Shown here: in pieces, positions 1 to 64,000 of the stretch
How the letters are laid out: each line of letters opens with the position of its first letter
How positions within the stretch are numbered: the stretch's first letter is position 1
Assembly (NCBI GenBank): GCA_024742695.1
Contig: JANSXY010000010.1
Coordinates: 1-64,000 of the forward strand
Origin: Paracoccaceae bacterium
GTDB lineage: Bacteria; Pseudomonadota; Alphaproteobacteria; Rhodobacterales; Rhodobacteraceae
Direction: 5' to 3'
DNA length: 64,000 nt
Translations under genes and position numbers: made by a program
The notes under the pieces: generated by a model
Database searches by the model: none
What the model was told of the DNA's origin: nothing
The model's input: only the letters and a program-made list of their open reading frames with translations

Positions 1-368
1 CTCCGTTGTCGGTTCCAGGTCTCGCAACCCGAACCTTCTTCGAAGATCGGCGGTGACCGCCAGCGTCACCCACGGCCGCGCGCTGCGCTACGCCAAGGGC
101 TCCGCGCGCGGCCTCCTACACCACCACCGGGGACACTGCCTCATAGACCTCCACCGCACGGACTACCGTGCGTGAAAACGCCGAGGATGCGCAAATCGAT
201 GGTTGACCCTGCACGGACGCGGCTGTTTGCCTTGCATTAGGGCGACCGTGTCATGGTTCGCAGGGTTTGTCGCGAGTGAGAAGTTTGGTCGGGGCGGGGG
301 CCCCGGATCGCCCTGGCCGGGCACCCGGCGGCGGCGATGGTCTTGGCTTCGTGACGGGGCAGTCGCCC
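1..368. other. Left edge, no assignable gene
   Basis: No gene can be named here. One plus-strand frame is open from the window edge (base 2) to a TGA at 173-175 and could be the last 57 codons of a gene cut by the window. Its arginine- and histidine-rich translation matches no family I recognise. Bases 176-368 are upstream of the GT2 glycosyltransferase and hold no clear promoter or terminator. Confidence 0.3.
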
Positions 369-1436
369 ATGACAGGCAATCAGGCACGGCCGGGCGCGCC
401 CGACATCGTTTCGGCCCGGCGCCGGGCACGCAAACTGATAATCCAGATTCCGTGCCGCGACGAGGCGGAGCAACTGCCGGCCACGCTGGCCGACTTGCCG
501 CGATGCGTGCCGGGTTTCGACCTTGTCGAATGGCTGGTGATCGACGACGGCTCGACCGACGGCACCGCCCAGGTAGCCCGAACAAATGGCGTCGACCACG
601 TCGTGACGCTGCCGCACAATCAGGGCCTCGCTCGGGCCTTCATGGCCGGGCTGGAGGCCAGCCTGCGCGCCGGGGCCGATGTGATCGTCAATACCGACGC
701 CGACAACCAGTATCGCGCCGCTTGCATCCCGGCGCTGACCGCCCCGGTGCTGGAGGGCCGCGCGCAGATCGTCGTCGGCGCCCGACCAATCGCCGAGATC
801 GCGCATTTCTCGCCCATCAAGCGGATGTTGCAACGGCTGGGCAGTTGGGTCGTGCAGAAGGCTAGCGGCACCCGGGTCGCGGATGCACCCAGCGGATTCC
901 GCGCCTTCGACCGGCAAGCGGCGATGCGGCTCTACGTCTTCGGCAACTATACCTACACGCTCGAGACAATCATCCAGGCCGGGGTGCTGGGTCTGCCGAT
1001 CCTCTCAGTACCGGTCGAGGTGAATCCGCCGACCCGGCCCTCGCGGCTGATCCGCTCGGTGCCGGCCTATGTCTGGCGCTCGGCGCAGACGATTTTCCGC
1101 ATCGTGGTGCTCTACAAGCCGCTGCGAGTCTTCAGCCTCGCCGCGGGGATCCTGGCGCTGCCCGGCGTCCTGGCCTTCGCGCGATTTCTCTTTCTCTACG
1201 CGGCCGGCGGCGGCGCCGGCAACGTGCAGTCGCTGGTGATCGGCGCGGCGCTGATCGCGGCCGGGGCGGTGGTATTCATCGGCGGGCTGCTGGCCGACCT
1301 GATCGCGGCGAACCGCACGCTTTTGGCCGAGATCCGCGGCCGAATGCTGGAGCGCGAACTCGACCGCGACCGCGACCGCAGCGAATATGTTAACGCCGGT
1401 CCTGAGGGCGACCAGGCGGGGCCGGACAGGCGTTGA
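369..1436 (+). CDS. GT2 glycosyltransferase with C-terminal membrane segments (dolichyl-phosphate mannosyltransferase-like)
   Basis: The N-terminal half is a GT-A fold family 2 domain: the strand-loop VIDDGSTDGT, then NTDADNQY as the DXD-type metal and nucleotide-sugar site. The C-terminal third has two hydrophobic segments followed by a charged tail, as in polyprenyl-phosphate sugar transferases of the DPM1 or GtrB type. It probably moves a sugar from a nucleotide onto a lipid carrier at the cytoplasmic membrane. I chose the ATG at 369; a TTG at 267 would add 34 low-complexity residues. Its stop overlaps the next start (TGATG), so the two genes are probably translationally coupled. Acceptor and sugar are unknown. 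Confidence 0.8.
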   Translation: MTGNQARPGAPDIVSARRRARKLIIQIPCRDEAEQLPATLADLPRCVPGFDLVEWLVIDDGSTDGTAQVARTNGVDHVVTLPHNQGLARAFMAGLEASLRAGADVIVNTDADNQYRAACIPALTAPVLEGRAQIVVGARPIAEIAHFSPIKRMLQRLGSWVVQKASGTRVADAPSGFRAFDRQAAMRLYVFGNYTYTLETIIQAGVLGLPILSVPVEVNPPTRPSRLIRSVPAYVWRSAQTIFRIVVLYKPLRVFSLAAGILALPGVLAFARFLFLYAAGGGAGNVQSLVIGAALIAAGAVVFIGGLLADLIAANRTLLAEIRGRMLERELDRDRDRSEYVNAGPEGDQAGPDRR

Positions 1437-3328
1437 TGGAGTTCTCGCATCGCCACGGCACAGCCGTGCTGGCCGCTCTGTCAGTCGTTGTGCTGGCCGG
1501 AGTGTTCTTGGTTCCTTCGGGTTTCTTCAACATCGACGAGGCGATCCATTTCCTCGGCGCAGATTCGCTGCGCCGGACCGGCAGCTTCGCGACCGACAAC
1601 GGCTTTGCCGAATTCGGCTCCGACAATCTGAAACTTTGGTTCCTCGTCGAAGGGCAAGGCGGGTTGGTGCCACAGTATCCCGCAGGCCATGCCGTGTTTG
1701 GTTCCGTGTTGCTAGCACTCTTCGGCTTTCGAGGGCTTTTCCTGCTCAACGCCGTGGCCGCGGTCGCCACGCTGTTCGTCACCCGGGCGCTGGCGCGGCG
1801 GATGTTCCGGGATGAGCGGGTTGCGTTCACGGCAGCGCTCATCCTGGCGCTGGCAAGCTTCTGGCCCGACTATGTTGTGGCAATCTGGCCGCACTCTGCG
1901 GCCCTGCTATGCGTGACACTGGCCTTCCATCTCGCGCTTGGCGCGCTCGATGCCGGGGAGCGGAGCATCCAGACCGCCGTACTTGCCGGCCTGGCGGCGG
2001 GATTGGGGCTTCTGTTCCGGGCCGATGCGGTTCTGATCCTGCCAGTGCTGGTGGCGCTGGCGATCCTTTTCGCCGCCAGACCGGTGGCCATGCTCGCGGG
2101 CGGGCTGGCCGGGCTGACAGTGCCGCTGGCCGCGGTCACGGCGCTCAACGCGGCAAAGTTCGGCGTGGCACTGCCGATCAGTTACGGCGCGGGCCGAGGA
2201 GGCGGGACCGCTTTGGCATCGCACGGGCTTGCGGCTGCAGCGCTGGCCGCGGGACTTGGCCTGCTCGTCGGATGGCGGGCGGGCGCGGCCCGGCCGCAGA
2301 TACAGCGGCGGTTGGCCACCCTTGCGGCCGCCGGGCTTTTCGCAGGGGCGGCGGCGCTGCCGGCAGGCCGCGACTTGGCATTGCGGATCGCCGACGGGGC
2401 GCTGGGGCTTTTCGTCGTGGCGCAGCGGCTCGACGGTTCGGTGGTTTCTGTCGGGCCGGCGGGCACGGTGCTGTTCGGTGGCTTGCCGAAGAAGGCACTT
2501 GCACAGAGCCTACCCTGGCTCGGCCTCCTGCCGCTCGGCTTCTGGCTCGCCTGGACCGCAACGGAACGCCGGGCGCTGGCCGCGATACTGGTCTTCGTGC
2601 TGGTCTGGTCGCTACCCTTCGTGCCGTTCGGCTGGCACGGCGGGCTTGGTGGCAACATGCGCTACTTCCTGCCGCTGCTGCCGCTTCTCGTGGCGCTTGG
2701 CGCGCGGATTCTCTGGGCCTGGGCGGACCGCACCGAGAGGCCAGGGAGGCGGCTGGCGATCGGCGCTGCGGCAGGTCTTTCCCTCGCAGGGCTCTGGGCC
2801 GCGCTGGACCCGGCTGGGGCGATCGGGGTCCAGCAGCGGCTGACGCTGGCACTGTTCTTGTGTCTCGCTGCAATCACGGTGATTGCGCAGCTGCGCCATG
2901 TCGCCGGACCGCATATCCGCGGATTCGCGGCGCTGCTGACCGGGGCCGGGCTATCGATAGCGACCCTCTGTGCGGTTTTCGATCTGGAAAACTCTGTGAC
3001 CGAGCGGGCCTGGAACTCCTCGACCGGCCAAGCCTTGGCAGGAATCGAAGGCAGGGTATTGGTCTGGGGTAACGCGAAACTCTATCGTCACCAGTTATCC
3101 CGTACCGACCAGATCGTGGCCATGCCGATCCACCAGTCCGGCGAAATCGACGCCGGGCTCCTGTCCGCGGCGCTGGCGCGCGGCTACCGGATCTATGTGC
3201 CTGACTGCATTCGTCCGCTCGTGGCGCGTGCCGGAAAGGCCGAGTACCTCCCGGCCGTCTACGACGAGCCCTGCGGCGGCCTATACGAACTTCAAGCCTT
3301 CGTCCCAATCACACAGAGCGGCAAATGA
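1436..3328 (+). CDS. Polytopic membrane protein, probable GT-C glycosyltransferase
   Basis: About 630 residues with an N-terminal membrane segment, a first periplasmic loop carrying FNIDEA, many further hydrophobic helices, and a soluble C-terminal tail of about 110 residues. An acidic pair in the first outer loop is typical of GT-C enzymes (PMT, ArnT, Alg10 types), which use polyprenyl-phosphate sugars as donors. The gene overlaps the GT2 gene that may make such a donor, which supports a two-step pathway: lipid-linked sugar made inside, transfer outside. The ATG at 1436 is preferred to the TTG at 1433. The acceptor is unknown; the family call rests on architecture and the DE motif. Confidence 0.7.
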   Translation: MEFSHRHGTAVLAALSVVVLAGVFLVPSGFFNIDEAIHFLGADSLRRTGSFATDNGFAEFGSDNLKLWFLVEGQGGLVPQYPAGHAVFGSVLLALFGFRGLFLLNAVAAVATLFVTRALARRMFRDERVAFTAALILALASFWPDYVVAIWPHSAALLCVTLAFHLALGALDAGERSIQTAVLAGLAAGLGLLFRADAVLILPVLVALAILFAARPVAMLAGGLAGLTVPLAAVTALNAAKFGVALPISYGAGRGGGTALASHGLAAAALAAGLGLLVGWRAGAARPQIQRRLATLAAAGLFAGAAALPAGRDLALRIADGALGLFVVAQRLDGSVVSVGPAGTVLFGGLPKKALAQSLPWLGLLPLGFWLAWTATERRALAAILVFVLVWSLPFVPFGWHGGLGGNMRYFLPLLPLLVALGARILWAWADRTERPGRRLAIGAAAGLSLAGLWAALDPAGAIGVQQRLTLALFLCLAAITVIAQLRHVAGPHIRGFAALLTGAGLSIATLCAVFDLENSVTERAWNSSTGQALAGIEGRVLVWGNAKLYRHQLSRTDQIVAMPIHQSGEIDAGLLSAALARGYRIYVPDCIRPLVARAGKAEYLPAVYDEPCGGLYELQAFVPITQSGK

Positions 3329-3450
3329 CACACAAGACGCTTGAATGGAGCAAGCCCAACGAACTGCAGGTTTTCATCATTCTGGCGTCTCACGGCATTC
3401 TCCTCGACGGCTTCCCGAGACCATGGTTCCGACCCGCAAAGTGCATCTGA
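3325..3450 (+). CDS. 41-codon ORF overlapping the GT-C stop; possible truncated gene start
   Basis: The ATG at 3325 overlaps the preceding stop as ATGA, the usual arrangement of coupled genes in this locus. The frame reads 41 codons (MTHKTLEWSKPNELQVF at the start) and ends at TGA 3448-3450, just before a decayed transposase remnant. It may be the N-terminus of a third operon gene cut by an insertion, or chance. The product is not recognised. Confidence 0.25.
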   Translation: MTHKTLEWSKPNELQVFIILASHGILLDGFPRPWFRPAKCI

Positions 3451-3520
3451 CCTGATGTTCGATGAGCTTCTGCATCTGGATGGACCGCAGCAGGCGATGT
3501 CCCGATCAAATGTTGTCTGC

Positions 3521-3598
3521 TTAGTTCCATGACAACAGCACGTCGATCCGGCTTTCGGGATGCCCCCGGACGATGGCGGGGAACGTGTCGGCCAAGCG
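3521..3598 (-). pseudogene. Remnant of an IS66-family transposase C-terminus
   Basis: On the minus strand 25 codons read RLADTFPAI, then GHPESRIDVLLSWN and a TAA. This resembles the conserved end of IS66 transposases (LAD.L..I..HP..RIDELLPWN). The frame has no usable continuation upstream and I see no terminal inverted repeats or companion ORFs, so only a scar remains. It marks old mobile-element activity inside the polysaccharide locus. The identification rests on one short motif. Confidence 0.5.
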
Positions 3599-4021
3599 CC
3601 GCGACCTACCGCGCCCATAAATGCGGCTGATGCCGCCCGCACATGTAATGCCCTATGTCAAGCGTCATAGAAAAATGATGCGGCCCACGCCGAAACGATC
3701 TGCGAGGCCGTCAGGGCATACGACTCGTTAGCCTGATTAGGCCTTGGAGAGCGAACTTCATCAGGGCCACCGGTCAGACACACCGCGCTCAAAGCCAGGA
3801 AACATGACCACACGTGATGATCGCCATCAGCTCAAATCAACCCGTGCGCAAACGGAGCCGTCCACACATCACGGCACCGGTCCGGTGCCGGCGTTGCGGG
3901 CCGGGAGAGCGGCGACGCGGGCTGCCCGCCATCGGAAGCTGTCCAAGCCGTAGCATCGCATTGTTGCCAATCGCACAGGATTCGAGGATAGATCCACCCC
4001 TGAACTAGAAGGGAGGCAGGA
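3599..4021. other. Decayed intergenic stretch
   Basis: About 420 bases with no credible gene: all frames are short and have no family resemblance. It is less regular in base use than the flanking genes and lies beside the IS66-like scar, so it is probably degraded mobile or former coding DNA. A purine-rich AGGGAGG lies at its right end (4010-4016) and could serve the next gene. Confidence 0.5.
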
Positions 4022-4039
4022 CTGATCGCTCGAAGGAAT

Positions 4040-4981
4040 GTGGTTCTTGTACGGCGTGCGGGCAAGCCCTTCCGACACTTGGGATCGGCGGTGATGCGCG
4101 GCGATCAACTCGCAGCGCTCGTCGGTCCGCATCTTCCGGACGACCTGCGCATCCGGGTACTTCCGTTCCACGCCGGGATGCTCCCGCCGCTAGCAATGCG
4201 GGCCTTCGCGCTGGCGATTCCGGTCGGCGCGATCGTCGTATTCGTCAAATCCGCCGCCAAGGGCCTGACACAGGATCATCTCGCCGCCCTTCGCTCACGG
4301 GATGCGCGCATTGGGCTCGACAGCATCGACACGCCACTCGACCAGATCGATTTCGATCTATTCGACTTCCAGATCGCTGCCTCGCTCGCAGGACAATCGG
4401 CACTCTCCGAACGGTTGGCGCAACTCGGCAAGCGTGGCGTGCCAGTGGAACTATTGCACCACCACCACGACCCCCGGCTCGCGGCCATTGAGCGGCCCGT
4501 CGACCGGCCCTTCCGTTGCGGCTATGTCGGGGCCCCGGGCAACGCCCTGATCCCGCCCGGCATCACGTACGACGTGGAGCGGATCGACGTTCGATACACT
4601 CGCGACTTCACCCGCTCGCTACGGCGGATCGCAGGATTGACGCTGCACTACGGTGTCCGTCCCATGCCGGCGCCGACCGCGTCCATCTCGAGGGAGTACA
4701 AGCCGTTCACCAAGGGTTTCACGGCAGCGGCATGCGCGTCGAACATCCTCGTCAACCGGGAAGCCGACGATGCGGTCGCACTTCTGGGAGAAGACTATCC
4801 GTTCCTCGTCTCCGCCACCAACCTCGACAGCGTGGTTGACGGGCTTGTCCGCGCAAAGCAGGCGAGTCCGGGCCCACTCTGGAACGAGGGGCTCGACAGA
4901 ATGCGGGCGCTGAGGGAGCTTGTGGCCCCTGTCACGCTCGCGACAAGATTGCGGGAAATCGTAGACGTGGTAGCACCATAG
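4040..4981 (+). CDS. Glycosyltransferase-like protein of a polysaccharide locus
   Basis: A soluble protein of about 313 residues beginning VVLVRRAGKPF, a plausible first Rossmann strand, and carrying KPFTKGFTAAACASN followed by EADDAVALLGEDYPF. That pair resembles the nucleotide-sugar binding region of GT-B glycosyltransferases, where a K, a small-residue turn and an acidic residue contact the donor. No catalytic residue can be named. Start is uncertain: GTG at 4040 has AAGGA only two bases ahead, whereas an in-frame CTG at 4022 follows AGGGAGG at good spacing and would add six residues. The methyltransferase follows 17 bases downstream, so they probably share a transcript. Confidence 0.5.
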   Translation: MVLVRRAGKPFRHLGSAVMRGDQLAALVGPHLPDDLRIRVLPFHAGMLPPLAMRAFALAIPVGAIVVFVKSAAKGLTQDHLAALRSRDARIGLDSIDTPLDQIDFDLFDFQIAASLAGQSALSERLAQLGKRGVPVELLHHHHDPRLAAIERPVDRPFRCGYVGAPGNALIPPGITYDVERIDVRYTRDFTRSLRRIAGLTLHYGVRPMPAPTASISREYKPFTKGFTAAACASNILVNREADDAVALLGEDYPFLVSATNLDSVVDGLVRAKQASPGPLWNEGLDRMRALRELVAPVTLATRLREIVDVVAP

Positions 4982-4998
4982 GGCGACGGCGGATCTGT

Positions 4999-5766
4999 AT
5001 GGACTGGGAAGACGAAGGGAGACCTTGGCGGATGTTCTGGCGGATCGCCGAGGGTCGCTGGGGACGCAAACTCCGTCGCGGGTTCGGTCGCATCGTGTCT
5101 TGGGATCCTTTCTTCGGCGATATGAAGCACCATGACTTCGCTCAGGGGAGGATGCGGGCCAGCCGCATCGCCATCGTAAACCACATGATCCGGGTCAACG
5201 GCTACAGAAGCTATCTCGAGATCGGGGTGCGAAGGCGAAGCTCGATGTTCGAGGAAATCCACTGCGACACACGGATCAGCGTCGATCCCGACCCGGCCGC
5301 GGAAGCCGACTATCCGGTCCCCTCCGACGACTACTTCGCACGTCACGACCATCGCTTCGACATTGTCTTCATCGACGGCAATCACACCGGCGACCAGGTG
5401 GAGCGCGACTTGGAACATGCTTTGTCGCGGCTGAATCCGGGGGGCGCGATACTCCTCCATGACATGAACCCGCCCACCAGATTTCACGCCCGGGAGGTCT
5501 ACGAAGTGGACGGTGCTTATCCCTCTTGGAACGGCACCTCATGGAAAGGCTACGCCGCGCTCAGGAAGAAGCGCGCCGACCTCACCATGCGGGTCGTGGA
5601 CACCGACTGGGGGGTGGGTATCGTCCACCCAGGAAGCCAGGACATCTACCAAGGTCCCGGCAAAAGCTTTGACGACCTCGCCCGCGACCGGAAGCGCCTT
5701 CTGAACCTGATTTCCGTGCACGAGTTTCTTCGGCTCTATCGGACGCCGCTGAACCGTGAACTATGA
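4999..5766 (+). CDS. Class I SAM-dependent methyltransferase (Methyltransf_24 type)
   Basis: 255 residues. YLEIGVRRRSSMF is the glycine-rich SAM loop (motif I), FDIVFIDGNHTGDQVERDL is the strand 4 signature of the Methyltransf_24 group, and LNPGGAILLHDMNPPT follows as the next strand and acidic metal or substrate loop. Such enzymes methylate sugars or phenolic groups in polysaccharide and cephalosporin-hydroxylase-like contexts. Between a glycosyltransferase and a flippase it most likely O-methylates a surface sugar. Substrate not shown by the sequence. Confidence 0.75.
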   Translation: MDWEDEGRPWRMFWRIAEGRWGRKLRRGFGRIVSWDPFFGDMKHHDFAQGRMRASRIAIVNHMIRVNGYRSYLEIGVRRRSSMFEEIHCDTRISVDPDPAAEADYPVPSDDYFARHDHRFDIVFIDGNHTGDQVERDLEHALSRLNPGGAILLHDMNPPTRFHAREVYEVDGAYPSWNGTSWKGYAALRKKRADLTMRVVDTDWGVGIVHPGSQDIYQGPGKSFDDLARDRKRLLNLISVHEFLRLYRTPLNREL

Positions 5767-5797
5767 TCCGTTCACTTCTTGCTGGGCGCACTGAGCG

Positions 5798-7084
5798 ATG
5801 CGCTGGTTGCATGGGCGTATCGCGCGCGGATCGGTCGCGACCCTGGCCATCCGCCTGACGGCGCTGGGGCTTGGGTTCCTCCAGACGCTCATCCTCGCCC
5901 GCCTCCTCGGCGCGGACAGCTACGGCCAGGTGGTCTCGGTCGTCTCGATCGCGACGCTCGCGGCCTGGATAGGGGTTCTTGGGCTGAACAGTCTCGCCGT
6001 GCGCGAGATCGCGCGGTTCCGCCTTCGTGGCGATGCCGCCGCGGAGAACGGCTTCCTGAGGTTCGCCCTCTTCGCGGTCGCGGCGTTCGCGAGTTTCGCG
6101 GGGCTTGCTGCCTGGGCACTCGCTGCACCATCGCTGCCCGGGATTGGACGCTGGATCCTCGTGCTGACCCCTATGATTGCCGTGATCCTCTTCTTCCGGG
6201 GCGCATCGCTCGGACAGGGCCGGGTAATCGCGTCGCAGGCCCCACTCGACGTCCTGAGACCGGCTCTGTTCCTGTCGGCCGTCACGATCGTAACCATCTC
6301 GGGCAGTCTGGGCGCGCCGACCGCGATTGCGCTGAACACCGCCGCCTTTGCCGCGGCGATGATCGCAGCTCTGCTCCTCGGGCGGCCGTCGGGCGCCGAG
6401 GTTCCCTCTACCCTGCCCTCAGGCGCGGGTCTTCTAAAGAGCGCACTGCCCTTCTACCTGGGCGGCGTTTTCGCCTCGCTCCAGTCCGAGATGATGGTGC
6501 TGATGCTCACGGTCCTCTCGACGCCAGAACAGACCGGCCTGTTCCAGATCGCGTTTCGGCTCAGCACGCTCCTCCTCGTTGTAAGGCTAGCCATCGACGT
6601 CCCGTTGGGGCCCCGCTTCTCCGCAAGCTGGGAACGGGGTGAGAGAGAAGACGTTGAGCGGCTCGCGAGCCTTTCCGCGGCAACCTCTACCGTGTCGGCC
6701 CTGCTGATCTGGTTCGCTCTCTTCTTGCTCGGCAGGCCTCTGATCTCCCTCTTCGGGCCGGATTTCGTCGCCGCGCAGGACAGCCTCATGGTGCTTGCAG
6801 CCGCTCAAATCCTTTTCGTCTCTGCAGGTCCTCTGCCCGTCCTGCTGAACATGGCCGACCGATCCGGCGTCGTCACGTGGGCGTTGGCAGGCGCGCAGGT
6901 GGTGCAGGTTCTCTTCGGCCTATTTCTTGTTCCCGACATGGGCGCATTAGGTGCAGCGCTGGCGATGTCGGCCGCGATAGCCGCCTGGACGCTGACCATG
7001 TGGCTTGCCACGCGCCTTAGTCTTGGTCTCAAGGTCTCGCCCCTGCACGGTCTGCTGATCTACGCGCGAAGGGGGCTCAGGTAG
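5798..7084 (+). CDS. Wzx-like polysaccharide flippase (MVF/MATE-like fold)
   Basis: 428 residues, almost all hydrophobic, with 12 or so predicted membrane helices and the N-terminal pattern RLTALGLGFLQTLILARLLGA typical of O-antigen/teichoic acid flippases. It would move lipid-linked oligosaccharide from the inner to the outer leaflet for polymerisation. It is the last gene of the plus-strand arm, and its 3' end overlaps by 8 bases the 3' end of the opposing glycosyltransferase. No polymerase (Wzy) or chain-length regulator (Wzz) is visible in the window. Confidence 0.8.
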   Translation: MRWLHGRIARGSVATLAIRLTALGLGFLQTLILARLLGADSYGQVVSVVSIATLAAWIGVLGLNSLAVREIARFRLRGDAAAENGFLRFALFAVAAFASFAGLAAWALAAPSLPGIGRWILVLTPMIAVILFFRGASLGQGRVIASQAPLDVLRPALFLSAVTIVTISGSLGAPTAIALNTAAFAAAMIAALLLGRPSGAEVPSTLPSGAGLLKSALPFYLGGVFASLQSEMMVLMLTVLSTPEQTGLFQIAFRLSTLLLVVRLAIDVPLGPRFSASWERGEREDVERLASLSAATSTVSALLIWFALFLLGRPLISLFGPDFVAAQDSLMVLAAAQILFVSAGPLPVLLNMADRSGVVTWALAGAQVVQVLFGLFLVPDMGALGAALAMSAAIAAWTLTMWLATRLSLGLKVSPLHGLLIYARRGLR

Positions 7085-8222
7085 CGGAGGACGATCGGCC
7101 TATCGAGGCTTCCGCCAGTTCAAGGCAGACGCGCGCCGGGAGGTCATCCGAAAACGCCTCTTCTGCCCGCTTCCGGGCAGCAACGCCCATCTCCTCAAGC
7201 TGAGCCGCCGCCATGCGAAGAACGTCCCGCATCGCCTTGGCGAGCGCTTCGGGGTCTCCGGGAGGGCAGAGCCACCCATTCAGTCCTGGCACCACGGCAT
7301 CGCGGCACCCTGGCACATCGGTCGCGATCACGGGGCGACCCGAGGCCGAGGCTTCCAAGATGACCTTCGGCATGCCCTCGCCGCCATGCGACGGCACGAC
7401 AAGCGTCGTTGCGCGAGCAAGCCAAGGGCGGACATCTTCGCACTGTCCGACGAACTCCACGATGCCTTCCCGGCGCCAGCAATCCAGTTCGACATCACTC
7501 ACGGCGCCACTGTTCGCGTGCCGGGTATCTCCCACAACGACGAACCGAACAGAGGGGGACTCCTTGCGAACCAGCGCTGCTGCAGCGACGAAGTCGTGGA
7601 TACCCTTGTCGCGTTGTAGGCGACCGACGAACAGGAAGCTTTGTCCCCGGGGGTCCAGCCGGCCTTCCGGCCTGAAATACGCGAGATCGACGCCCGACCC
7701 CATGACCTGATGGATTGGCAACCGTGGCGAAAGCCCGTTGCGCCTGAGAAACTCGAGATCCGCCGTGTTCTGCACGATCAATGCCACGCCGCCCGAACAA
7801 GCGAAGCTGTAGAGACGGGCCAGGCCGGACGCGACGATTCCTTGCCTCGACATCCTCATGCCAAGACCAGAAACGACATTTGCGTATGGTATTGATCGCC
7901 CGCGGCAACACAGGCCGCCATAGACATTGGCCTTGATGCCATGGTTCAGCACGAAGTCTGGCTCTTCCCTCCGCAATATGCCAGCCAGACTTCGAAGTGA
8001 CGCGGCCTCTTCCAAGGGCATGGCGCCGTCGAGCGAGACGGGCCAGCGGACGTAGCTCGTGCGCTCCAGCGCCGAAAGCCTTTCGGTCCACTCGTCCTCG
8101 GGGGCGACGGCGCAGATCTGCCATCCGCTTGCCGCGAAATGGCGAACCAGGTTTCGTCGGAAATTCCAGAGATACCAAGACGAGCCGGCACAGAGCATGA
8201 CTTTCGGCGCGTTCGGCGTCAC
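7077..8222 (-). CDS. GT4 family glycosyltransferase
   Basis: 381 residues with two Rossmann-like domains. The C-terminal half shows FLFVGRLQRDKGIHDFV, then GGEGMPKVILEASASGRPVI with the EX7E-type donor site, then GLNGWLCPPGDPEALA, the classic GT4 tail. It adds a sugar from a nucleotide donor to a lipid-linked or saccharide acceptor. A GTG start at 8222 overlaps the upstream methyltransferase stop (GTGA); longer readings run back into that gene in the wrong frame. It is the last gene of a tightly overlapping three-gene minus-strand operon (9178-10218, 8219-9181, 7077-8222). Confidence 0.85.
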   Translation of the reverse strand: MTPNAPKVMLCAGSSWYLWNFRRNLVRHFAASGWQICAVAPEDEWTERLSALERTSYVRWPVSLDGAMPLEEAASLRSLAGILRREEPDFVLNHGIKANVYGGLCCRGRSIPYANVVSGLGMRMSRQGIVASGLARLYSFACSGGVALIVQNTADLEFLRRNGLSPRLPIHQVMGSGVDLAYFRPEGRLDPRGQSFLFVGRLQRDKGIHDFVAAAALVRKESPSVRFVVVGDTRHANSGAVSDVELDCWRREGIVEFVGQCEDVRPWLARATTLVVPSHGGEGMPKVILEASASGRPVIATDVPGCRDAVVPGLNGWLCPPGDPEALAKAMRDVLRMAAAQLEEMGVAARKRAEEAFSDDLPARVCLELAEASIGRSSSAT

Positions 8223-9181
8223 TTCTGGACGCCCCTGAAGAGCGCGGCCATGTCCTGTGGACGAAGCGCCTTTTCCGACCGCCTTCCAATAAAGAAGACG
8301 CTGCTGGCCGTGTCGCTGGCATGCGCCCTGTCGGCAAGCCGGTCGAGGAACCTCACCCAGAAGAAGGGCAATGTCAGCCGCGACCCCAGCCACCTGTTGC
8401 CGACAGCGGCGCCGAGCGCATAGCGGAGGATCTGGAACAGGACTGTTCCGGGACCGCGAACGACCCCGCTGTCGATCATTTCGAAATGCCGAAACAGCCA
8501 TCTGTGACCGTTCTCGGTGAACCTCGTAAAATCATAGGCCGCTTCGTGGACGGGCTGGAGAAATGGTGTCTCCGCGTAGACCAGCCCTTCTGGCCTGAGG
8601 ACCCTCCAAATTTCGTCGACAACAGTTGCAGGAGTGAGAACGTGTTCGAGCACGGCCTGAATCCACACCGCATCCACGCTCCCGTCCTTCAGAGGGATGG
8701 CATGGGCATCCGCGACGAAATCCGTATTCGGCGAGGCATAGACATCGAAGGAGATCACGCGGACGGACTCCGCGAGGTATAGTTCGCGGGCGCCTTCGTT
8801 GACCGACCCTCCTCCCACGATAAGGATCGTGCTTTCCCCTTCCCGGGTCCGAAGGTGTTCCAGCACGATACCGGCATTTCTGGCTGCAACGTCGTTTTGG
8901 CCCATGACTGCCCGCTTCAGAAGCGACTGCCGAGTCCGGCGGCCCTCAATGAGGCTGGCCGCCCCGCTCTTCACGACTTGGCCCTTGCTCAGGATGCTCT
9001 CATCGAAATCGACCAGTACGACTTGTCCATTGACGACCGGGTACTCGATCATCTCTCCTCCGCTGGATTTCGACCAGCAGCGACCATCGTCGTCCCAAGT
9101 CAAGTCATTGCCGGTCGAGGGGCAGTGCAAAAGAGCCTTGATATCGTCGATGGTCTGCCCGGCGCGCTTAGATCTACTCAT
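8219..9181 (-). CDS. SAM-dependent methyltransferase with Trm112-like N-terminal region
   Basis: 320 residues. The first 60 (ALLHCPSTGNDL, then EYPVVNGQVVLVD) resemble a Trm112-type region, though the usual zinc cysteines are mostly missing. The rest is a Methyltransf_11 domain: ILIVGGGSVNEGA as motif I, DAHAIPLKDGSVDAVWIQAVLEHV as the strand 4 region, then VLRPEGLVYAETPF. It probably modifies a sugar or lipid carrier in the same pathway as its neighbours. Start and stop overlap both neighbours by 4 bases, so the three genes form one coupled operon. Confidence 0.75.
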   Translation of the reverse strand: MSRSKRAGQTIDDIKALLHCPSTGNDLTWDDDGRCWSKSSGGEMIEYPVVNGQVVLVDFDESILSKGQVVKSGAASLIEGRRTRQSLLKRAVMGQNDVAARNAGIVLEHLRTREGESTILIVGGGSVNEGARELYLAESVRVISFDVYASPNTDFVADAHAIPLKDGSVDAVWIQAVLEHVLTPATVVDEIWRVLRPEGLVYAETPFLQPVHEAAYDFTRFTENGHRWLFRHFEMIDSGVVRGPGTVLFQILRYALGAAVGNRWLGSRLTLPFFWVRFLDRLADRAHASDTASSVFFIGRRSEKALRPQDMAALFRGVQK

Positions 9182-10218
9182 AGGTTGGCCCGCCGAAGCG
9201 CATGTCTTTCGATTGCGTCGACCACCGCATCGCCCCAGTCGGAGCAGGACGCGACGTAGCGATCGCGGGCGGCCATGACCTCCTGTCTCGGCATCGCGAG
9301 CATCTCGTCCACGGCTGGCAGAAGCGACCCTGCGTCAGGCGCCCGGATGTTCCGGATCAGACCCGCCGCCTCCAGTTCCCGCGTGTAGCCCGGGAAGTCG
9401 CGACCGGCGTAGATGCCCGGGACGCCGAGAACCGCGGCCTCGCTCGCCATGGTTGCGCTCTCGCCAACGAGCATCCGGCAATGCGCGAGGAGTTGGTGAA
9501 CGGCCGCCTTCGGTCCACTGTAGGCGTGGCGGCGGAGATCCTCCGGCAACTGTGTCTCGCTAGAAAGATGTACTGCGCCCTCCTCTGAAAGGCGTCCAAC
9601 CACGCGGCGCAAGAGATCGACAGTCCAGCCAGCCTTGCCCAGATCATGATTGGCGCGCCAAGCGACCACACGCACAAAGAAATTGTCCCGTTCAGGGTCC
9701 AGTCCGGCCGCGAGTGCTATGGACCGGTCAGTCCGGAAGGCAGAGGGGTGGAGAAATGAGAGCTCCTTCACTCCCGGCACTCGGGTGGTTTTGCATGATG
9801 GCGTGGGCCCACAATAGGCGCTAGGTACATAGAGATGCGTGATGAACGGCCACGTCAACCGGGTCTGAAGTCTTGCGTTCTCCGAATCGTAAAAGGCGAC
9901 CGATGGGATCCCTGCGGCACGTCCCGCATGTGAAATCGCAACGCCGCCGAAACCGACCATGACATCCGGGCGAAACTTCCGCGCAGCACGATAGACCGCC
10001 AAGTCACGGCGCACCATTTCCAACGCAAGTGGCACGACACCGGAAGCCGCCGTCGAGATCGGGTGGTGGGAGAGTCCCAGTTCGTCCAGAAGCTCGCAGG
10101 CGATATCCTTGCGGCGCGACAGGATCAGGATCTCGTCACCACGACCCCTCAATGCCTCCATCGGGCGCCGGAAGAACAGAACATCGGCGGGATGAACGAT
10201 TTCGAAGAGAACTCGCAT
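9178..10218 (-). CDS. DUF354 family protein (GT-B-like, UDP-sugar epimerase fold)
   Basis: 346 residues starting MRVLFEIVHPADVLFFR, the opening of DUF354 proteins, with DVMVGFGGVAISHAG and a C-terminal ESATMASEAAVLGVPGIY. These are GT-B-fold proteins found in lipopolysaccharide and archaeal glycan loci; their reaction is poorly defined. First gene of the minus-strand arm; the start at 10218 is the conserved N-terminus, and a longer open frame reaching back into the phaP region is spurious. The next gene begins inside its stop codon (ATGA). Confidence 0.75.
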   Translation of the reverse strand: MRVLFEIVHPADVLFFRRPMEALRGRGDEILILSRRKDIACELLDELGLSHHPISTAASGVVPLALEMVRRDLAVYRAARKFRPDVMVGFGGVAISHAGRAAGIPSVAFYDSENARLQTRLTWPFITHLYVPSAYCGPTPSCKTTRVPGVKELSFLHPSAFRTDRSIALAAGLDPERDNFFVRVVAWRANHDLGKAGWTVDLLRRVVGRLSEEGAVHLSSETQLPEDLRRHAYSGPKAAVHQLLAHCRMLVGESATMASEAAVLGVPGIYAGRDFPGYTRELEAAGLIRNIRAPDAGSLLPAVDEMLAMPRQEVMAARDRYVASCSDWGDAVVDAIERHALRRANL

Positions 10219-10382
10219 GCTGCCCCTACCTCGGATATCCTCCTGCAATACAGACTCCTCCCGGCCCCGCAAGAGACGGGACGCAGTTTCAGGAGTGTCG
10301 TCACAACCTCGCCGCCCTGCGTAGATCCGGCAGATGGGGCCTGAGCCCTCGAGGATTTCGGGCGGTCTTCCGCACCGCAACG
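10219..10382. other. Upstream region of the minus-strand polysaccharide operon
   Basis: No gene. The DUF354 operon promoter should lie here, but I see no convincing -35/-10 pair. Confidence 0.4.
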
Positions 10383-10409
10383 AAAAGGGCGGGCCTTGCA
10401 GGCCCGCCC
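10383..10409 (-). terminator. Rho-independent terminator of phaP
   Basis: A 9-bp G+C stem (GGGCGGGCC with GGCCCGCCC) around a 5-base loop, followed on the minus strand by TTTT, lies 57 bases after the phaP stop. It insulates phaP from the polysaccharide operon that reads in the same direction. Confidence 0.85.
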
Positions 10410-10466
10410 GAGTGAACGTCCGACCGGCAGGGAGGAGGTTGCCGGGGAACGCTATGCGTTGGCGCC

Positions 10467-10919
10467 TTACTTCGCGGCGGCCGCGGCCTTCTTGGCGGCG
10501 GTCGTCACGTCGGCGGTGGCCTTCTTGACCGCGGCGGTCGCGTCCTCGGAGAAGTCCTTGCCGGCGGCCAGCATCAGCTCGACGGTTTCCATCTGGACCT
10601 TCTTGGCCACTTCGGCGAAGGCGGCGAGGTTCTCGGCGGCCATCTCGGCGGAGGCCGAGGCGAAATCGGTCACGGCCTTGCCGTACTCGGCCGGCTCTTC
10701 CTTGGCCTTCGACAGGGTGCCGACCTTGGCCAGCGTGTCCTTCGTCCACTTGGCGGTGATCTCGGTCGACTTCTCGGCGGCTTCCAGCGCGACCTTGGCC
10801 ATCTTCTCGTTCAGAGCGGCCTGGGTCTTGAACGCGTCCTGCATCGCGGCGGTGTCCATCGGGAACGCCTTCATCATGTCCTGCATCGTCTTGGTGAAAT
10901 CGGGGGTCTTCGTCGCCAT
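10467..10919 (-). CDS. phaP: Phasin, PHB granule-associated protein
   Basis: 150 residues, alanine- and lysine-rich, almost wholly amphipathic helix with no cysteine or signal peptide, and the N-terminal pattern DFTKTMQDMMKAFPMD of phasin-family proteins in Rhodobacterales. Phasins coat polyhydroxybutyrate granules and set their number and size. A C-terminal run of AAKKAAAAAK is typical. It follows phaC on the same strand, but 143 bases separate them and two PhaR-type sites lie in the gap, so it has its own promoter. A strong terminator follows. Confidence 0.9.
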   Translation of the reverse strand: MATKTPDFTKTMQDMMKAFPMDTAAMQDAFKTQAALNEKMAKVALEAAEKSTEITAKWTKDTLAKVGTLSKAKEEPAEYGKAVTDFASASAEMAAENLAAFAEVAKKVQMETVELMLAAGKDFSEDATAAVKKATADVTTAAKKAAAAAK

Positions 10920-10988
10920 CTCTCAGTGCTCCGTTTTGCGCCTCGGGAGGGGAGGGCTCCCGTTCTGCGTCTGCACAAGAGATACACG

Positions 10989-11027
10989 CTGCATCGCAGC
11001 ATTTCAAGCCCCGATGCTGCAGTGCAG
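10989..11027. promoter_or_regulatory. Two PhaR-type operator sites upstream of phaP
   Basis: Two perfect inverted repeats of the form CTGC-N3-GCAG: CTGCATCGCAG at 10989-10999 and CTGCAGTGCAG at 11017-11027, 28 bp centre to centre. This is the recognition sequence described for the PHB-responsive repressor PhaR in Paracoccus and Rhodobacter. They lie 70-110 bases ahead of the phaP start, fitting repression of phasin until granules titrate PhaR. No phaR gene is in the window. Confidence 0.8.
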
Positions 11028-11062
11028 CAAAATTCCCGGCAGTGCCGAATTCTGCTTGGCGA

Positions 11063-12877
11063 TCAGCCTTTTGGCTGCTCCAGAACGTATGTTCCGGGCG
11101 CCCGGGCCAGCACCGGGTGCTTCGAATCACCCAGCCCGCGGGCCGCGACCATCTTTCCCGAACGCTTCGCCAGCCAGTGCCCCCAGACCGGCCACCAGCT
11201 GCCGCGATGGTATCCCGCGCCGGCCTTCCAGCCGTCCGCATCCATCTCGTCGATCGGCGCGTCGTTCAGGTAATGGCCGTACTTGTCCTTCGAGGGCGGA
11301 TTGACGATGCCGGCGATATGGCCGGATTCCGACAGGATGAAGGTCTTGTCCTTCGACCCGAACTGCCGGATCCCGTTGTAGGACGACCGCCAGGCGGCGA
11401 TGTGATCGGTCTCGCAGGCGATGGCGCATAGCGGCACGGCGATCTCGCCCAGCGACACGGTCTCACCGCATATCGTGAAACTGCCGCGCGCGAATTCGTC
11501 GCGCTGGCACAGGCCGCGCAGGTATTCCACCGCCATGCGGCCCGGCAGGTTGGTGCCGTCGCCGTTCCAGAACAGAAGGTCGAAGGCCGGCGGCGGATCG
11601 CCCAGCATGTAGTTGCGGATCGCCGGCTGCCAGATCAGGTCGTTGGAGCGCAGGAACGAGAAGGTGCGCGACATGAAGAAACTGTCCAGCACCCCGCTTT
11701 GCGCGCATTCGGCCTCGATCCCGTCGACGAAATCGTCGTCGAGGAAGACGCCCACCTCGCCCTGGTCGGAGAAATCGGTGAGCGTGGTGAAGAAGGTGGC
11801 GGAGTTGATCGAGCTGTCGCGGCGCTTCCTCATCAGCGCCAGCGTCAGCCCCAGCGTGGTCCCCGCGATGCAGTAGCCGACGGCGTTGACCTTCTTCTGG
11901 CCGGTGATCGCCTTGACCTGCCCGATCGCCTCCAGGTAGCCCTCCTCGACATAGGTATCCATGCCGACATCGGCGTAGGAGGCATCGGGATTCTTCCAGC
12001 TGACCACGAACAGGGTGAAGCCCTGATCGGTGATCCACTTGATCAGGCTGTTCTTTTCCTTGAGGTCGAGGATGTAGAACTTGTTGATCCACGGCGGGAA
12101 GATGATCAGCGGCGTGGCATGCACCTTCTCGGTCGTCGCCTCGTACTGGATCAGCTCGAACATCCGGTTGCGATAGACCACGCCGCCGGGCGTGGTGCCA
12201 AGGTTCTCGCCCACCGAAAACGCATCCTTGTCGACCAGCGAGACGACAAGCTCGCCCTCGTTCGCCTCGATGTCGCGCACCAGGTTTTCCAGACCGCGCA
12301 CCAGGCTTTCGCCATCGGTCTCGATCGCGCGTTCCAGCGCGTCGGGATTCGTCGCCAGGTAGTTCGTCGGCGCCAGCATGTCGATGATCTGGCGGGTGAA
12401 ATAGGCGATCCGGCGCTTTTCGCGCGGGTCCACGTTGTCGATGGCGGACAGCGTCTGCTCCACCGCCTCGGTCTGCAGCAGGTACTGCTGCTTGATGAAG
12501 TTGAAATAGGGGTGGCTGTCCCACAGCGGGTTGGAGAATCGCCTGTCCCTGGGGCCGGTATCGGCCGGCGGCTCGAACTTGCCGCGGGCCAGGGCCTGCT
12601 GCGCGTCGAGGTAGTGCTTGATCGACTTGCCCCAAAGCCCGACCTGCTGCTCGATCACCTTGCCGGGGTTCTGGATCGCCTCGGCCCACAGCGCGGCGCC
12701 GGCCTTCATGAACAGGTCGGGGCTGGGTGCCTGAAGGCTCGGGTCCACACGGCGCTTGTGCGCCAGCGCCTGCACAAGCCGCTGCGACAGCTCTTCGACA
12801 CGGGCAAGGTTCTCGTTCAGCCGTGACAGTTCGACGCCGGTGCCCGTGTCGCTGGTGCCTTCGTCGCTGGTTGTCAT
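11063..12877 (-). CDS. phaC: Class I poly(3-hydroxybutyrate) polymerase
   Basis: 604 residues, normal for class I PHA synthases. The lipase-like box is GYCIAG with the catalytic cysteine at about residue 336. The partner aspartate is in CETDHIAAW (about Asp491) and the histidine in ESGHIAGIV (about His520). It polymerises (R)-3-hydroxybutyryl-CoA into PHB at the granule surface. The ATG at 12877 is followed by the disordered MTTSDEG start; an upstream in-frame alternative would add 12 residues. It is divergent from phaZ across a 100-base gap, and phaP lies downstream on the same strand. Confidence 0.95.
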   Translation of the reverse strand: MTTSDEGTSDTGTGVELSRLNENLARVEELSQRLVQALAHKRRVDPSLQAPSPDLFMKAGAALWAEAIQNPGKVIEQQVGLWGKSIKHYLDAQQALARGKFEPPADTGPRDRRFSNPLWDSHPYFNFIKQQYLLQTEAVEQTLSAIDNVDPREKRRIAYFTRQIIDMLAPTNYLATNPDALERAIETDGESLVRGLENLVRDIEANEGELVVSLVDKDAFSVGENLGTTPGGVVYRNRMFELIQYEATTEKVHATPLIIFPPWINKFYILDLKEKNSLIKWITDQGFTLFVVSWKNPDASYADVGMDTYVEEGYLEAIGQVKAITGQKKVNAVGYCIAGTTLGLTLALMRKRRDSSINSATFFTTLTDFSDQGEVGVFLDDDFVDGIEAECAQSGVLDSFFMSRTFSFLRSNDLIWQPAIRNYMLGDPPPAFDLLFWNGDGTNLPGRMAVEYLRGLCQRDEFARGSFTICGETVSLGEIAVPLCAIACETDHIAAWRSSYNGIRQFGSKDKTFILSESGHIAGIVNPPSKDKYGHYLNDAPIDEMDADGWKAGAGYHRGSWWPVWGHWLAKRSGKMVAARGLGDSKHPVLARAPGTYVLEQPKG

Positions 12878-12977
12878 GTTAATTTTTCCCCCGTATCCTC
12901 CGCACTGCAGCATATCGCCGCCGCGCCGGGGGGGAAAGCGACGATTGCTCTAGGGGAACCCGGTCGGAGGGACATCG

Positions 12978-14246
12978 ATGAAGGGCATGATCACCTATGA
13001 CCTGATGGAGACGGCGCGCAACACCAACGAGTGGTTGGGCGCGACGGCGCGGGCGATGGCCTCGTACCCGGTGTTCGGGCTGGCGCCGCACCCGGTCTTC
13101 AACCTGATCGCCGCCTGGGGCGAGGTGACCGAGCGCACCTTCTCGCGGATGATCGCGAAACCCGACTGGGGGATTCGCACCTTCACCGCCGAGGACGGCC
13201 GCGACCATCTGGTGCAGATCGAGACCCTGGTGAAGAAACCCTTCGGCGACCTGATCCATTTCAAGGTGTCGGGCCGGACGCCGCGCAAGCGCCGCATCCT
13301 GCTTGTCGCACCGATGTCGGGGCATTACGCCACGCTGCTGCGCTCGACCGTGAAAAGCCTGATCGTCGACAACGAGGTCTACATCACCGACTGGCACAAC
13401 GCCCGCGACATCCCCGTGTCGGAGGGCAAGTTCGACATCGAGGACTATACGCTCTACCTCGTCGAGTTCATGCGCCACCTCGGCCCCGACATCAACGTGA
13501 TCGCGGTCTGTCAGCCCGCGCCGCTGACGCTGGCCGCCACCGCCTACCTGGCCGAGGAAGACCCGCAGGCGCAGCCCCGCACCCTGACCCTGATCGGCGG
13601 CCCGGTCGACCCGGACGCCGCGCCGACGGAGGTGACCGATTTCGGACGCCGGGTGACGATGGGCCAGCTGGAACACTCGATGATCCAGCGCGTCGGGTTC
13701 AAGTACGGCGGCGCCGGCCGGCTGGTCTATCCCGGCCTGCTGCAACTGCACAGCTTCATCTCGATGAACGCCGACCGGCACGGCAAGGCGTTCTTCGATC
13801 AGATCATGTCGGCCGCCAAGGGCGAGGCCTCGGACCACGATCATCACAATCGTTTCTACGACGAATACCTCGCGGTGATGGACATGACGGCGGAGTTCTA
13901 CCTGTCCACGGTGGAACGGCTGTTCAAGCGCCGGGTCATCGCCCGCAACGTCTTCACGGTGGCCGGCAAGCAGGTCGACATGGGCAAGATCACCCAGGTC
14001 GCCGTCAAGACCGTCGAAGGCTCGAAGGACGATATCAGCGCGCCGGGCCAGTGTATCGCCGCGCTGGACCTGTGCACCGGGTTGCCCGATTCGATGAAGG
14101 CCAGCCACCTCGAACCGGATGCCGGCCACTACGGCATTTTCGCCGGCAAGTCCTGGCGCAACAACATCCGGCCGCTGGTGCTCGACTTCATCGACACGCA
14201 TGCCGATCCCGCGCCGGCCCGCAAGGCGAAGATCCGCGCCGTCTGA
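12978..14246 (+). CDS. phaZ: Intracellular PHB depolymerase
   Basis: 422 residues. The cysteine nucleophile lies in AVCQPAPLTLAA (about Cys178), the hallmark of intracellular depolymerases of the Ralstonia PhaZ1 type, which use cysteine rather than serine; GHYGIFAGK near the C-terminus carries the likely catalytic histidine. It breaks down native PHB granules in the cytoplasm. The start at 12978 follows TCGGAGGGACATCG. Divergent from phaC, so the short shared region probably holds both promoters; only a CTGCAG palindrome is there, not a full PhaR site. Confidence 0.93.
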   Translation: MKGMITYDLMETARNTNEWLGATARAMASYPVFGLAPHPVFNLIAAWGEVTERTFSRMIAKPDWGIRTFTAEDGRDHLVQIETLVKKPFGDLIHFKVSGRTPRKRRILLVAPMSGHYATLLRSTVKSLIVDNEVYITDWHNARDIPVSEGKFDIEDYTLYLVEFMRHLGPDINVIAVCQPAPLTLAATAYLAEEDPQAQPRTLTLIGGPVDPDAAPTEVTDFGRRVTMGQLEHSMIQRVGFKYGGAGRLVYPGLLQLHSFISMNADRHGKAFFDQIMSAAKGEASDHDHHNRFYDEYLAVMDMTAEFYLSTVERLFKRRVIARNVFTVAGKQVDMGKITQVAVKTVEGSKDDISAPGQCIAALDLCTGLPDSMKASHLEPDAGHYGIFAGKSWRNNIRPLVLDFIDTHADPAPARKAKIRAV

Positions 14247-14249
14247 CCC

Positions 14250-15011
14250 TCACCCGGCGGTCCGATCGACCCGGCCCAGCACCTCGTCCAGCGCGGTTTC
14301 GATCAACGCGAGGCAATCGGGCGTCGAAAACCGGTGGTCGGCATCCTTGACCAGCGTGAGCCGGATATCCGGCCCGGAGACATGGTCGAGCAACCGCAGC
14401 GCGACCGAAACCGGCACATCGGCATCGGCCGTGCCCTGCAGGAACCGCGCAGGAACCCGCAGGCCGAGCGGGCTGCGCAGCACCAGCCATTCGCGCCCGT
14501 CCTCGATCAGCCTTCGGGTGATGACATAGGGCTCGTCAGAATAGTCCGACGGCAGTTCCAGCCGCCCGGTCTCGGTCAGCGCGCGGCGCTGGTCGGCGTC
14601 GAATTCGGCCCACATGCCGTCCTCGGTGAAATCCGGCGCCGCCGCGACGGTGACGAGGCCCGCCACCCTGTCGGGCATCTCGCGGGCGCACAGCAGCGCC
14701 AGCCAGCCGCCCATCGAGGATCCGACCAGCACCTGCGGCCCCTCCGTCAGCGCGGTGATCGCCGCGGCGGCATCGGCGAACCAATCGCCGATCCCACCCT
14801 CCTCGAACGCGCCGGAAGACTGGCCGTGGCCGGAGTAGTCGAACCGCAGGAAGGCCTGCCCGCGCGCCTTCGCCCAGGCTTCGAGCGCCAGCGCCTTGGT
14901 GCCTTCCATGTCCGACCGGAAACCGCCGAGAAACACCACGCCCGGCCCCTGCCCCGGCGTGCGATGATAGGCGATCCTGCGGCCCTCGGGCGTTTCGAAA
15001 GATGCGACCAT
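14250..15011 (-). CDS. Alpha/beta hydrolase (ABHD10-like esterase)
   Basis: 253 residues with a clear alpha/beta hydrolase core: oxyanion region GVVFLGGFRSDMEG, nucleophile elbow VGSSMGG with Ser99, and DADHRFSTPD with the catalytic histidine near the C-terminus. The LGGFRSDMEGTKA start matches bacterial relatives of palmitoyl-protein thioesterase ABHD10. It ends 3 bases from the convergent phaZ stop. Its frame stays open upstream through antisense thrS sequence, but MVASFETPEGRRIAY is the real N-terminus. Substrate unknown. Confidence 0.8.
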   Translation of the reverse strand: MVASFETPEGRRIAYHRTPGQGPGVVFLGGFRSDMEGTKALALEAWAKARGQAFLRFDYSGHGQSSGAFEEGGIGDWFADAAAAITALTEGPQVLVGSSMGGWLALLCAREMPDRVAGLVTVAAAPDFTEDGMWAEFDADQRRALTETGRLELPSDYSDEPYVITRRLIEDGREWLVLRSPLGLRVPARFLQGTADADVPVSVALRLLDHVSGPDIRLTLVKDADHRFSTPDCLALIETALDEVLGRVDRTAG

Positions 15012-15164
15012 CGCGGCCTCCCTCGGCGTTTGCGTCACACTAGGCCGCCCGGCCGCCGGGCGCAAACGGGCGACGTTGACTTTGCCGCGACGCGGCGCGA
15101 CAACGTCGCCCGATAACCCGCAACCGGGCGTTCCGTGGGCGCCGAACCGACGAGGAGAGCCGAT

Positions 15165-17111
15165 ATGGCCAAGATCACGCTGACCTTTCCCGATGGCAAC
15201 ACGCGCGCGTTTCCCGCCGGGGTGACGGCGGCCGAGGTCGCGCAGTCGATCTCCACCAGCCTCGGCAAGAAGGCGATATCCGCCAGCGTCGACGGCCGGC
15301 ACCACGACCTGCAATGGCCGATCGAGGCCGATGCCGCGATCGCGATTCACACGATGGCCGACGACGCGCCGGCGCTGGAACTGATCCGTCACGACCTCGC
15401 CCATGTCATGGCCCGCGCGGTGCAGGAGATCTGGCCGGACGTGAAGGTGACCATCGGCCCGGTGATCGAGAACGGCTGGTACTACGACTTCGACCGCAAG
15501 GAGCCGTTTACCCCCGACGACCTTGGCGCGATCGAGAAGAAGATGCGCGAGATCATCAACCGGCGTGACCCGGTAACGACCGAGGTCTGGGACCGTGATC
15601 GCGCGATCCGCTACTACGAGGCGCAGAACGAACCCTACAAGGTCGAACTCGTCCAGGCGATCCCCGAGGATCAGCAGATCCGCATGTACTGGCACGGCCA
15701 CTGGCAGGATCTCTGCCGCGGCCCGCATTTCCAGCATACCGGCCAGCTGCCCGCCGACGCCTTCAAGCTGATGAAGGTCGCGGGCGCCTACTGGCGCGGC
15801 GATTCGAACCGGCCGCAGTTGCAGCGCATCTACGGCGTGGCGTTCCGCAACCGCGACGACCTGAAGGCCTACCTGACCTTCCTCGAAGAGGCCGAGAAAC
15901 GCGATCATCGCCGCCTGGGCCGCGAGATGGAGCTGTTTCACTTCCAGGAAGAAGCGCCGGGCATGGTGTTCTGGCATCCCAACGGCTGGACGATCTACCG
16001 GGCGCTGGAAGACTACATGCGCCGCCGCCTGACCGCCGCCGGCTACAAGGAAATCAAGACACCGCAGGTCGTCGATCGCAAGCTGTGGGAAGCCTCCGGC
16101 CACTGGGACAAGTACCGCGAGAACATGTACATCACCGAGATCGACGAGGAGCATGCGAACGAGAAGCGCGTCAACGCCCTGAAGCCGATGAACTGCCCCT
16201 GCCACGTGCAGGTGTTCAACCAGGGCATCAAGAGCTATCGCGACCTGCCGCTGCGCCTGGCCGAGTTCGGTTCCTGCCACCGTTACGAGGCGCACGGGGC
16301 GCTGCACGGGCTGATGCGGGTGCGCGGCTTCACCCAGGACGACGCGCATATCTTCTGCACCGAGGACCAGATCGCCGATGAATGCGCCCGGTTCATCGGG
16401 CTTCTGTCGACGATCTATCGCGACACCGGCTTCGCCAAGTTCGACATCAAGCTGTCGACACGGCCCGATGTTCGGATCGGCACCGACGAGCAGTGGGACA
16501 AGGCCGAGGCGGCGCTGGAAAAGGCCATCCTGACGGTGCGCAACGACTATGTGGTCGACCCCGGCGAAGGCGCGTTCTACGGCCCGAAGCTCGACTTCAA
16601 GCTGACGGACGCGATCGGACGGGAATGGCAATGCGGCACGTTCCAAGCCGATTTCCAGCTGCCCGAACGGCTGGACGCCACCTATGTCGGCCAGGATGGG
16701 GCCAAGCACCGGCCGGTGATGCTGCACCGCGCGATCCTGGGCAGCTTCGAACGATTCCTCGGCATCCTGATCGAGAACTACGCGGGCAAGCTGCCGTTCT
16801 GGCTGGCGCCGCGCCAGGTCGTCGTCGCCTCGATCGTCTCGGATGCCGACGCCTATGTCGCCGAGGTGACCGCCGCGCTGACCGCCGCGGGGGTTCGGGC
16901 CGAGGCGGACACCCGCAACGAGAAGATCAACTACAAGGTTCGCGAACACAGCCTCGGTAAGGTTCCCGTGATCCTCGCCATCGGCCAGCGCGAGGTGGAG
17001 GAGCGGACTGTTACAATCCGCCGCCTCGGCGAGACCCGGACGGCCGTCGGGGCCCTGGACCAGGTGGTGTCCGACCTGGCCGCCGAGGCGGTGCCGCCAG
17101 ACCTGCGCTAA
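15165..17111 (+). CDS. thrS: Threonyl-tRNA synthetase
   Basis: 648 residues with the full bacterial layout: N-terminal TGS domain ([20 protein letters not shown]), editing domain with [10 protein letters not shown], class II core with the zinc site starting at [10 protein letters not shown], motif 2 region [23 protein letters not shown], motif 3 ([17 protein letters not shown]) and the anticodon-binding domain. It charges tRNA-Thr. The ATG at 15165 follows GAGGAGAGCCGAT; an upstream in-frame ATG at 15135 would add ten unconserved residues. A terminator-like hairpin follows. Confidence 0.96.
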
Positions 17112-17131
17112 CGCCCTGCGACAGCGGCAAA

Positions 17132-17157
17132 AACGGCGCGTCTTCGGGCGCGCCGTT
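17132..17157 (+). terminator. Probable thrS terminator hairpin
   Basis: A 9-bp perfect stem (AACGGCGCG with CGCGCCGTT) with an 8-base loop, 20 bases after the thrS stop. The trailing T-run is poor (CTGCATTTG), so termination may be partial. Confidence 0.6.
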
Positions 17158-17234
17158 CTGCATTTGCCCCGCATCTTCCGCGCCGTCACACCGCCGTCGC
17201 ATCGTTTCAGTCCGTCACGCACGCGTGCAGCACG

Positions 17235-17255
17235 GGCCCGTGACTGGCCCGTGAC
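17235..17255. repeat. Tandem direct repeat ahead of the bufferin operon
   Basis: GGCCCGTGAC occurs twice (17235-17244 and 17246-17255), 11 bases apart and so on the same face of the helix. It lies 70-90 bases upstream of the precursor gene, where an activator or sigma-factor site would be expected. No regulator can be named. Confidence 0.5.
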
Positions 17256-17326
17256 GAAGTGCCGCGCCTAGGGTTTCCTCACCGCCTCGACGCGGAGTGA
17301 ACGAACCAGATTTGAGGAAAGTCCCG

Positions 17327-17620
17327 ATGTCCAACACCCCCAAGACCCTTGCCATTGCCGGCGCCCTCGCCGCCGCCTTCGCCACCCACGCCGCCGCCCC
17401 GGCCCACGCCCAGGAGGCCAAGGAAAAGTGCTACGGCGTCTCGCTCGCCGGCCAGAACGACTGCGCCGCCGGCCCCGGAACCACCTGCGCCGGCACCTCG
17501 ACCGTCGACTACCAGGGCAATGCCTGGACGCTGGTGCCGGCCGGGACTTGCGCGGACGTGGAACTGCCCGAGGGGCGCATGGGTTCGCTCGAACCGCTCG
17601 AGCGCGACCTGCCCGCGTGA
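17327..17620 (+). CDS. bufA: BufA1/DUF2282 bufferin precursor, signal-peptide-bearing
   Basis: 97 residues. A Sec signal peptide covers residues 1-28 (hydrophobic [15 protein letters not shown], likely cut after AHA). The mature part is small with four cysteines at about 35, 46, 54 and 75 ([27 protein letters not shown]). This is the DUF2282 precursor of bufferins, exported RiPPs whose cysteines become thiooxazoles by the partner MNIO enzyme and which bind copper in the periplasm. The start at 17327 follows GAGGAAAG; an upstream GTG in frame would add ten residues before the signal peptide. First of four clustered genes. Confidence 0.88.
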
Positions 17621-17675
17621 TCCAGACCCGGCCCTCGGCCGCGGGCCGGGGGTCACCCCCTTCCACAGGTGCCCC

Positions 17676-18530
17676 ATGTTCGACCTTCCCGCGCGTTCTC
17701 GCCTGCCCGCCGGCCCCGGTGTCGGCTACAAGCCGCAGCACTTTTCGAACATAATCGACCGGGCCGACCCGGTGGAATGGCTGGAAATACATGCGGAAAA
17801 CTACATGGGCGATGGCGGGCGGCCGATCGCGCAACTGCGCGCGCTGGCCGCGCGGTTCCCGCTGTCGGTGCATGGCGTCGGCCTGTCGATCGGCGGCGAA
17901 GCGGCGCTGGATCGCGAGCACCTGGCCCGGCTGAAGCATCTTGTCGGCTGGCTGGACCCGGCCGCCTTTTCCGAACACCTCGCCTGGTCGACCCATGACG
18001 GGGCGTTCCTGAACGACCTGCTGCCGCTGCCCTACACCCGCGCCACGCTGGATCGCGTCTGCGACCATGTCGACCAGGTACAGGAGGTGCTGGGGCGACC
18101 GATGCTGCTGGAAAACCCCGCCACCTACCTCGGCTTCGCCGAGACCGAGATGGACGAGATCGCCTTTCTCGCCGCGATCGCCGGGCGCACCGGTTGCGGG
18201 CTGCTGCTGGACGTCAACAACGTCTTCGTCGCCTGCACCAACCGCCGCGAGGATCCGGTCGCCTATGTTGACCGGTTTCCCCTGCATCTTGTCGGCGAGA
18301 TCCACCTTGGCGGGCATGACGACGACCGCGACGACGCCGGCCTGCCCTTGCTGATCGACAGCCACGGTCGCGAGGTCGCCGACCCGGTCTGGGCGCTTTA
18401 CGCCCGCGCGATCGCGCGCGGCGGGCCGAAGCCCACGCTGATCGAATGGGACAACGACGTGCCGGACTGGCCGGTGCTGGCCGCCGAGGCCGGGCGCGCC
18501 GCCACGATCCTGGGCGGGGTGCCGGCATGA
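17676..18530 (+). CDS. bufB: BufB, MNIO (DUF692) multinuclear iron oxidase
   Basis: 284 residues with a TIM-barrel DUF692 layout. Metal-ligand motifs are in order: [10 protein letters not shown] (His66), SEHLAWS (Glu100, His101), [35 protein letters not shown] and LIEWDNDVP. The family uses two or three non-haem irons to oxidise cysteine side chains of a precursor peptide, here very probably the product of the preceding gene. The ATG at 17676 puts GVGYKPQHF near the N-terminus as in the family. The next gene starts inside its stop codon (ATGA). Confidence 0.92.
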
Positions 18531-19261
18531 ACGGCCCGTTCGCCGCCGCGCTGCTCGATCCGGCCCGCGAACGGCCCGCCGGCCTCACCGGCCCGGGCGG
18601 CGCGCCGGCCGGACGCCGTTTCGACGTCTATCGCAACAACGTCGCCGTCTCGCTGACAGAGGCGCTGGAACGGGGGTTCCCGGTGCTGGCGCGGCTGCTG
18701 GGGCCGGAGTTCTTCAAGGCGATGGCCGGGGTGTTCCTGCGGGCGCATCCGCCGCGGTCGCCGGTGATGATGGGGTACGGGGCCGAGATGCCCGCGTTTC
18801 TCGAAACCTTCGCGCCGGTCGCGCATCTGCCCTACCTGCCGGATGTCGCGCGGCTGGAACTGGCGCTGCGCCGGGCCTACCACGCCGCCGATGCCGCGCC
18901 TTTGGACGGTGCCGCGCTGGCCGCGCTGCCGCCCGACCGGCTGCTGGCGCTGCGGTTTCGCTTCGCGCCGGCGGTGCAGCTTCTGCGCTCCGACTGGCCG
19001 GTGCACGGGATCTGGCGCGCCAATACCGAACCCGGCGCGCCGCCGCCGCCGAAATCCGCGCAGGATGTCGTGATCCTGCGGCCGGACTACGACCCGGCGC
19101 CGCATCCGCTGCCGCCGGGCGGCGGCGCCGCGCTGGCCGCGCTGATCGCCGGCCGCACGCTGGCCGCGGCCGCCGAGGCCGCGCCGGGCTGCGACCTGCC
19201 CGCCCTGATCGCGCTGCTGCTTGCCGGCGGCGCCCTGACCGATGCCGAGGAGGCCCGATGA
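18527..19261 (+). CDS. bufC: BufC, DUF2063 (HvfC/BufC) partner protein
   Basis: 244 residues. The N-terminal half has the DUF2063 signature ([28 protein letters not shown]), often mislabelled as DNA-binding. In MNIO systems this subunit recruits the precursor to the oxidase. The C-terminal part is alanine- and proline-rich and poorly conserved. It overlaps bufB upstream and doxX downstream by 4 bases each, so stoichiometry is likely kept by coupling. Role inferred from family and operon. Confidence 0.85.
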
Positions 19262-19806
19262 TCCTGTCCGCCCATGCAAGCGCCGCGCGCCACGTCAGCG
19301 CCGCCGCGCCCGCGATCCTGCCGCTGGCCGCCCGCGCCGTCTTTGCCGGGGTGCTGCTGCTGTTCTTCTGGCGATCCGGCCTGACCAAGCTGGGCGACGG
19401 GATCCTCGGCCTGTTCCGGCCCTCCGACGGGGCCTATATCCAGATCTTTCCCAAGGCGGTGGAGGCCGCGGGGTATGATTTCAGCCAGCTCGGCACCTTC
19501 CACACCCTCGTGGTGCTGGCCGGCACCTGGGCGGAGTTCATCCTGCCCGCGCTGATCGTGCTGGGCCTTGCCACCCGGCTGGCCGCGCTGGGGATGATCG
19601 GCTTCGTCGTGGTGATGAGCCTGACCGATGTCTACGGTCACGGCGTGGCCGGCGCGGACCTTGGCGCGTGGTTCGACGGGGCGCCCGGCGCGCTGATCCT
19701 CGACCAGCGGGCGCTGTGGATCGTGCTGCTGGCGGTGCCGCTGCTGCTGGGCCCCGGCGCGCTGTCGCTGGACCGCGTGATCGGGCTGGAACGGCGCGAC
19801 GCTTGA
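19258..19806 (+). CDS. DoxX family membrane protein of the bufferin operon
   Basis: 182 residues with four or so membrane helices; AVFAGVLLLFFWRSGLTKL and the LATRLAALGMIGFVVVMSLTD region match DoxX. DoxX proteins recur at the end of DUF2282-DUF692-DUF2063 clusters such as the gig operon of Cupriavidus. The exact role is unsettled; a redox or membrane link to the modified peptide is inferred. The start overlaps the bufC stop. Confidence 0.85.
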   Translation: MILSAHASAARHVSAAAPAILPLAARAVFAGVLLLFFWRSGLTKLGDGILGLFRPSDGAYIQIFPKAVEAAGYDFSQLGTFHTLVVLAGTWAEFILPALIVLGLATRLAALGMIGFVVVMSLTDVYGHGVAGADLGAWFDGAPGALILDQRALWIVLLAVPLLLGPGALSLDRVIGLERRDA

Positions 19807-19950
19807 TTTTTCGCGCGATTCTGGCAGACTTTTGGCCGCGTGTCCGCAGACTTTCCTACCGCCTCCCTCCTGTGGGGCAGCCGATAGACCTGAAAGACCT
19901 GGCTGCACGGCCCGGACATGGTGTTCGGGAAACAACCTATGGAGTGACGG

Positions 19951-20157
19951 ATGGCCACTGGCACCGTGAAATGGTTCAACGCGACGAAGGGCTACGGCTT
20001 CATCGCCCCCGACGACGGCGGCAAGGATGTCTTCGTGCATATCTCGGCGGTCGAGCGGGCGGGCCTGAAGGGCCTGAACGACAACCAGAAGATCGCCTAC
20101 GAGCTGCAATCGGGCCGTGACGGCCGGGAATCGGCCGGCGACCTGAAGCTGCTCTGA
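19951..20157 (+). CDS. cspA: Cold-shock domain protein
   Basis: 68 residues forming one OB-fold with RNP1 (KGYGFIA) and RNP2 (DVFVHIS), starting [16 protein letters not shown]. It binds single-stranded nucleic acid and acts as an RNA chaperone. The 144-base gap after doxX suggests its own promoter and a structured leader, as is usual for csp genes. It ends in a textbook terminator. Confidence 0.93.
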
Positions 20158-20167
20158 GGCCGGCGGG

Positions 20168-20190
20168 AAGGCCCCTTCGGGGGCCTTTTT
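20168..20190 (+). terminator. Rho-independent terminator of the cold-shock gene
   Basis: AAGGCCCC-TTCG-GGGGCCTT stem-loop with a UUCG tetraloop and a T-run, 10 bases after the stop. The opposing arsC-like gene ends 3 bases beyond, so the hairpin may serve both strands. Confidence 0.92.
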
Positions 20191-20192
20191 GC

Positions 20193-20516
20193 CTACAGAA
20201 GTTCCGCCTGCACCGCCTTGGCCCAGCCAAGGTGCAGCGCGTCGCCCGCGCGGATCACCGGGCGTTTCATCAGCGTCGGATGGGCGGCGATCAGCGCCTC
20301 GGGGCTGCCGGCGCGGTCGGCCTCGGGCAGCTTGCGCCAGGTCATCGAGGCGCGGTTGACGATCTTCTCGCCGAAGGCGGTGACGAATTCGGCGCGCTCG
20401 GCCCCGGTCAACGGCTCGGCGCGCACGTCGCGGAACGTCACGTCATGGCCCGCGGCCTTCAGCGCCGCGATCGATTTCTTCACGGTCTCGCAGGTCGGAA
20501 TCCCGTAGACGATCAT
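20193..20516 (-). CDS. ArsC/Spx/YffB family thioredoxin-fold protein
   Basis: 107 residues of the ArsC-like fold: MIVYGIPTCETVKKSI has one cysteine (C9) in the redox position, and LMKRPVIRAGDALHLGW is the conserved C-terminal motif (RPVI). It resembles YffB/Spx-like proteins more than true arsenate reductases. No ars genes are nearby. Function may be thiol reduction or transcription control; not decided. Confidence 0.8.
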   Translation of the reverse strand: MIVYGIPTCETVKKSIAALKAAGHDVTFRDVRAEPLTGAERAEFVTAFGEKIVNRASMTWRKLPEADRAGSPEALIAAHPTLMKRPVIRAGDALHLGWAKAVQAELL

Positions 20517-20585
20517 GCTGCCCCCCTTTCGCCGGCGGCAGGCTAGCGCGGGCGGCGGGCCGGGGAAAGACCGGAACGGCCGGTG

Positions 20586-20885
20586 TCAGGCCGGATCGGC
20601 CGGGGCGGCGAGATCGGCCCATGATTCGCCCATCGCCACCACGCAGGACCGGCCGGTGGCGTAGCGTTTCACCAGCGTCCAGTTGCCCGAGGTGGGCGAG
20701 GACCAAAGCTCCATCACCGCATCGGGGCCGTGCATGCCAATCCCTTGTTGTGTCTCGCCGAACTGCTGTTCCAGCTTGCGGTGCAGCACCTCCGACCGGT
20801 CGCAGTAGAGATCGGCGAACGGCCCCTGCGCGGCGACCGGGCCAGCCAGCGGCAGGAGGGCGAGAAGCGCGAGAACGCGGTGCAT
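20586..20885 (-). CDS. Small exported protein of unknown function
   Basis: 99 residues with a signal peptide (LALLALLPLAGPVAAQ, likely cut after VAA) and a mature part of about 80 residues with two cysteines (LYCDRSEVL and GRSCVVAMGE) that could pair. WSSPTSGNWTLVKRYATG suggests a small beta-rich fold. Similar short proteins occur in Rhodobacterales without a known role. It lies just beside the A+T-rich GHKL gene but has ordinary high-G+C codon use. Confidence 0.65.
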   Translation of the reverse strand: MHRVLALLALLPLAGPVAAQGPFADLYCDRSEVLHRKLEQQFGETQQGIGMHGPDAVMELWSSPTSGNWTLVKRYATGRSCVVAMGESWADLAAPADPA

Positions 20886-20959
20886 GGCCGGGTTCCTTCA
20901 TGACTGTTCGATGACAGGATCGTAACAGGTTCATGAAGATTTGGTAGTGACATACGTGC

Positions 20960-22702
20960 CTAGCCAATCAAACGCCCCGCAGGCTTATCTGCAGAAAGCA
21001 ACCGGGAAAGGCAGCAAATTCGAATGGGTCGCGTAGGCCCTAGCGTTAGGGAGAAATGGAAGAAAGGCTCAGTCGTTTTCGTTAAGCCTGGCTCCACCTC
21101 TTGCAGATCCAACCCTCGCGATTTGACCACTTCATAATCTTGATCAACAATATCCCAAACAACAACAATATCAATCTGGTCGAAGAGTTTGACCTCATCG
21201 TCGAAGTCTCGGAACAGAGAGGAAAGATGATATTTGAACTCGATTACCACGTCGGATGTCTTTAGCTTTGCATACAGATCGTACTTGTTTTTATATCCAG
21301 AGATATATGGCCTAATATCCTTGATGACGCCGCCGCCAAGGAGCTCAAAAAATATAGCAGCAACAGTCGCTTCCTGACCTGCCGGCCTTTTTATGAAGCA
21401 AGTATTTGAGTTCTCGAGGTCGGGCAGATCCCTAATTGCATTGAACACCCCACTGCGGTCCCATTCTTCATCAACTAGATCCGGCTCACCACCGATATAT
21501 TTTTTTATTCCGTTGATAAAGTCGCGGAACACATCAGATGCAACATCTCGCAGCATACCCAATTGACGGCTAGCAATAGCTTTGCGCCCGATGTCAAATG
21601 AAAGCTGCGGGTCATCCAATATTATAAAGAAGTTTGGAAGATAGCCTGCAGACCCCTTCGCCCGCATATCCGAGCGGATCCCCGTGGGCATACCCCTCGT
21701 ACAAGTAAACATCCCCCCGGAAAACAAATACTCCGCCTCACCATAGGCATCAATCCTCTCAACAGGGCCCAAATCAAGAATCTCATCATCAACAAGCTTG
21801 GACTTGGCCGAGATTGTATCCCAAACCCTTCTCTTGGGAACAAAACAAGCCCAAAACCTGATCGACCTACCGGCCTTCTGCCTTTGTCCCTCCATAAAAA
21901 TCAGCTTGTCTCGTAGTTTCTGACGCTTCTGCGCGTCAGTTTTTTCACCAGTGTTCCAATCTTGAAAATCACGCAGCGAAATGAACTGCGTTTCACCAAG
22001 GGCTTCAGTCGGCAAAAGATACCGGCAGTCGATTTCCTCTTTGCGAGTCTGACCATCTAAACTTCTGAAGGTAAGCAGAAAGTCCTTGTTTGGCTTCGCC
22101 CCCCAGATTACTCGCGTATCTCCCAATGCCGTGCGCGTCCGGAGTATCATGTCGAGCTGCCTGAAGCTTAATTGAAAAAAGTCGTAATCCTTTTCAATTG
22201 GAAGCCTTACTGTAATTGTAGTGCCAATACCTTCCCCCGCCTGAACGCGCTCAAACTCGAGCTCCGGAAGGTCTTCAGATTTCGCCTCGACCCATGCCCA
22301 TGCACCTTCAATCTTGGCGCGTGCGGAACCTGACGCATGATGGCTTTTGACTTCAAAACTCGCAGACGAAAAGATCACAAAACTAAGCCCTACCCCTTTC
22401 TGTCCTATCAAATCTGGGCGTTCAAGCTTCGCACTTGAGAACGGGGCGAGTAGCGAGGGGAGCTCGTTCGGGTCAATTCCGCAGCCATTATCCTGTACGA
22501 CTATAGATCTTGCTATCGCGTCAATCGAGACATGGATATGCCCTTTAACTGGCGATGCTATTGTTATCGCATCCACTGCGTTCTGCGTAAGCTCCGCCAA
22601 CAAGTCCCAATCATGATTGTAGGACTCGATGATGTTACGAACCTGATGCCTTATTTGATGCGCATTCGGTGTAAGAAAATCGACGCGACTAGCCACAGCC
22701 AT
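20960..22702 (-). CDS. GHKL ATPase with C-terminal PD-(D/E)xK-like motif, candidate defence protein
   Basis: 580 residues. The N-terminal GHKL ATP site is complete: N box ELTQNAVDA (Glu37, Asn41), G1 DNGCGI (Asp71), G2 IGQKGVGLS (100-107) and a G3-like GIGTTI (about 160). The C-terminal part has YDLYAKLKTSDVVIEFK, giving Asp475, Glu488 and Lys490 in the spacing of a PD-(D/E)xK nuclease site, followed by a hydrophobic strand IDIVVVWDIV. The gene is strikingly A+T-rich: 19/60 and 28/60 G+C in two stretches (21121-21180, 22321-22380) against 41/60 in thyX next door. It is alone, with no integrase or tRNA. Related layouts occur in MORC/MutL-like ATPases; a defence role is inference. Confidence 0.7.
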   Translation of the reverse strand: MAVASRVDFLTPNAHQIRHQVRNIIESYNHDWDLLAELTQNAVDAITIASPVKGHIHVSIDAIARSIVVQDNGCGIDPNELPSLLAPFSSAKLERPDLIGQKGVGLSFVIFSSASFEVKSHHASGSARAKIEGAWAWVEAKSEDLPELEFERVQAGEGIGTTITVRLPIEKDYDFFQLSFRQLDMILRTRTALGDTRVIWGAKPNKDFLLTFRSLDGQTRKEEIDCRYLLPTEALGETQFISLRDFQDWNTGEKTDAQKRQKLRDKLIFMEGQRQKAGRSIRFWACFVPKRRVWDTISAKSKLVDDEILDLGPVERIDAYGEAEYLFSGGMFTCTRGMPTGIRSDMRAKGSAGYLPNFFIILDDPQLSFDIGRKAIASRQLGMLRDVASDVFRDFINGIKKYIGGEPDLVDEEWDRSGVFNAIRDLPDLENSNTCFIKRPAGQEATVAAIFFELLGGGVIKDIRPYISGYKNKYDLYAKLKTSDVVIEFKYHLSSLFRDFDDEVKLFDQIDIVVVWDIVDQDYEVVKSRGLDLQEVEPGLTKTTEPFFHFSLTLGPTRPIRICCLSRLLSADKPAGRLIG

Positions 22703-22733
22703 CTACTCCTTCACTCGTTAACCCGAAACGTCG

Positions 22734-23639
22734 TCAGTCAAAGGTACCACAAAACTCCCGCCACTCGCCCTTCGACATGCCCGACGTCTCCGCCGTCACA
22801 ACCTCACCGTGCAATCTCCTTTTCAAAACGTCAATCGCCTTGGCCGACAGCGTCACGGCGCCCAGCCGGTAATCCTCGAAGGCGGCGTAGGCCAGCGGCA
22901 CCCAGTCCTTCACGATCTCGCACATCACCTCGGCATAGGCGCGGATTTCGTATTGCGCGTGGCTGTCCGCCCTGAGCCGCAGGAAATGGAAGAGGTTGTG
23001 CAGGTCGATCTTCCAGTACCACTGGGTATAGACATTGGCGGGCAGGTTCATCCGCGCGAGTTCGCGGGCCAGGCCCTGCTGGCCCTCCTGGCTCAGCATC
23101 GCCTCGTAATGGTCGTAGGCGCGGGTGGCGTCGTCGCGCAGAAGGTCCAGCACCCGCTGCGCCTCGGCCCCTTCCAGCACCGCGCCGCGGCCCTGGTTGT
23201 TCACCGTGGATTGCGCGGCGAGGTGTTCGGGCGCGGGGATGTAGAATTCGCGGTCGAGGATCGAGTAGCGGGCGGAATACTCGTTCACGTTGGCGGTGCG
23301 GTGGCGGATCCACTGCCGGGCCACGAAGACCGGCAGCTTGACGTGGAACTTGACCTCGCACATCTCGAAGGGCGTGGAATGCCAGTGCCGCATCAGGTAG
23401 CGGATCAGCCCCTCGTCGTTCGACACGTGTTTCGTGCCCGCGCCGTAGCTGACACGGGCGGCCTGGGTGATCGCGGCGTCGTCGCCCATGTAGTCGATCA
23501 CCCGGATCAGCCCGTGGTCCAGCACCGGGTGGGCCGCGTAAAGCCGCGCCTCCATCCCCGGCGCGGTGGCGCGCAGCGTGGCGGTCTGGCGGGCGCGCTG
23601 CGCGGCGATCTCGGCGTGCTGGTCTTCGGTCAGGGGCAT
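22734..23639 (-). CDS. thyX: Flavin-dependent thymidylate synthase
   Basis: 301 residues with the ThyX signature [30 protein letters not shown] before it, and [19 protein letters not shown] as the C-terminal FAD and dUMP region. It converts dUMP to dTMP with FAD, NADPH and methylene-tetrahydrofolate. The ATG at 23639 ([12 protein letters not shown]) is preferred; a longer frame runs into low-complexity sequence. It ends 31 bases from the GHKL start on the same strand. Confidence 0.95.
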
Positions 23640-23908
23640 GGCGGTCTCCGGCGGGTGAAGCGAGTCGGGGGCCACAGTATCTTGTGGGCGGGCGCGGGGG
23701 AACCGCAATGGGGGGTGCGCCCCAATCCCCGGCTGCCCCGCCCGGCGGCACGCCGGGCAGCGCCCGACCCGCCCCCCAGGGGCGGGCGCTTCTTGCCCAC
23801 CCCTCGGGCCGGGCGCCGCCCTTTCCGCCCCTGCCCGACCGCGCGCCCTTTCGCCCCGCCCGCCCGCCGCGCTATACCCTTGGGCGAGACAGCCGAAGGG
23901 AGGCCAAG

Positions 23909-24337
23909 ATGAAGATCCGTTACCTGCACACGATGGTCCGCGTGAAAGACCTCGACACATCCATCGCCTTCTACAGGCTTCTCGGGCTGGAAGAGACGCG
24001 GCGCCACGAAAGTGAACAGGGCCGCTTCACGCTGGTGTTCATGGCCCCGCCCGGCCAGCCCGAGTGCCCGGTGGAACTGACCTACAACTGGGACGGCGAC
24101 GAGGGCCTGCCCTCGGACAGCCGGCATTTCGGGCACCTCGCCTACGAGGTGGAGGACATCTACGCGATCTGCCGGCACCTGCAGGACAACGGCGTGACGA
24201 TCAATCGCCCGCCGCGCGACGGCCGCATGGCCTTCGTGCGCTCGCCCGACAACATCTCGGTGGAACTGTTGCAGATGGGCGGGGCGAAGGCGCCGGAAGA
24301 GCCCTGGGCCTCGATGCCCTCGACCGGGCACTGGTGA
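23909..24337 (+). CDS. gloA: Lactoylglutathione lyase (glyoxalase I)
   Basis: 142 residues, one VOC-fold subunit. Metal ligands are visible in order: His7 (RYLHTMVRV), Glu in CPVELTYNW, His in FGHLAYEV and Glu in SVELLQ. It turns the methylglyoxal-glutathione hemithioacetal into S-lactoylglutathione. It is coupled to the next gene by a GTGA overlap. Confidence 0.93.
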
Positions 24338-25056
24338 GGGCGGCGGTCCTCGCCCTTGCGCTCGCGGCCTCGCCCGCGGGCGCGGAGTGCCGGCAGGCGC
24401 TGGCGCTGGGGCTGGATGTCTCGGGGTCCGTCGACGAGAAGGAATACGCGTTGCAGGTGCAGGGCCTCGCCGCCGCGCTGGGGCACGAGACGGTGCGCGC
24501 GATCCTGCTCGAGGCGCCGGAATGGCCGGTGTGGCTGGCGGTCTACGACTGGTCCGGGCCGGACGACATGCGGGTGATCCAGCCCTGGGTGGCGATCGAC
24601 GGCCCGGACCGGCTGGAGGCGGTGCGCAGCCGGCTCGCCGGCACGCCGCGCCGCGCGGGCGCGCCGCAAACCGCCGTCGGCGCGGCGATGATGTTCGGGC
24701 AACGGCTGCTGGAAGACCGGGGCGACTGCCCGGCACGGGTGCTGGACCTGTCGGGCGACGGCAAGTCGAACGCCGGGCCGCGGCCCCGGTCGGTGCGCAC
24801 ACCGGCCTGGATGACGGTGAACGCGCTGGTGATCGGCGCCGATCGCGATCCGTCCTGGGACGGCGGCGAACCGGGCATCGCGGAACTCACGGCCTGGTTC
24901 CATGCCGAGGTGCTGCGCGGCCCCGCCGCCTTCGTCGAGACCGCGCTGGGCTTCGACGAATTCGAGGCGGCGATGGTGCGCAAGCTGACGCGGGAGCTGA
25001 TGGGATTGCGGCTGGGCGCGGGGCCGGACACGACCGGCCCCGCCCGCCGTCAGTAG
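24334..25056 (+). CDS. DUF1194 exported von Willebrand A-like protein
   Basis: 240 residues with a short signal peptide (VLALALAASPAGA) and LALGLDVSGSVDEKEY, a MIDAS-like DxSxS at the first strand of a vWA fold, with the second DLSGDGKSN loop later. DUF1194 proteins are common in Alphaproteobacteria with no assigned role. The GTG at 24334 overlaps the gloA stop. It converges on the MarR gene with a 7-base overlap. Confidence 0.8.
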   Translation: MRAAVLALALAASPAGAECRQALALGLDVSGSVDEKEYALQVQGLAAALGHETVRAILLEAPEWPVWLAVYDWSGPDDMRVIQPWVAIDGPDRLEAVRSRLAGTPRRAGAPQTAVGAAMMFGQRLLEDRGDCPARVLDLSGDGKSNAGPRPRSVRTPAWMTVNALVIGADRDPSWDGGEPGIAELTAWFHAEVLRGPAAFVETALGFDEFEAAMVRKLTRELMGLRLGAGPDTTGPARRQ

Positions 25057-25547
25057 ATGTAGCGGATCTGGTCGGTCCAGTACCGTTCCATCCGCTTCAG
25101 CATCACGTTCACGGTGTCGAGCCCGTCAAGCCCGACGATGCCGCGGTTCTCGATCCCCTGGGCATGACGCGCGAACAGCGCCTCGACCGCGTCGCGGACC
25201 GCGTGGCCCTTGTCGGTCAGCTTGACCCGGACGGAGCGGCGATCGATCTCGCAGCGCTGGTGATGCATGTACCCCGCCTCGACAAGCTTCTTGAGATTGT
25301 ACGAGACGTTGGAGCCCTGGTAATAGCCGCGGGTCTTCAACTCCCCGGCGGTCACTTCGTTGTCGGCAATGTTGAACAGCAAAAGCGCCTGAACGGCATT
25401 GATCTCGAGAATCCCGAGGCGTTCGAACTCATCCTTGATAACATCGAGCAGGAGCCGGTGGAGTCGCTCGACAAGCGCCAGCGTGTCGAGGTATCCGGCC
25501 ATGAAACCGGCCTGAGGGGCCTCCTGCAGGTTCGAATGAACTGTCAT
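25050..25547 (-). CDS. petP: MarR-type regulator of the PetP/LdtR group
   Basis: 165 residues with a winged helix: INAVQALLLFNIADNEVTAGELKTR then GSNVSYNLKKLVEAGY as the recognition helix and an arginine-rich wing (QRCEIDRRSVRVKL). Sequence and length match PetP of Rhodobacter capsulatus and LdtR, where benzoate-like ligands tune cell-wall and stress genes. No L,D-transpeptidase gene is adjacent, so the targets are elsewhere or self. Family match strong, function inferred. Confidence 0.8.
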   Translation of the reverse strand: MTVHSNLQEAPQAGFMAGYLDTLALVERLHRLLLDVIKDEFERLGILEINAVQALLLFNIADNEVTAGELKTRGYYQGSNVSYNLKKLVEAGYMHHQRCEIDRRSVRVKLTDKGHAVRDAVEALFARHAQGIENRGIVGLDGLDTVNVMLKRMERYWTDQIRYIY

Positions 25548-25627
25548 CCGGAAATCTCCGTCTTCTTTCCCCGGCAGCCAGACTGGGGAGAAAAGCCGAA
25601 AATCCGGTTAATCGCATCAAATACCGA

Positions 25628-25906
25628 TCAAATGCGCGCGGAGTGCCGCTGCCGTGCGAAGCCGCCGATCTCCGCCAGCAGCGCGGCGAAGCGCGCGGGC
25701 GCCGGTTGCGCGCCCGTCACCCAGGGGTAGAGATCCTGGTCGGCCTCGGCCAGGAGCGCGTCGAAAAGGTCAAGATCCTCGTTCGACATGCCCGCCAGGC
25801 GGGCATCGGCATAGGGGCCGAGGATCAGGTCCATCTCCTTCGTGCCGCGCCGCCACGATCGCATCGCCATGCGCTTCAGGCGGGCCTCGCGCGGTTCCGC
25901 CGTCAT
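25628..25906 (-). CDS. sdhE: FAD assembly factor SdhE
   Basis: 92 residues with the RGTKEMDLILG motif (RGxxE) that contacts the flavoprotein, followed by DLDLFDALLAEADQDLYPW, as in SdhE/Sdh5. It helps attach FAD covalently to succinate dehydrogenase subunit A. The start overlaps the stop of the upstream HTH gene by one base. sdh genes are not in the window. Confidence 0.93.
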   Translation of the reverse strand: MTAEPREARLKRMAMRSWRRGTKEMDLILGPYADARLAGMSNEDLDLFDALLAEADQDLYPWVTGAQPAPARFAALLAEIGGFARQRHSARI

Positions 25907-26310
25907 CAGGGGCGTGCCTCGGAAATCAGCACGCGCAGCCGCTTTTCCAGCCGCCCCATGCGCTCGGCCAGTGCGCCGATCTCGGCCCGGATCTGGCGCG
26001 CCTCGTCCAGAACCGTGCGGGCGGCGGCGGCCCCCGGATCGTCGGGATCGAGCGGGCCGTCGACACCGTCGCCCTCGCCGGTCAGAAGCCACATCAGCGA
26101 CACGCCCAGCACGCCGGCCAGCATCTGCAGCTTGTTGGCGCGCGGATCGGCGCGATCCTCTTCCCAGGATTCCAGGGTCTTGACCCGCACGCCAAGGCGT
26201 TCGGCCAGTTGCTTGCGGGTCATGCCGCGCGCCTCGCGCGCGCCGGTCACGCGGTCTCCGAAGGTGGCGGCGTCGGAACTGTACCAGTCGGAATCGCTCG
26301 TGGCGTCCAT
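25906..26310 (-). CDS. XRE-family HTH regulator coupled to sdhE
   Basis: 134 residues. The HTH_3 domain is VTGAREARGMTRKQLAERLGVRVKTLESWEEDR (positions about 20-55) with a helical C-terminal tail rich in A, R and E that may dimerise. It is divergent from the aminotransferase gene across 85 bases and one-base-coupled to sdhE, so it may control either its own operon or the aminotransferase. No target site identified. Confidence 0.8.
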   Translation of the reverse strand: MDATSDSDWYSSDAATFGDRVTGAREARGMTRKQLAERLGVRVKTLESWEEDRADPRANKLQMLAGVLGVSLMWLLTGEGDGVDGPLDPDDPGAAAARTVLDEARQIRAEIGALAERMGRLEKRLRVLISEARP

Positions 26311-26359
26311 CCCCTGTCCTCTCGCTTTCCTGCTTGAACGGAACTTGGGCGGACCCTAA

Positions 26360-28982
<2,623 letters not shown>

Positions 28983-29022
28983 GGCCCCCTCTAGCGCGGG
29001 CCGCGTCACGGGTCCAGCGGCG

Positions 29023-29916
29023 TCAGAGCGGGCCGAGCATCGCCACGGCCAGCGCCGCGACGGCAAGCCCCGCGGCCAGTTCCGCCAGCGGCAGCAACCG
29101 CGCCAGCGCCCCTTCGCCGCGGTCGAGCGCGACCAGCGCGCCCTCGCGCAGCGTCGCCGCGGCCAGCGCGGCGGCCACGGTGACGACGGCGGTACCCAGC
29201 CCCATCGCATAGGCCCCGGCGATCCCCGCCGCGTCGATCCCCATCCGCCAGGTCAGCACCAGCAGGAACAGCGCGCCGGTGCAGGGCCGGATCGCCACCG
29301 CGGCGATCACCGCCGCCAGTTCGCGCGGCGAGGCGGCGCGCGCCACCGCCGCCGGATCCGGCCCGTGGGCATGGCCGCAGCCCGGCCCGTGAACATGGCC
29401 GTCGTCATGGCCGGCCCGCGACCGGGCCTGCCACAGCCTGCGCATCCCACGCAGCGCCAGCCACAGCCCGATCGCGCCGATCGCCAGGGCCGAAGCCTGC
29501 ATCATCCAGCGATCGGCCATCGCGCCAAGCTGCGCGCGGGTCAGGTCGAAGACCAGCACGCCGGCATAGACCAAGACCACCGCGACCGTCGCCTGCGCCA
29601 GGCTCGCCGCCAGCGCCACGCCGGCCAGCCGCGCCGGCCGAACCCGCCCGGCGATGCCATAAGCGCCGACCACCAGCTTGCCATGCCCCGGCCCCGCCGC
29701 ATGCGCCACCCCGTAGCCGAAGGCCAGCGCGATCAGCGTGGCCAGCGCGGCCGGCTCGCCCGCCTTGAGCGCCCGCAGCGCCCCGGCCATCGCGTTCTGC
29801 GCCTCACGCTGTGCCGCCGCGGCCTCGGCCGCGAGTATCCGCGGCCCGTCGAGCCAGACAAAGGCCGCCAGCGCCAGCACCAGCAGCGCCGCTGCCCAGG
29901 GCATCAGCCGCCGCAT
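29023..29916 (-). CDS. NicO/RcnA-like nickel-cobalt exporter
   Basis: 297 residues with six or so membrane helices. HAAGPGHGK is the NicO motif, and IRPCTGALFLL is the second conserved motif. The loop GHDDGHVHGPGCGHAHGPD is histidine-rich and could bind metal. It overlaps the DUF1007 gene by 13 bases on the same strand, forming a two-gene metal transport unit. Nickel or cobalt are likely substrates from family knowledge, not proven. Confidence 0.85.
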   Translation of the reverse strand: MRRLMPWAAALLVLALAAFVWLDGPRILAAEAAAAQREAQNAMAGALRALKAGEPAALATLIALAFGYGVAHAAGPGHGKLVVGAYGIAGRVRPARLAGVALAASLAQATVAVVLVYAGVLVFDLTRAQLGAMADRWMMQASALAIGAIGLWLALRGMRRLWQARSRAGHDDGHVHGPGCGHAHGPDPAAVARAASPRELAAVIAAVAIRPCTGALFLLVLTWRMGIDAAGIAGAYAMGLGTAVVTVAAALAAATLREGALVALDRGEGALARLLPLAELAAGLAVAALAVAMLGPL

Positions 29917-30569
29917 GTCACCCGCACCTCTTCGGCGAACAGGCCGCCGACCGGCGGATAGCCCGCCTCCTCGATGTCGATCCCCGGCGCAAGCTCGGCC
30001 AGCGCGGCCTGCAATTCCCGCGCTGCGGCGTCAAGATCGGGTTCCCACGCCTCTGCCCGGCAATCGTCGCGGCCACGGAACCGGGTGTCCGTCACCACCG
30101 TGTAGGCGGTATAGTAGGACGGGTCGAAGGGCCGGATCACGATCTCGCCCGACGCGGGATCGAGCGGCGTGTCGAACCGGCGCAGGTGGGTCGAGATCAG
30201 CCGGCCGATCCGCCAGTCGGTCGTCACGTCTTCCGGCGGACCAAGCCGGGCCCGGACCTCGCCCTGAACGATCTCGACATCGCCCTCGAACCCCGCGGGC
30301 CAGTCCATGTCGAACCCGTGCAGCCCCTTCAGTTCCTCCGCCGAGATCTCGCCATCGGCATCGGCGTCATGGCCACCGTCCTCGACCACCAGCAGCGTGA
30401 AGAACGCGTCGTAGACCCAGGCGGTGCGGATCGCCGCCAGCCGGCCCTCGCCATCGAAGACCAGCTCGAACCCGGAATCGACGAAGATGTGCGGATGCCC
30501 GCCCGCCGGCCCCGCGGCAAGGCCGAGGCTGAACGCGAAGAGGGCGGCAGGGCGAAGCGGCGGAACCAT
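29904..30569 (-). CDS. DUF1007 exported protein with an EF-hand-like loop
   Basis: 221 residues with a signal peptide (RPAALFAFSLGLAAGPAGG) and a mature start HPHIFVDSGFE carrying a His-rich head typical of DUF1007, a likely metal ligand. HDADADGEISAEEL matches a canonical EF-hand loop (D-x-D-x-D-G-x-I-x-x-x-E). The family usually sits beside NicO exporters as here. It may deliver metal to the exporter from the periplasm; that is inference. Confidence 0.8.
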   Translation of the reverse strand: MVPPLRPAALFAFSLGLAAGPAGGHPHIFVDSGFELVFDGEGRLAAIRTAWVYDAFFTLLVVEDGGHDADADGEISAEELKGLHGFDMDWPAGFEGDVEIVQGEVRARLGPPEDVTTDWRIGRLISTHLRRFDTPLDPASGEIVIRPFDPSYYTAYTVVTDTRFRGRDDCRAEAWEPDLDAAARELQAALAELAPGIDIEEAGYPPVGGLFAEEVRVTCGG

Positions 30570-30614
30570 GCGGCCAAGGTAGGCGCGACGATCCGGCGCG
30601 ACAAGCCGGCCCGG

Positions 30615-31223
30615 TCAGACAGGCTTTCGCGCCACGAAGTCGATCAGCGCGGACCGGCCGGCATGGCCCCGGCCCTCCTCGATCTCGGCGTCGTAGTCGG
30701 CCTCGTGCAGTACCTCGAAGCCCGGGAAGGCCGCATGCAGCATCTCCAGCGTCCAGAGATTCTCGGCAACCGGGGGCCCCCCGGTACCGTAGCCGATCTG
30801 GCGCGGCGCATAGCCATGCAGCAAGAGCAGGCCGCCCGGCACCAGGGTCTGCGCGAGCCCGGCGAAGATCGCCGCCCGCAGGGGCGGCTGGGCGAACTGG
30901 AAGAACACGCCCAGCGCCACGTCGAACGCGGCATCCTGCCATTCCCAGGCCCCGATGTCGGCCACCCGGAAATCGACCTCGACGTCGCGCTCGACCGCAA
31001 GACGATGCGCCTTGGCGACCGCAACGGGCGAGCCGTCCATCGCCGTCACATGGGCGCCGCGCGCGGCCAGGTGAACGGCGTTGCGGCCCTCGCCCTCGGC
31101 AATCGTCAGAACCCGTGCCCCCGGCGCCACCAGATGCGCCCAGCGCGCCACGAAGGCGGCGGGTTCGGTGCCGAAGTGATAGTCATTGCCTGCGTAGCGC
31201 GCGTCCCAGAACTCGCTGACCAT
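30615..31223 (-). CDS. SAM-dependent methyltransferase (TehB/TPMT-like)
   Basis: 202 residues. Motif I is VLTIAEGEGRNAVHLAARG, the acidic strand 2 end is MDGSPVAVAKA, and the start MVSEFWDARYAGNDYHFG is the W-D-RY...Y.FG pattern of small-molecule methyltransferases. May detoxify chalcogen or thiol compounds as in TehB; not shown by context. A longer upstream frame in the ppk2 gap is spurious. Confidence 0.75.
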   Translation of the reverse strand: MVSEFWDARYAGNDYHFGTEPAAFVARWAHLVAPGARVLTIAEGEGRNAVHLAARGAHVTAMDGSPVAVAKAHRLAVERDVEVDFRVADIGAWEWQDAAFDVALGVFFQFAQPPLRAAIFAGLAQTLVPGGLLLLHGYAPRQIGYGTGGPPVAENLWTLEMLHAAFPGFEVLHEADYDAEIEEGRGHAGRSALIDFVARKPV

Positions 31224-31281
31224 GCCGCCCTCCGCTCCGGCGCCGAGCCTATCCCGCCCCGGCGGGAATGGCGAGGGCCGA

Positions 31282-32265
31282 TCAGAGCTCCGCGCGTTCG
31301 GGCCGGGCGCGGCGGGTGTCGGGATGCAACGACGCGCCGAGGATGTGGTCGGCCGAATGCACGACATGCGCCGCGCGCCCCACGATCAGCGGATCGGGCG
31401 GCTGCACCACCGACAGATCCTTGTCGGGATAATCCAGCGAGGACAGGAAATGCCGCATGCAGTTCAGCCGCGCGCGCTTCTTGTCGTTCGACTTCACGAT
31501 CGTCCAGGGCGCGTCGGCGGTGTCGGTGTAGAAGAACATCGCCTCCTTCGCCTCGGTGTAGTCGTCCCACTTGTCGAGGCTGGCCTTGTCGATCGGGCTG
31601 AGCTTCCAGCGCTTCAGCGGATCGGTCTCGCGCGCCTTGAAGCGCCGGCGCTGCTCTTCCCGCGTGACCGAGAACCAGTACTTGTATAGCCGGATGTCGG
31701 AGCGCACGAACATCCGCTCCAGCTCCGGCGTCTGGCGCATGAATTCGAGGTACTCGTTCGGGGTGCAGAACCCCATCACCCGCTCCACGCCGGCGCGGTT
31801 GTACCAGGACCGGTCGTAGAACACCATTTCGCCCGCGGTCGGCAGATGCTCGATATAGCGCTGGAAGAACCACTGCCCGCGCTCGGCCTCGGACGGCTTC
31901 TGCAGCGCCACCACCCGCGCGAACCGCGGGTTGAGATGTTCCATGTAACGCTTGATCGTGCCGCCCTTGCCGGCCGCATCGCGCCCCTCGAACAGGATGA
32001 CGAACTTCTGCCCGGTCTCCTGCGCCCAAAGCTGCACCTTCAGAAGCTCCGCCTGAAGCTTCACCTTTTCCTTCTCGTAGGCGACGCGGGCCATCGGGCG
32101 GCTGTAGGGATAACGCCCGGTTTCGAACGCTTCGCGGATCATGTTGGAATCGACCGTCGGAAAGGCCCGCGCGACGGCCTCGGGAAGAACCGGCGACGGC
32201 GGCTCCACGCCCCCGTCGGCAGCGGGCGGCAGGGTCTGATCGATGGTCGGGGCGGCGTCTTCCAT
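31282..32265 (-). CDS. ppk2: Polyphosphate kinase 2
   Basis: 327 residues of the class I PPK2 type. Walker A is FEGRDAAGKGGTIKR, Walker B is EMVFYDRSWYNRAGVERVMG, with KYWFSVTREEQRRRFKAR in the lid. Uses polyphosphate to phosphorylate GDP or ADP. It is separate from the ppk1-ppx pair 11.5 kb away. Confidence 0.92.
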   Translation of the reverse strand: MEDAAPTIDQTLPPAADGGVEPPSPVLPEAVARAFPTVDSNMIREAFETGRYPYSRPMARVAYEKEKVKLQAELLKVQLWAQETGQKFVILFEGRDAAGKGGTIKRYMEHLNPRFARVVALQKPSEAERGQWFFQRYIEHLPTAGEMVFYDRSWYNRAGVERVMGFCTPNEYLEFMRQTPELERMFVRSDIRLYKYWFSVTREEQRRRFKARETDPLKRWKLSPIDKASLDKWDDYTEAKEAMFFYTDTADAPWTIVKSNDKKRARLNCMRHFLSSLDYPDKDLSVVQPPDPLIVGRAAHVVHSADHILGASLHPDTRRARPERAEL

Positions 32266-32449
32266 CGCGGGTCTCCTTTTCGTTGCAACTGAAATGATAC
32301 CTTGCGCAAACCGCGCCGTCCTTGAGATGCGTCAAGAAACCGTCACATTGCCGGGGCCGATCCCGTTCCGGCCGGGCCGCGCGCGCCTTGCCCCGGCCCG
32401 GCGTGCGTGGGATACTCCGGCAAAACCAAGATATGGGGGCAAGGCGGGC

Positions 32450-34405
<1,956 letters not shown>

Positions 34406-34788
34406 GCTTGTGCCGGCATGAGTGATCTGGGTGGTCGCCCTGCGCCTGGGCGATTGCCGCGCGAGTTTGCTCGGCATCTGGCCGATCGACCGGGAATGAC
34501 CGGGCGTCGCGCCCATTCCAATGGCCGAGCCAAGTCTGCCCAAGGTCCGGCAAGCAGCAGGGATTGAAGCGGCCACCAACGACAAGGGTCGCGCCCGGCC
34601 CGGGGGTGGGCGCGTTTCGCGCCCGCCCTGGGGGGCGGGTCGGGCGCGAACCGGGTTTCTGCGAAACCCGGGGGCCCGCTTTCATGATGACAGGAAACCC
34701 GACGACCTCGGGCGCTCCCCGGCCCTCGGCCTGCGCCTCGGGCGTTCGTCGCTGGGAACACTCCACCGGAGCGTTCCCCGGGCGCTCC
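34406..34788. other. Gene-free stretch with two hairpins
   Basis: 383 bases with no plausible gene between parE and the first cytochrome. It holds GGGCGCG-TTT-CGCGCCC at 34608-34624 and CCGGGTTT-CTGCG-AAACCCGG at 34651-34671. Neither has a convincing T-run, so they are only weak candidate terminators or a small interspersed repeat. Confidence 0.5.
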
Positions 34789-35187
34789 TCACCCCTGCAC
34801 TGACTGCAGATACGCCACCAGGTCCACGATCGACCGGCTGGTCAGCACCGGCTGGCCGGCCTCGGTCTTCATCGTCGCGTCCTCGCCCTCGAACATGCCG
34901 CCGAAGGGCGGCATCGGGCTGCCGTGGGCCTTGATCGGGGCGCGGCCGTCGATCCGGTAGACCACCTCGATCAGCGGGAAGCTGCCGCCGTTCAGTTCCG
35001 TCAGCCGCGTCAGGTCGGTCGCCGGCACCGTCAGCAGGTCGGCCACCGGCCCGTCGCCGCGCGCGGTCTCGCCGTGGCAGGCGGCGCAGAAGGTGGCGTA
35101 GGTCTCGGCCCCGGCCTCGGGGTCTTGCGCCAGCGCGGGCAGCGCGGCGGCGATCAGGCCGAAACCCAAGGGGATGATGCGGCGCAT
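34789..35187 (-). CDS. Exported mono-haem cytochrome c
   Basis: 132 residues with a signal peptide (IPLGFGLIAAALPALAQ) and haem motif CAACHGE. The ligand methionine is likely in GSPMPPFGG. A shared layout (GDGPVADLLTVPATDLTRLT, NGGSFPLIEVVYRIDGR, HGSPMP, YLQSVQG end) is seen in two more genes nearby. Likely an electron carrier or module of an oxidase branch. The genes share ancestry, which is seen directly. Confidence 0.85.
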   Translation of the reverse strand: MRRIIPLGFGLIAAALPALAQDPEAGAETYATFCAACHGETARGDGPVADLLTVPATDLTRLTELNGGSFPLIEVVYRIDGRAPIKAHGSPMPPFGGMFEGEDATMKTEAGQPVLTSRSIVDLVAYLQSVQG

Positions 35188-35261
35188 GGCAATGTCTCCT
35201 GTCCTGTGCGGCGCCCATCGCAGCGCGCGGCGCTCCCGGCGTCCTTGACCCGGATCAAACC

Positions 35262-35669
35262 TCACGGTTTCTGGATCGTGGCGAGGTAGTCGGCCAGCGC
35301 CACCAGCCGCTCCGGCGTGGGCGTCATCACCCCGTCGCCGGTATCCACCAGAACCAGGCGCCCCTCCTCGATCAGCGGCCCCATCTCGGGCATCGTCGAC
35401 CCGTGCTGGTCGCGCCGCGTGTAGCCGTCGACCACCGACATCACCCGCAAGTAGGGAAACGCCCCGCCGTTGCGCGCCGCGATTCCCGTCAGGTCGGGCG
35501 GCGCGGCGGAAAGGCCGTCGGCCCGCGCGCCGTCGCCCGCCCCGGTCGCGCCATGGCAACCGGCGCAATAGGCCTGGAAATCCGCCCGCCCCGACACCTC
35601 GGGCGGCATGCATCCCGCCAGCGTCGCCACCGCGCCGCCCGCCAGCATCACCCGCATCACCTTGACCAT
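35262..35669 (-). CDS. Lipoprotein mono-haem cytochrome c
   Basis: 135 residues with a lipobox (ATLAGC) so the mature protein is lipid-anchored, then haem motif CAGCHGA and distal Met in GSTMPEMG. It shows the same DLTGIAARNGGAFPYLRVMSVVDGY pattern as its neighbours. I chose the ATG at 35669 (MVKVMRVMLAGG); an upstream frame would put residues before the signal. Ends 74 bases upstream of the preceding cytochrome gene. Confidence 0.82.
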   Translation of the reverse strand: MVKVMRVMLAGGAVATLAGCMPPEVSGRADFQAYCAGCHGATGAGDGARADGLSAAPPDLTGIAARNGGAFPYLRVMSVVDGYTRRDQHGSTMPEMGPLIEEGRLVLVDTGDGVMTPTPERLVALADYLATIQKP

Positions 35670-35788
35670 GCCGCCCTCCCCTCGGTCCGCGACCACAGTG
35701 ATCGCGCCGCGCCGCCCGGTCAACCACCTGCGGTTGACCGGGCCTGCCGGCGCGTCCAGACTGCCGCCGGGTGCGAGGGGAGAGGATC

Positions 35789-36499
35789 ATGTGCTTCGGC
35801 CTTGCTGCCTCCTGGGCGATGATCGGCGCGGGCGCCGCCGCCACCGTCATCACGCTGCGGCGGGGAGAGGCGCCGGCGATTCCCGCCACCCTGGCGTTCT
35901 TCGCGGGGATGGAGGCGCTGCAGGCCGCCGGCTACGCGGTGATCGACCAGTGCGGCAACCCGGCCAACCAGGCGGTGACGCTGGCCTCCTACCTGCATAT
36001 CGCGCTGCAACCCCTGTTCATCAACGCCTTCTGCATGGCGATCGCGCCCGCCCCGCCGTCGCCCGGCATGCGCCGGGCGGTCTGGCTCTGCGCCGGGCTG
36101 GCCAGCGCGCTTCTGCTGGCCCGGCTGCTGCCAGGCTTCGGCGCCTGCCGGCCGGGCGAGGTGTTGTGCGGGCCGGCCTGGTGCACCGTGACCGGCACCT
36201 GGCACCTGGCCTGGGACATGCCGCTGAACGGGCTGTGGCGCCCGCTGGCGGAGTTGACCGGCTGGCCGATGTCGTTTCCCGACTACATGCTGGGCGTCTT
36301 CGTCCTGCCGCTGGTCTACGGCGCCTGGCGGTTCGTCCTGATGCATGCCGCGCTTGGCCCGGTGCTGGCCACCTGGCTGACCGACATGCCCAACGAGATG
36401 CCGGCAGTCTGGTGCCTGTTCTCGATCGGGCTGCTGGCCATCGGCCTCAGCCCCGCGGTGCGCCGCGCCGTGGCCGGCCCCCGGCCCTGCCCCGCCTGA
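35789..36499 (+). CDS. DUF5765 membrane protein
   Basis: 236 residues with about six hydrophobic helices and cysteines in VIDQCGNPANQ and GPAWCTVTGTWHLAWDMP, a conserved loop of DUF5765 proteins. The ATG at 35789 follows GAGAGGATC. No function known for the family. It sits between two of the cytochrome genes on the opposite strand. Confidence 0.7.
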   Translation: MCFGLAASWAMIGAGAAATVITLRRGEAPAIPATLAFFAGMEALQAAGYAVIDQCGNPANQAVTLASYLHIALQPLFINAFCMAIAPAPPSPGMRRAVWLCAGLASALLLARLLPGFGACRPGEVLCGPAWCTVTGTWHLAWDMPLNGLWRPLAELTGWPMSFPDYMLGVFVLPLVYGAWRFVLMHAALGPVLATWLTDMPNEMPAVWCLFSIGLLAIGLSPAVRRAVAGPRPCPA

Positions 36500-36556
36500 C
36501 CGCTGGCAAAGCCGCCCGGCCCCGGCTAGCGTGACCGCCGAACCGGAGCCGGGGAG

Positions 36557-37012
36557 ATGAGGATGACGGCGGAAACCCTGAAATACGCGGGCGTGATGCT
36601 GGCGGCGGGGATCGGCATCCCGATTCTCGCCGCGCTCAACGCGCAGCTCGGCGCGCGGCTGGGCTCGCCGGTTGCGGCGGGAACGGTGCTGTTCGTCGTC
36701 GCCTTCGCGGGGGCGGCCACGGTGCTGATGCTGACCGGCGGGCCCGGCCCGCTGCGCGCCTTGCCGGGACAGCCCGCGCACCTGTTCGGCGCGGGCCTGT
36801 TCGTGGCCTTCTACGTGCTGTCGATCACCTGGGTCGCGCCACGCTTCGGCGTCGGCAACGCGGTGTTCTTCGTGCTTCTGGGGCAGCTTGTCTCGGCGGC
36901 GATCATCGACCATTTCGGCCTGTTCGGCGCGATCGTGAAACCCTTCAGCCCGACCCGCGGCGCCGGGATCGGCCTGATGGCGCTGGGTGTGCTGCTGACC
37001 CAGCGCGCCTGA
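36557..37012 (+). CDS. DMT-type transporter YdcZ (DUF606)
   Basis: 151 residues with four to five membrane helices, about half the usual length of DMT carriers; YdcZ proteins are this size and pair up. FVAFYVLSITWVAPRFGVGNAVFFVLLGQL is the typical core. The ATG follows GGGGAGATGAGG. Substrate unknown. Confidence 0.75.
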   Translation: MRMTAETLKYAGVMLAAGIGIPILAALNAQLGARLGSPVAAGTVLFVVAFAGAATVLMLTGGPGPLRALPGQPAHLFGAGLFVAFYVLSITWVAPRFGVGNAVFFVLLGQLVSAAIIDHFGLFGAIVKPFSPTRGAGIGLMALGVLLTQRA

Positions 37013-37026
37013 CCGGCGGGCCCGGC

Positions 37027-37425
37027 CTAGTCCTGGATGGTGGCGAGGTAGTCGACCAGGGCCAGCACCCGGGCCGACACCATCACCGGCGTGCCGTCGG
37101 GCGCGTCGGCGGCCACCGTGTCGCCGCGCATCAGTGCGCCGAAGATCGGCATCGCGCCGCCGTGGCCGTGCAGCCCGGTGCGCCCGTCGATCATGTGCAC
37201 GGTGGTCAGCCAGGGAAAGACGCCGCCGTTGCGGTCGGCCAGCCCGGTCAGGTCCGGCACCGGCAGGGTCAGGATCTGCGTCATCGGCCCGTTCCCCGCG
37301 GCCTCCGCGCCGTGGCAGGTCGCGCAGGCGTCGAGATAAAGCTGCCGTCCCTCGGCATGCTCGCCGGCAAAGACCGAACCGGCAACAAGCGCCGCGACGG
37401 CGGCGGCGGGTATCAGGGCGCGCAT
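37027..37425 (-). CDS. Exported mono-haem cytochrome c
   Basis: 132 residues, signal peptide (LIPAAAVAALVAGSVFAG), haem motif CATCHGA, distal Met in GGAMPIFG, and NGGVFPWLTTVHMIDGR as in the two other cytochromes. Third member of the set, separated from them by two plus-strand genes. Confidence 0.85.
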   Translation of the reverse strand: MRALIPAAAVAALVAGSVFAGEHAEGRQLYLDACATCHGAEAAGNGPMTQILTLPVPDLTGLADRNGGVFPWLTTVHMIDGRTGLHGHGGAMPIFGALMRGDTVAADAPDGTPVMVSARVLALVDYLATIQD

Positions 37426-37497
37426 GGTTTCCTCCGGACTCTGTTCGCCGGGTCAGCCTGCGCCGGGCCGGACGCGCGCGCCTTGATCCCGATCAGA

Positions 37498-38173
<676 letters not shown>

Positions 38174-38181
<8 letters not shown>

Positions 38182-39457
38182 AGCGCAGCGCCTCCACCGG
38201 GTTCAGCCGCGCGGCCCGGCGCGCCGGGAACCACGTCACCACGAACGACAGCGTGAGCGACAGCGCCACCGCGCGGCCCACGTCCCAGGCGCGCAGTTCC
38301 GCCGGCAGGCGATACAGCCCCCGGATCGACGGATCCCAGGCGCCGCCGCCCGATATCCAGTTCACGAACCCCATGATCTGGTCGATGTAGAGCGCCAGCA
38401 GGCAGCCCAGAACCACCCCCGCCGCGGTCCCGATCACCCCGGTGAAGGCCCCGCACAGGAAGAACACCCGCAGGATCGTGCCCTCCGTCAGCCCCATGGT
38501 GCGCAGGATGCCGATGTCGCGGCCCTTGTTCTTGACCAGCATGATCAGGCCCGAGGTGATGTTCATCGCCGCGATCAGCACGAGGATCGACAGGATCACG
38601 AACATCACGTCGTCCTCGATGTCGAGCGCGGCGAGGAACGCGCCCGAGGCGTCGCGCCAGGACCACAGCATCGCCGTCGGCCCGGCGACCGACAGGATCG
38701 GCATGGTCCAGTCGTCCACGCGCTCCGGATCGGCGACATGCACCTCGATCTCGTCGGCGCGGCCCTCGCGGTTGAAATAGCGCTGCGCCTCGGCGAACGG
38801 CATGTAGACGCGGGTGCGGTCGATATCCCAGCGCCCGGCGGTGAAGATGTAGACGACCTCGAAGGCCGCCACCCGCGGCGCGGTGCCCATCGCCGTGCGC
38901 GCCCCGTTGGGCGAGATCAGCCGCACCCGGTCGCCCAGCCCGACGCCCAGTTCCCGCGCCAGCCCGGACCCGATGGCGATGCCGTCGTCGAAGCGCGAAA
39001 GATCGCCACGGGCCTCGGCCTCCGCCCCGCCGACGCGCGGGATCGTGCGCAGATCCTCCAGCGCGATGCCATAGACGTCGGCGACGTTCGACTCCTGCCC
39101 GAGGGTCATCATCACCTGCCCGCGCACCAGCGGCGCGGCGCGGGTCACGCCCTCCACCGCCCGGATCGCCGCGGCCTGCTCGGCGTAGTCCGCGATCGTG
39201 CGGTCGAGGAAGCCGGCGGCGTTGCGGGTGCCGGCGGAATAGACCGTCACATGCGCGTTCGATCCCACGATCGTGTCGATGAATTCCGCCCGGAACCCGG
39301 TGCGCACCGCCAGCGTTGCGATCAGCGCCATGACCCCCAGCGCGATCCCGACAAGGCTGATCCAGGTCATCACCGAAACGCCGCCCTCGGCCCTCCGGGC
39401 GCGCAGGTAGCGCCAGGCGATCATGAACTCGAACGGCGCGAAGGGGCGGGTGGACAC
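38174..39457 (-). CDS. lolE: Lipoprotein-releasing ABC transporter permease (LolC/LolE/LolF type)
   Basis: 427 residues: an N-terminal helix after [37 protein letters not shown], a large periplasmic domain, then three C-terminal helices. MIAWRYLR and [17 protein letters not shown] are the family hallmarks. Only one permease gene is present with lolD, so a homodimeric LolF-type complex is possible. The GTG at 39457 is chosen with GGGAGA before it. Confidence 0.88.
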
Positions 39458-39565
39458 GGGGTTCTCCCTGGGTTCGGGGGCGAGGCTGACGGCTTCGCCC
39501 CGGCCCGTCAAGCGCGGCCGGGCCGCGGCCGGATCACGAGGTTTCGCCGGAAATCCGCGTGGCCG

Positions 39566-40903
39566 TCACCGCCCCGCGTAGATCTGCGCCAGCCGGTCGA
39601 CGGCGGCCTCGGGCGTCATCTCCTCGCTCTCGCCGCTGCGGCGCGAGGTCAGTTCGACCTTGCCGTTCGCCAGGCCCCGCGGCCCCACCGTGACCCGCCA
39701 GGGCAGGCCGATCAGGTCCATCGTGGCGAATTTCGCGCCCGCGCGTTCGTCGCGGTCGTCATAAAGCGCGGTCAGGCCCTTCGCCTCCAGCGCCGCCAGC
39801 ATCGCGTCGCAGGCCACGTCGCAGGCGCCGTCGCCCTGCCGCAGGTTCACGATCCCGGCCTGGAACGGGGTCACGCCCTCGGGCCAGATGATGCCCCTGT
39901 CGTCGTGGCTGGCCTCGATGATCGCGCCCAGCAGGCGCGAGACGCCGATGCCGTGGCTGCCCATGTGCACCGGAACGCGGTTGCCCTCGGCGGTGACGAC
40001 GGTGGCGCCCATCGGCTCGGAATACTTGGTGCCGAAGTAGAAGATCTGCCCCACCTCGATGCCGCGACCGACCTTGCGGCGGTCTTCCGGCACGGCGGCG
40101 AAGGCGGCCTCGTCATGGGTTTCGTCGGTGCGCGCGTAAAGCGAGGTGAACTCGCGGCACACCGCCGCCACCTGGTCGCGATCGTCGTAGTCGATCCGCC
40201 GGTCGCCCAGCCTGAGGCCGGTCACCGCGTCGTCGTAGAAGACCTCGGACTCGCCGGTCGCGGCCAGCACGAGGAATTCATGCGTATCGTCGCCGCCGAT
40301 CGGGCCGGAATCGGCCCGCATCGGGATCGCCGTCAGCCCCATCCGCTCGTAGGTCCGCAGGTAACTGACCATGTGGCGGTTGTAGGCATGCAGCGCGGCC
40401 TCCTTGTCGATATCGAAATTGTAGCCGTCCTTCATGTAGAACTCGCGGCCGCGCATCACGCCGAACCGCGGGCGGATCTCGTCGCGGAACTTCCACTGGA
40501 TGTGGTAAAGCGTCAGCGGCAGGTCGCGGTAGCTGGAGACATGGCTGCGGAAGATGTCGGTGATCATCTCCTCGTTCGTGGGGCCGTAGAGCATGTCGCG
40601 CTCGTGCCGGTCGCGAATGCGCAGCATCTCCTGCCCGTAATCGTCGTAGCGGCCGCTTTCGCGCCACAGGTCGGCCGGCTGCAGCGTGGGCATCAACAGC
40701 GGGATATGACCGGCGCGCTGCTGTTCCTCGTGCACGATCTCCTCGATCCGGCGCAGCACGCGGTAGCCCAGCGGCAGCCAGGAATAGATGCCGGCGGCCT
40801 GCTGCTTGATCATCCCCGCGCGCAGCATGAAGCGGTGCGAGACGATCTGCGCCTCGGCGGGGTTTTCCTTGAGGACGGGCAGGAAGTAGCGCGTCAGTCG
40901 CAT
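39566..40903 (-). CDS. proS: Prolyl-tRNA synthetase, short alphaproteobacterial type
   Basis: 445 residues, about 100 fewer than E. coli ProS, since the editing insert is missing. Class II motif 2 ([23 protein letters not shown]) and motif 3 ([14 protein letters not shown]) are clear, plus [10 protein letters not shown]. This short form is typical of Alphaproteobacteria. A longer upstream frame does not fit the conserved start [15 protein letters not shown]. Confidence 0.95.
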
Positions 40904-41036
40904 CGGTCGGGCCTTGGCTTGGGGGCGTCGGCGGAGGCTTACGCGAAAGGGGATGGGCAGGCAAGGCGGGGCACGGGCCGGATGGCGATGGCCCGGGCCG
41001 CGTGCTAGCCTGCGCCGGGTCTTCGGAAGAAACGCG

Positions 41037-41954
41037 ATGCTCTGGAACGTCTGCCTGATCTCCGCGCTTCTCGCGCTCCAGCCGGTGTCGGCATCGGCCG
41101 AACTGCTGCGCGATGGCGAAACCGCCGTGACCCTGCCGCTGACCCTGCGCGACGGGCGGCCGATGCTGGCGGCCGAGGTGGCCGGGCGGGCCGGCGTGGT
41201 GATGGTCGACACCGGCACCGCCTACCCGCTGATGCTGAACCGCGACGCGCTGGACCTGCCGCAGGGGCGCGAGGTGGCGCGCGGCCATGCCGCCTCGGGC
41301 CAGGTGATCGTGGTCATGACCCATCCCGCGCCCCGCGCCGTGCTGGCGGGTCGGACGCTGGCCCTGCCGGAAACGGCCCTGTCGGGCGACTTCGGGTTCA
41401 CCCGCGAAGGTCTGGGGCCGGATTTCCTGGGCTTTCTCGGCCTGCCGGCGCTGGAGGACATGGCCTTCATGCTCGACCAGCCGCGGCTGGCGCTGACGCT
41501 TCTGCGGCCCGGCCCGGACGGCGCGCTGCCGTTGGCGGGTCCGGCGGCGGCGACCATCGCGGCAGAGGTCGCGTTCCACCTGACCGATGACGACCTGCCG
41601 GGATGGTCCGGGCGGATCGGCGACAGGCCGGTGGCGATCGACATCGACACCGGCGATTCCGGCACGCTTTACGCCACGTCCGACACGCTGGCCGATCTGG
41701 TCGCCGGGGGCTGGCTGACCGGCGGGGCCGGGAACCGGGTGCTTGCGGGCCTCCGCTTCGGCGGCGGCGCGTTCCCGCCCTTCCCCGTCGCCGTGGTCGA
41801 GGCAGGCGGCGCGGCCGACATGCGCGCCGACACCTCGGCCGATCTGCTGCGGCTTGGCGCGTCGTTCCTGGGCACCCACCCCAGCCTGTGGAACATGCCG
41901 GCCGGCCGCATCATCTTCCTGCAGCCCGGTGCGCCCGTCCCGCCCGACCGGTAG
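41037..41954 (+). CDS. Exported protein with two aspartic-protease DTG motifs
   Basis: 305 residues with a signal peptide ([15 protein letters not shown]) and two copies of the catalytic-type motif: Asp58-Thr-Gly in [14 protein letters not shown] and Asp204-Thr-Gly in [32 protein letters not shown] after the first is like the hydrophobic-Gly pattern of retropepsin-type lobes. Two such lobes would together make a pepsin-like active site in the periplasm. The start at 41037 follows GGAAGAAACGCG. The family name is uncertain; catalysis inferred. Confidence 0.65.
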
Positions 41955-42017
41955 GACCGGGCTTGAATCCCCGGCCGCGAAGGGCAATGTGTCCCCCGAG
42001 GTCAGGGAAACCACCGC

Positions 42018-43091
42018 ATGGCACTGCCGGTTCGGGAACAGGTGACATACTGGGGCATCACCGCGGCGGTGTTCTTCGCCGCGCTGTGGTTTCTCGGCGA
42101 CGTGATCCTGCCATTCGTCGTGGGCGGCGCGATCGCCTATTTCCTCGATCCGGTGGCCGACCGGCTGGAACGCGCGGGGCTGGGCCGCACCGCCGCGACC
42201 ACCGTGATCTCGACCGTCGCGCTGATGATCTTCGTGATCGCGGCGCTGATCATCCTGCCGATGCTGTTTCGCCAGCTCACCCAGCTTGTCGCCGCCGCGC
42301 CGACGATCCTTGGCCAGCTGCAGGCCTTCCTGGCCGAAAAGTTCCCGGCGGTGATGCATGACGAAAGCGTGCTGCGCGACACGCTCGCCGGGCTGGGCGA
42401 GGCGATCCGCGCGCGCGGCGGGCAACTGGCGCAGGGATTGGTGGAATACGCGCTGTCGGTGATCAACGCGATCGTGTTCGTCGTGATCGTGCCCGTCGTC
42501 GCCTTCTACTTGCTCTTGGACTGGGACAACATGATGGCCTCGGTCGATCGCTGGCTGCCGCGCGACCACGCGCCCGTGATCCGCCGCCTGGCGCGCGAGA
42601 TCGACGCGGTGCTGGCGGGCTTCGTGCGCGGGCAGGTATCCGTCTGCCTGATCCTCGGCACCTTCTACTCGGTCGCGCTGATGCTGGCGGGGCTGAACTT
42701 CGGCCTGATCGTCGGCGCGCTGGCCGGGCTGATCACCTTCATCCCATATGTCGGTTCGCTTGTCGGCGGCACGCTGGCGATCGGGCTGGCGCTGTTCCAG
42801 TTCTGGGGCGACTGGGCGATGATCGGGCTGATCGCCGGCATCTTCGCGGCGGGCCAGTTCGTCGAGGGCAATTTCCTGACGCCGAAACTCGTCGGCGGGT
42901 CGGTCGGGCTGCACCCCGTCTGGCTTCTGTTCGCCCTGTCGGCCTTCGGCGCGCTGTTCGGCTTCGTGGGCATGCTCGTCGCGGTGCCGGTGGCGGCGGC
43001 GCTGGGCGTCCTGGCGCGGTTCGGGGTGGACCAGTACCTTGGCAGCCGGCTGTTCCGCGGCCTGTCCAACCGGGACGACGAGGACAGCTGA
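42018..43091 (+). CDS. AI-2E family transporter (PerM-like)
   Basis: 357 residues with about eight membrane helices, SVCLILGTFYSVALMLAGLNFGLIVGALAGLITFIPYVGS as the family core and GQFVEGNFLTPKLVGGSVGLHPVWL near the end. Members export autoinducer-2 or act as Na+/H+ antiporters; the choice cannot be made here. The next gene starts within its stop (TGATG), so hdaA is translationally coupled. Confidence 0.85.
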   Translation: MALPVREQVTYWGITAAVFFAALWFLGDVILPFVVGGAIAYFLDPVADRLERAGLGRTAATTVISTVALMIFVIAALIILPMLFRQLTQLVAAAPTILGQLQAFLAEKFPAVMHDESVLRDTLAGLGEAIRARGGQLAQGLVEYALSVINAIVFVVIVPVVAFYLLLDWDNMMASVDRWLPRDHAPVIRRLAREIDAVLAGFVRGQVSVCLILGTFYSVALMLAGLNFGLIVGALAGLITFIPYVGSLVGGTLAIGLALFQFWGDWAMIGLIAGIFAAGQFVEGNFLTPKLVGGSVGLHPVWLLFALSAFGALFGFVGMLVAVPVAAALGVLARFGVDQYLGSRLFRGLSNRDDEDS

Positions 43092-43774
43092 TGCCCCGGC
43101 AACTGGCCTTCGATCTCCCGGTGCGACCGGCGCTGGGGCGCGGTGATTTTCTGGTCGCCGCGCCGAACGCGCTGGCGCTGGCCACTGTCGAGCGCGGCGG
43201 CTGGCCGCAGGGCAAGCTGGTGCTGGCCGGGCCGGAAGGCGCCGGCAAGACCCATCTCGTGCATGTCTGGGCCGAGGCCGAGGGCGCGGCGATCGTGGCG
43301 GCCGCCGATCTTGCCGGCGCCGATATCGCCGCGCTGGCCGGCACGGGCGCCGTTGCGGTGGAGGATGCCGACCGGATCGCCGGCGACGCGGCGGCGGAAG
43401 CGGCGCTGTTTCACCTGCACAACCTCGTGCTGGCCGAGGGCGGGCGGCTGCTGCTCACCGCGCGCGCGGCGCCCGCGCACTGGGGCCTTTCGCTGCCCGA
43501 TCTCGCAAGCCGGATGGCCGCCGCCGGGCTGGCGACGATCGCGCCGCCCGACGACACGCTGCTGTCGGCCGTGCTGGTCAAGCTGTTCGCCGACCGCCAG
43601 ATCGCGGTTTCCGCCGCGCTGATCCCCTGGCTGGTGGCGCGGATGGACCGCAGCTTCGCCGGGGCGCAGGCGCTTGTCGCCGCGCTCGATGCCCGCGCGC
43701 TGGCCGAGGCGCGGCCGGTTGGCCGGGCCTTGGCGCAGGCGGTTCTGGACACGCTCGGCCCGGATCGGTCATGA
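43091..43774 (+). CDS. hdaA: DnaA-regulating ATPase HdaA
   Basis: 227 residues. QLAFDLPV at the N-terminus is the sliding-clamp binding motif, then an AAA+ core with Walker A ([14 protein letters not shown]) and [15 protein letters not shown], plus [18 protein letters not shown]. As in Caulobacter, HdaA at the clamp promotes hydrolysis of DnaA-bound ATP so that origins do not refire. Coupled to the upstream permease gene and 43 bases ahead of ppk1. Confidence 0.9.
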
Positions 43775-43817
43775 TGCGTGCGCTCCGGGCAGATCGTTGG
43801 ACGACCAGACAACCGCG

Positions 43818-45992
43818 ATGACACAGGCAGATTTCCTCAATTCCCCGTTCCCGCGCCCGGTGCGGATGGCCGCCGACGAGATCGCGGGGCCGAAGCGCTT
43901 CTTCAACCGCGAGCTGTCGTGGCTGGCCTTCAACTGGCGGGTGCTGGAAGAAGCCGGCAATCCGCGCGTGCCGCTGCTGGAACGGCTGCGGTTCCTGTCG
44001 ATCTCGGCCACCAACCTCGACGAATTCTACACCGTCCGGGTCGCCGGCCTGCGCGAACTCGCGCGCGAGGGCAACGCGCGGCTGTCGGACGACGGGTTGT
44101 CGCCCGCCGAACAGCTGGTGCTGATCAACGAGGATGCGCGCCGGCTTCTGAACACCCAGCAACAGACCTGGAACAGGCTCAAGCGCGAGATGGAGGGCCA
44201 GGGCATCACGCTGTTGACCCGCGGCAAGCTCACCAAGCGCGACCAGTCGTTCCTCGAGGGGCATTTCCTGTCCAAGGTCTTCCCGGTGCTGTCGCCCCTT
44301 GCGATCGATCCGGCACATCCGTTTCCGTTCATCCCGAACACCGGCTTCTGCCTTGCCCTGCAACTCGAACGGGCCACCGACGGACGCCGGATGAAGGCGC
44401 TTCTGCCGATCCCGCAGCAGATCGACCGGTTCGTGGCGCTGCCGTCGCAGCCCGGCGAGGCGCGGTTCCTGCCGCTGGAAGAGCTTTTGCTCCTGCATCT
44501 CGGATCGTTGTTTCCGGGCTATCGCGACACCGGGCATTGCGCCTTCCGGGTGCTGCGCGACAGCGATCTGGAAGTCGAGGACGAGGCCGAGGACCTGGTG
44601 CGCGAGTTCGAAACCGCGCTGAAGCGCCGCCGCCGCGGCCAGGTGATCCGGATGAAGATCACCGCCGGCGCGCCGCCCGAACTCAAGGCGCTGGTGATGG
44701 ACGAACTCGACGTCACCGCCGACGAGGTCGTGGAGGTGCGCGGGCTTCTCGGCATCGCCGATCTGAAGGAGCTTGTCCTGCCCTCGCGGCCCGACCTTCT
44801 GTGGCCCTCGTTCACGCCGCGGGTGCCCGAACGCGTACAGGATCACGACGGCGACATGTTCGCGGCGATCCGGCAGAAGGACATGCTGCTGCATCACCCC
44901 TACGAGACCTTCGACATGGTCGTGCGGTTCCTGCAGCAGGCGGCGGTGGACCCGAACGTTCTGGCGATCAAGCAGACGCTCTATCGCACCTCGACCGACA
45001 GCCCGATCGTCGCCGCGCTGTGCGAGGCGGCCGAGGCCGGCAAGTCCGTCACCGCGCTGGTCGAACTCAAGGCCCGGTTCGACGAGGCCGCCAACATCCG
45101 CCAGTCACGGCGGCTGGAACGCGCCGGCGCGCAGGTGGTCTACGGCTTCATCAACTACAAGACCCACGCCAAGATCTCCACCGTGGTGCGCCGCGAGGGC
45201 GGCGAGCTGGTGACCTACACCCATTACGGCACCGGCAACTATCACCCGATCACCGCCCGGATCTACACGGACCTGTCGTTCTTCACCTGCGATCCGGCGC
45301 TGGGGCGCGACGCCACCAAGGTGTTCAACTACCTGTCGGGCTACGTCCAGCCCGAGGGTTTGGAAAACCTCGCGATCTCTCCGATCTCGCTCAAGCCGCG
45401 CCTGCTTGACCTGATCGCGCGCGAGGCCGATCTCGCCCGCGCCGGGCGGCCGGCGCATATCTGGGCGAAGATGAACAGCCTGATCGAGCCCGAGGTGATC
45501 GACGCGCTCTACGCCGCCAGCCAGGCGGGGGTGAAGATCAACCTCGTGCTGCGCGGCATCTGCGGCGTCCGACCGGGGATCGAGGGACTTTCGGAAAACA
45601 TCCGGGTCAAGTCGATCGTCGGGCGCTTCCTCGAACACAGCCGGATCGTGTGCTTCGGCAACGGCCACGGGCTGCCGTCGAAGAAGGCGCGGGTGTTCAT
45701 GTCTTCGGCCGACTGGATGGGCCGCAACCTCAACCGCCGGGTCGAGACGCTGGTGGAAACCCACAACGAAACGGTCAAGGCGCAGATCGTCAGCCAGATC
45801 ATGGCGGCCAACCTCGCGGACGAGGCGCAAAGCTGGATCCTGCAACCCGACGGGCGCTATCTCAGGCCGCTGCCCGAGGGCCGCGACGACCTGTTTTCCT
45901 GCCACCGGTTCTTCATGGAGAACCCCTCGCTGTCGGGCCGCGGAACGGCGGGCGCCGAGGATGCGCCGAAACTCGCGCATTCGACGGATTGA
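43818..45992 (+). CDS. ppk1: Polyphosphate kinase 1
   Basis: 724 residues, full length. [17 protein letters not shown] starts the N domain. The catalytic histidine is in [14 protein letters not shown] and the second in [22 protein letters not shown] and [15 protein letters not shown] are the PLD-like C domains. Makes polyphosphate from ATP. The ATG at 43818 gives the conserved start; a longer frame extends into hdaA. ppx follows 52 bases later. Confidence 0.95.
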
Positions 45993-46044
45993 CCTGCCCT
46001 GCCCGACCGGTCAGGTTTCGGCCGGAGAGTCGGGGACGAAGCGC

Positions 46045-47592
46045 ATGGACGGCAGGGGCGACACAGCCGGCGAGGACGGTGGGCCGTTCGGGCGTCCGCT
46101 GTTCGACGATCCATCTGCCCGGGCGCTCAGCCGGGTCGGGGTGGTCGATGTCGGCTCCAACTCTGTCCGGCTGGTGGTGTTCGACGGCGCGGCGCGCAGC
46201 CCGGCCTATTTCTACAACGAAAAGATCATGTGCGGGCTGGGCCAGGGCCTTTCGGCGACCGGGCGGCTGAACCCCGCGGGGCGCGAGCGCGCGCTGGCCG
46301 CGCTCAAGCGCTTCGCGCTTCTGGCCGAGGGGATGGACATGGCCACGCCCACCTGCGTGGCCACCGCCGCGGTGCGCGAGGCAGCGGACGGCGCCGAGTT
46401 CCGCGCCGAGGTCGAGGCCGAGACCGGGCTGAAACTGTGGGTCATCGACGGCGAGGAAGAGGCACGGCTGTCGGCGCAGGGCGTGCTGCTGGGCTGGCCC
46501 GGCGCGGCCGGGCTGGTGTGCGACATCGGCGGTTCGTCGATGGAACTGGCCGAGATCGGCGGCGGCCGGGTCGGCCGGCGGCTGACCTCGCCCTTGGGGC
46601 CGTTCCGGCTTCAGCAGGTCGCGGGCGGCCGCAAGGAACTGAAAAAGCACATCGCCGCAACCATGGCCGAGATCGCCGACCGGGTCGACGGCCAGCACCG
46701 GCGGATCTACCTTGTCGGCGGCAGCTGGCGCGCCATCGCGCGGCTCGACATGGAACGGCGGGGCTATCCGCTGACCGTTCTGCACGAATACCGGATGACG
46801 CCCGAGCAGCTGTCCGAAACCATCGCCTGGATCGCCGAGACGGAAACCGGGCAACTGCGCGCCCGCACCGGCATCGGCGCGGAACGGATGGAACTGGTGC
46901 CGCTGGCCAGTCTCGTCCTGAAGGAACTGGTCTCCCTGATCCGTCCCGAAGAGATCCATATCTCGGCCTATGGCATCCGCGAGGGCCTGCTTTACGAACA
47001 GATGCCCGACCGGTTGCGCGCCCGCGACCCGCTGATCGAGGCGGCGCATGCAACCGAACAGGCACTGGCGCGGATCCCCGGTTTCGGCCGCAAGCTGTTC
47101 GATTTCCTGCTGCCGCTGTTCCAGACCGTCCGGCCCGAACGGCTGCGGCTGATCAAGGCCGCCTGCCTTCTGCACGACACCACCTGGCGCGCGCATCCCG
47201 ACTACCGGGCGGAGGCCTGTTTCGACAACGTCACCCGCGCCAACCTTGGCGGGCTGTCGCATCCCGAACGTGTGTTCCTCGGACTCGCGCTGTTGCACCG
47301 CTACAAGAACTCGCGCTCCGGTTCGCGGCTGGAACCGCTGTTCACGTTGCTCGCGCCGGAAGAGATCCAGGAGGCGGAGGTTCTGGGCAAGGCGATGCGC
47401 TTCGGCGCGATGTTCTCGATCCACGATCCGGCCGAGGCGGGCGAGTTGCGCTACTTCCCGAAGGGCCAGCTGCTTGAACTGATCCTGCGGCCGAGGACGG
47501 AGGCGCTGTTCGGCGAGGTCGCGCGCGCGCGCTTCCAGTCCCTCGCCGCCTCGCTGGGCGCCAGGACCGAGGTCAGGACCGAAGCGGAGTGA
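46045..47592 (+). CDS. ppx: Exopolyphosphatase (Ppx/GppA family)
   Basis: 515 residues. Actin-like ATPase-fold motifs are VGVVDVGSNSVRLVVF, the acidic loop DGEEEARLSAQG, and DIGGSSMELAEI. A C-terminal HD-like half carries LIKAACLLHDTTWRAHPDYRAE. Cleaves polyphosphate ends, or pppGpp. Paired with ppk1 as in many Proteobacteria. Confidence 0.93.
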   Translation: MDGRGDTAGEDGGPFGRPLFDDPSARALSRVGVVDVGSNSVRLVVFDGAARSPAYFYNEKIMCGLGQGLSATGRLNPAGRERALAALKRFALLAEGMDMATPTCVATAAVREAADGAEFRAEVEAETGLKLWVIDGEEEARLSAQGVLLGWPGAAGLVCDIGGSSMELAEIGGGRVGRRLTSPLGPFRLQQVAGGRKELKKHIAATMAEIADRVDGQHRRIYLVGGSWRAIARLDMERRGYPLTVLHEYRMTPEQLSETIAWIAETETGQLRARTGIGAERMELVPLASLVLKELVSLIRPEEIHISAYGIREGLLYEQMPDRLRARDPLIEAAHATEQALARIPGFGRKLFDFLLPLFQTVRPERLRLIKAACLLHDTTWRAHPDYRAEACFDNVTRANLGGLSHPERVFLGLALLHRYKNSRSGSRLEPLFTLLAPEEIQEAEVLGKAMRFGAMFSIHDPAEAGELRYFPKGQLLELILRPRTEALFGEVARARFQSLAASLGARTEVRTEAE

Positions 47593-47611
47593 CCCGCGCG
47601 ATCCCGCGCGG

Positions 47612-47992
47612 CTACAGGTCTATCGGGCCGGTTTCGCCGGTTTCGGGCTCGGCCGGGTCAAGCGGCACCTTGCGGCGCAGGATGATGTCGCCATTGGGCA
47701 GCATCTCGGGCGGGTGATACTTGCGGATATCCCCGATCTTGCGCCCCAGTTCGCGCATCGCCGGTTCCATTTCCGCCAGCGCGGATTCGAGATCCTCGCC
47801 CATCTCCTTCAGCCGCGGTTCGACCTCGGCCATCAGGCCGCGCAGAATCATCCGGGTGCCGCGCTCGACAAGGCCAAGACCTTCTTCCATCCCGCTCTCG
47901 GGTGCGGGATCGGCGGGGGCCGTGCCGTCCTGGGCGAGCGCGGGCTGCGAAAGGACCAGGGCAAGGGCCAGAATGATCGGCAATCTCGTCAT
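47612..47992 (-). CDS. Small exported protein, function unknown
   Basis: 126 residues with a signal peptide (IILALALVLSQPALAQ) and a helical, Glu-rich mature part (RLKEMGEDLESALAEMEPAMRELG) ending with KYHPPEMLPNGDIILRRK. No named domain. Homologous-looking proteins occur in Rhodobacterales near ppx. May be an envelope coiled-coil protein. Convergent with ppx, 19 bases away. Confidence 0.65.
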   Translation of the reverse strand: MTRLPIILALALVLSQPALAQDGTAPADPAPESGMEEGLGLVERGTRMILRGLMAEVEPRLKEMGEDLESALAEMEPAMRELGRKIGDIRKYHPPEMLPNGDIILRRKVPLDPAEPETGETGPIDL

Positions 47993-48021
47993 GTCCCCAA
48001 GATAGGGATTCGCGGGCCGTC

Positions 48022-49056
48022 TCACAACGGCAGGTCGATCGAAACCGGGAAATGGTCCGACGCCGCCAGCAGCGCGTCGCGCAACTCCGGGGTGGCATAA
48101 CAAACCGGGTCGTCGAACGGATGCCAGATCCGCCAGCGCGGCCCGAGGCCGGCAAGGTCGGGCGACACCATCACGTAATCCAGCAGCGCCGAAACGTAGC
48201 TGCGGGTCCGGTTGTTCCAGAACCGCGCGGTCGCGGGCGTGCCCGCCGTCATGCGCCCGGCCGCCGCCGCGCGGGCATGCGGATCGACGAGCCGCGCACC
48301 GGGGGGCGCATCGCTGCCCATCACGATCTCCACACCCGACCGGCCGAACAGCTTTTCATAGACGTCGAGGCCGGGGCCGTCGTTGAGATCGCCCAGCACG
48401 ATCAGGCTGTCGCCGGCGGCGAGATGTTCCTCCACCCGGCGCCGCAGCCAGATGCACTGCGCCAGTTGCTTGCGGCGGTTCTCGATCGCGATCCGCGAGG
48501 CGTGATCGGGCGACTCGGCGCCGATCGGCGCCTTGGATTTCACATGCACCCCGACCATCCGGAACACCCTTCCGCCCGCGCTGGTCGCCGCGATTTCCAG
48601 GGGGGGCTTGGAAAACGTGACGGTTTCGGGCGCGATGTCGACATTCAGGTCGATCCGGAACTGGCCGTCGAAACGCGGCGCGTGCGCCTCGTCGCCATGG
48701 CCCGGCGCCGGGCCTTTCGGATCGTGATCCGCGCTTATCCTGTCGGGATCGTAGAGCAGGGCGATTTCCTGCTGGGTATGGTTGGAAAACCCGATCAGCG
48801 CGCGCCGTGCCCGCAGGCCGCAGGCGCGCGCGAAGGTTTCCAGCATTCCCACCGTATCGCGGCGCCGGTTCGAATCGGGTGCCTCGATCACCATCACCGC
48901 ATCGGCGTCGAAGGCGGTGAAGACAATGCCCAGCGCCGCCAGCTGGTCGCGCCGGTTGACGCCGTAGCGCGCCGAAGGCTCGTCGTCCTCCAGCATCCGG
49001 CCCTTGTCGTCGAACAGGTTGTTGAACCATTCGACATTGTAGGTGGCGATCCGCAT
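48022..49056 (-). CDS. Endonuclease/exonuclease/phosphatase family protein
   Basis: 344 residues. TYNVEWFNN, VIVLGDLNDGP-like LIVLGDLNDGPGLD, LLDYVMVSP and ASDHFPVSI are the EEP fold's N, D-N, D and H motifs in order. Likely a metal-dependent phosphodiesterase; no signal peptide. Substrate unknown. 9 bases from the neighbouring J-domain gene on the same strand. Confidence 0.85.
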   Translation of the reverse strand: MRIATYNVEWFNNLFDDKGRMLEDDEPSARYGVNRRDQLAALGIVFTAFDADAVMVIEAPDSNRRRDTVGMLETFARACGLRARRALIGFSNHTQQEIALLYDPDRISADHDPKGPAPGHGDEAHAPRFDGQFRIDLNVDIAPETVTFSKPPLEIAATSAGGRVFRMVGVHVKSKAPIGAESPDHASRIAIENRRKQLAQCIWLRRRVEEHLAAGDSLIVLGDLNDGPGLDVYEKLFGRSGVEIVMGSDAPPGARLVDPHARAAAAGRMTAGTPATARFWNNRTRSYVSALLDYVMVSPDLAGLGPRWRIWHPFDDPVCYATPELRDALLAASDHFPVSIDLPL

Positions 49057-49065
49057 GGGCCCCCC

Positions 49066-49749
49066 TCAGGCCGCGCGCCGGGCGCTGATCTCCTCCCAGG
49101 CGCGGTTGATGTCGGCCATCCGGCGTTCGGCCATCCGCACCGCCTCTTCGGGCAGGCCGCGGGCGAGGTGCAGATCGGGATGCGATTCGCGCACCGCCGC
49201 CTTCCAGGCCTTGCGGATGTCGGCAAGCGGGGCTTCGCGGTCGACACCGAGCACCGCGTAGGGATCGCGCGGCGCGTCGGGCACCAGCCGCGCCACCAGC
49301 GCATCGTAACAACGGTCGCCCAGCCCGAAGATCGCCGCCACCTGCTTCAGGAACTCCGCCTCGCGGTCGTGGAAATCACCATCGGCCAGCGCGATGTGAA
49401 ACAACCCCTCCAGCAGGTCGACAAGCACCGGATCGCCGGCCTCGAACATCTGCGCGACCTTGCGGGCATAGGCGTCGAACCCCGCCACGTCCTGCCGCGC
49501 CAGGTCGAAGATCCGCGCGGCATGGGCGGTGTCGGAGGGCGCGATGGTGAAGATCTGGCGAAACGCCGTCACCTCGTCGCGCGTCACCCGCCCGTCGGCC
49601 TTGGCGATCTTCGCGCCCAGCGCGATCACCGCGATGGTGAAGGCGACCGACCGTTCCGGCGGCGTACGCAGCCGGTCGAGGAGGCCGGAAAGCCCCTCGC
49701 CCGCCGCCAGCGCGCGCAGCGCCTCGGTGATCCGCGTCCAGACAGACAT
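49066..49749 (-). CDS. TerB plus C-terminal J domain (DjlA-like)
   Basis: 227 residues. The first 140 form a helical TerB-type domain (IAKADGRVTRDEVTAFRQIF, then ALADGDFHDREAEFLKQV, two acidic repeats). A J domain with HPD in ESHPDLHLARG follows. No membrane helix, unlike E. coli DjlA. It probably recruits DnaK in envelope or stress response. Confidence 0.85.
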   Translation of the reverse strand: MSVWTRITEALRALAAGEGLSGLLDRLRTPPERSVAFTIAVIALGAKIAKADGRVTRDEVTAFRQIFTIAPSDTAHAARIFDLARQDVAGFDAYARKVAQMFEAGDPVLVDLLEGLFHIALADGDFHDREAEFLKQVAAIFGLGDRCYDALVARLVPDAPRDPYAVLGVDREAPLADIRKAWKAAVRESHPDLHLARGLPEEAVRMAERRMADINRAWEEISARRAA

Positions 49750-49780
49750 GGGCGCAGGATAGGCGGCAGGGCCGGAAATG

Positions 49781-50287
49781 TCAGCGCGGCAGATCGGACG
49801 GCGCGAGCATTTTCTGCATCAGCACGAGATCGAGCCAGCGGCCGAACTTGAACCCGACCTCGGGCAGCACCGCGACCTCGCGGTACCCCAGCCCCGCGTG
49901 GAAGGCCCGGCCTTGCGGATTGGCGGCGCTGACCCCGGCGAAGATCGAATGCGCGCCGGCGGCCGCGGCATGGTCCTCCACCGCCGCCATCAGTGCCCGG
50001 CCCAGTCCCCGCCCGCGGCCTTCGGGCGCCAGCAGCACCGTATGTTCCATCGTGCGGGCATAGCCCGGCCCGGCGCGGAACTGTCCATAGGTGGCGAAAC
50101 CGACGATCCGGCCCGCCACCTCGGCCACAAAGAAGCCGTGCCCCGCCGCCGCCTTCTCGTCCAGCGTCGCGGCCAGCCCCCCGGCGGTCTTCTCGGCGGT
50201 GGTGAAGGTGATCAGCGTGTCGCGGATCACCGGGTTCCAGATCGCTGCGATGGCCGCGCAATCCGCGGCCCGGGCCGGCCGGATCAT
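49781..50287 (-). CDS. GNAT acetyltransferase (phosphinothricin acetyltransferase-like)
   Basis: 168 residues. RPARAADCAAIAAIWNPVIRDT start and the acetyl-CoA loop VLLAPEGRGRGLGRALM are diagnostic, with FHAGLGYREVAVLPEVGFKFGRW at the end. The PAT/MddA-like group acetylates phosphinothricin or methionine analogues. Four-base overlap with the upstream VOC gene. Confidence 0.85.
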   Translation of the reverse strand: MIRPARAADCAAIAAIWNPVIRDTLITFTTAEKTAGGLAATLDEKAAAGHGFFVAEVAGRIVGFATYGQFRAGPGYARTMEHTVLLAPEGRGRGLGRALMAAVEDHAAAAGAHSIFAGVSAANPQGRAFHAGLGYREVAVLPEVGFKFGRWLDLVLMQKMLAPSDLPR

Positions 50288-50892
50288 TCGAGGCGCCGCG
50301 GGCCGTGCGGCGTGTCGATCTCGGCCGCCAGCGCCTTGTGCGGCCCCGCGACGAAGGCCACGCGCGGATCGTTCAGCGCCAGCGCCGCCGCGATCTCTGC
50401 CGCGCGCGGATGCGTCACCACCAGCCGGCGCAGGCGGCAGCCCGCGTCAGGCAGTCGTTCGGAAGGATGGCCGCCGGCCTGCCACTCGATCAGCGCCGGA
50501 AACGTGTCGTCGAACGGCAGACGCCCGGTATCGGGCACCGCCATGCGCCAGCGAAACGGCCCGCGGGCGAGATCGGTCGCCCGCCCGGCCCCCCGCGGCG
50601 CGGCGGCCAGCGCGGCGGCCAGATCGTCGGCCCGGCAGATCCAGTGCGTCAGCCGTGGCGGCCCGCTCCGCGCTTCAAGGTCGAACCAGCGCGGCCAGGC
50701 GGGCTTCGGCGCAGCCGGATCGGGTGCGATCACCTCCAGATACAGGCCCGGCCCCAGCGACAGCAGCCGGTTGTGGGTGCCCATGTGATCGTGCCGCCCG
50801 CCGGGCGCGAGCGTCACGCCCAGCGCCGCCTCGACGGCGGCCACGCCCGCATCGAGCGTGCCGCATGTCACCGCCAGATGATCGAGTTCCAT
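50284..50892 (-). CDS. Glyoxalase-like (VOC superfamily) protein
   Basis: 202 residues with ELDHLAVTCGTLDAGVAAVEAALGV as the first beta-alpha-beta unit, HDHMGTHNRLLSLG and GLYLEVIAPDP as the metal-site strands of the Glyoxalase_3 group. The substrate is not inferable. Coupled to the acetyltransferase by an ATGA overlap. Confidence 0.8.
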   Translation of the reverse strand: MELDHLAVTCGTLDAGVAAVEAALGVTLAPGGRHDHMGTHNRLLSLGPGLYLEVIAPDPAAPKPAWPRWFDLEARSGPPRLTHWICRADDLAAALAAAPRGAGRATDLARGPFRWRMAVPDTGRLPFDDTFPALIEWQAGGHPSERLPDAGCRLRRLVVTHPRAAEIAAALALNDPRVAFVAGPHKALAAEIDTPHGPRRLE

Positions 50893-50971
50893 GAACCGAA
50901 GCCCCCCGCCCGTCGCGCCGCGGGATCACAGCATGCCGCGCGCCGCCGGACAAGCCGCGCCGGAGGCCGGC

Positions 50972-51388
50972 CTAACCCTGCCGCGCCGCATCCCCGTCTC
51001 CGGCCTCGGGCGCCGGCCGCACGCCGCGCGCCGGCCCGTCGGGCGCGAAGCTGGCCCAATCCACCGCCTCGCCCGGTTTCGGCAGCGCCTCGGGCTTCTC
51101 GGACTGGTGCAGATGCACCTTGGCGATGAACAGCGCGGTGATCGGCGCCGACAGGAACAGAAACAGCGTGATCAGCAACTCATGCGCCGAAACCCGCCCC
51201 TCCGCCGCCCAGAAATACACCATCGAGGCGATCAGCACGCCGCCGATTCCCAGCGTCGTCGCCTTGGTCGGCGCGTGCAGCCGGGTCATCGGGTCCGGCA
51301 GCCGGATCAGCCCGAAGGATCCGACGATCGCGAAGAGCCCGGCCAGAACCAGCAGGGCGGAGATCAGGATTTCCATCCACAGTGCCAT
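50972..51388 (-). CDS. mnhG: Mrp antiporter subunit G
   Basis: 138 residues with three helices: FGLIRLPDPMTRLHAPTKATTLGIGGVLIAS is the MrpG pattern. The C-terminal 40 residues are a charged cytoplasmic tail. Last gene of the minus-strand Mrp operon, 8 bases after mnhF. Confidence 0.9.
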   Translation of the reverse strand: MALWMEILISALLVLAGLFAIVGSFGLIRLPDPMTRLHAPTKATTLGIGGVLIASMVYFWAAEGRVSAHELLITLFLFLSAPITALFIAKVHLHQSEKPEALPKPGEAVDWASFAPDGPARGVRPAPEAGDGDAARQG

Positions 51389-51396
51389 GGTGCCCC

Positions 51397-51678
51397 CTAT
51401 TCGATCACGTCGCCGCGCAGCAGGAAGCGGCAATAGGCCACGGTCGAGACGAAGCCGACCAGCGCGAACAGCATCGACACCTCGAAATAGATCGCCGATC
51501 CCTGCCGGATGCCTAGCAGGATCAGAAGCGCGATGGCGTTGATCACCATCGTGTCGAGCGCGAGGATCCGGTCGCTCGCCGCCGGGCCGGTCAGTACCCG
51601 CCACAGGTTCAGCAGCAGACCAAGGCCGAAACAGGCGAAGGCGAAGATCAGCGCGACGGAGATCATGGGCGTGATCAT
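51397..51678 (-). CDS. mnhF: Mrp antiporter subunit F
   Basis: 93 residues with three helices. LWRVLTGPAASDRILALDTMVINAIALL is the MrpF signature with the conserved Asp in SDRILALD. Start at 51678 (MITPMISVAL); it overlaps the end of mnhE by 4 bases. Confidence 0.9.
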   Translation of the reverse strand: MITPMISVALIFAFACFGLGLLLNLWRVLTGPAASDRILALDTMVINAIALLILLGIRQGSAIYFEVSMLFALVGFVSTVAYCRFLLRGDVIE

Positions 51679-52166
51679 TCGAAAATCTCCTTCAGCCGGC
51701 GCTCGTAGCGCTGCTTGATCTCGTCCACCACGGATGCGGGCTCGGGCGCGTGCAGGCAATGCACCAGAAGCGCGTGGCCGTCGTCCGACAGATCGCAGGA
51801 CACGGTGCCGGGCGTCATCGTGATGGTGCCGGCCAGCACCGTGATCGCCTCGGGCGTCTTCAGGTCCAGCGGCACCCGGACCCAGGCCGGCCTGAGCCGC
51901 GCCGCGGGTTTGAACAGCACGATCAGCGCTACCTGGATATTGGCCTTCACGATATCGAGAAGCACGATCAGGACGTAGCCGGCGATCGCGACCGGGTTGC
52001 GCAGCGTCGGCATGTCGGGCCAGTAGGCCCGGATCACCTGGGGCAGAAGAAGCCCAAGCAGCAGCGCGAACACGATGGCGTTCAGCGTCACGGTGTTGAC
52101 CAGCAAGAGCCAGACGACCGCCAGCACCAGCGTCAGCAGCGGATGGGGAAAGAGGCGGCTCAGCAT
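51675..52166 (-). CDS. mnhE: Mrp antiporter subunit E
   Basis: 163 residues with two N-terminal helices, then the cytoplasmic domain TITMTPGTVSCDLSDDGHALLVHCLH, the MrpE core. The ATG at 52166 is the conserved start MLSRLFPHPLL; one base lies between it and the mnhD stop. Confidence 0.9.
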   Translation of the reverse strand: MLSRLFPHPLLTLVLAVVWLLLVNTVTLNAIVFALLLGLLLPQVIRAYWPDMPTLRNPVAIAGYVLIVLLDIVKANIQVALIVLFKPAARLRPAWVRVPLDLKTPEAITVLAGTITMTPGTVSCDLSDDGHALLVHCLHAPEPASVVDEIKQRYERRLKEIFE

Positions 52167-52167
52167 G

Positions 52168-53748
52168 TCACTGGTCCTCGTCCGGGGTGAGGGTTGCGAG
52201 GCCCGCGCCGGCCTCGGGGCCCAGCACCGCCGCGACATAGGCCGCACGGTCGCCCAGCTGCGCGGCGATCGCCCGCATCTGGCCATGTACCGGGCCGGCG
52301 AACGCCGTCAGCGCCAGGACCCCGACAAGGGGCAGCGCCAGCGCCGCCATCGCCCAGCCCGATGTCGCGGCGGGATCGGGCCGGTCGACGGGCTCGGCCG
52401 GCGCGGCGGCCGGGGTCGCGCCGTCATGCGCCTTCCAGAACAGCACCGATCCGGCCCGCGCGAAACCGACGACGATCACCAGCGAACCAACCAGCACGAC
52501 CGACCAGACCCAGACCCAGGCGCCGTGGTCGCGCAGCGCGTCCAGCACCATCAGCTTGCCCATGAACCCCGACAGCGGCGGCATCCCCGCCACGGCAATC
52601 GCGGCTGCGAAGTAGGCCGAGGCAACAAGCCCGGTGCCGGCCATCGGCGCCCGGGGCACCAGCGCCGAGGTGCCGCGCCGCGCCCGCACCTGGTCGACCA
52701 CCAGGAACAGCGCCGCGCCCGCCAGCGTGGAGTGGATCAGGTAGTAAAGCGCCGCCGCGATCGCCTCGGGGTCGAAGCCGGCGACCGCGGCGAACAGCGT
52801 GCCCATCGAGGCCAGCGCCGAAAACGCCGTGACCCGGCCCAGCGTGCCGCCGGCCAGCACCCCCAGCGCCCCCAGCGCCAGCGTCACCAGCGCGAAGGGC
52901 ATCAGGATGTCGGCCACCATCGTGCCGGTCCCCGCCGCCTCGGGCGGGAATACCAGCGTGTAGACCCGGATCACCGAATAGGCGCCGACCTTGGTCATGA
53001 TCGCGAACAGCGCGGCCACCGGCGCCGGCGCCAGCGCATAGGTGTTGGGCATCCAGAAATGCAGCGGCACCAGCCCGCCCTTGAGCAGGAACACCAGCAC
53101 CAGAAGCGCCGCCGAGACCCGCAGAAGCGCGATGTCGCCCTCCGGCAACTGCCCCACCCGCACCGCCATGTCGGCCATGTTGAGGGTGCCGAAGATGCCG
53201 TAGATCGCGCCCAGCGCGAACAGGAACAGCGTCGACCCGGCGAGGTTGACGACGACGTATTGCACCCCGGCGCGCAGCCGCATCCGCCCGCCCGCGTGGA
53301 TCATCAGGCCGTAGCTGGCGATCAGCAGGATTTCGAAGAAGACGAAGAGGTTGAAGATGTCGCCGGTCAGCATCGCGCCCATCAGGCCCATCAGCTGGAA
53401 CTGGTAAAGCGCGTGGAAATGCCGGCCGCGCCCGTCCCAGCCCGAGGCGGTGACATAGGCCAACACCATCAGGCCCAGGACCGCGGTCAGAAGCACCATC
53501 AGCGCCGCCAGACGGTCGGCGACCAGGACGATGCCGAACGGCGCGGGCCAACTGCCCAGTTCGTAGCTTTCGATCGCGCCGCCCGCGGTTCCGGCCCAGA
53601 GCACCAGCGCGAGGAACACCAGCCCAGCGGTGCCGGCAAGGCCGGCCACCCGCTGCAACAGAAGGTCGTGGCGCAGCGTCAACAGCACGAAAGACCCGAC
53701 GAGCGCGGGCAGGATGATCGGGGCGACGATCCAGTGCGACATCATCAT
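52168..53748 (-). CDS. mnhD: Mrp antiporter subunit D
   Basis: 526 residues with 14 or so helices, homologous to NuoN-type proton channels. FEILLIASYGLMIHAG carries the channel glutamate and LVFLLKGGLVPLHFWMPNTYALAPAPVAALFAIMTKVG the lysines. The start has three ATGs in a row (53748, 53745, 53742). Four bases separate it from mnhC. Confidence 0.92.
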   Translation of the reverse strand: MMMSHWIVAPIILPALVGSFVLLTLRHDLLLQRVAGLAGTAGLVFLALVLWAGTAGGAIESYELGSWPAPFGIVLVADRLAALMVLLTAVLGLMVLAYVTASGWDGRGRHFHALYQFQLMGLMGAMLTGDIFNLFVFFEILLIASYGLMIHAGGRMRLRAGVQYVVVNLAGSTLFLFALGAIYGIFGTLNMADMAVRVGQLPEGDIALLRVSAALLVLVFLLKGGLVPLHFWMPNTYALAPAPVAALFAIMTKVGAYSVIRVYTLVFPPEAAGTGTMVADILMPFALVTLALGALGVLAGGTLGRVTAFSALASMGTLFAAVAGFDPEAIAAALYYLIHSTLAGAALFLVVDQVRARRGTSALVPRAPMAGTGLVASAYFAAAIAVAGMPPLSGFMGKLMVLDALRDHGAWVWVWSVVLVGSLVIVVGFARAGSVLFWKAHDGATPAAAPAEPVDRPDPAATSGWAMAALALPLVGVLALTAFAGPVHGQMRAIAAQLGDRAAYVAAVLGPEAGAGLATLTPDEDQ

Positions 53749-53752
53749 CGCC

Positions 53753-54118
53753 TCAGCCCGCCCGGTCCGCGGCCGCCGCGCCTTCGCGGGCGTCCGGCTT
53801 CTCGATGTCGATCGCGTCCGTTTCGGCGCTGAGGAACGCGCCCAGCGACAGCAGCACCACCACCGCGGTCATGCCGAAGCTGATCACGATCGCCGTCAGC
53901 ACCAGGGCCTGCGGCAGCGGATCGGTATAGGTGGTCACGTCCTTCATCAGAACCGGCGGCGCGCCGCTGATCAGGCGGCCGGAGGCGAAGATGAAGGTAT
54001 TCACCGCGTAGGACAGCATCGCGAGCCCCAGCACCACCGGGAAGGTCCGGCGCCGCAGCATCAGGTAGACGCCGACCGCCGTCATCAGGCCGATACCCAG
54101 AGAAACCAGCAATTCCAT
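53753..54118 (-). CDS. mnhC: Mrp antiporter subunit C
   Basis: 121 residues, three helices, NuoK-like, with VNTFIFASGRLISGAPPVL and LPQALVLTAIVISFGMTAVVVLL as the typical core. One base from mnhAB and four from mnhD. Confidence 0.92.
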   Translation of the reverse strand: MELLVSLGIGLMTAVGVYLMLRRRTFPVVLGLAMLSYAVNTFIFASGRLISGAPPVLMKDVTTYTDPLPQALVLTAIVISFGMTAVVVLLSLGAFLSAETDAIDIEKPDAREGAAAADRAG

Positions 54119-54119
54119 G

Positions 54120-56960
54120 TCAGTGAGGCTCCTTGCCCGCGCGCCCCGGCGCCTCGGGATCGATATCCATCGGGGTCAGGTTCACCCCCTCGCCGGCGCG
54201 CCGGCCGATCCGGCTGAGGCTTGCGAGCGCCAGCATGACCGAACCGACCACGGTCAGGAACACGCCGAGATCGAAGGCGATGGCGCTGGCAAGGTGCACC
54301 TTCGACAGCGGCCAGACCGTGACATATTCGTTCGTCGAGGTCAGGAAGTTCCAGCCCAGCAGAAGCGAGGCGACCCCGGTCAGCACCGCGATGGCGACGC
54401 CCAGCGCGATCACGCCGTGATAGTCGAAATGCTGGCGCGACTCGCTCCAGGCGAAGCCCGAGGCCATGTATTGCATCAACAGCGCGATGGCCGCGACGAG
54501 GCCGGCGATGAAGCCGCCGCCCGGTTCGTTGTGGCCGCGCAGGAAGATGAACACCGCCACCGCCAGCGCGATCGGCAGCGCGATGCGTGTCGCCACGACC
54601 ATCATCAGCGGATGCCGGTCGCCGGCCTGTGGCATGTCGGGCACCCGGTTGGCCAGCCAGCGCGAGGCCGGGCCGCGCAACAGCCCGTCGACCAGCGCGA
54701 AGATCACCAGCGCGGCGATCCCCAGCACGATGATCTCGCCCATCGTGTCGAAACCGCGGAAATCCACGAGGATCACGTTGACGACATTGTTGCCGCCGCC
54801 GCCCTCGTAGGAATTGGCGAGGTGATAGTCGGAGATCGCCGGCAGCGCCCGGTCGCGCGACAGGAAGGCCCAGGTCAGCGCCGCCACGCCGATCCCGGCG
54901 CCCAGCGCGATCGCCCCGTCCAGAAGCCGCCGCGCCGCGGTCGTTTCCACCGGGGTCGCCTTCGGCAGGTAGTTCAGCGCCAGAAGCAGCAGGATGATCG
55001 TCACCACCTCGACCGTCAGCTGCGTCAGCGCGAGGTCGGGGGCCGAGAAATGGACGAAGGCCATCGACACCACCAGCCCGACGATCGAGATCACGACCAG
55101 CGCGACGAACCGGCGGCGGTGCAGCGCCACCAGCGCAAGGCTCGCCACCGCGAGGAGGGCGGCGAAGATCACCGGGACCGGCGACAGCGGTGTCGCGATC
55201 CGCAGGCCGGGGGTATGTTCGCCACCCGACCAGGCCCAGAATCCGTAGGCCAGCACCGCGGCGGTCATGATCGCGAGGTAGCGCGATACCGCCCCATCAT
55301 GCAGGCCGTCCGACAGCCCCCGCGCCGCCCGCGCGCAGGCGTCCACCAGCGCGTCGAAGATCGCCTTCGCCTCGGGGCGCGGCGCGGCGTCCCAGGCGCG
55401 GGACAGACCGCCGTGCAGCGCCAGCAGGATCGCGCCGCCGACCACCGCGGCGATCGACATGTAAAGCGCCGGCACCAGCCCGTGCCAGAGCTTGAGGTAG
55501 ACCGTCGGCTCGCCCAGCGTTACCGCCCCGGCGACGACCTTGACGAAGCCGCCGACCGCCGCCTGCGGCACAAGCCCGATCACCACGACGAGGACCGCAA
55601 GGAACGCCGGCGGCAGCCACAGGCCGGGGCCGGGATCGTGCGGGGTGTGGGGATAGTCGTCGCGCACCGGGCCAAGAAAGGTGTGGACGAGGTAGCGCAG
55701 CGAATAGCCGACCGAGAACAGCGCCCCGAGCGTGGCCAGCACCGCAAAGCCGGTGCCGGTATCCCAGGCCGCCTCCAGCATCATCTCCTTCGACAGGAAG
55801 CCGTTGAAGGCCGGGATGCCCGCCATCGACAGCGAGCCGATCGCGGCGATCACGAAGGTCACCGGCATCAGCGCCCGCAGCCCGCCGAGGCGGCGGATGT
55901 CGCGGGTATGCGCCTCGTGGTCGACGATCCCGGCGGTCATGAACAGCGCCGCCTTGAAGGTGGCGTGGTTGATGATGTGAAACACCGCCGCGACCGCGCC
56001 GAATTCCGTCCCCAGCCCCAGCAGCATGGTGATCAGGCCCAGGTGGCTGACCGTCGAGAACGCCAGCAGCGCCTTCAGATCGTCCTTGAACAGCGCGATG
56101 ACCGCGCCCAGAACCATCGTGATCAGGCCCGCGCCGCCGACAAGCCAGAACCACGCGTCGGTGCCCGACAGCACCGGCCAGAGCCGCGCCATCAGAAACA
56201 GGCCCGCCTTCACCATCGTCGCGGAATGCAGGTAGGCCGAAACCGGCGTCGGCGCGGCCATCGCATGCGGCAGCCAGAAGTGGAACGGGAACTGCGCCGA
56301 CTTGGTGAAGGCGCCAAGCAGGATCAGGATCAGCGCCGGCAGATAGAGCGGATCGGCGCGGATCGCGTCGCCCTGCGTGAGGATCACGCTCAGGTCGTAG
56401 CTGCCGGCGATGTTGCCGAGGATCAGCATCCCGCCGATCATCGCCAGCCCGCCCATGCCGGTCACCGCAAGCGCCATGCGCGCGCCCTGCCGGCCTTCGG
56501 GCAGGTGCCGCCAGTAACCGATCAGCAGGAACGACGACAGCGACGTCAGCTCCCAGAAGATAAGCAAAAGCAGCACGTTGTCCGACAGCACGATGCCCAC
56601 CATCGCGCCCTGGAACAGCAGCAGATAGGTGTAGAACTGCCCCATCGGGTCGGATTTCGCGAGGTAGAACCGCGCATAGGTGATGATCAGCAGCCCGATC
56701 CCGAGAATGAGCAGCGAGAACAGCAAGCCCAGCCCGTCCAGCATGAAGGTGGCGTTGAGGCCCAGCGCCGGGATCCATTCGAACCGCGCCGTCACCACCT
56801 CGCCCCGCATCACCGCCGGCGCGTGCAGCAGGATGCCCAGAAGCGCCAGCGCGGTCACGCTGCCGGTCACCGTGGCGCAGGCGTTGCGCCCGGCACGGAT
56901 CATCACGCCGGGCAATAGCGCGCCCAGAAAGGGCAGCGCTGCGATCAGGGCAAGGGACAT
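54120..56960 (-). CDS. mnhA: Fused Mrp antiporter subunits A and B
   Basis: 946 residues. The first 750 or so are MrpA: NuoL-like channel (WELTSLSSFLLIGYW, FTKSAQFPFHFWLPHAMAAPTPVSAYLHSATMVKAG) and the NuoJ-like helices after it. The last 150 or so are MrpB (ATRIALPIALAVAVFIFLRGHNEPGGGFIAGL) fused in frame without a stop. Such fusion is known in the Pha/Mrp systems of Alphaproteobacteria. First gene of a seven-function operon for Na+ or K+/H+ exchange; divergent from ade. Confidence 0.93.
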   Translation of the reverse strand: MSLALIAALPFLGALLPGVMIRAGRNACATVTGSVTALALLGILLHAPAVMRGEVVTARFEWIPALGLNATFMLDGLGLLFSLLILGIGLLIITYARFYLAKSDPMGQFYTYLLLFQGAMVGIVLSDNVLLLLIFWELTSLSSFLLIGYWRHLPEGRQGARMALAVTGMGGLAMIGGMLILGNIAGSYDLSVILTQGDAIRADPLYLPALILILLGAFTKSAQFPFHFWLPHAMAAPTPVSAYLHSATMVKAGLFLMARLWPVLSGTDAWFWLVGGAGLITMVLGAVIALFKDDLKALLAFSTVSHLGLITMLLGLGTEFGAVAAVFHIINHATFKAALFMTAGIVDHEAHTRDIRRLGGLRALMPVTFVIAAIGSLSMAGIPAFNGFLSKEMMLEAAWDTGTGFAVLATLGALFSVGYSLRYLVHTFLGPVRDDYPHTPHDPGPGLWLPPAFLAVLVVVIGLVPQAAVGGFVKVVAGAVTLGEPTVYLKLWHGLVPALYMSIAAVVGGAILLALHGGLSRAWDAAPRPEAKAIFDALVDACARAARGLSDGLHDGAVSRYLAIMTAAVLAYGFWAWSGGEHTPGLRIATPLSPVPVIFAALLAVASLALVALHRRRFVALVVISIVGLVVSMAFVHFSAPDLALTQLTVEVVTIILLLLALNYLPKATPVETTAARRLLDGAIALGAGIGVAALTWAFLSRDRALPAISDYHLANSYEGGGGNNVVNVILVDFRGFDTMGEIIVLGIAALVIFALVDGLLRGPASRWLANRVPDMPQAGDRHPLMMVVATRIALPIALAVAVFIFLRGHNEPGGGFIAGLVAAIALLMQYMASGFAWSESRQHFDYHGVIALGVAIAVLTGVASLLLGWNFLTSTNEYVTVWPLSKVHLASAIAFDLGVFLTVVGSVMLALASLSRIGRRAGEGVNLTPMDIDPEAPGRAGKEPH

Positions 56961-57240
56961 GCCGTTTCGGTTCCGTCGTTGAAGGCGGCCCGCCGGGGCG
57001 CCGGTGTCCTGTGTGCAGCGCAGGGCTGCGCCGGTCCCCTAAAAATTTGTAGGCGGCGGCCGAAGTCAAGGGAAACCGGACCCCGTGGATGTCGGTTTTC
57101 GTCGCAGGTGCCGGGACGACGGCAAGGGAACGGGGCGGCGGCGCCGGGAACCCGTCGGTGCCGCCCTACCGCCGCCCGGCGGTTCTGGACGCCGGCCCGG
57201 CCCTGGTGTCTTCTGGCGGGATAGCGACGGAGGCGATTCC
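56961..57240. other. Shared upstream region of mnhAB and ade
   Basis: 280 bases with no gene. CCTAAAAATTTGTAGG at 57038-57053 is the only A+T-rich patch and is a likely promoter core for one of the divergent genes. Nothing else stands out. Confidence 0.4.
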
Positions 57241-58938
57241 ATGACGGCGGAGCTCGCGGAAATCATCCGGCAGGGGCGCGGGGCGGCGCCCGCCGACCTG
57301 GTGCTGAAGGGCGGGCAGGTTCTCGATCTGGTGACCGGCGCGACGATCCCCGGCGACGTGGCGATCTGCGGCGACACCATCGTCGGGATCGGCGCGGAAT
57401 ACGCGGGGCGGCGCGAGATCGACGTGGCCGGGCTGACGCTGGTGCCGGGTTTCATCGACACGCATCTGCACATCGAAAGCTCGCTCGTCACCCCGCAGGA
57501 ATTCGATCGCTGCGTCTGCCCGCGCGGGATCACCACGGCGATCTGCGACCCGCACGAGATCGCCAACGTCGCCGGCCTCGACGGCATCCGCTATTTCCTT
57601 CAGGCCGCGCGGACCACGGTGATGGACATCCGCGTGCAGCTGTCGTCCTGCGTGCCCTCGACCGAGATGGAGACCGCCGGCGCCCGGATCGACGCGGCGG
57701 AGCTGGCCGCGCTCAAGGATCATCCGAAGGTGATCGGGCTGGCGGAGTTCATGAACTTTCCCGGCGTTCTGGCCGGCGACGCGGGCTGCCTCGCCAAGCT
57801 GGAGGCGTTTCGCGGCCGCCACATCGACGGGCACGCGCCACTCCTGTCGGGGCGCGACCTCAACGCCTATGTCGCCGCCGGCATCCGCACCGAGCACGAG
57901 GCGACGCACGCCGCCGAGGCGGTCGAGAAGCTGCAGCGCGGGCTGCGGGTGCTGATCCGCGAAGGCTCCGTCTCGAAGGACATGGCGGCCTTGGCCGAGG
58001 TGCTGACCGAGACGACCGCGCCCTACATGGCGCTGTGCACCGATGACAGGAACCCGCTCGACATCGCCGAACACGGGCATATCGATCACATGGTGCGCAG
58101 CCTGATCGCGATGGGCCGTCCGGTTCTGGCGGTCTACCGCGCCGCCAGCCTGTCGGCGGCCGAGGCCTTCGGGCTGAAGGACCGCGGGTTGATCGCGCCG
58201 GGCCGGCGCGCCGACATCCTCGCCCTGCCCGAGCTTGCGACCGCGCGGCCGGCGCTGGTGATCGCCGGCGGGCAGGTCGTGGAGGCCGCCGCCTTCGCCG
58301 CGCGCCCCGCGATCGAGCCGGTCGCGCGGCATTCGGTGAAGGCGCCGCGGGTCGCGGCCGACAGTTTCCGCTGCCCGGGCAACCGGGCGGAAACCCCGGT
58401 GATCGGCATCCTGCCGGGCAAGATCATCACCGAACACCGGGTGGAAGAGATCGTGCCGACCGACGGCGACAAGCGCCCCGACATCGCGCGCGACCTGATC
58501 CGCATCGCGGTGATCGAACGCCACGGCAAGAACGGCAACATCGCCACCGGCTTCGTCACCGGCTTCGGCCTGAAACGCGGCGCCATCGCCTCGACCGTGT
58601 GCCACGATCATCACAACATCGCCGTCGTCGGCGCGGACTACGCCGACATGGCGCTGGCCGCGAACCGGCTGTCCGAGATCGAGGGCGGCTTCGTCGTGGC
58701 CGACGCCGGGCGGGTGACGGCGGAACTCGCCCTGCCGGTCGCCGGATTGATGAGCCTCGAGCCCTTCGAGACGGTCGAACACGATCTGCGCGCGCTGCGC
58801 GCCGCCGCCCGCGCCCTGGGCGTGACCCTGGAAGAGCCGTTCCTGCAACTGGCCTTCCTTGCCCTGCCGGTGATCCCGCACCTCAAGATCACCGATCGCG
58901 GGCTGGTCGATGTCGACCGCTTCGAGATCATCGGGTGA
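57241..58938 (+). CDS. ade: Adenine deaminase
   Basis: 565 residues. Amidohydrolase metal site [19 protein letters not shown], then HEIANV and [11 protein letters not shown], with [39 protein letters not shown] as the C-terminal domain of the Ade family. Converts adenine to hypoxanthine. The ATG at 57241 is chosen; an upstream open frame is arginine- and glycine-rich and has no family match. Confidence 0.94.
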
Positions 58939-58984
58939 CGGCCGGCCCGCGCCCGAGCGCGCCGGGAAACCGAGGCCCGGCGGC

Positions 58985-60025
58985 TCAGTCCTGGGCGCGG
59001 TGATCGTCGGGAAGGACGAGGTCGGGCGTGTAGACCGTGGCCTGCGCCCGGCCATTGCGCTTGGAGGCGTAAAGCGCCAGGTCGGCATCCGACAGCATCC
59101 GGTCGGGATTCTGCCGCTCGTAGCACGACGACAGCACGATCCCCGCGCTTCCCGATATCCTGCAGGTCTGGCCCTCGAACACCATCGGCTCCTCGAACCG
59201 GGCGATGATCCGGCGGCTCAGCGCCACCAGCCGCTCGGCATCGGACGGGCCGCGCAGGATCAGCACGAACTCGTCGCCGCCGACCCGGGCGACCACGTCG
59301 TGGCGGCGGGTTTCTTCGCGCAGGATGCGGGCCACTTCGGTCAGGACATGGTCGCCGGCGGCATGGCCCAGCGTGTCGTTCACAGACTTGAAGTAGTCGA
59401 GGTCCAGATGGACCAGGCCGAAACCGGGCCCGTCGCGGTCGACCGCCTCGGCCGCCCGCGTCAGCGCGATCTCCAGCGCCCGGCGGTTGGCCAGACCGGT
59501 CAGCGGATCGGTCAGCGCCTGTTCCTCGGCCGCGGCGCGCGCCGCCTGGAGGCGCGTGTTCAGCCCGCTGAGTTCGTCCATCACCGCCGACTTGGCCTCG
59601 TGCAGGTACAGAAGTTCCACCGCCAGGTCGGTCACGGCGAAATCGGCATCGGTGAGATCGTGGTCGCGCACCGCGTCGGCCACCGCGAGGCCGAACGACA
59701 GGTTGACCAGCATCCCCTGTCCCGGGCCCAGCGGCACGGCAAGGCCGCGAAACGAGGTATGCGGCGGCTCGCGCAGCGTCATGTGCAGCCGCCGCCCGGC
59801 GGCCGCGCCCAGTTCGGCCATCGTCGCGATGCCGCGCGGCCGGCTCAGTTCGAAGGTTTCCAGGAACCGGCGGCCGATCAGCGCGCAGTCGCCGCACAGT
59901 TTCGTCAGCGTCGGCCCCGCCTCGCGCACGTGGCCGGTGGGCGAGACCCAGACATACATCGGCATCAGCCGGCCCAGCGCCTCGGGCGGCACCGTCGTCA
60001 ACTGGTCGGTCGTGGTTCCGTCCAT
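58985..60025 (-). CDS. Diguanylate cyclase with HNOBA-like N-terminal domain
   Basis: 346 residues. Residues about 10-150 (LGRLMPMYVWVSPTGHVREAGPTLTKLCGDC, VNLSFGLAVADAVRDHDLTDADFA) resemble the H-NOX-associated PAS-like domain of guanylate cyclases, with a coiled coil about 140-168. The GGDEF domain carries GGDEF itself (249-253) and an intact inhibitory site RRHD five residues before it. It should make c-di-GMP under control of the partner. One-base overlap with the H-NOX-like gene. Confidence 0.85.
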   Translation of the reverse strand: MDGTTTDQLTTVPPEALGRLMPMYVWVSPTGHVREAGPTLTKLCGDCALIGRRFLETFELSRPRGIATMAELGAAAGRRLHMTLREPPHTSFRGLAVPLGPGQGMLVNLSFGLAVADAVRDHDLTDADFAVTDLAVELLYLHEAKSAVMDELSGLNTRLQAARAAAEEQALTDPLTGLANRRALEIALTRAAEAVDRDGPGFGLVHLDLDYFKSVNDTLGHAAGDHVLTEVARILREETRRHDVVARVGGDEFVLILRGPSDAERLVALSRRIIARFEEPMVFEGQTCRISGSAGIVLSSCYERQNPDRMLSDADLALYASKRNGRAQATVYTPDLVLPDDHRAQD

Positions 60026-60615
60026 CACAGGCCTCCGGCGGCGACCGGCATCGCAAGGGAAAACGCGCGGCCCTCGGTGTAGCGGGCTTCGAGCAGTTCG
60101 ACCTCGATCGTCTCGCCGCGCGCGGTCTCGCCGACATGGTCGATCAGGGCCAGCGCGCCGTAATCGTCGGCCATCGCCCGCAGCACCCCGGCCAGCACAT
60201 GGCCGAACCCGGCCACCGTGCCCTGGCAGATCAACGTGAACCGGCCCTGCGAATGCGGGATCACCCGGATCGCGGGCAGGCCGATGTCGGGTACCGCCAG
60301 TTGCGCGCGGCCCGGCAATTCCTCCAGCGTGTCGATGAAGTCGTGGTAGTCGACGCCACCGAAGCGCATCAGCCGGCGCAACCGCTCGACCGAGACCAGC
60401 CAGATACCGATATCCTCGAACAGCGCGTCGCGGGGCTTGGACAGCTGCCGCGACGCCGCCGAGAGCAGCGATTCGGTGATCGCGTCCGGATAGACCATCA
60501 TCGCCTCGAAGCCCTCGGGCTCGATCCCCACCTGTTCGGCTACGGAAAGCCAGACCTCGGCCCCGTAGGTGTCGCGCAGGAAACACTGGATCGCGCGGTT
60601 CATCAGACCGTGCAT
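60025..60615 (-). CDS. H-NOX-like protein lacking the haem-ligand histidine
   Basis: 196 residues of the haem-NO-binding fold (MHGLMNRAIQCFLRDTYGAEVW start). In soluble guanylate cyclase the haem ligand lies in NLDALHDHL; the matching stretch here is DFIDTLEELPGRAQ, with Pro101 in place of the histidine. The porphyrin-clamp YxSxR motif is also lost (PHSQGR). So it is probably haem-free or holds haem differently. Start at 60615 is the family start; an ATG at 60636 would add seven residues. Coupled to the GGDEF gene. Confidence 0.8.
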   Translation of the reverse strand: MHGLMNRAIQCFLRDTYGAEVWLSVAEQVGIEPEGFEAMMVYPDAITESLLSAASRQLSKPRDALFEDIGIWLVSVERLRRLMRFGGVDYHDFIDTLEELPGRAQLAVPDIGLPAIRVIPHSQGRFTLICQGTVAGFGHVLAGVLRAMADDYGALALIDHVGETARGETIEVELLEARYTEGRAFSLAMPVAAGGL

Positions 60616-60777
60616 ACCAAACCCTCTCCGTTTCATCGAAAGGCTAGGGCTACGGTGTTAACAAAGCCCCAAAACCCGCCCGTTCCGGCGCGGCAGGCGG
60701 GTGCCCCGTCCTGATGAAATACCGTTTCGCGACCAAGGGTTGCACCGCAGGCTGCCGGCGCAACCGACGGCGCGATC

Positions 60778-62331
60778 TCAAAAATCGGTCGGGGCGCCGC
60801 CCTCGGCCTTGCGGCGTTCGACGAAGGCCTTCAATTCGTCGTGGATGCCCGGGTCGAGCGGCGGCGGTTCGAACTCCGCCATGATCGCCTTGAAGACCCG
60901 GTGCGCGCGTTCCGGCGTCCAGACCGCGCCGTCGAGTTGCCAGGCCTCGAAATTGCGCCAGTCCGAAACGAAGGGCGCGTAGAAGGCCGTGGCGTAGCGA
61001 TCCTGCGTGTGCTGGCAGCCGAAGTAGTGGCCGTCGGGGCCCACCTCCGCCACCGTCTCCACCGCGATGTCCTCGGGTGCGGTGGCCCAGGTCACGGGTT
61101 CGAAATAGCGCTGGATCATCTGGATCACCTCGCAATCCATGACGAATTTCTCCGGGCTGGCGATCAGCCCGCCCTCCAGCCAGCCCGCGGCATGGTAGAC
61201 CATGTTGGTGCCCGACTGGACCGCGGCCCAGAGGCTGTTCGAGGTTTCCCACATCGCCTGGCCATCGGGCACGTTGGCCGCGCAGACGCCGGACGACCGC
61301 ATCGGCAGCCGGTAGCGGCGCGCGAGTTGCCCGGTCATCTGCGTGGCGCGCATGTATTCGGGCGTGCCGAAGGCCGGCGCGCCGGACTTCATGTCGACGT
61401 TCGAGGTGAACGTGCCGATCATCACCGGCGCCCCCGGCGCGGCGTACTGGATCAACGCGATCGCGGCCAGCGCCTCGGCGATCGACAGCGTCACCGCGCC
61501 CGACAACGTCACCGGGGCCATCGCGCCGGCCAGGGTGAACGGCGTGACGACCACCACCTGCCCCGCCCGCGCCATCCGCAGCGCACCGTCGATCATCGGG
61601 AAATCGTGCTTCAGCGGCGAGACGGAGTTAATGTTGGTGTACATTCGCGGGCTGGCGCGGAACTCCGCCTCGCTCAGCCCGCCGGCGATGCGCACCATCT
61701 CCATCGCGTCCTCGACCCGCTCGCGGCCCAACGCGTAGGCATGCACGACCTTGTCGCTCAGCACGAGCTTCTCGTAGATGCAGTCGAGATGCCGGACCGA
61801 GGCGTGAACGTCGATCGGTTCCACCGGGTAGCCGCCGGCGAAGTGGATGCAGTTGAAATACTGGGTCAGCTTGATCAGGCTGCGGAAACCCTCCATGAAG
61901 CCCGAAACCTTGCCGGTCTCGAGATCCCAGTAGTTCGGCGGCGACGACACGTTGCCGAAAAAGATGTTGCTGCCCTCGAACGGCAGCGCGCGGGCGGGAT
62001 TGCGCGGCGTGATCGTGAAGCTTTGCGGCGCGCGGGCCACCATCTCGGTGACGAAATCCTCGTCGAGGAAGACCTGGCTGCCCTCGACCCGGCAGCCCGC
62101 CTGCCGGAACAGGCCCAGCGCCTCGTCGTTGAGAAACCGGATGCCGATCTCCGCCAGGATGCGCATGGCGCCGCGATGGATCGCCTCCACCCCCTCGGGG
62201 CCGAGCGGTTCGGTCGGCCGGTCGGGGTTGACCGGAATGCGCCACGGCATCTGGTCGACGGCCTGCGTGCCCGCCCGCCGCGCATGTCCCGCGCGGCCGC
62301 CCGCGCGCTTGCGCCGCCCGTCCTCGGCCAT
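60778..62331 (-). CDS. mttB: Trimethylamine methyltransferase family (MttB) protein
   Basis: 517 residues with the MttB superfamily TIM-barrel: GIRFLNDEALGLFRQAGCRVEG, NSVSPLKHDFPMIDGALRMARAGQVVVVTPFTLAGAMAPVT and HAAGWLEGGLIASPEKFVMDCE. Relatives without pyrrolysine demethylate glycine betaine and other quaternary amines using a corrinoid protein; no in-frame stop lies in the barrel here, so it is the non-pyrrolysine type. No corrinoid protein gene is adjacent. Start ATG at 62331. Confidence 0.85.
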   Translation of the reverse strand: MAEDGRRKRAGGRAGHARRAGTQAVDQMPWRIPVNPDRPTEPLGPEGVEAIHRGAMRILAEIGIRFLNDEALGLFRQAGCRVEGSQVFLDEDFVTEMVARAPQSFTITPRNPARALPFEGSNIFFGNVSSPPNYWDLETGKVSGFMEGFRSLIKLTQYFNCIHFAGGYPVEPIDVHASVRHLDCIYEKLVLSDKVVHAYALGRERVEDAMEMVRIAGGLSEAEFRASPRMYTNINSVSPLKHDFPMIDGALRMARAGQVVVVTPFTLAGAMAPVTLSGAVTLSIAEALAAIALIQYAAPGAPVMIGTFTSNVDMKSGAPAFGTPEYMRATQMTGQLARRYRLPMRSSGVCAANVPDGQAMWETSNSLWAAVQSGTNMVYHAAGWLEGGLIASPEKFVMDCEVIQMIQRYFEPVTWATAPEDIAVETVAEVGPDGHYFGCQHTQDRYATAFYAPFVSDWRNFEAWQLDGAVWTPERAHRVFKAIMAEFEPPPLDPGIHDELKAFVERRKAEGGAPTDF

Positions 62332-62404
62332 GATCCTCTCCCCTTCGAGATCCGCGTTTCCCGTGCAGGTTCGGCCCACGCGGGTCCGGCGGCGTTGCGC
62401 CGGG

Positions 62405-62425
62405 CGACGCGGAAGCGTCGTTTTT
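62405..62425 (+). terminator. Hairpin plus T-run on the plus strand, no sense gene
   Basis: CGACGC-GGAA-GCGTCG followed by TTTTT. It reads as a rho-independent terminator on the plus strand although every gene from 59 to 63 kb is on the minus strand, so it may stop antisense transcripts, or be chance. Confidence 0.4.
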
Positions 62426-62453
62426 GGACCACCCGGGCGCGACCTGTCCGCGA

Positions 62454-63149
62454 TCAGCCGAGGCCGAGCCAGGCGGGAAGGTGGCCGATGTCGGGCAGGA
62501 CGGCATCGGCGAGCGGCGCAAGATCGTCGTGCGTGGCAAGGCCGGTCAGCACGGCGACACAGGCCATCCCCGCGGCGCGGCCCGCATGCAGGTCATGCGC
62601 GCTGTCGCCGACCATCACGACCTGCCGCGGATCGAGCCGCGCCGCCCGCGCGAACGCCAGAAGCGGACCGGGCGCGGGCTTGGCCCCGTGGCCGGAATCG
62701 CTGCCCGCGACGAAGTCGAACAGCGGTTCCACACCCACCGCGGCCAGATGCGACCGCGCCGAGTGTTCGGCATCGTTGGTCGCGACGCCAAGCGCGAGGC
62801 CCGCCGCGCGCAGCCGCGACAGCAGCGGCACCAGCGGCACCGCCTCGGTCATCGGCGCATCGGCGGCCAATGCGTTCATCCGCGCCACCAGCGCGAGCGT
62901 GCTGGCGCCGGGAAGGTGCGGCAGCAGCACCTCGGCGATTTCCTCGGGCGTATGGGCGATCACCGGACTGGCGGGGTCGAAGACGCCGCTTTCCATGTCG
63001 TAGCCGGCGACATCGGCAAGCGTGGCCGCCCGCGCGGCATCGCCGCCGGACAGGTCGAGGAACAGGCCCTGCGCCCAGCTGCCCCAGGTTCCCTGGAAAT
63101 CGAAAAGGGTTCCGTCCTTGTCGAACAGCACACCGCGAATCTGGGGCAT
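62454..63149 (-). CDS. HAD family phosphatase (phosphoglycolate phosphatase-like)
   Basis: 231 residues. Motif I is LFDKDGTLFDF, motif II LGVATNDAEHS, motif III GHGAKPAPGP and motif IV VMVGDSAHDL. Cap domain type C1. Substrate unknown; small sugar phosphates are typical. Confidence 0.88.
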   Translation of the reverse strand: MPQIRGVLFDKDGTLFDFQGTWGSWAQGLFLDLSGGDAARAATLADVAGYDMESGVFDPASPVIAHTPEEIAEVLLPHLPGASTLALVARMNALAADAPMTEAVPLVPLLSRLRAAGLALGVATNDAEHSARSHLAAVGVEPLFDFVAGSDSGHGAKPAPGPLLAFARAARLDPRQVVMVGDSAHDLHAGRAAGMACVAVLTGLATHDDLAPLADAVLPDIGHLPAWLGLG

Positions 63150-63287
63150 TGCGTTTCCTCCCGCGGCGCAGGATGCGCTGCCGCCCGGCCCGATGCAACG
63201 TGCCCCGGCCCCCGATCAACCGGTTGACGCGGCGTTAGGAATCGTTGACGCGCCGGTGCGGACAGGCGCCACGGGCGACCGCGCGGG

Positions 63288-63572
63288 TCAGGCCCAGTCG
63301 GCCAGGTTGGCGCCGGGCAGGGCGGCGCGGGCGCTCAGCGGCGCCTCGTAGGACAGACCGGCGGCATCGCAGAAGGCCACGATCCAGGCATCGTCCATCA
63401 GCAGGAAATCGAGCACCGATCCAAGGAAGCCCGGATCGCCGGCACCGGCGCGCAGCGCGTCCCTGTCGGCTCCCGTCGCACCCAGGAACACCGGCAGCAG
63501 CTCGTCGTTGCCGGCGATCCACGCCAGCGCCTCCAGCGCCAGGGTTTCGGCATTTTCCCGGTTCATCGCCAT
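63288..63572 (-). CDS. DUF3572 protein
   Basis: 94 residues, all helical, matching DUF3572 (AETLALEALAWIAGNDELLPVFLGATG, LLMDDAWIVAFCDAAGL). Conserved beside pleD in Rhodobacterales and Rhizobiales; no function known. Divergent from pleD across 98 bases. Confidence 0.9.
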   Translation of the reverse strand: MAMNRENAETLALEALAWIAGNDELLPVFLGATGADRDALRAGAGDPGFLGSVLDFLLMDDAWIVAFCDAAGLSYEAPLSARAALPGANLADWA

Positions 63573-63670
63573 CTTCGGAGCCCGTTTCCTCGCTGCCGGA
63601 AAGGATTTCTTAACCTTTGCCGAAAAGGATGAACGGCAAGCAAAGACAAGTAAACCGTGCGGAGAGGATC

Positions 63671-64000
63671 ATGGCGGGCAAGATCATGATCGTGGACGAC
63701 GTGGCAACCAACAGGATCGTCCTGAAGGTAAAGCTTGCCTCGGCGGCCTACGAAACGGTCCAGGCCGCCAACGGGACCGACGCGATCCGGATCGCGCGGC
63801 AGGCCCGGCCCGACCTCATCCTGCTCGACGTCCAGCTTCCCGATATCGACGGAATCGAAGTGTGCAAGCGGCTGAAGGCCGATCCCGCCACGCGCACGAT
63901 CCCGGTGGTGATGATCACCGCGTTCCGCGACCCGGACGCACGGCTGCGCGGATTGCGTGCCGGGGCGGAAGAGTTCATGACCAAGCCGCTGGACGAGCAC
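63671..64000 (+). CDS. pleD: Response regulator PleD, 5' part only
   Basis: The first 110 codons of a receiver domain: IMIVDDVATNRIVLK with the acidic pair Asp9-Asp10, the phospho-acceptor in LILLDVQLPDIDGIEV, MITAF and the lysine in EEFMTKPLDEH. This matches the first receiver of PleD, a two-receiver GGDEF protein that controls polar development and c-di-GMP. The frame is open at the window end; a second receiver and GGDEF should follow. RBS GGAGAGGATC precedes the ATG. Confidence 0.85.
   Translation, partial: MAGKIMIVDDVATNRIVLKVKLASAAYETVQAANGTDAIRIARQARPDLILLDVQLPDIDGIEVCKRLKADPATRTIPVVMITAFRDPDARLRGLRAGAEEFMTKPLDEH

Follow-up and report, generated by a model that had tools for sequence, protein, structure and literature searches.

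The window analysed here, a 64,000-nucleotide stretch of a Paracoccaceae genome, contains a solitary gene whose product is probably a horizontally gained, single-protein defence nuclease, that is, an ATP-gated clamp-nuclease like VcSduA of Vibrio cholerae but with a different nuclease. By analogy, the protein probably acts in defence against phages or other invading DNA, because it is related, as a rare and distinct form, to an anti-phage design that was described recently.

The open reading frame has an ATG start and no internal stops, and a search of its own genome with the protein returned the gene itself as the sole match. The N-terminal part matches the Pfam HATPase_c family above the cut-off (Table 1), and the rest of the protein has no Pfam match over the cut-off. 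The GHKL motifs are E37xxxN41xxD44, D71-N-G-x-G75 and G100-x-K-G103. The motif residues are invariant in an alignment of 12 members (the window protein, the relatives L002, L031 and L032, and eight members of a second group, termed B); measured identities of the 11 relatives to the window protein are about 21–58%. The invariant positions of the N-terminal and middle parts are Y28, D33, E37, N41, D44, D71, N72, G73, G75, G100, K102 and G103, followed by G160, T191, G194, W294, G330, G353, D370, G372, R373 and K374. The best 25 of the 39 NCBIfam matches were of the GHKL type, all below cut-off. PADLOC yielded weak GHKL matches to TmtA, which we take to be the protein of the Tiamat system, and nothing more. 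Identity with TmtA was rejected: the matched models are 1063–1782 positions long and just about 50–110 residues match, the best stretch placing residues 37–122 of the query on positions 52–134 of a 1538-position model.

The full-length structural model (mean pLDDT 51.6) was too weak to use except around the GHKL domain, and the middle domain was modelled poorly. The ATPase part of this model aligned with the ATPase domains of GyrB and Hsp90 with Z-scores of up to 14.6. By analogy with MutL and gyrase, E37 is read as the catalytic base. D370-x-G-R-K374 is a candidate S5 motif with K374 as transducer lysine, in a region modelled at low confidence. The role of the lysine is assigned by analogy with MutL, gyrase and MORC proteins.

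Because the full-length model was too weak, the C-terminal domain was folded alone, from six sequences. The resulting model (pLDDT 71.6, pTM 0.74) has a helix at 32–44, strands at 51–55, 64–68 and 71–80, a helix at 82–89 and a strand at 100–105 (model numbering), in the order alpha-beta-beta-beta-alpha-beta, as in the core of PD-(D/E)xK nucleases. E444 opens the first helix, D475 immediately precedes the second strand, and the third strand carries E488 and K490. Only seven columns past residue 400 are invariant in the 12 members (E444, L454, Y474, D475, E488, K490 and K505), and the five of these that are E444, D475, E488, K490 and K505 exceed what is expected by chance. The predicted active site comprises D475 and E488-x-K490, and would be completed by E444 and K505.

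Structural searches with the domain model gave weak matches. In Foldseek, EndoMS and NucS headed the list at E values of 0.069 or worse, and no match at E ≤ 0.001 was obtained in PDB or BFVD. With VIA-align 2, the best match was LlaBIII (Z 4.2, rmsd 4.5, 119 residues aligned), followed by Pyrococcus NucS (Z 4.0, rmsd 3.6, 89 residues), EndoMS (Z 3.6, rmsd 3.8, 92 residues), Can2 (Z 3.5, rmsd 4.0, 117 residues), DdmD (Z 3.5, rmsd 4.2, 94 residues), EcoT38I (Z 3.5, rmsd 4.4, 114 residues), and Ecl18kI and AspBHI (both Z 3.1). Judged from titles or general knowledge, we assume that 11 of the top 13 entries are nucleases or nuclease-bearing proteins (LlaBIII, NucS, EndoMS twice, Can2, DdmD twice, EcoT38I, Ecl18kI twice and AspBHI). 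The seventh is a TBP-interacting protein, and clearly different folds appear from the fourteenth entry onwards (Z 2.9). All entries are below Z 5, the nucleases barely exceed the remainder, and the best Z of 4.2 is lower than 7 to 8, the usual ceiling of the tool, in a large set, for models without a clear match. As the close entries are tied and such Z-scores may reflect a common arrangement only, the structure backs the reading of the motifs without proving it. Taken together with the motif, the C-terminal domain is a probable restriction-type PD-(D/E)xK nuclease. The original prediction had placed full GHKL motifs at the N-terminus and a D..ExK triad at residues 475–490; both are found where it placed them, and the C-terminal region, for which a nuclease fold had been proposed, indeed models as a nuclease-type core, with structural matches of Z 4.2 or less.

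Table 1. Features of the ATPase-nuclease gene and its flanks (window positions).
Feature	Position	Strand	Basis
Whole GHKL ATPase-nuclease gene, 580 aa	20960..22702	-	Open reading frame; single match in own genome; relatives
GHKL (HATPase_c) domain, residues 34-170, with E37, N41, D44, D71-G75, G100-G103	22193..22603	-	Pfam PF02518, E=1.2e-11; invariant motifs; fold matches
D370-I-G-R-K374, candidate transducer (S5) lysine motif	21581..21595	-	D370, G372, R373, K374 invariant (n=12); low model confidence here
PD-(D/E)xK-like nuclease domain, residues 413-580	20963..21466	-	Domain model, pLDDT 71.6, pTM 0.74; weak matches, top ones mostly nucleases
Predicted catalytic core Y474-D475 ... E488-F-K490, residues 474-490	21233..21283	-	Y474, D475, E488, K490 invariant (n=12); domain model
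E444, helix glutamate of predicted nuclease core	21371..21373	-	Invariant (n=12); first residue of model helix 32-44
31-bp gap past the thyX stop, with GAAGGAG Shine-Dalgarno-like sequence just 5' of the ATG	22703..22733	-	Sequence; no promoter- or terminator-like site in the gap
Stretch from thyX to the 99-aa gene, 1,848 bp versus about 80 bp in L055; contains the insertion	20886..22733		Flank comparison; G+C falls at both edges

The composition of the gene differs from that of its surroundings. Its G+C content is 48.5%, compared to a mean of 68.4% (sd 3.0, minimum 60.6%) for 58,264 equally long sliding windows elsewhere; GC3 is 0.51, and that of thyX 0.90. Among 60-mers, the lowest G+C count in the gene is 19/60, and the average in thyX is 40/60. 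Nine of the ten genes of relatives that were compared with their surroundings were also poorer in G+C (that of L031 just slightly), the exception being L032. The five neighbours in the window scanned with Pfam encode ThyX, a 99-residue protein without a match, an ArsC-family protein, a glyoxalase and a DoxX protein, none of which is a defence gene. No tRNA gene was found in the window, and no flanking repeats were detected between 20701–21050 and 22601–22850 (exact words, direct of at least 8 or inverted of at least 9). A scan of positions 20400–23200 returned four terminator-like sites (3.3 expected), including a minus-strand site at 20996–20975 at the 3' end of the gene, and four promoter-like sites (1.3 expected), none of them between thyX and the ATPase-nuclease gene; the sites were not used as evidence.

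The locus was compared in relatives by searching 81 genomes for thyX, which was present in 58; 30 neighbourhoods were compared, one of them being the window itself. In the other 29, no ATPase-nuclease was found within the 1.5 kb of flanking sequence on each side, the flank of L063 being nearly absent on the relevant side. An arsC-family gene is present downstream of thyX, as in the window, in 8 of the 29 (L044, L049, L051, L055, L057, L059, L062 and L065). A listing of open reading frames between thyX and arsC in eight relatives used a filter of GC3 > 0.7, which misses even the 99-residue homologue of L055. In L055, about 80 bp downstream of thyX comes the gene for a homologue (49%) of the window's 99-residue protein; in the window itself, the gene of that protein stands beyond the ATPase-nuclease gene relative to thyX. 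As thyX directly precedes this homologue in L055, its gene order represents the empty site and the window gene the insertion. The foreign composition, the absence of the gene from loci that keep the thyX-arsC order and the mobile or restriction-rich settings of its relatives (see below) indicate, at the level of sequence, that the gene is a recent, horizontally acquired foreign one with the appearance of defence cargo. The original prediction had described it as A+T-rich, solitary and recently gained, which agrees with these data; the gene is neither syntenic nor vertically inherited in the family (294 genomes, 29 thyX loci).

In three loci the gene directly follows another gene on the same strand. 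In the window it starts 31 bp after thyX and in L002 52 bp after a 678-residue open reading frame, and in the third locus (L070:7721-11667, G438:C1) a B-group gene lies 83 bp, counted to its first possible start, behind thiC. Read-through from host promoters into the gene is thus possible.

A search of genome contigs with the window protein yielded one relative, in a metagenome-assembled genome of the Pseudomonadales (L002; 58% identity over residues 2–569). Three more were found in plasmid records, from Lactiplantibacillus plantarum (L031; 31%), Priestia megaterium (L032; 23%) and Halobacterium (residues 17–194 only). The Halobacterium plasmid matches residues 8–522 of a B-group protein at 26.5% (L033:5935-7512) and the annotated gene is shorter (6079–7086, 335 residues); this could represent a split or wrongly annotated member from archaea. 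Within the family, 28 of the 295 genomes (own included) gave a match at E ≤ 0.001, and none of the matches in the 294 other genomes extends past residue 144. Those of L009–L030 are single N-terminal matches, and L008 resembles, by eye, a hybrid histidine kinase. Group B proteins have about 657 residues and the same architecture. L067, L068 and L069 are intact, L007 is a 124-residue fragment, and L071 stops at 158 residues just before genes that by eye resemble transposases; this copy (L071:5773-7650, G099:C67) seems to be inactivated by insertion. Profiles of the nuclease domains of the window group and group B align with a probability of 97.4% (hhalign, E 1.2e-11), and on this sequence basis the two groups are homologous in the nuclease domain too.

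Wider searches returned few additional members. In overlapping samples of the class (385 genomes) and phylum (398 genomes), a four-sequence profile at E ≤ 1e-15 found the own genome and the B member G438 alone (full gene: L070), and the B-group profile at E ≤ 1e-20 again found G438 alone in the 398 phylum genomes. Two Rhizobium rhizogenes plasmid records carry group B genes (57.5% identity to L067), as do four IMG/VR contigs found with B-group queries, one gene being identical to that of L069. The 50,697 phage records contained no relative of the window protein or of the B-group protein L068, and no viral contig was retrieved with the window protein, the Lactiplantibacillus protein, alignment A1 or the L068 protein. 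The gene is thus rare and scattered.

The company of several relatives is defence-like. In L002, five of six scanned neighbours match PADLOC models at E ≤ 1e-5, and the surroundings comprise the PADLOC candidate PDC-S11 (E 6e-134), type I HsdR, HsdS and HsdM, and an AbiJ-like protein. On the Rhizobium plasmid, 4/5 scanned neighbours match (a UvrD-type helicase found with the RTasHel and GajB models, Vsr, PDC-M26A and a C5 methylase), and on the Priestia plasmid also four out of five (an AAA_5 ATPase, weakly, Vsr, a type II endonuclease and a methylase), at about 4 kb and more from the ATPase-nuclease. These fractions are not a sample, because the neighbours were picked as relevant-looking, and the neighbourhood evidence comes from few, chosen loci since, apart from the own gene, a single relative was obtained from the class and phylum samples. 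In the genome G038, a serine resolvase is present on one side of the ATPase-nuclease and a tyrosine integrase on the other, as in an integrative element; about 3.4 kb from the ATPase-nuclease this stretch also encodes a tubulin/FtsZ-family protein (L067:3631-5454, G038:C12; PF00091, E 1.8e-9), whose gene could also serve the element in conflict or segregation. The 9.2-kb plasmid of the L031 relative has nine annotated genes, this one included, and encodes a YafQ / RelB-DinJ toxin-antitoxin pair. From inspection of the translations by eye, L075 is presumably surrounded by P2-like tail and lysis genes, and L076 presumably lies near terminase and primase genes. The L075 gene (4980–6950) is on the strand opposite to the tail and lysis genes, a spot where P2-like phages might carry cargo. 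Relatives at other loci, where the original prediction had proposed to look for the same gene, were observed on plasmids and phage-like contigs, in an integrative element and beside type I restriction genes. Its suggestion of an anti-phage role gains from this company, the function itself being predicted from sequence and analogy.

The relation to Shedu nucleases was assessed with profiles of the C-terminal domains, which were built from small sets of 4, 8, 5 and 7 rows for the window group, group B, GHKL-Shedu or similar proteins (L088, L090–L093) and classical Shedu proteins found with PF14082 (L078–L084), respectively. In the positive control, GHKL-Shedu and classical Shedu aligned with a probability of 95.9% (E 6.2e-9). 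The window group gave 0.2% against either set; group B gave 0.2% against GHKL-Shedu and 4.2% (E 0.0098) against classical Shedu, and the pooled window and B profile 0.2% and 0.4%. As the control worked and the profiles gave 0.2%, the domain is, by sequence, not detectably a Shedu nuclease. SduA is absent among the PDB structures listed for the domain model, which is no evidence of differing folds, and a remote link is to be expected given the shared superfamily. In the Rhizobium plasmid L093 (1453–4614), a GHKL-Shedu-like gene is directly followed by a gene annotated as encoding a Shedu immune nuclease family protein.

In principle, the window protein could still be a diverged Shedu type I-D or VcSduA-like protein, with a DUF4263 nuclease that has drifted beyond detection. 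The domain order and single-gene habit are the same, and Shedu nucleases are likewise of the PD-(D/E)xK type with varied N-terminal domains, according to the account of VcSduA (PMC12137116). Even the GHKL-Shedu protein L088 scores just 26.9 bits against the 27-bit cut-off, and the E value of 0.0098 for group B points in the same direction. An unrooted tree does not recover the present group as monophyletic apart from GHKL-Shedu, which joins L032 with a support of 77; however, the GHKL-Shedu proteins are a separate clade (support 100) at the end of a long branch, and their attachment to L032 is taken as long-branch attraction. Neither the window protein nor any of the seven relatives scanned matches PF14082 at E ≤ 1, the full-length profiles align with GHKL-Shedu solely over the GHKL domain (95.5%), and the 0.2% of the window group contrasts with 97.4% against group B and 95.9% in the positive control. 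We therefore consider a drifted DUF4263 nuclease unlikely.

The same low likelihood is given to a role as a weapon between mobile elements, such as anti-plasmid activity or prophage exclusion, instead of host anti-phage defence. The members on small and large plasmids, in the integrase/resolvase stretch and on phage-like contigs fit such a role; however, none of the 19 tyrosine integrase matches in the own genome is on the window contig (C47), and anti-element and anti-phage uses overlap. That the gene has recently landed and is non-functional here would agree with the broken or partial state of the two relatives L071 and L007, but the window gene is full length, has all invariant motif residues and is preceded by a Shine-Dalgarno-like sequence, so that we regard decay as very improbable. 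The GHKL domain resembles that of MutL, and a repair function was once suggested for standalone proteins of related design (PMC2292703). A MutL-type repair or housekeeping enzyme is nevertheless the least probable reading and hardly to be expected: the MutL equivalog model TIGR00585 scores 24.8 bits against a cut-off of 180, by which MutL identity was rejected, and rarity, absence from the locus in relatives and foreign composition argue against it.

For the defence nuclease that we favour, the following mechanism can be envisaged. Two subunits, each with ATP bound in its GHKL domain at the N-terminus, would encircle DNA like the clamps formed by MutL, MORC and gyrase subunits, with D370-x-G-R-K374 supplying the transducer lysine through which the middle domain responds to the ATP state. 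When the clamp closes on invading DNA, or on some form of DNA characteristic of infection, it would position and activate the PD-(D/E)xK nuclease, which with E444, D475, E488 and K490, assisted by K505, would then cut the invading DNA; host DNA would presumably be spared. A C5 methylase (PF00145) was not matched in the own genome, and 10 of 14 control genomes gave a match. More tentatively, and with somewhat less confidence than doubt, we propose that the proteins constitute a separate, unnamed lineage of GHKL clamp-nucleases that realizes the GHKL-Shedu design via a different nuclease, i.e. a one-polypeptide, ATP-gated restriction enzyme requiring no cognate methylase and sensing DNA topology or replication state. 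No description of this lineage was found among the titles and abstract openings listed, a scope that leaves most subscription journals outside.

If a second, unrelated nuclease is indeed placed under the same type of ATPase, the GHKL clamp would be a sensor module open to reuse, and a comparison of the two lineages could test which signal it detects (DNA shape, ends or a phage protein). A first set for this purpose is offered by the members from Proteobacteria, from Firmicutes and perhaps from a haloarchaeal plasmid.

MutL, MORC, gyrase B and Hsp90 share with the window protein the GHKL ATPase fold and a probable transducer lysine. They are ATP-driven clamps with a different nuclease or none, and have housekeeping or chromatin roles. 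The likeness to Tiamat TmtA consists of the weak PADLOC matches to its GHKL domain. Shedu proteins (SduA, PF14082) have catalytic residues of the PD-(D/E)xK type and varied N-terminal domains, but their nuclease domains have no significant sequence or profile link to the present one (best 4.2%). The closest parallels are paraMORC3 and VcSduA. In the 2008 description (PMC2292703), paraMORC3 combines a GHKL domain, a predicted S5 domain and a C-terminal restriction-fold domain with an E-D-ExK signature in one protein; paraMORC3 is laterally mobile and includes a standalone subset, found mainly in proteobacteria and bacteroidetes, for which functions outside restriction, perhaps in repair, were suggested. 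The window protein likewise has the GHKL ATP-binding motifs and the invariant E444, D475, E488 and K490; the paraMORC3 S5 domain with its basic finger may correspond to the invariant D370-x-G-R-K374, but this region is modelled at low confidence. The comparison is with the published description of paraMORC3.

VcSduA, reported in 2025, pairs a GHKL domain with a Shedu DUF4263 nuclease and protects against phages; this protection depends on the glutamate of the ATPase and the lysine of the nuclease, and is abolished by E27A and K557A (PMC12137116); a GHKL ATPase can thus be paired with a defence nuclease. The same source ties GHKL-nuclease proteins like VcSduA to paraMORC3 and Shedu type I-D. 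Both VcSduA and the window protein are products of single genes with an N-terminal GHKL ATPase and a PD-(D/E)xK-type nuclease domain in one protein, and by motif position, read from the published mutations, E27 and K557 would correspond to E37 and K490. VcSduA is anti-phage by assay, whereas the window protein is known from its sequence, and its nuclease is not detectably DUF4263. The original prediction that the gene fits no named defence system holds in this last respect and not for the overall design: what sets the window protein apart is its nuclease, and the GHKL-nuclease design is already known from paraMORC3 and VcSduA.
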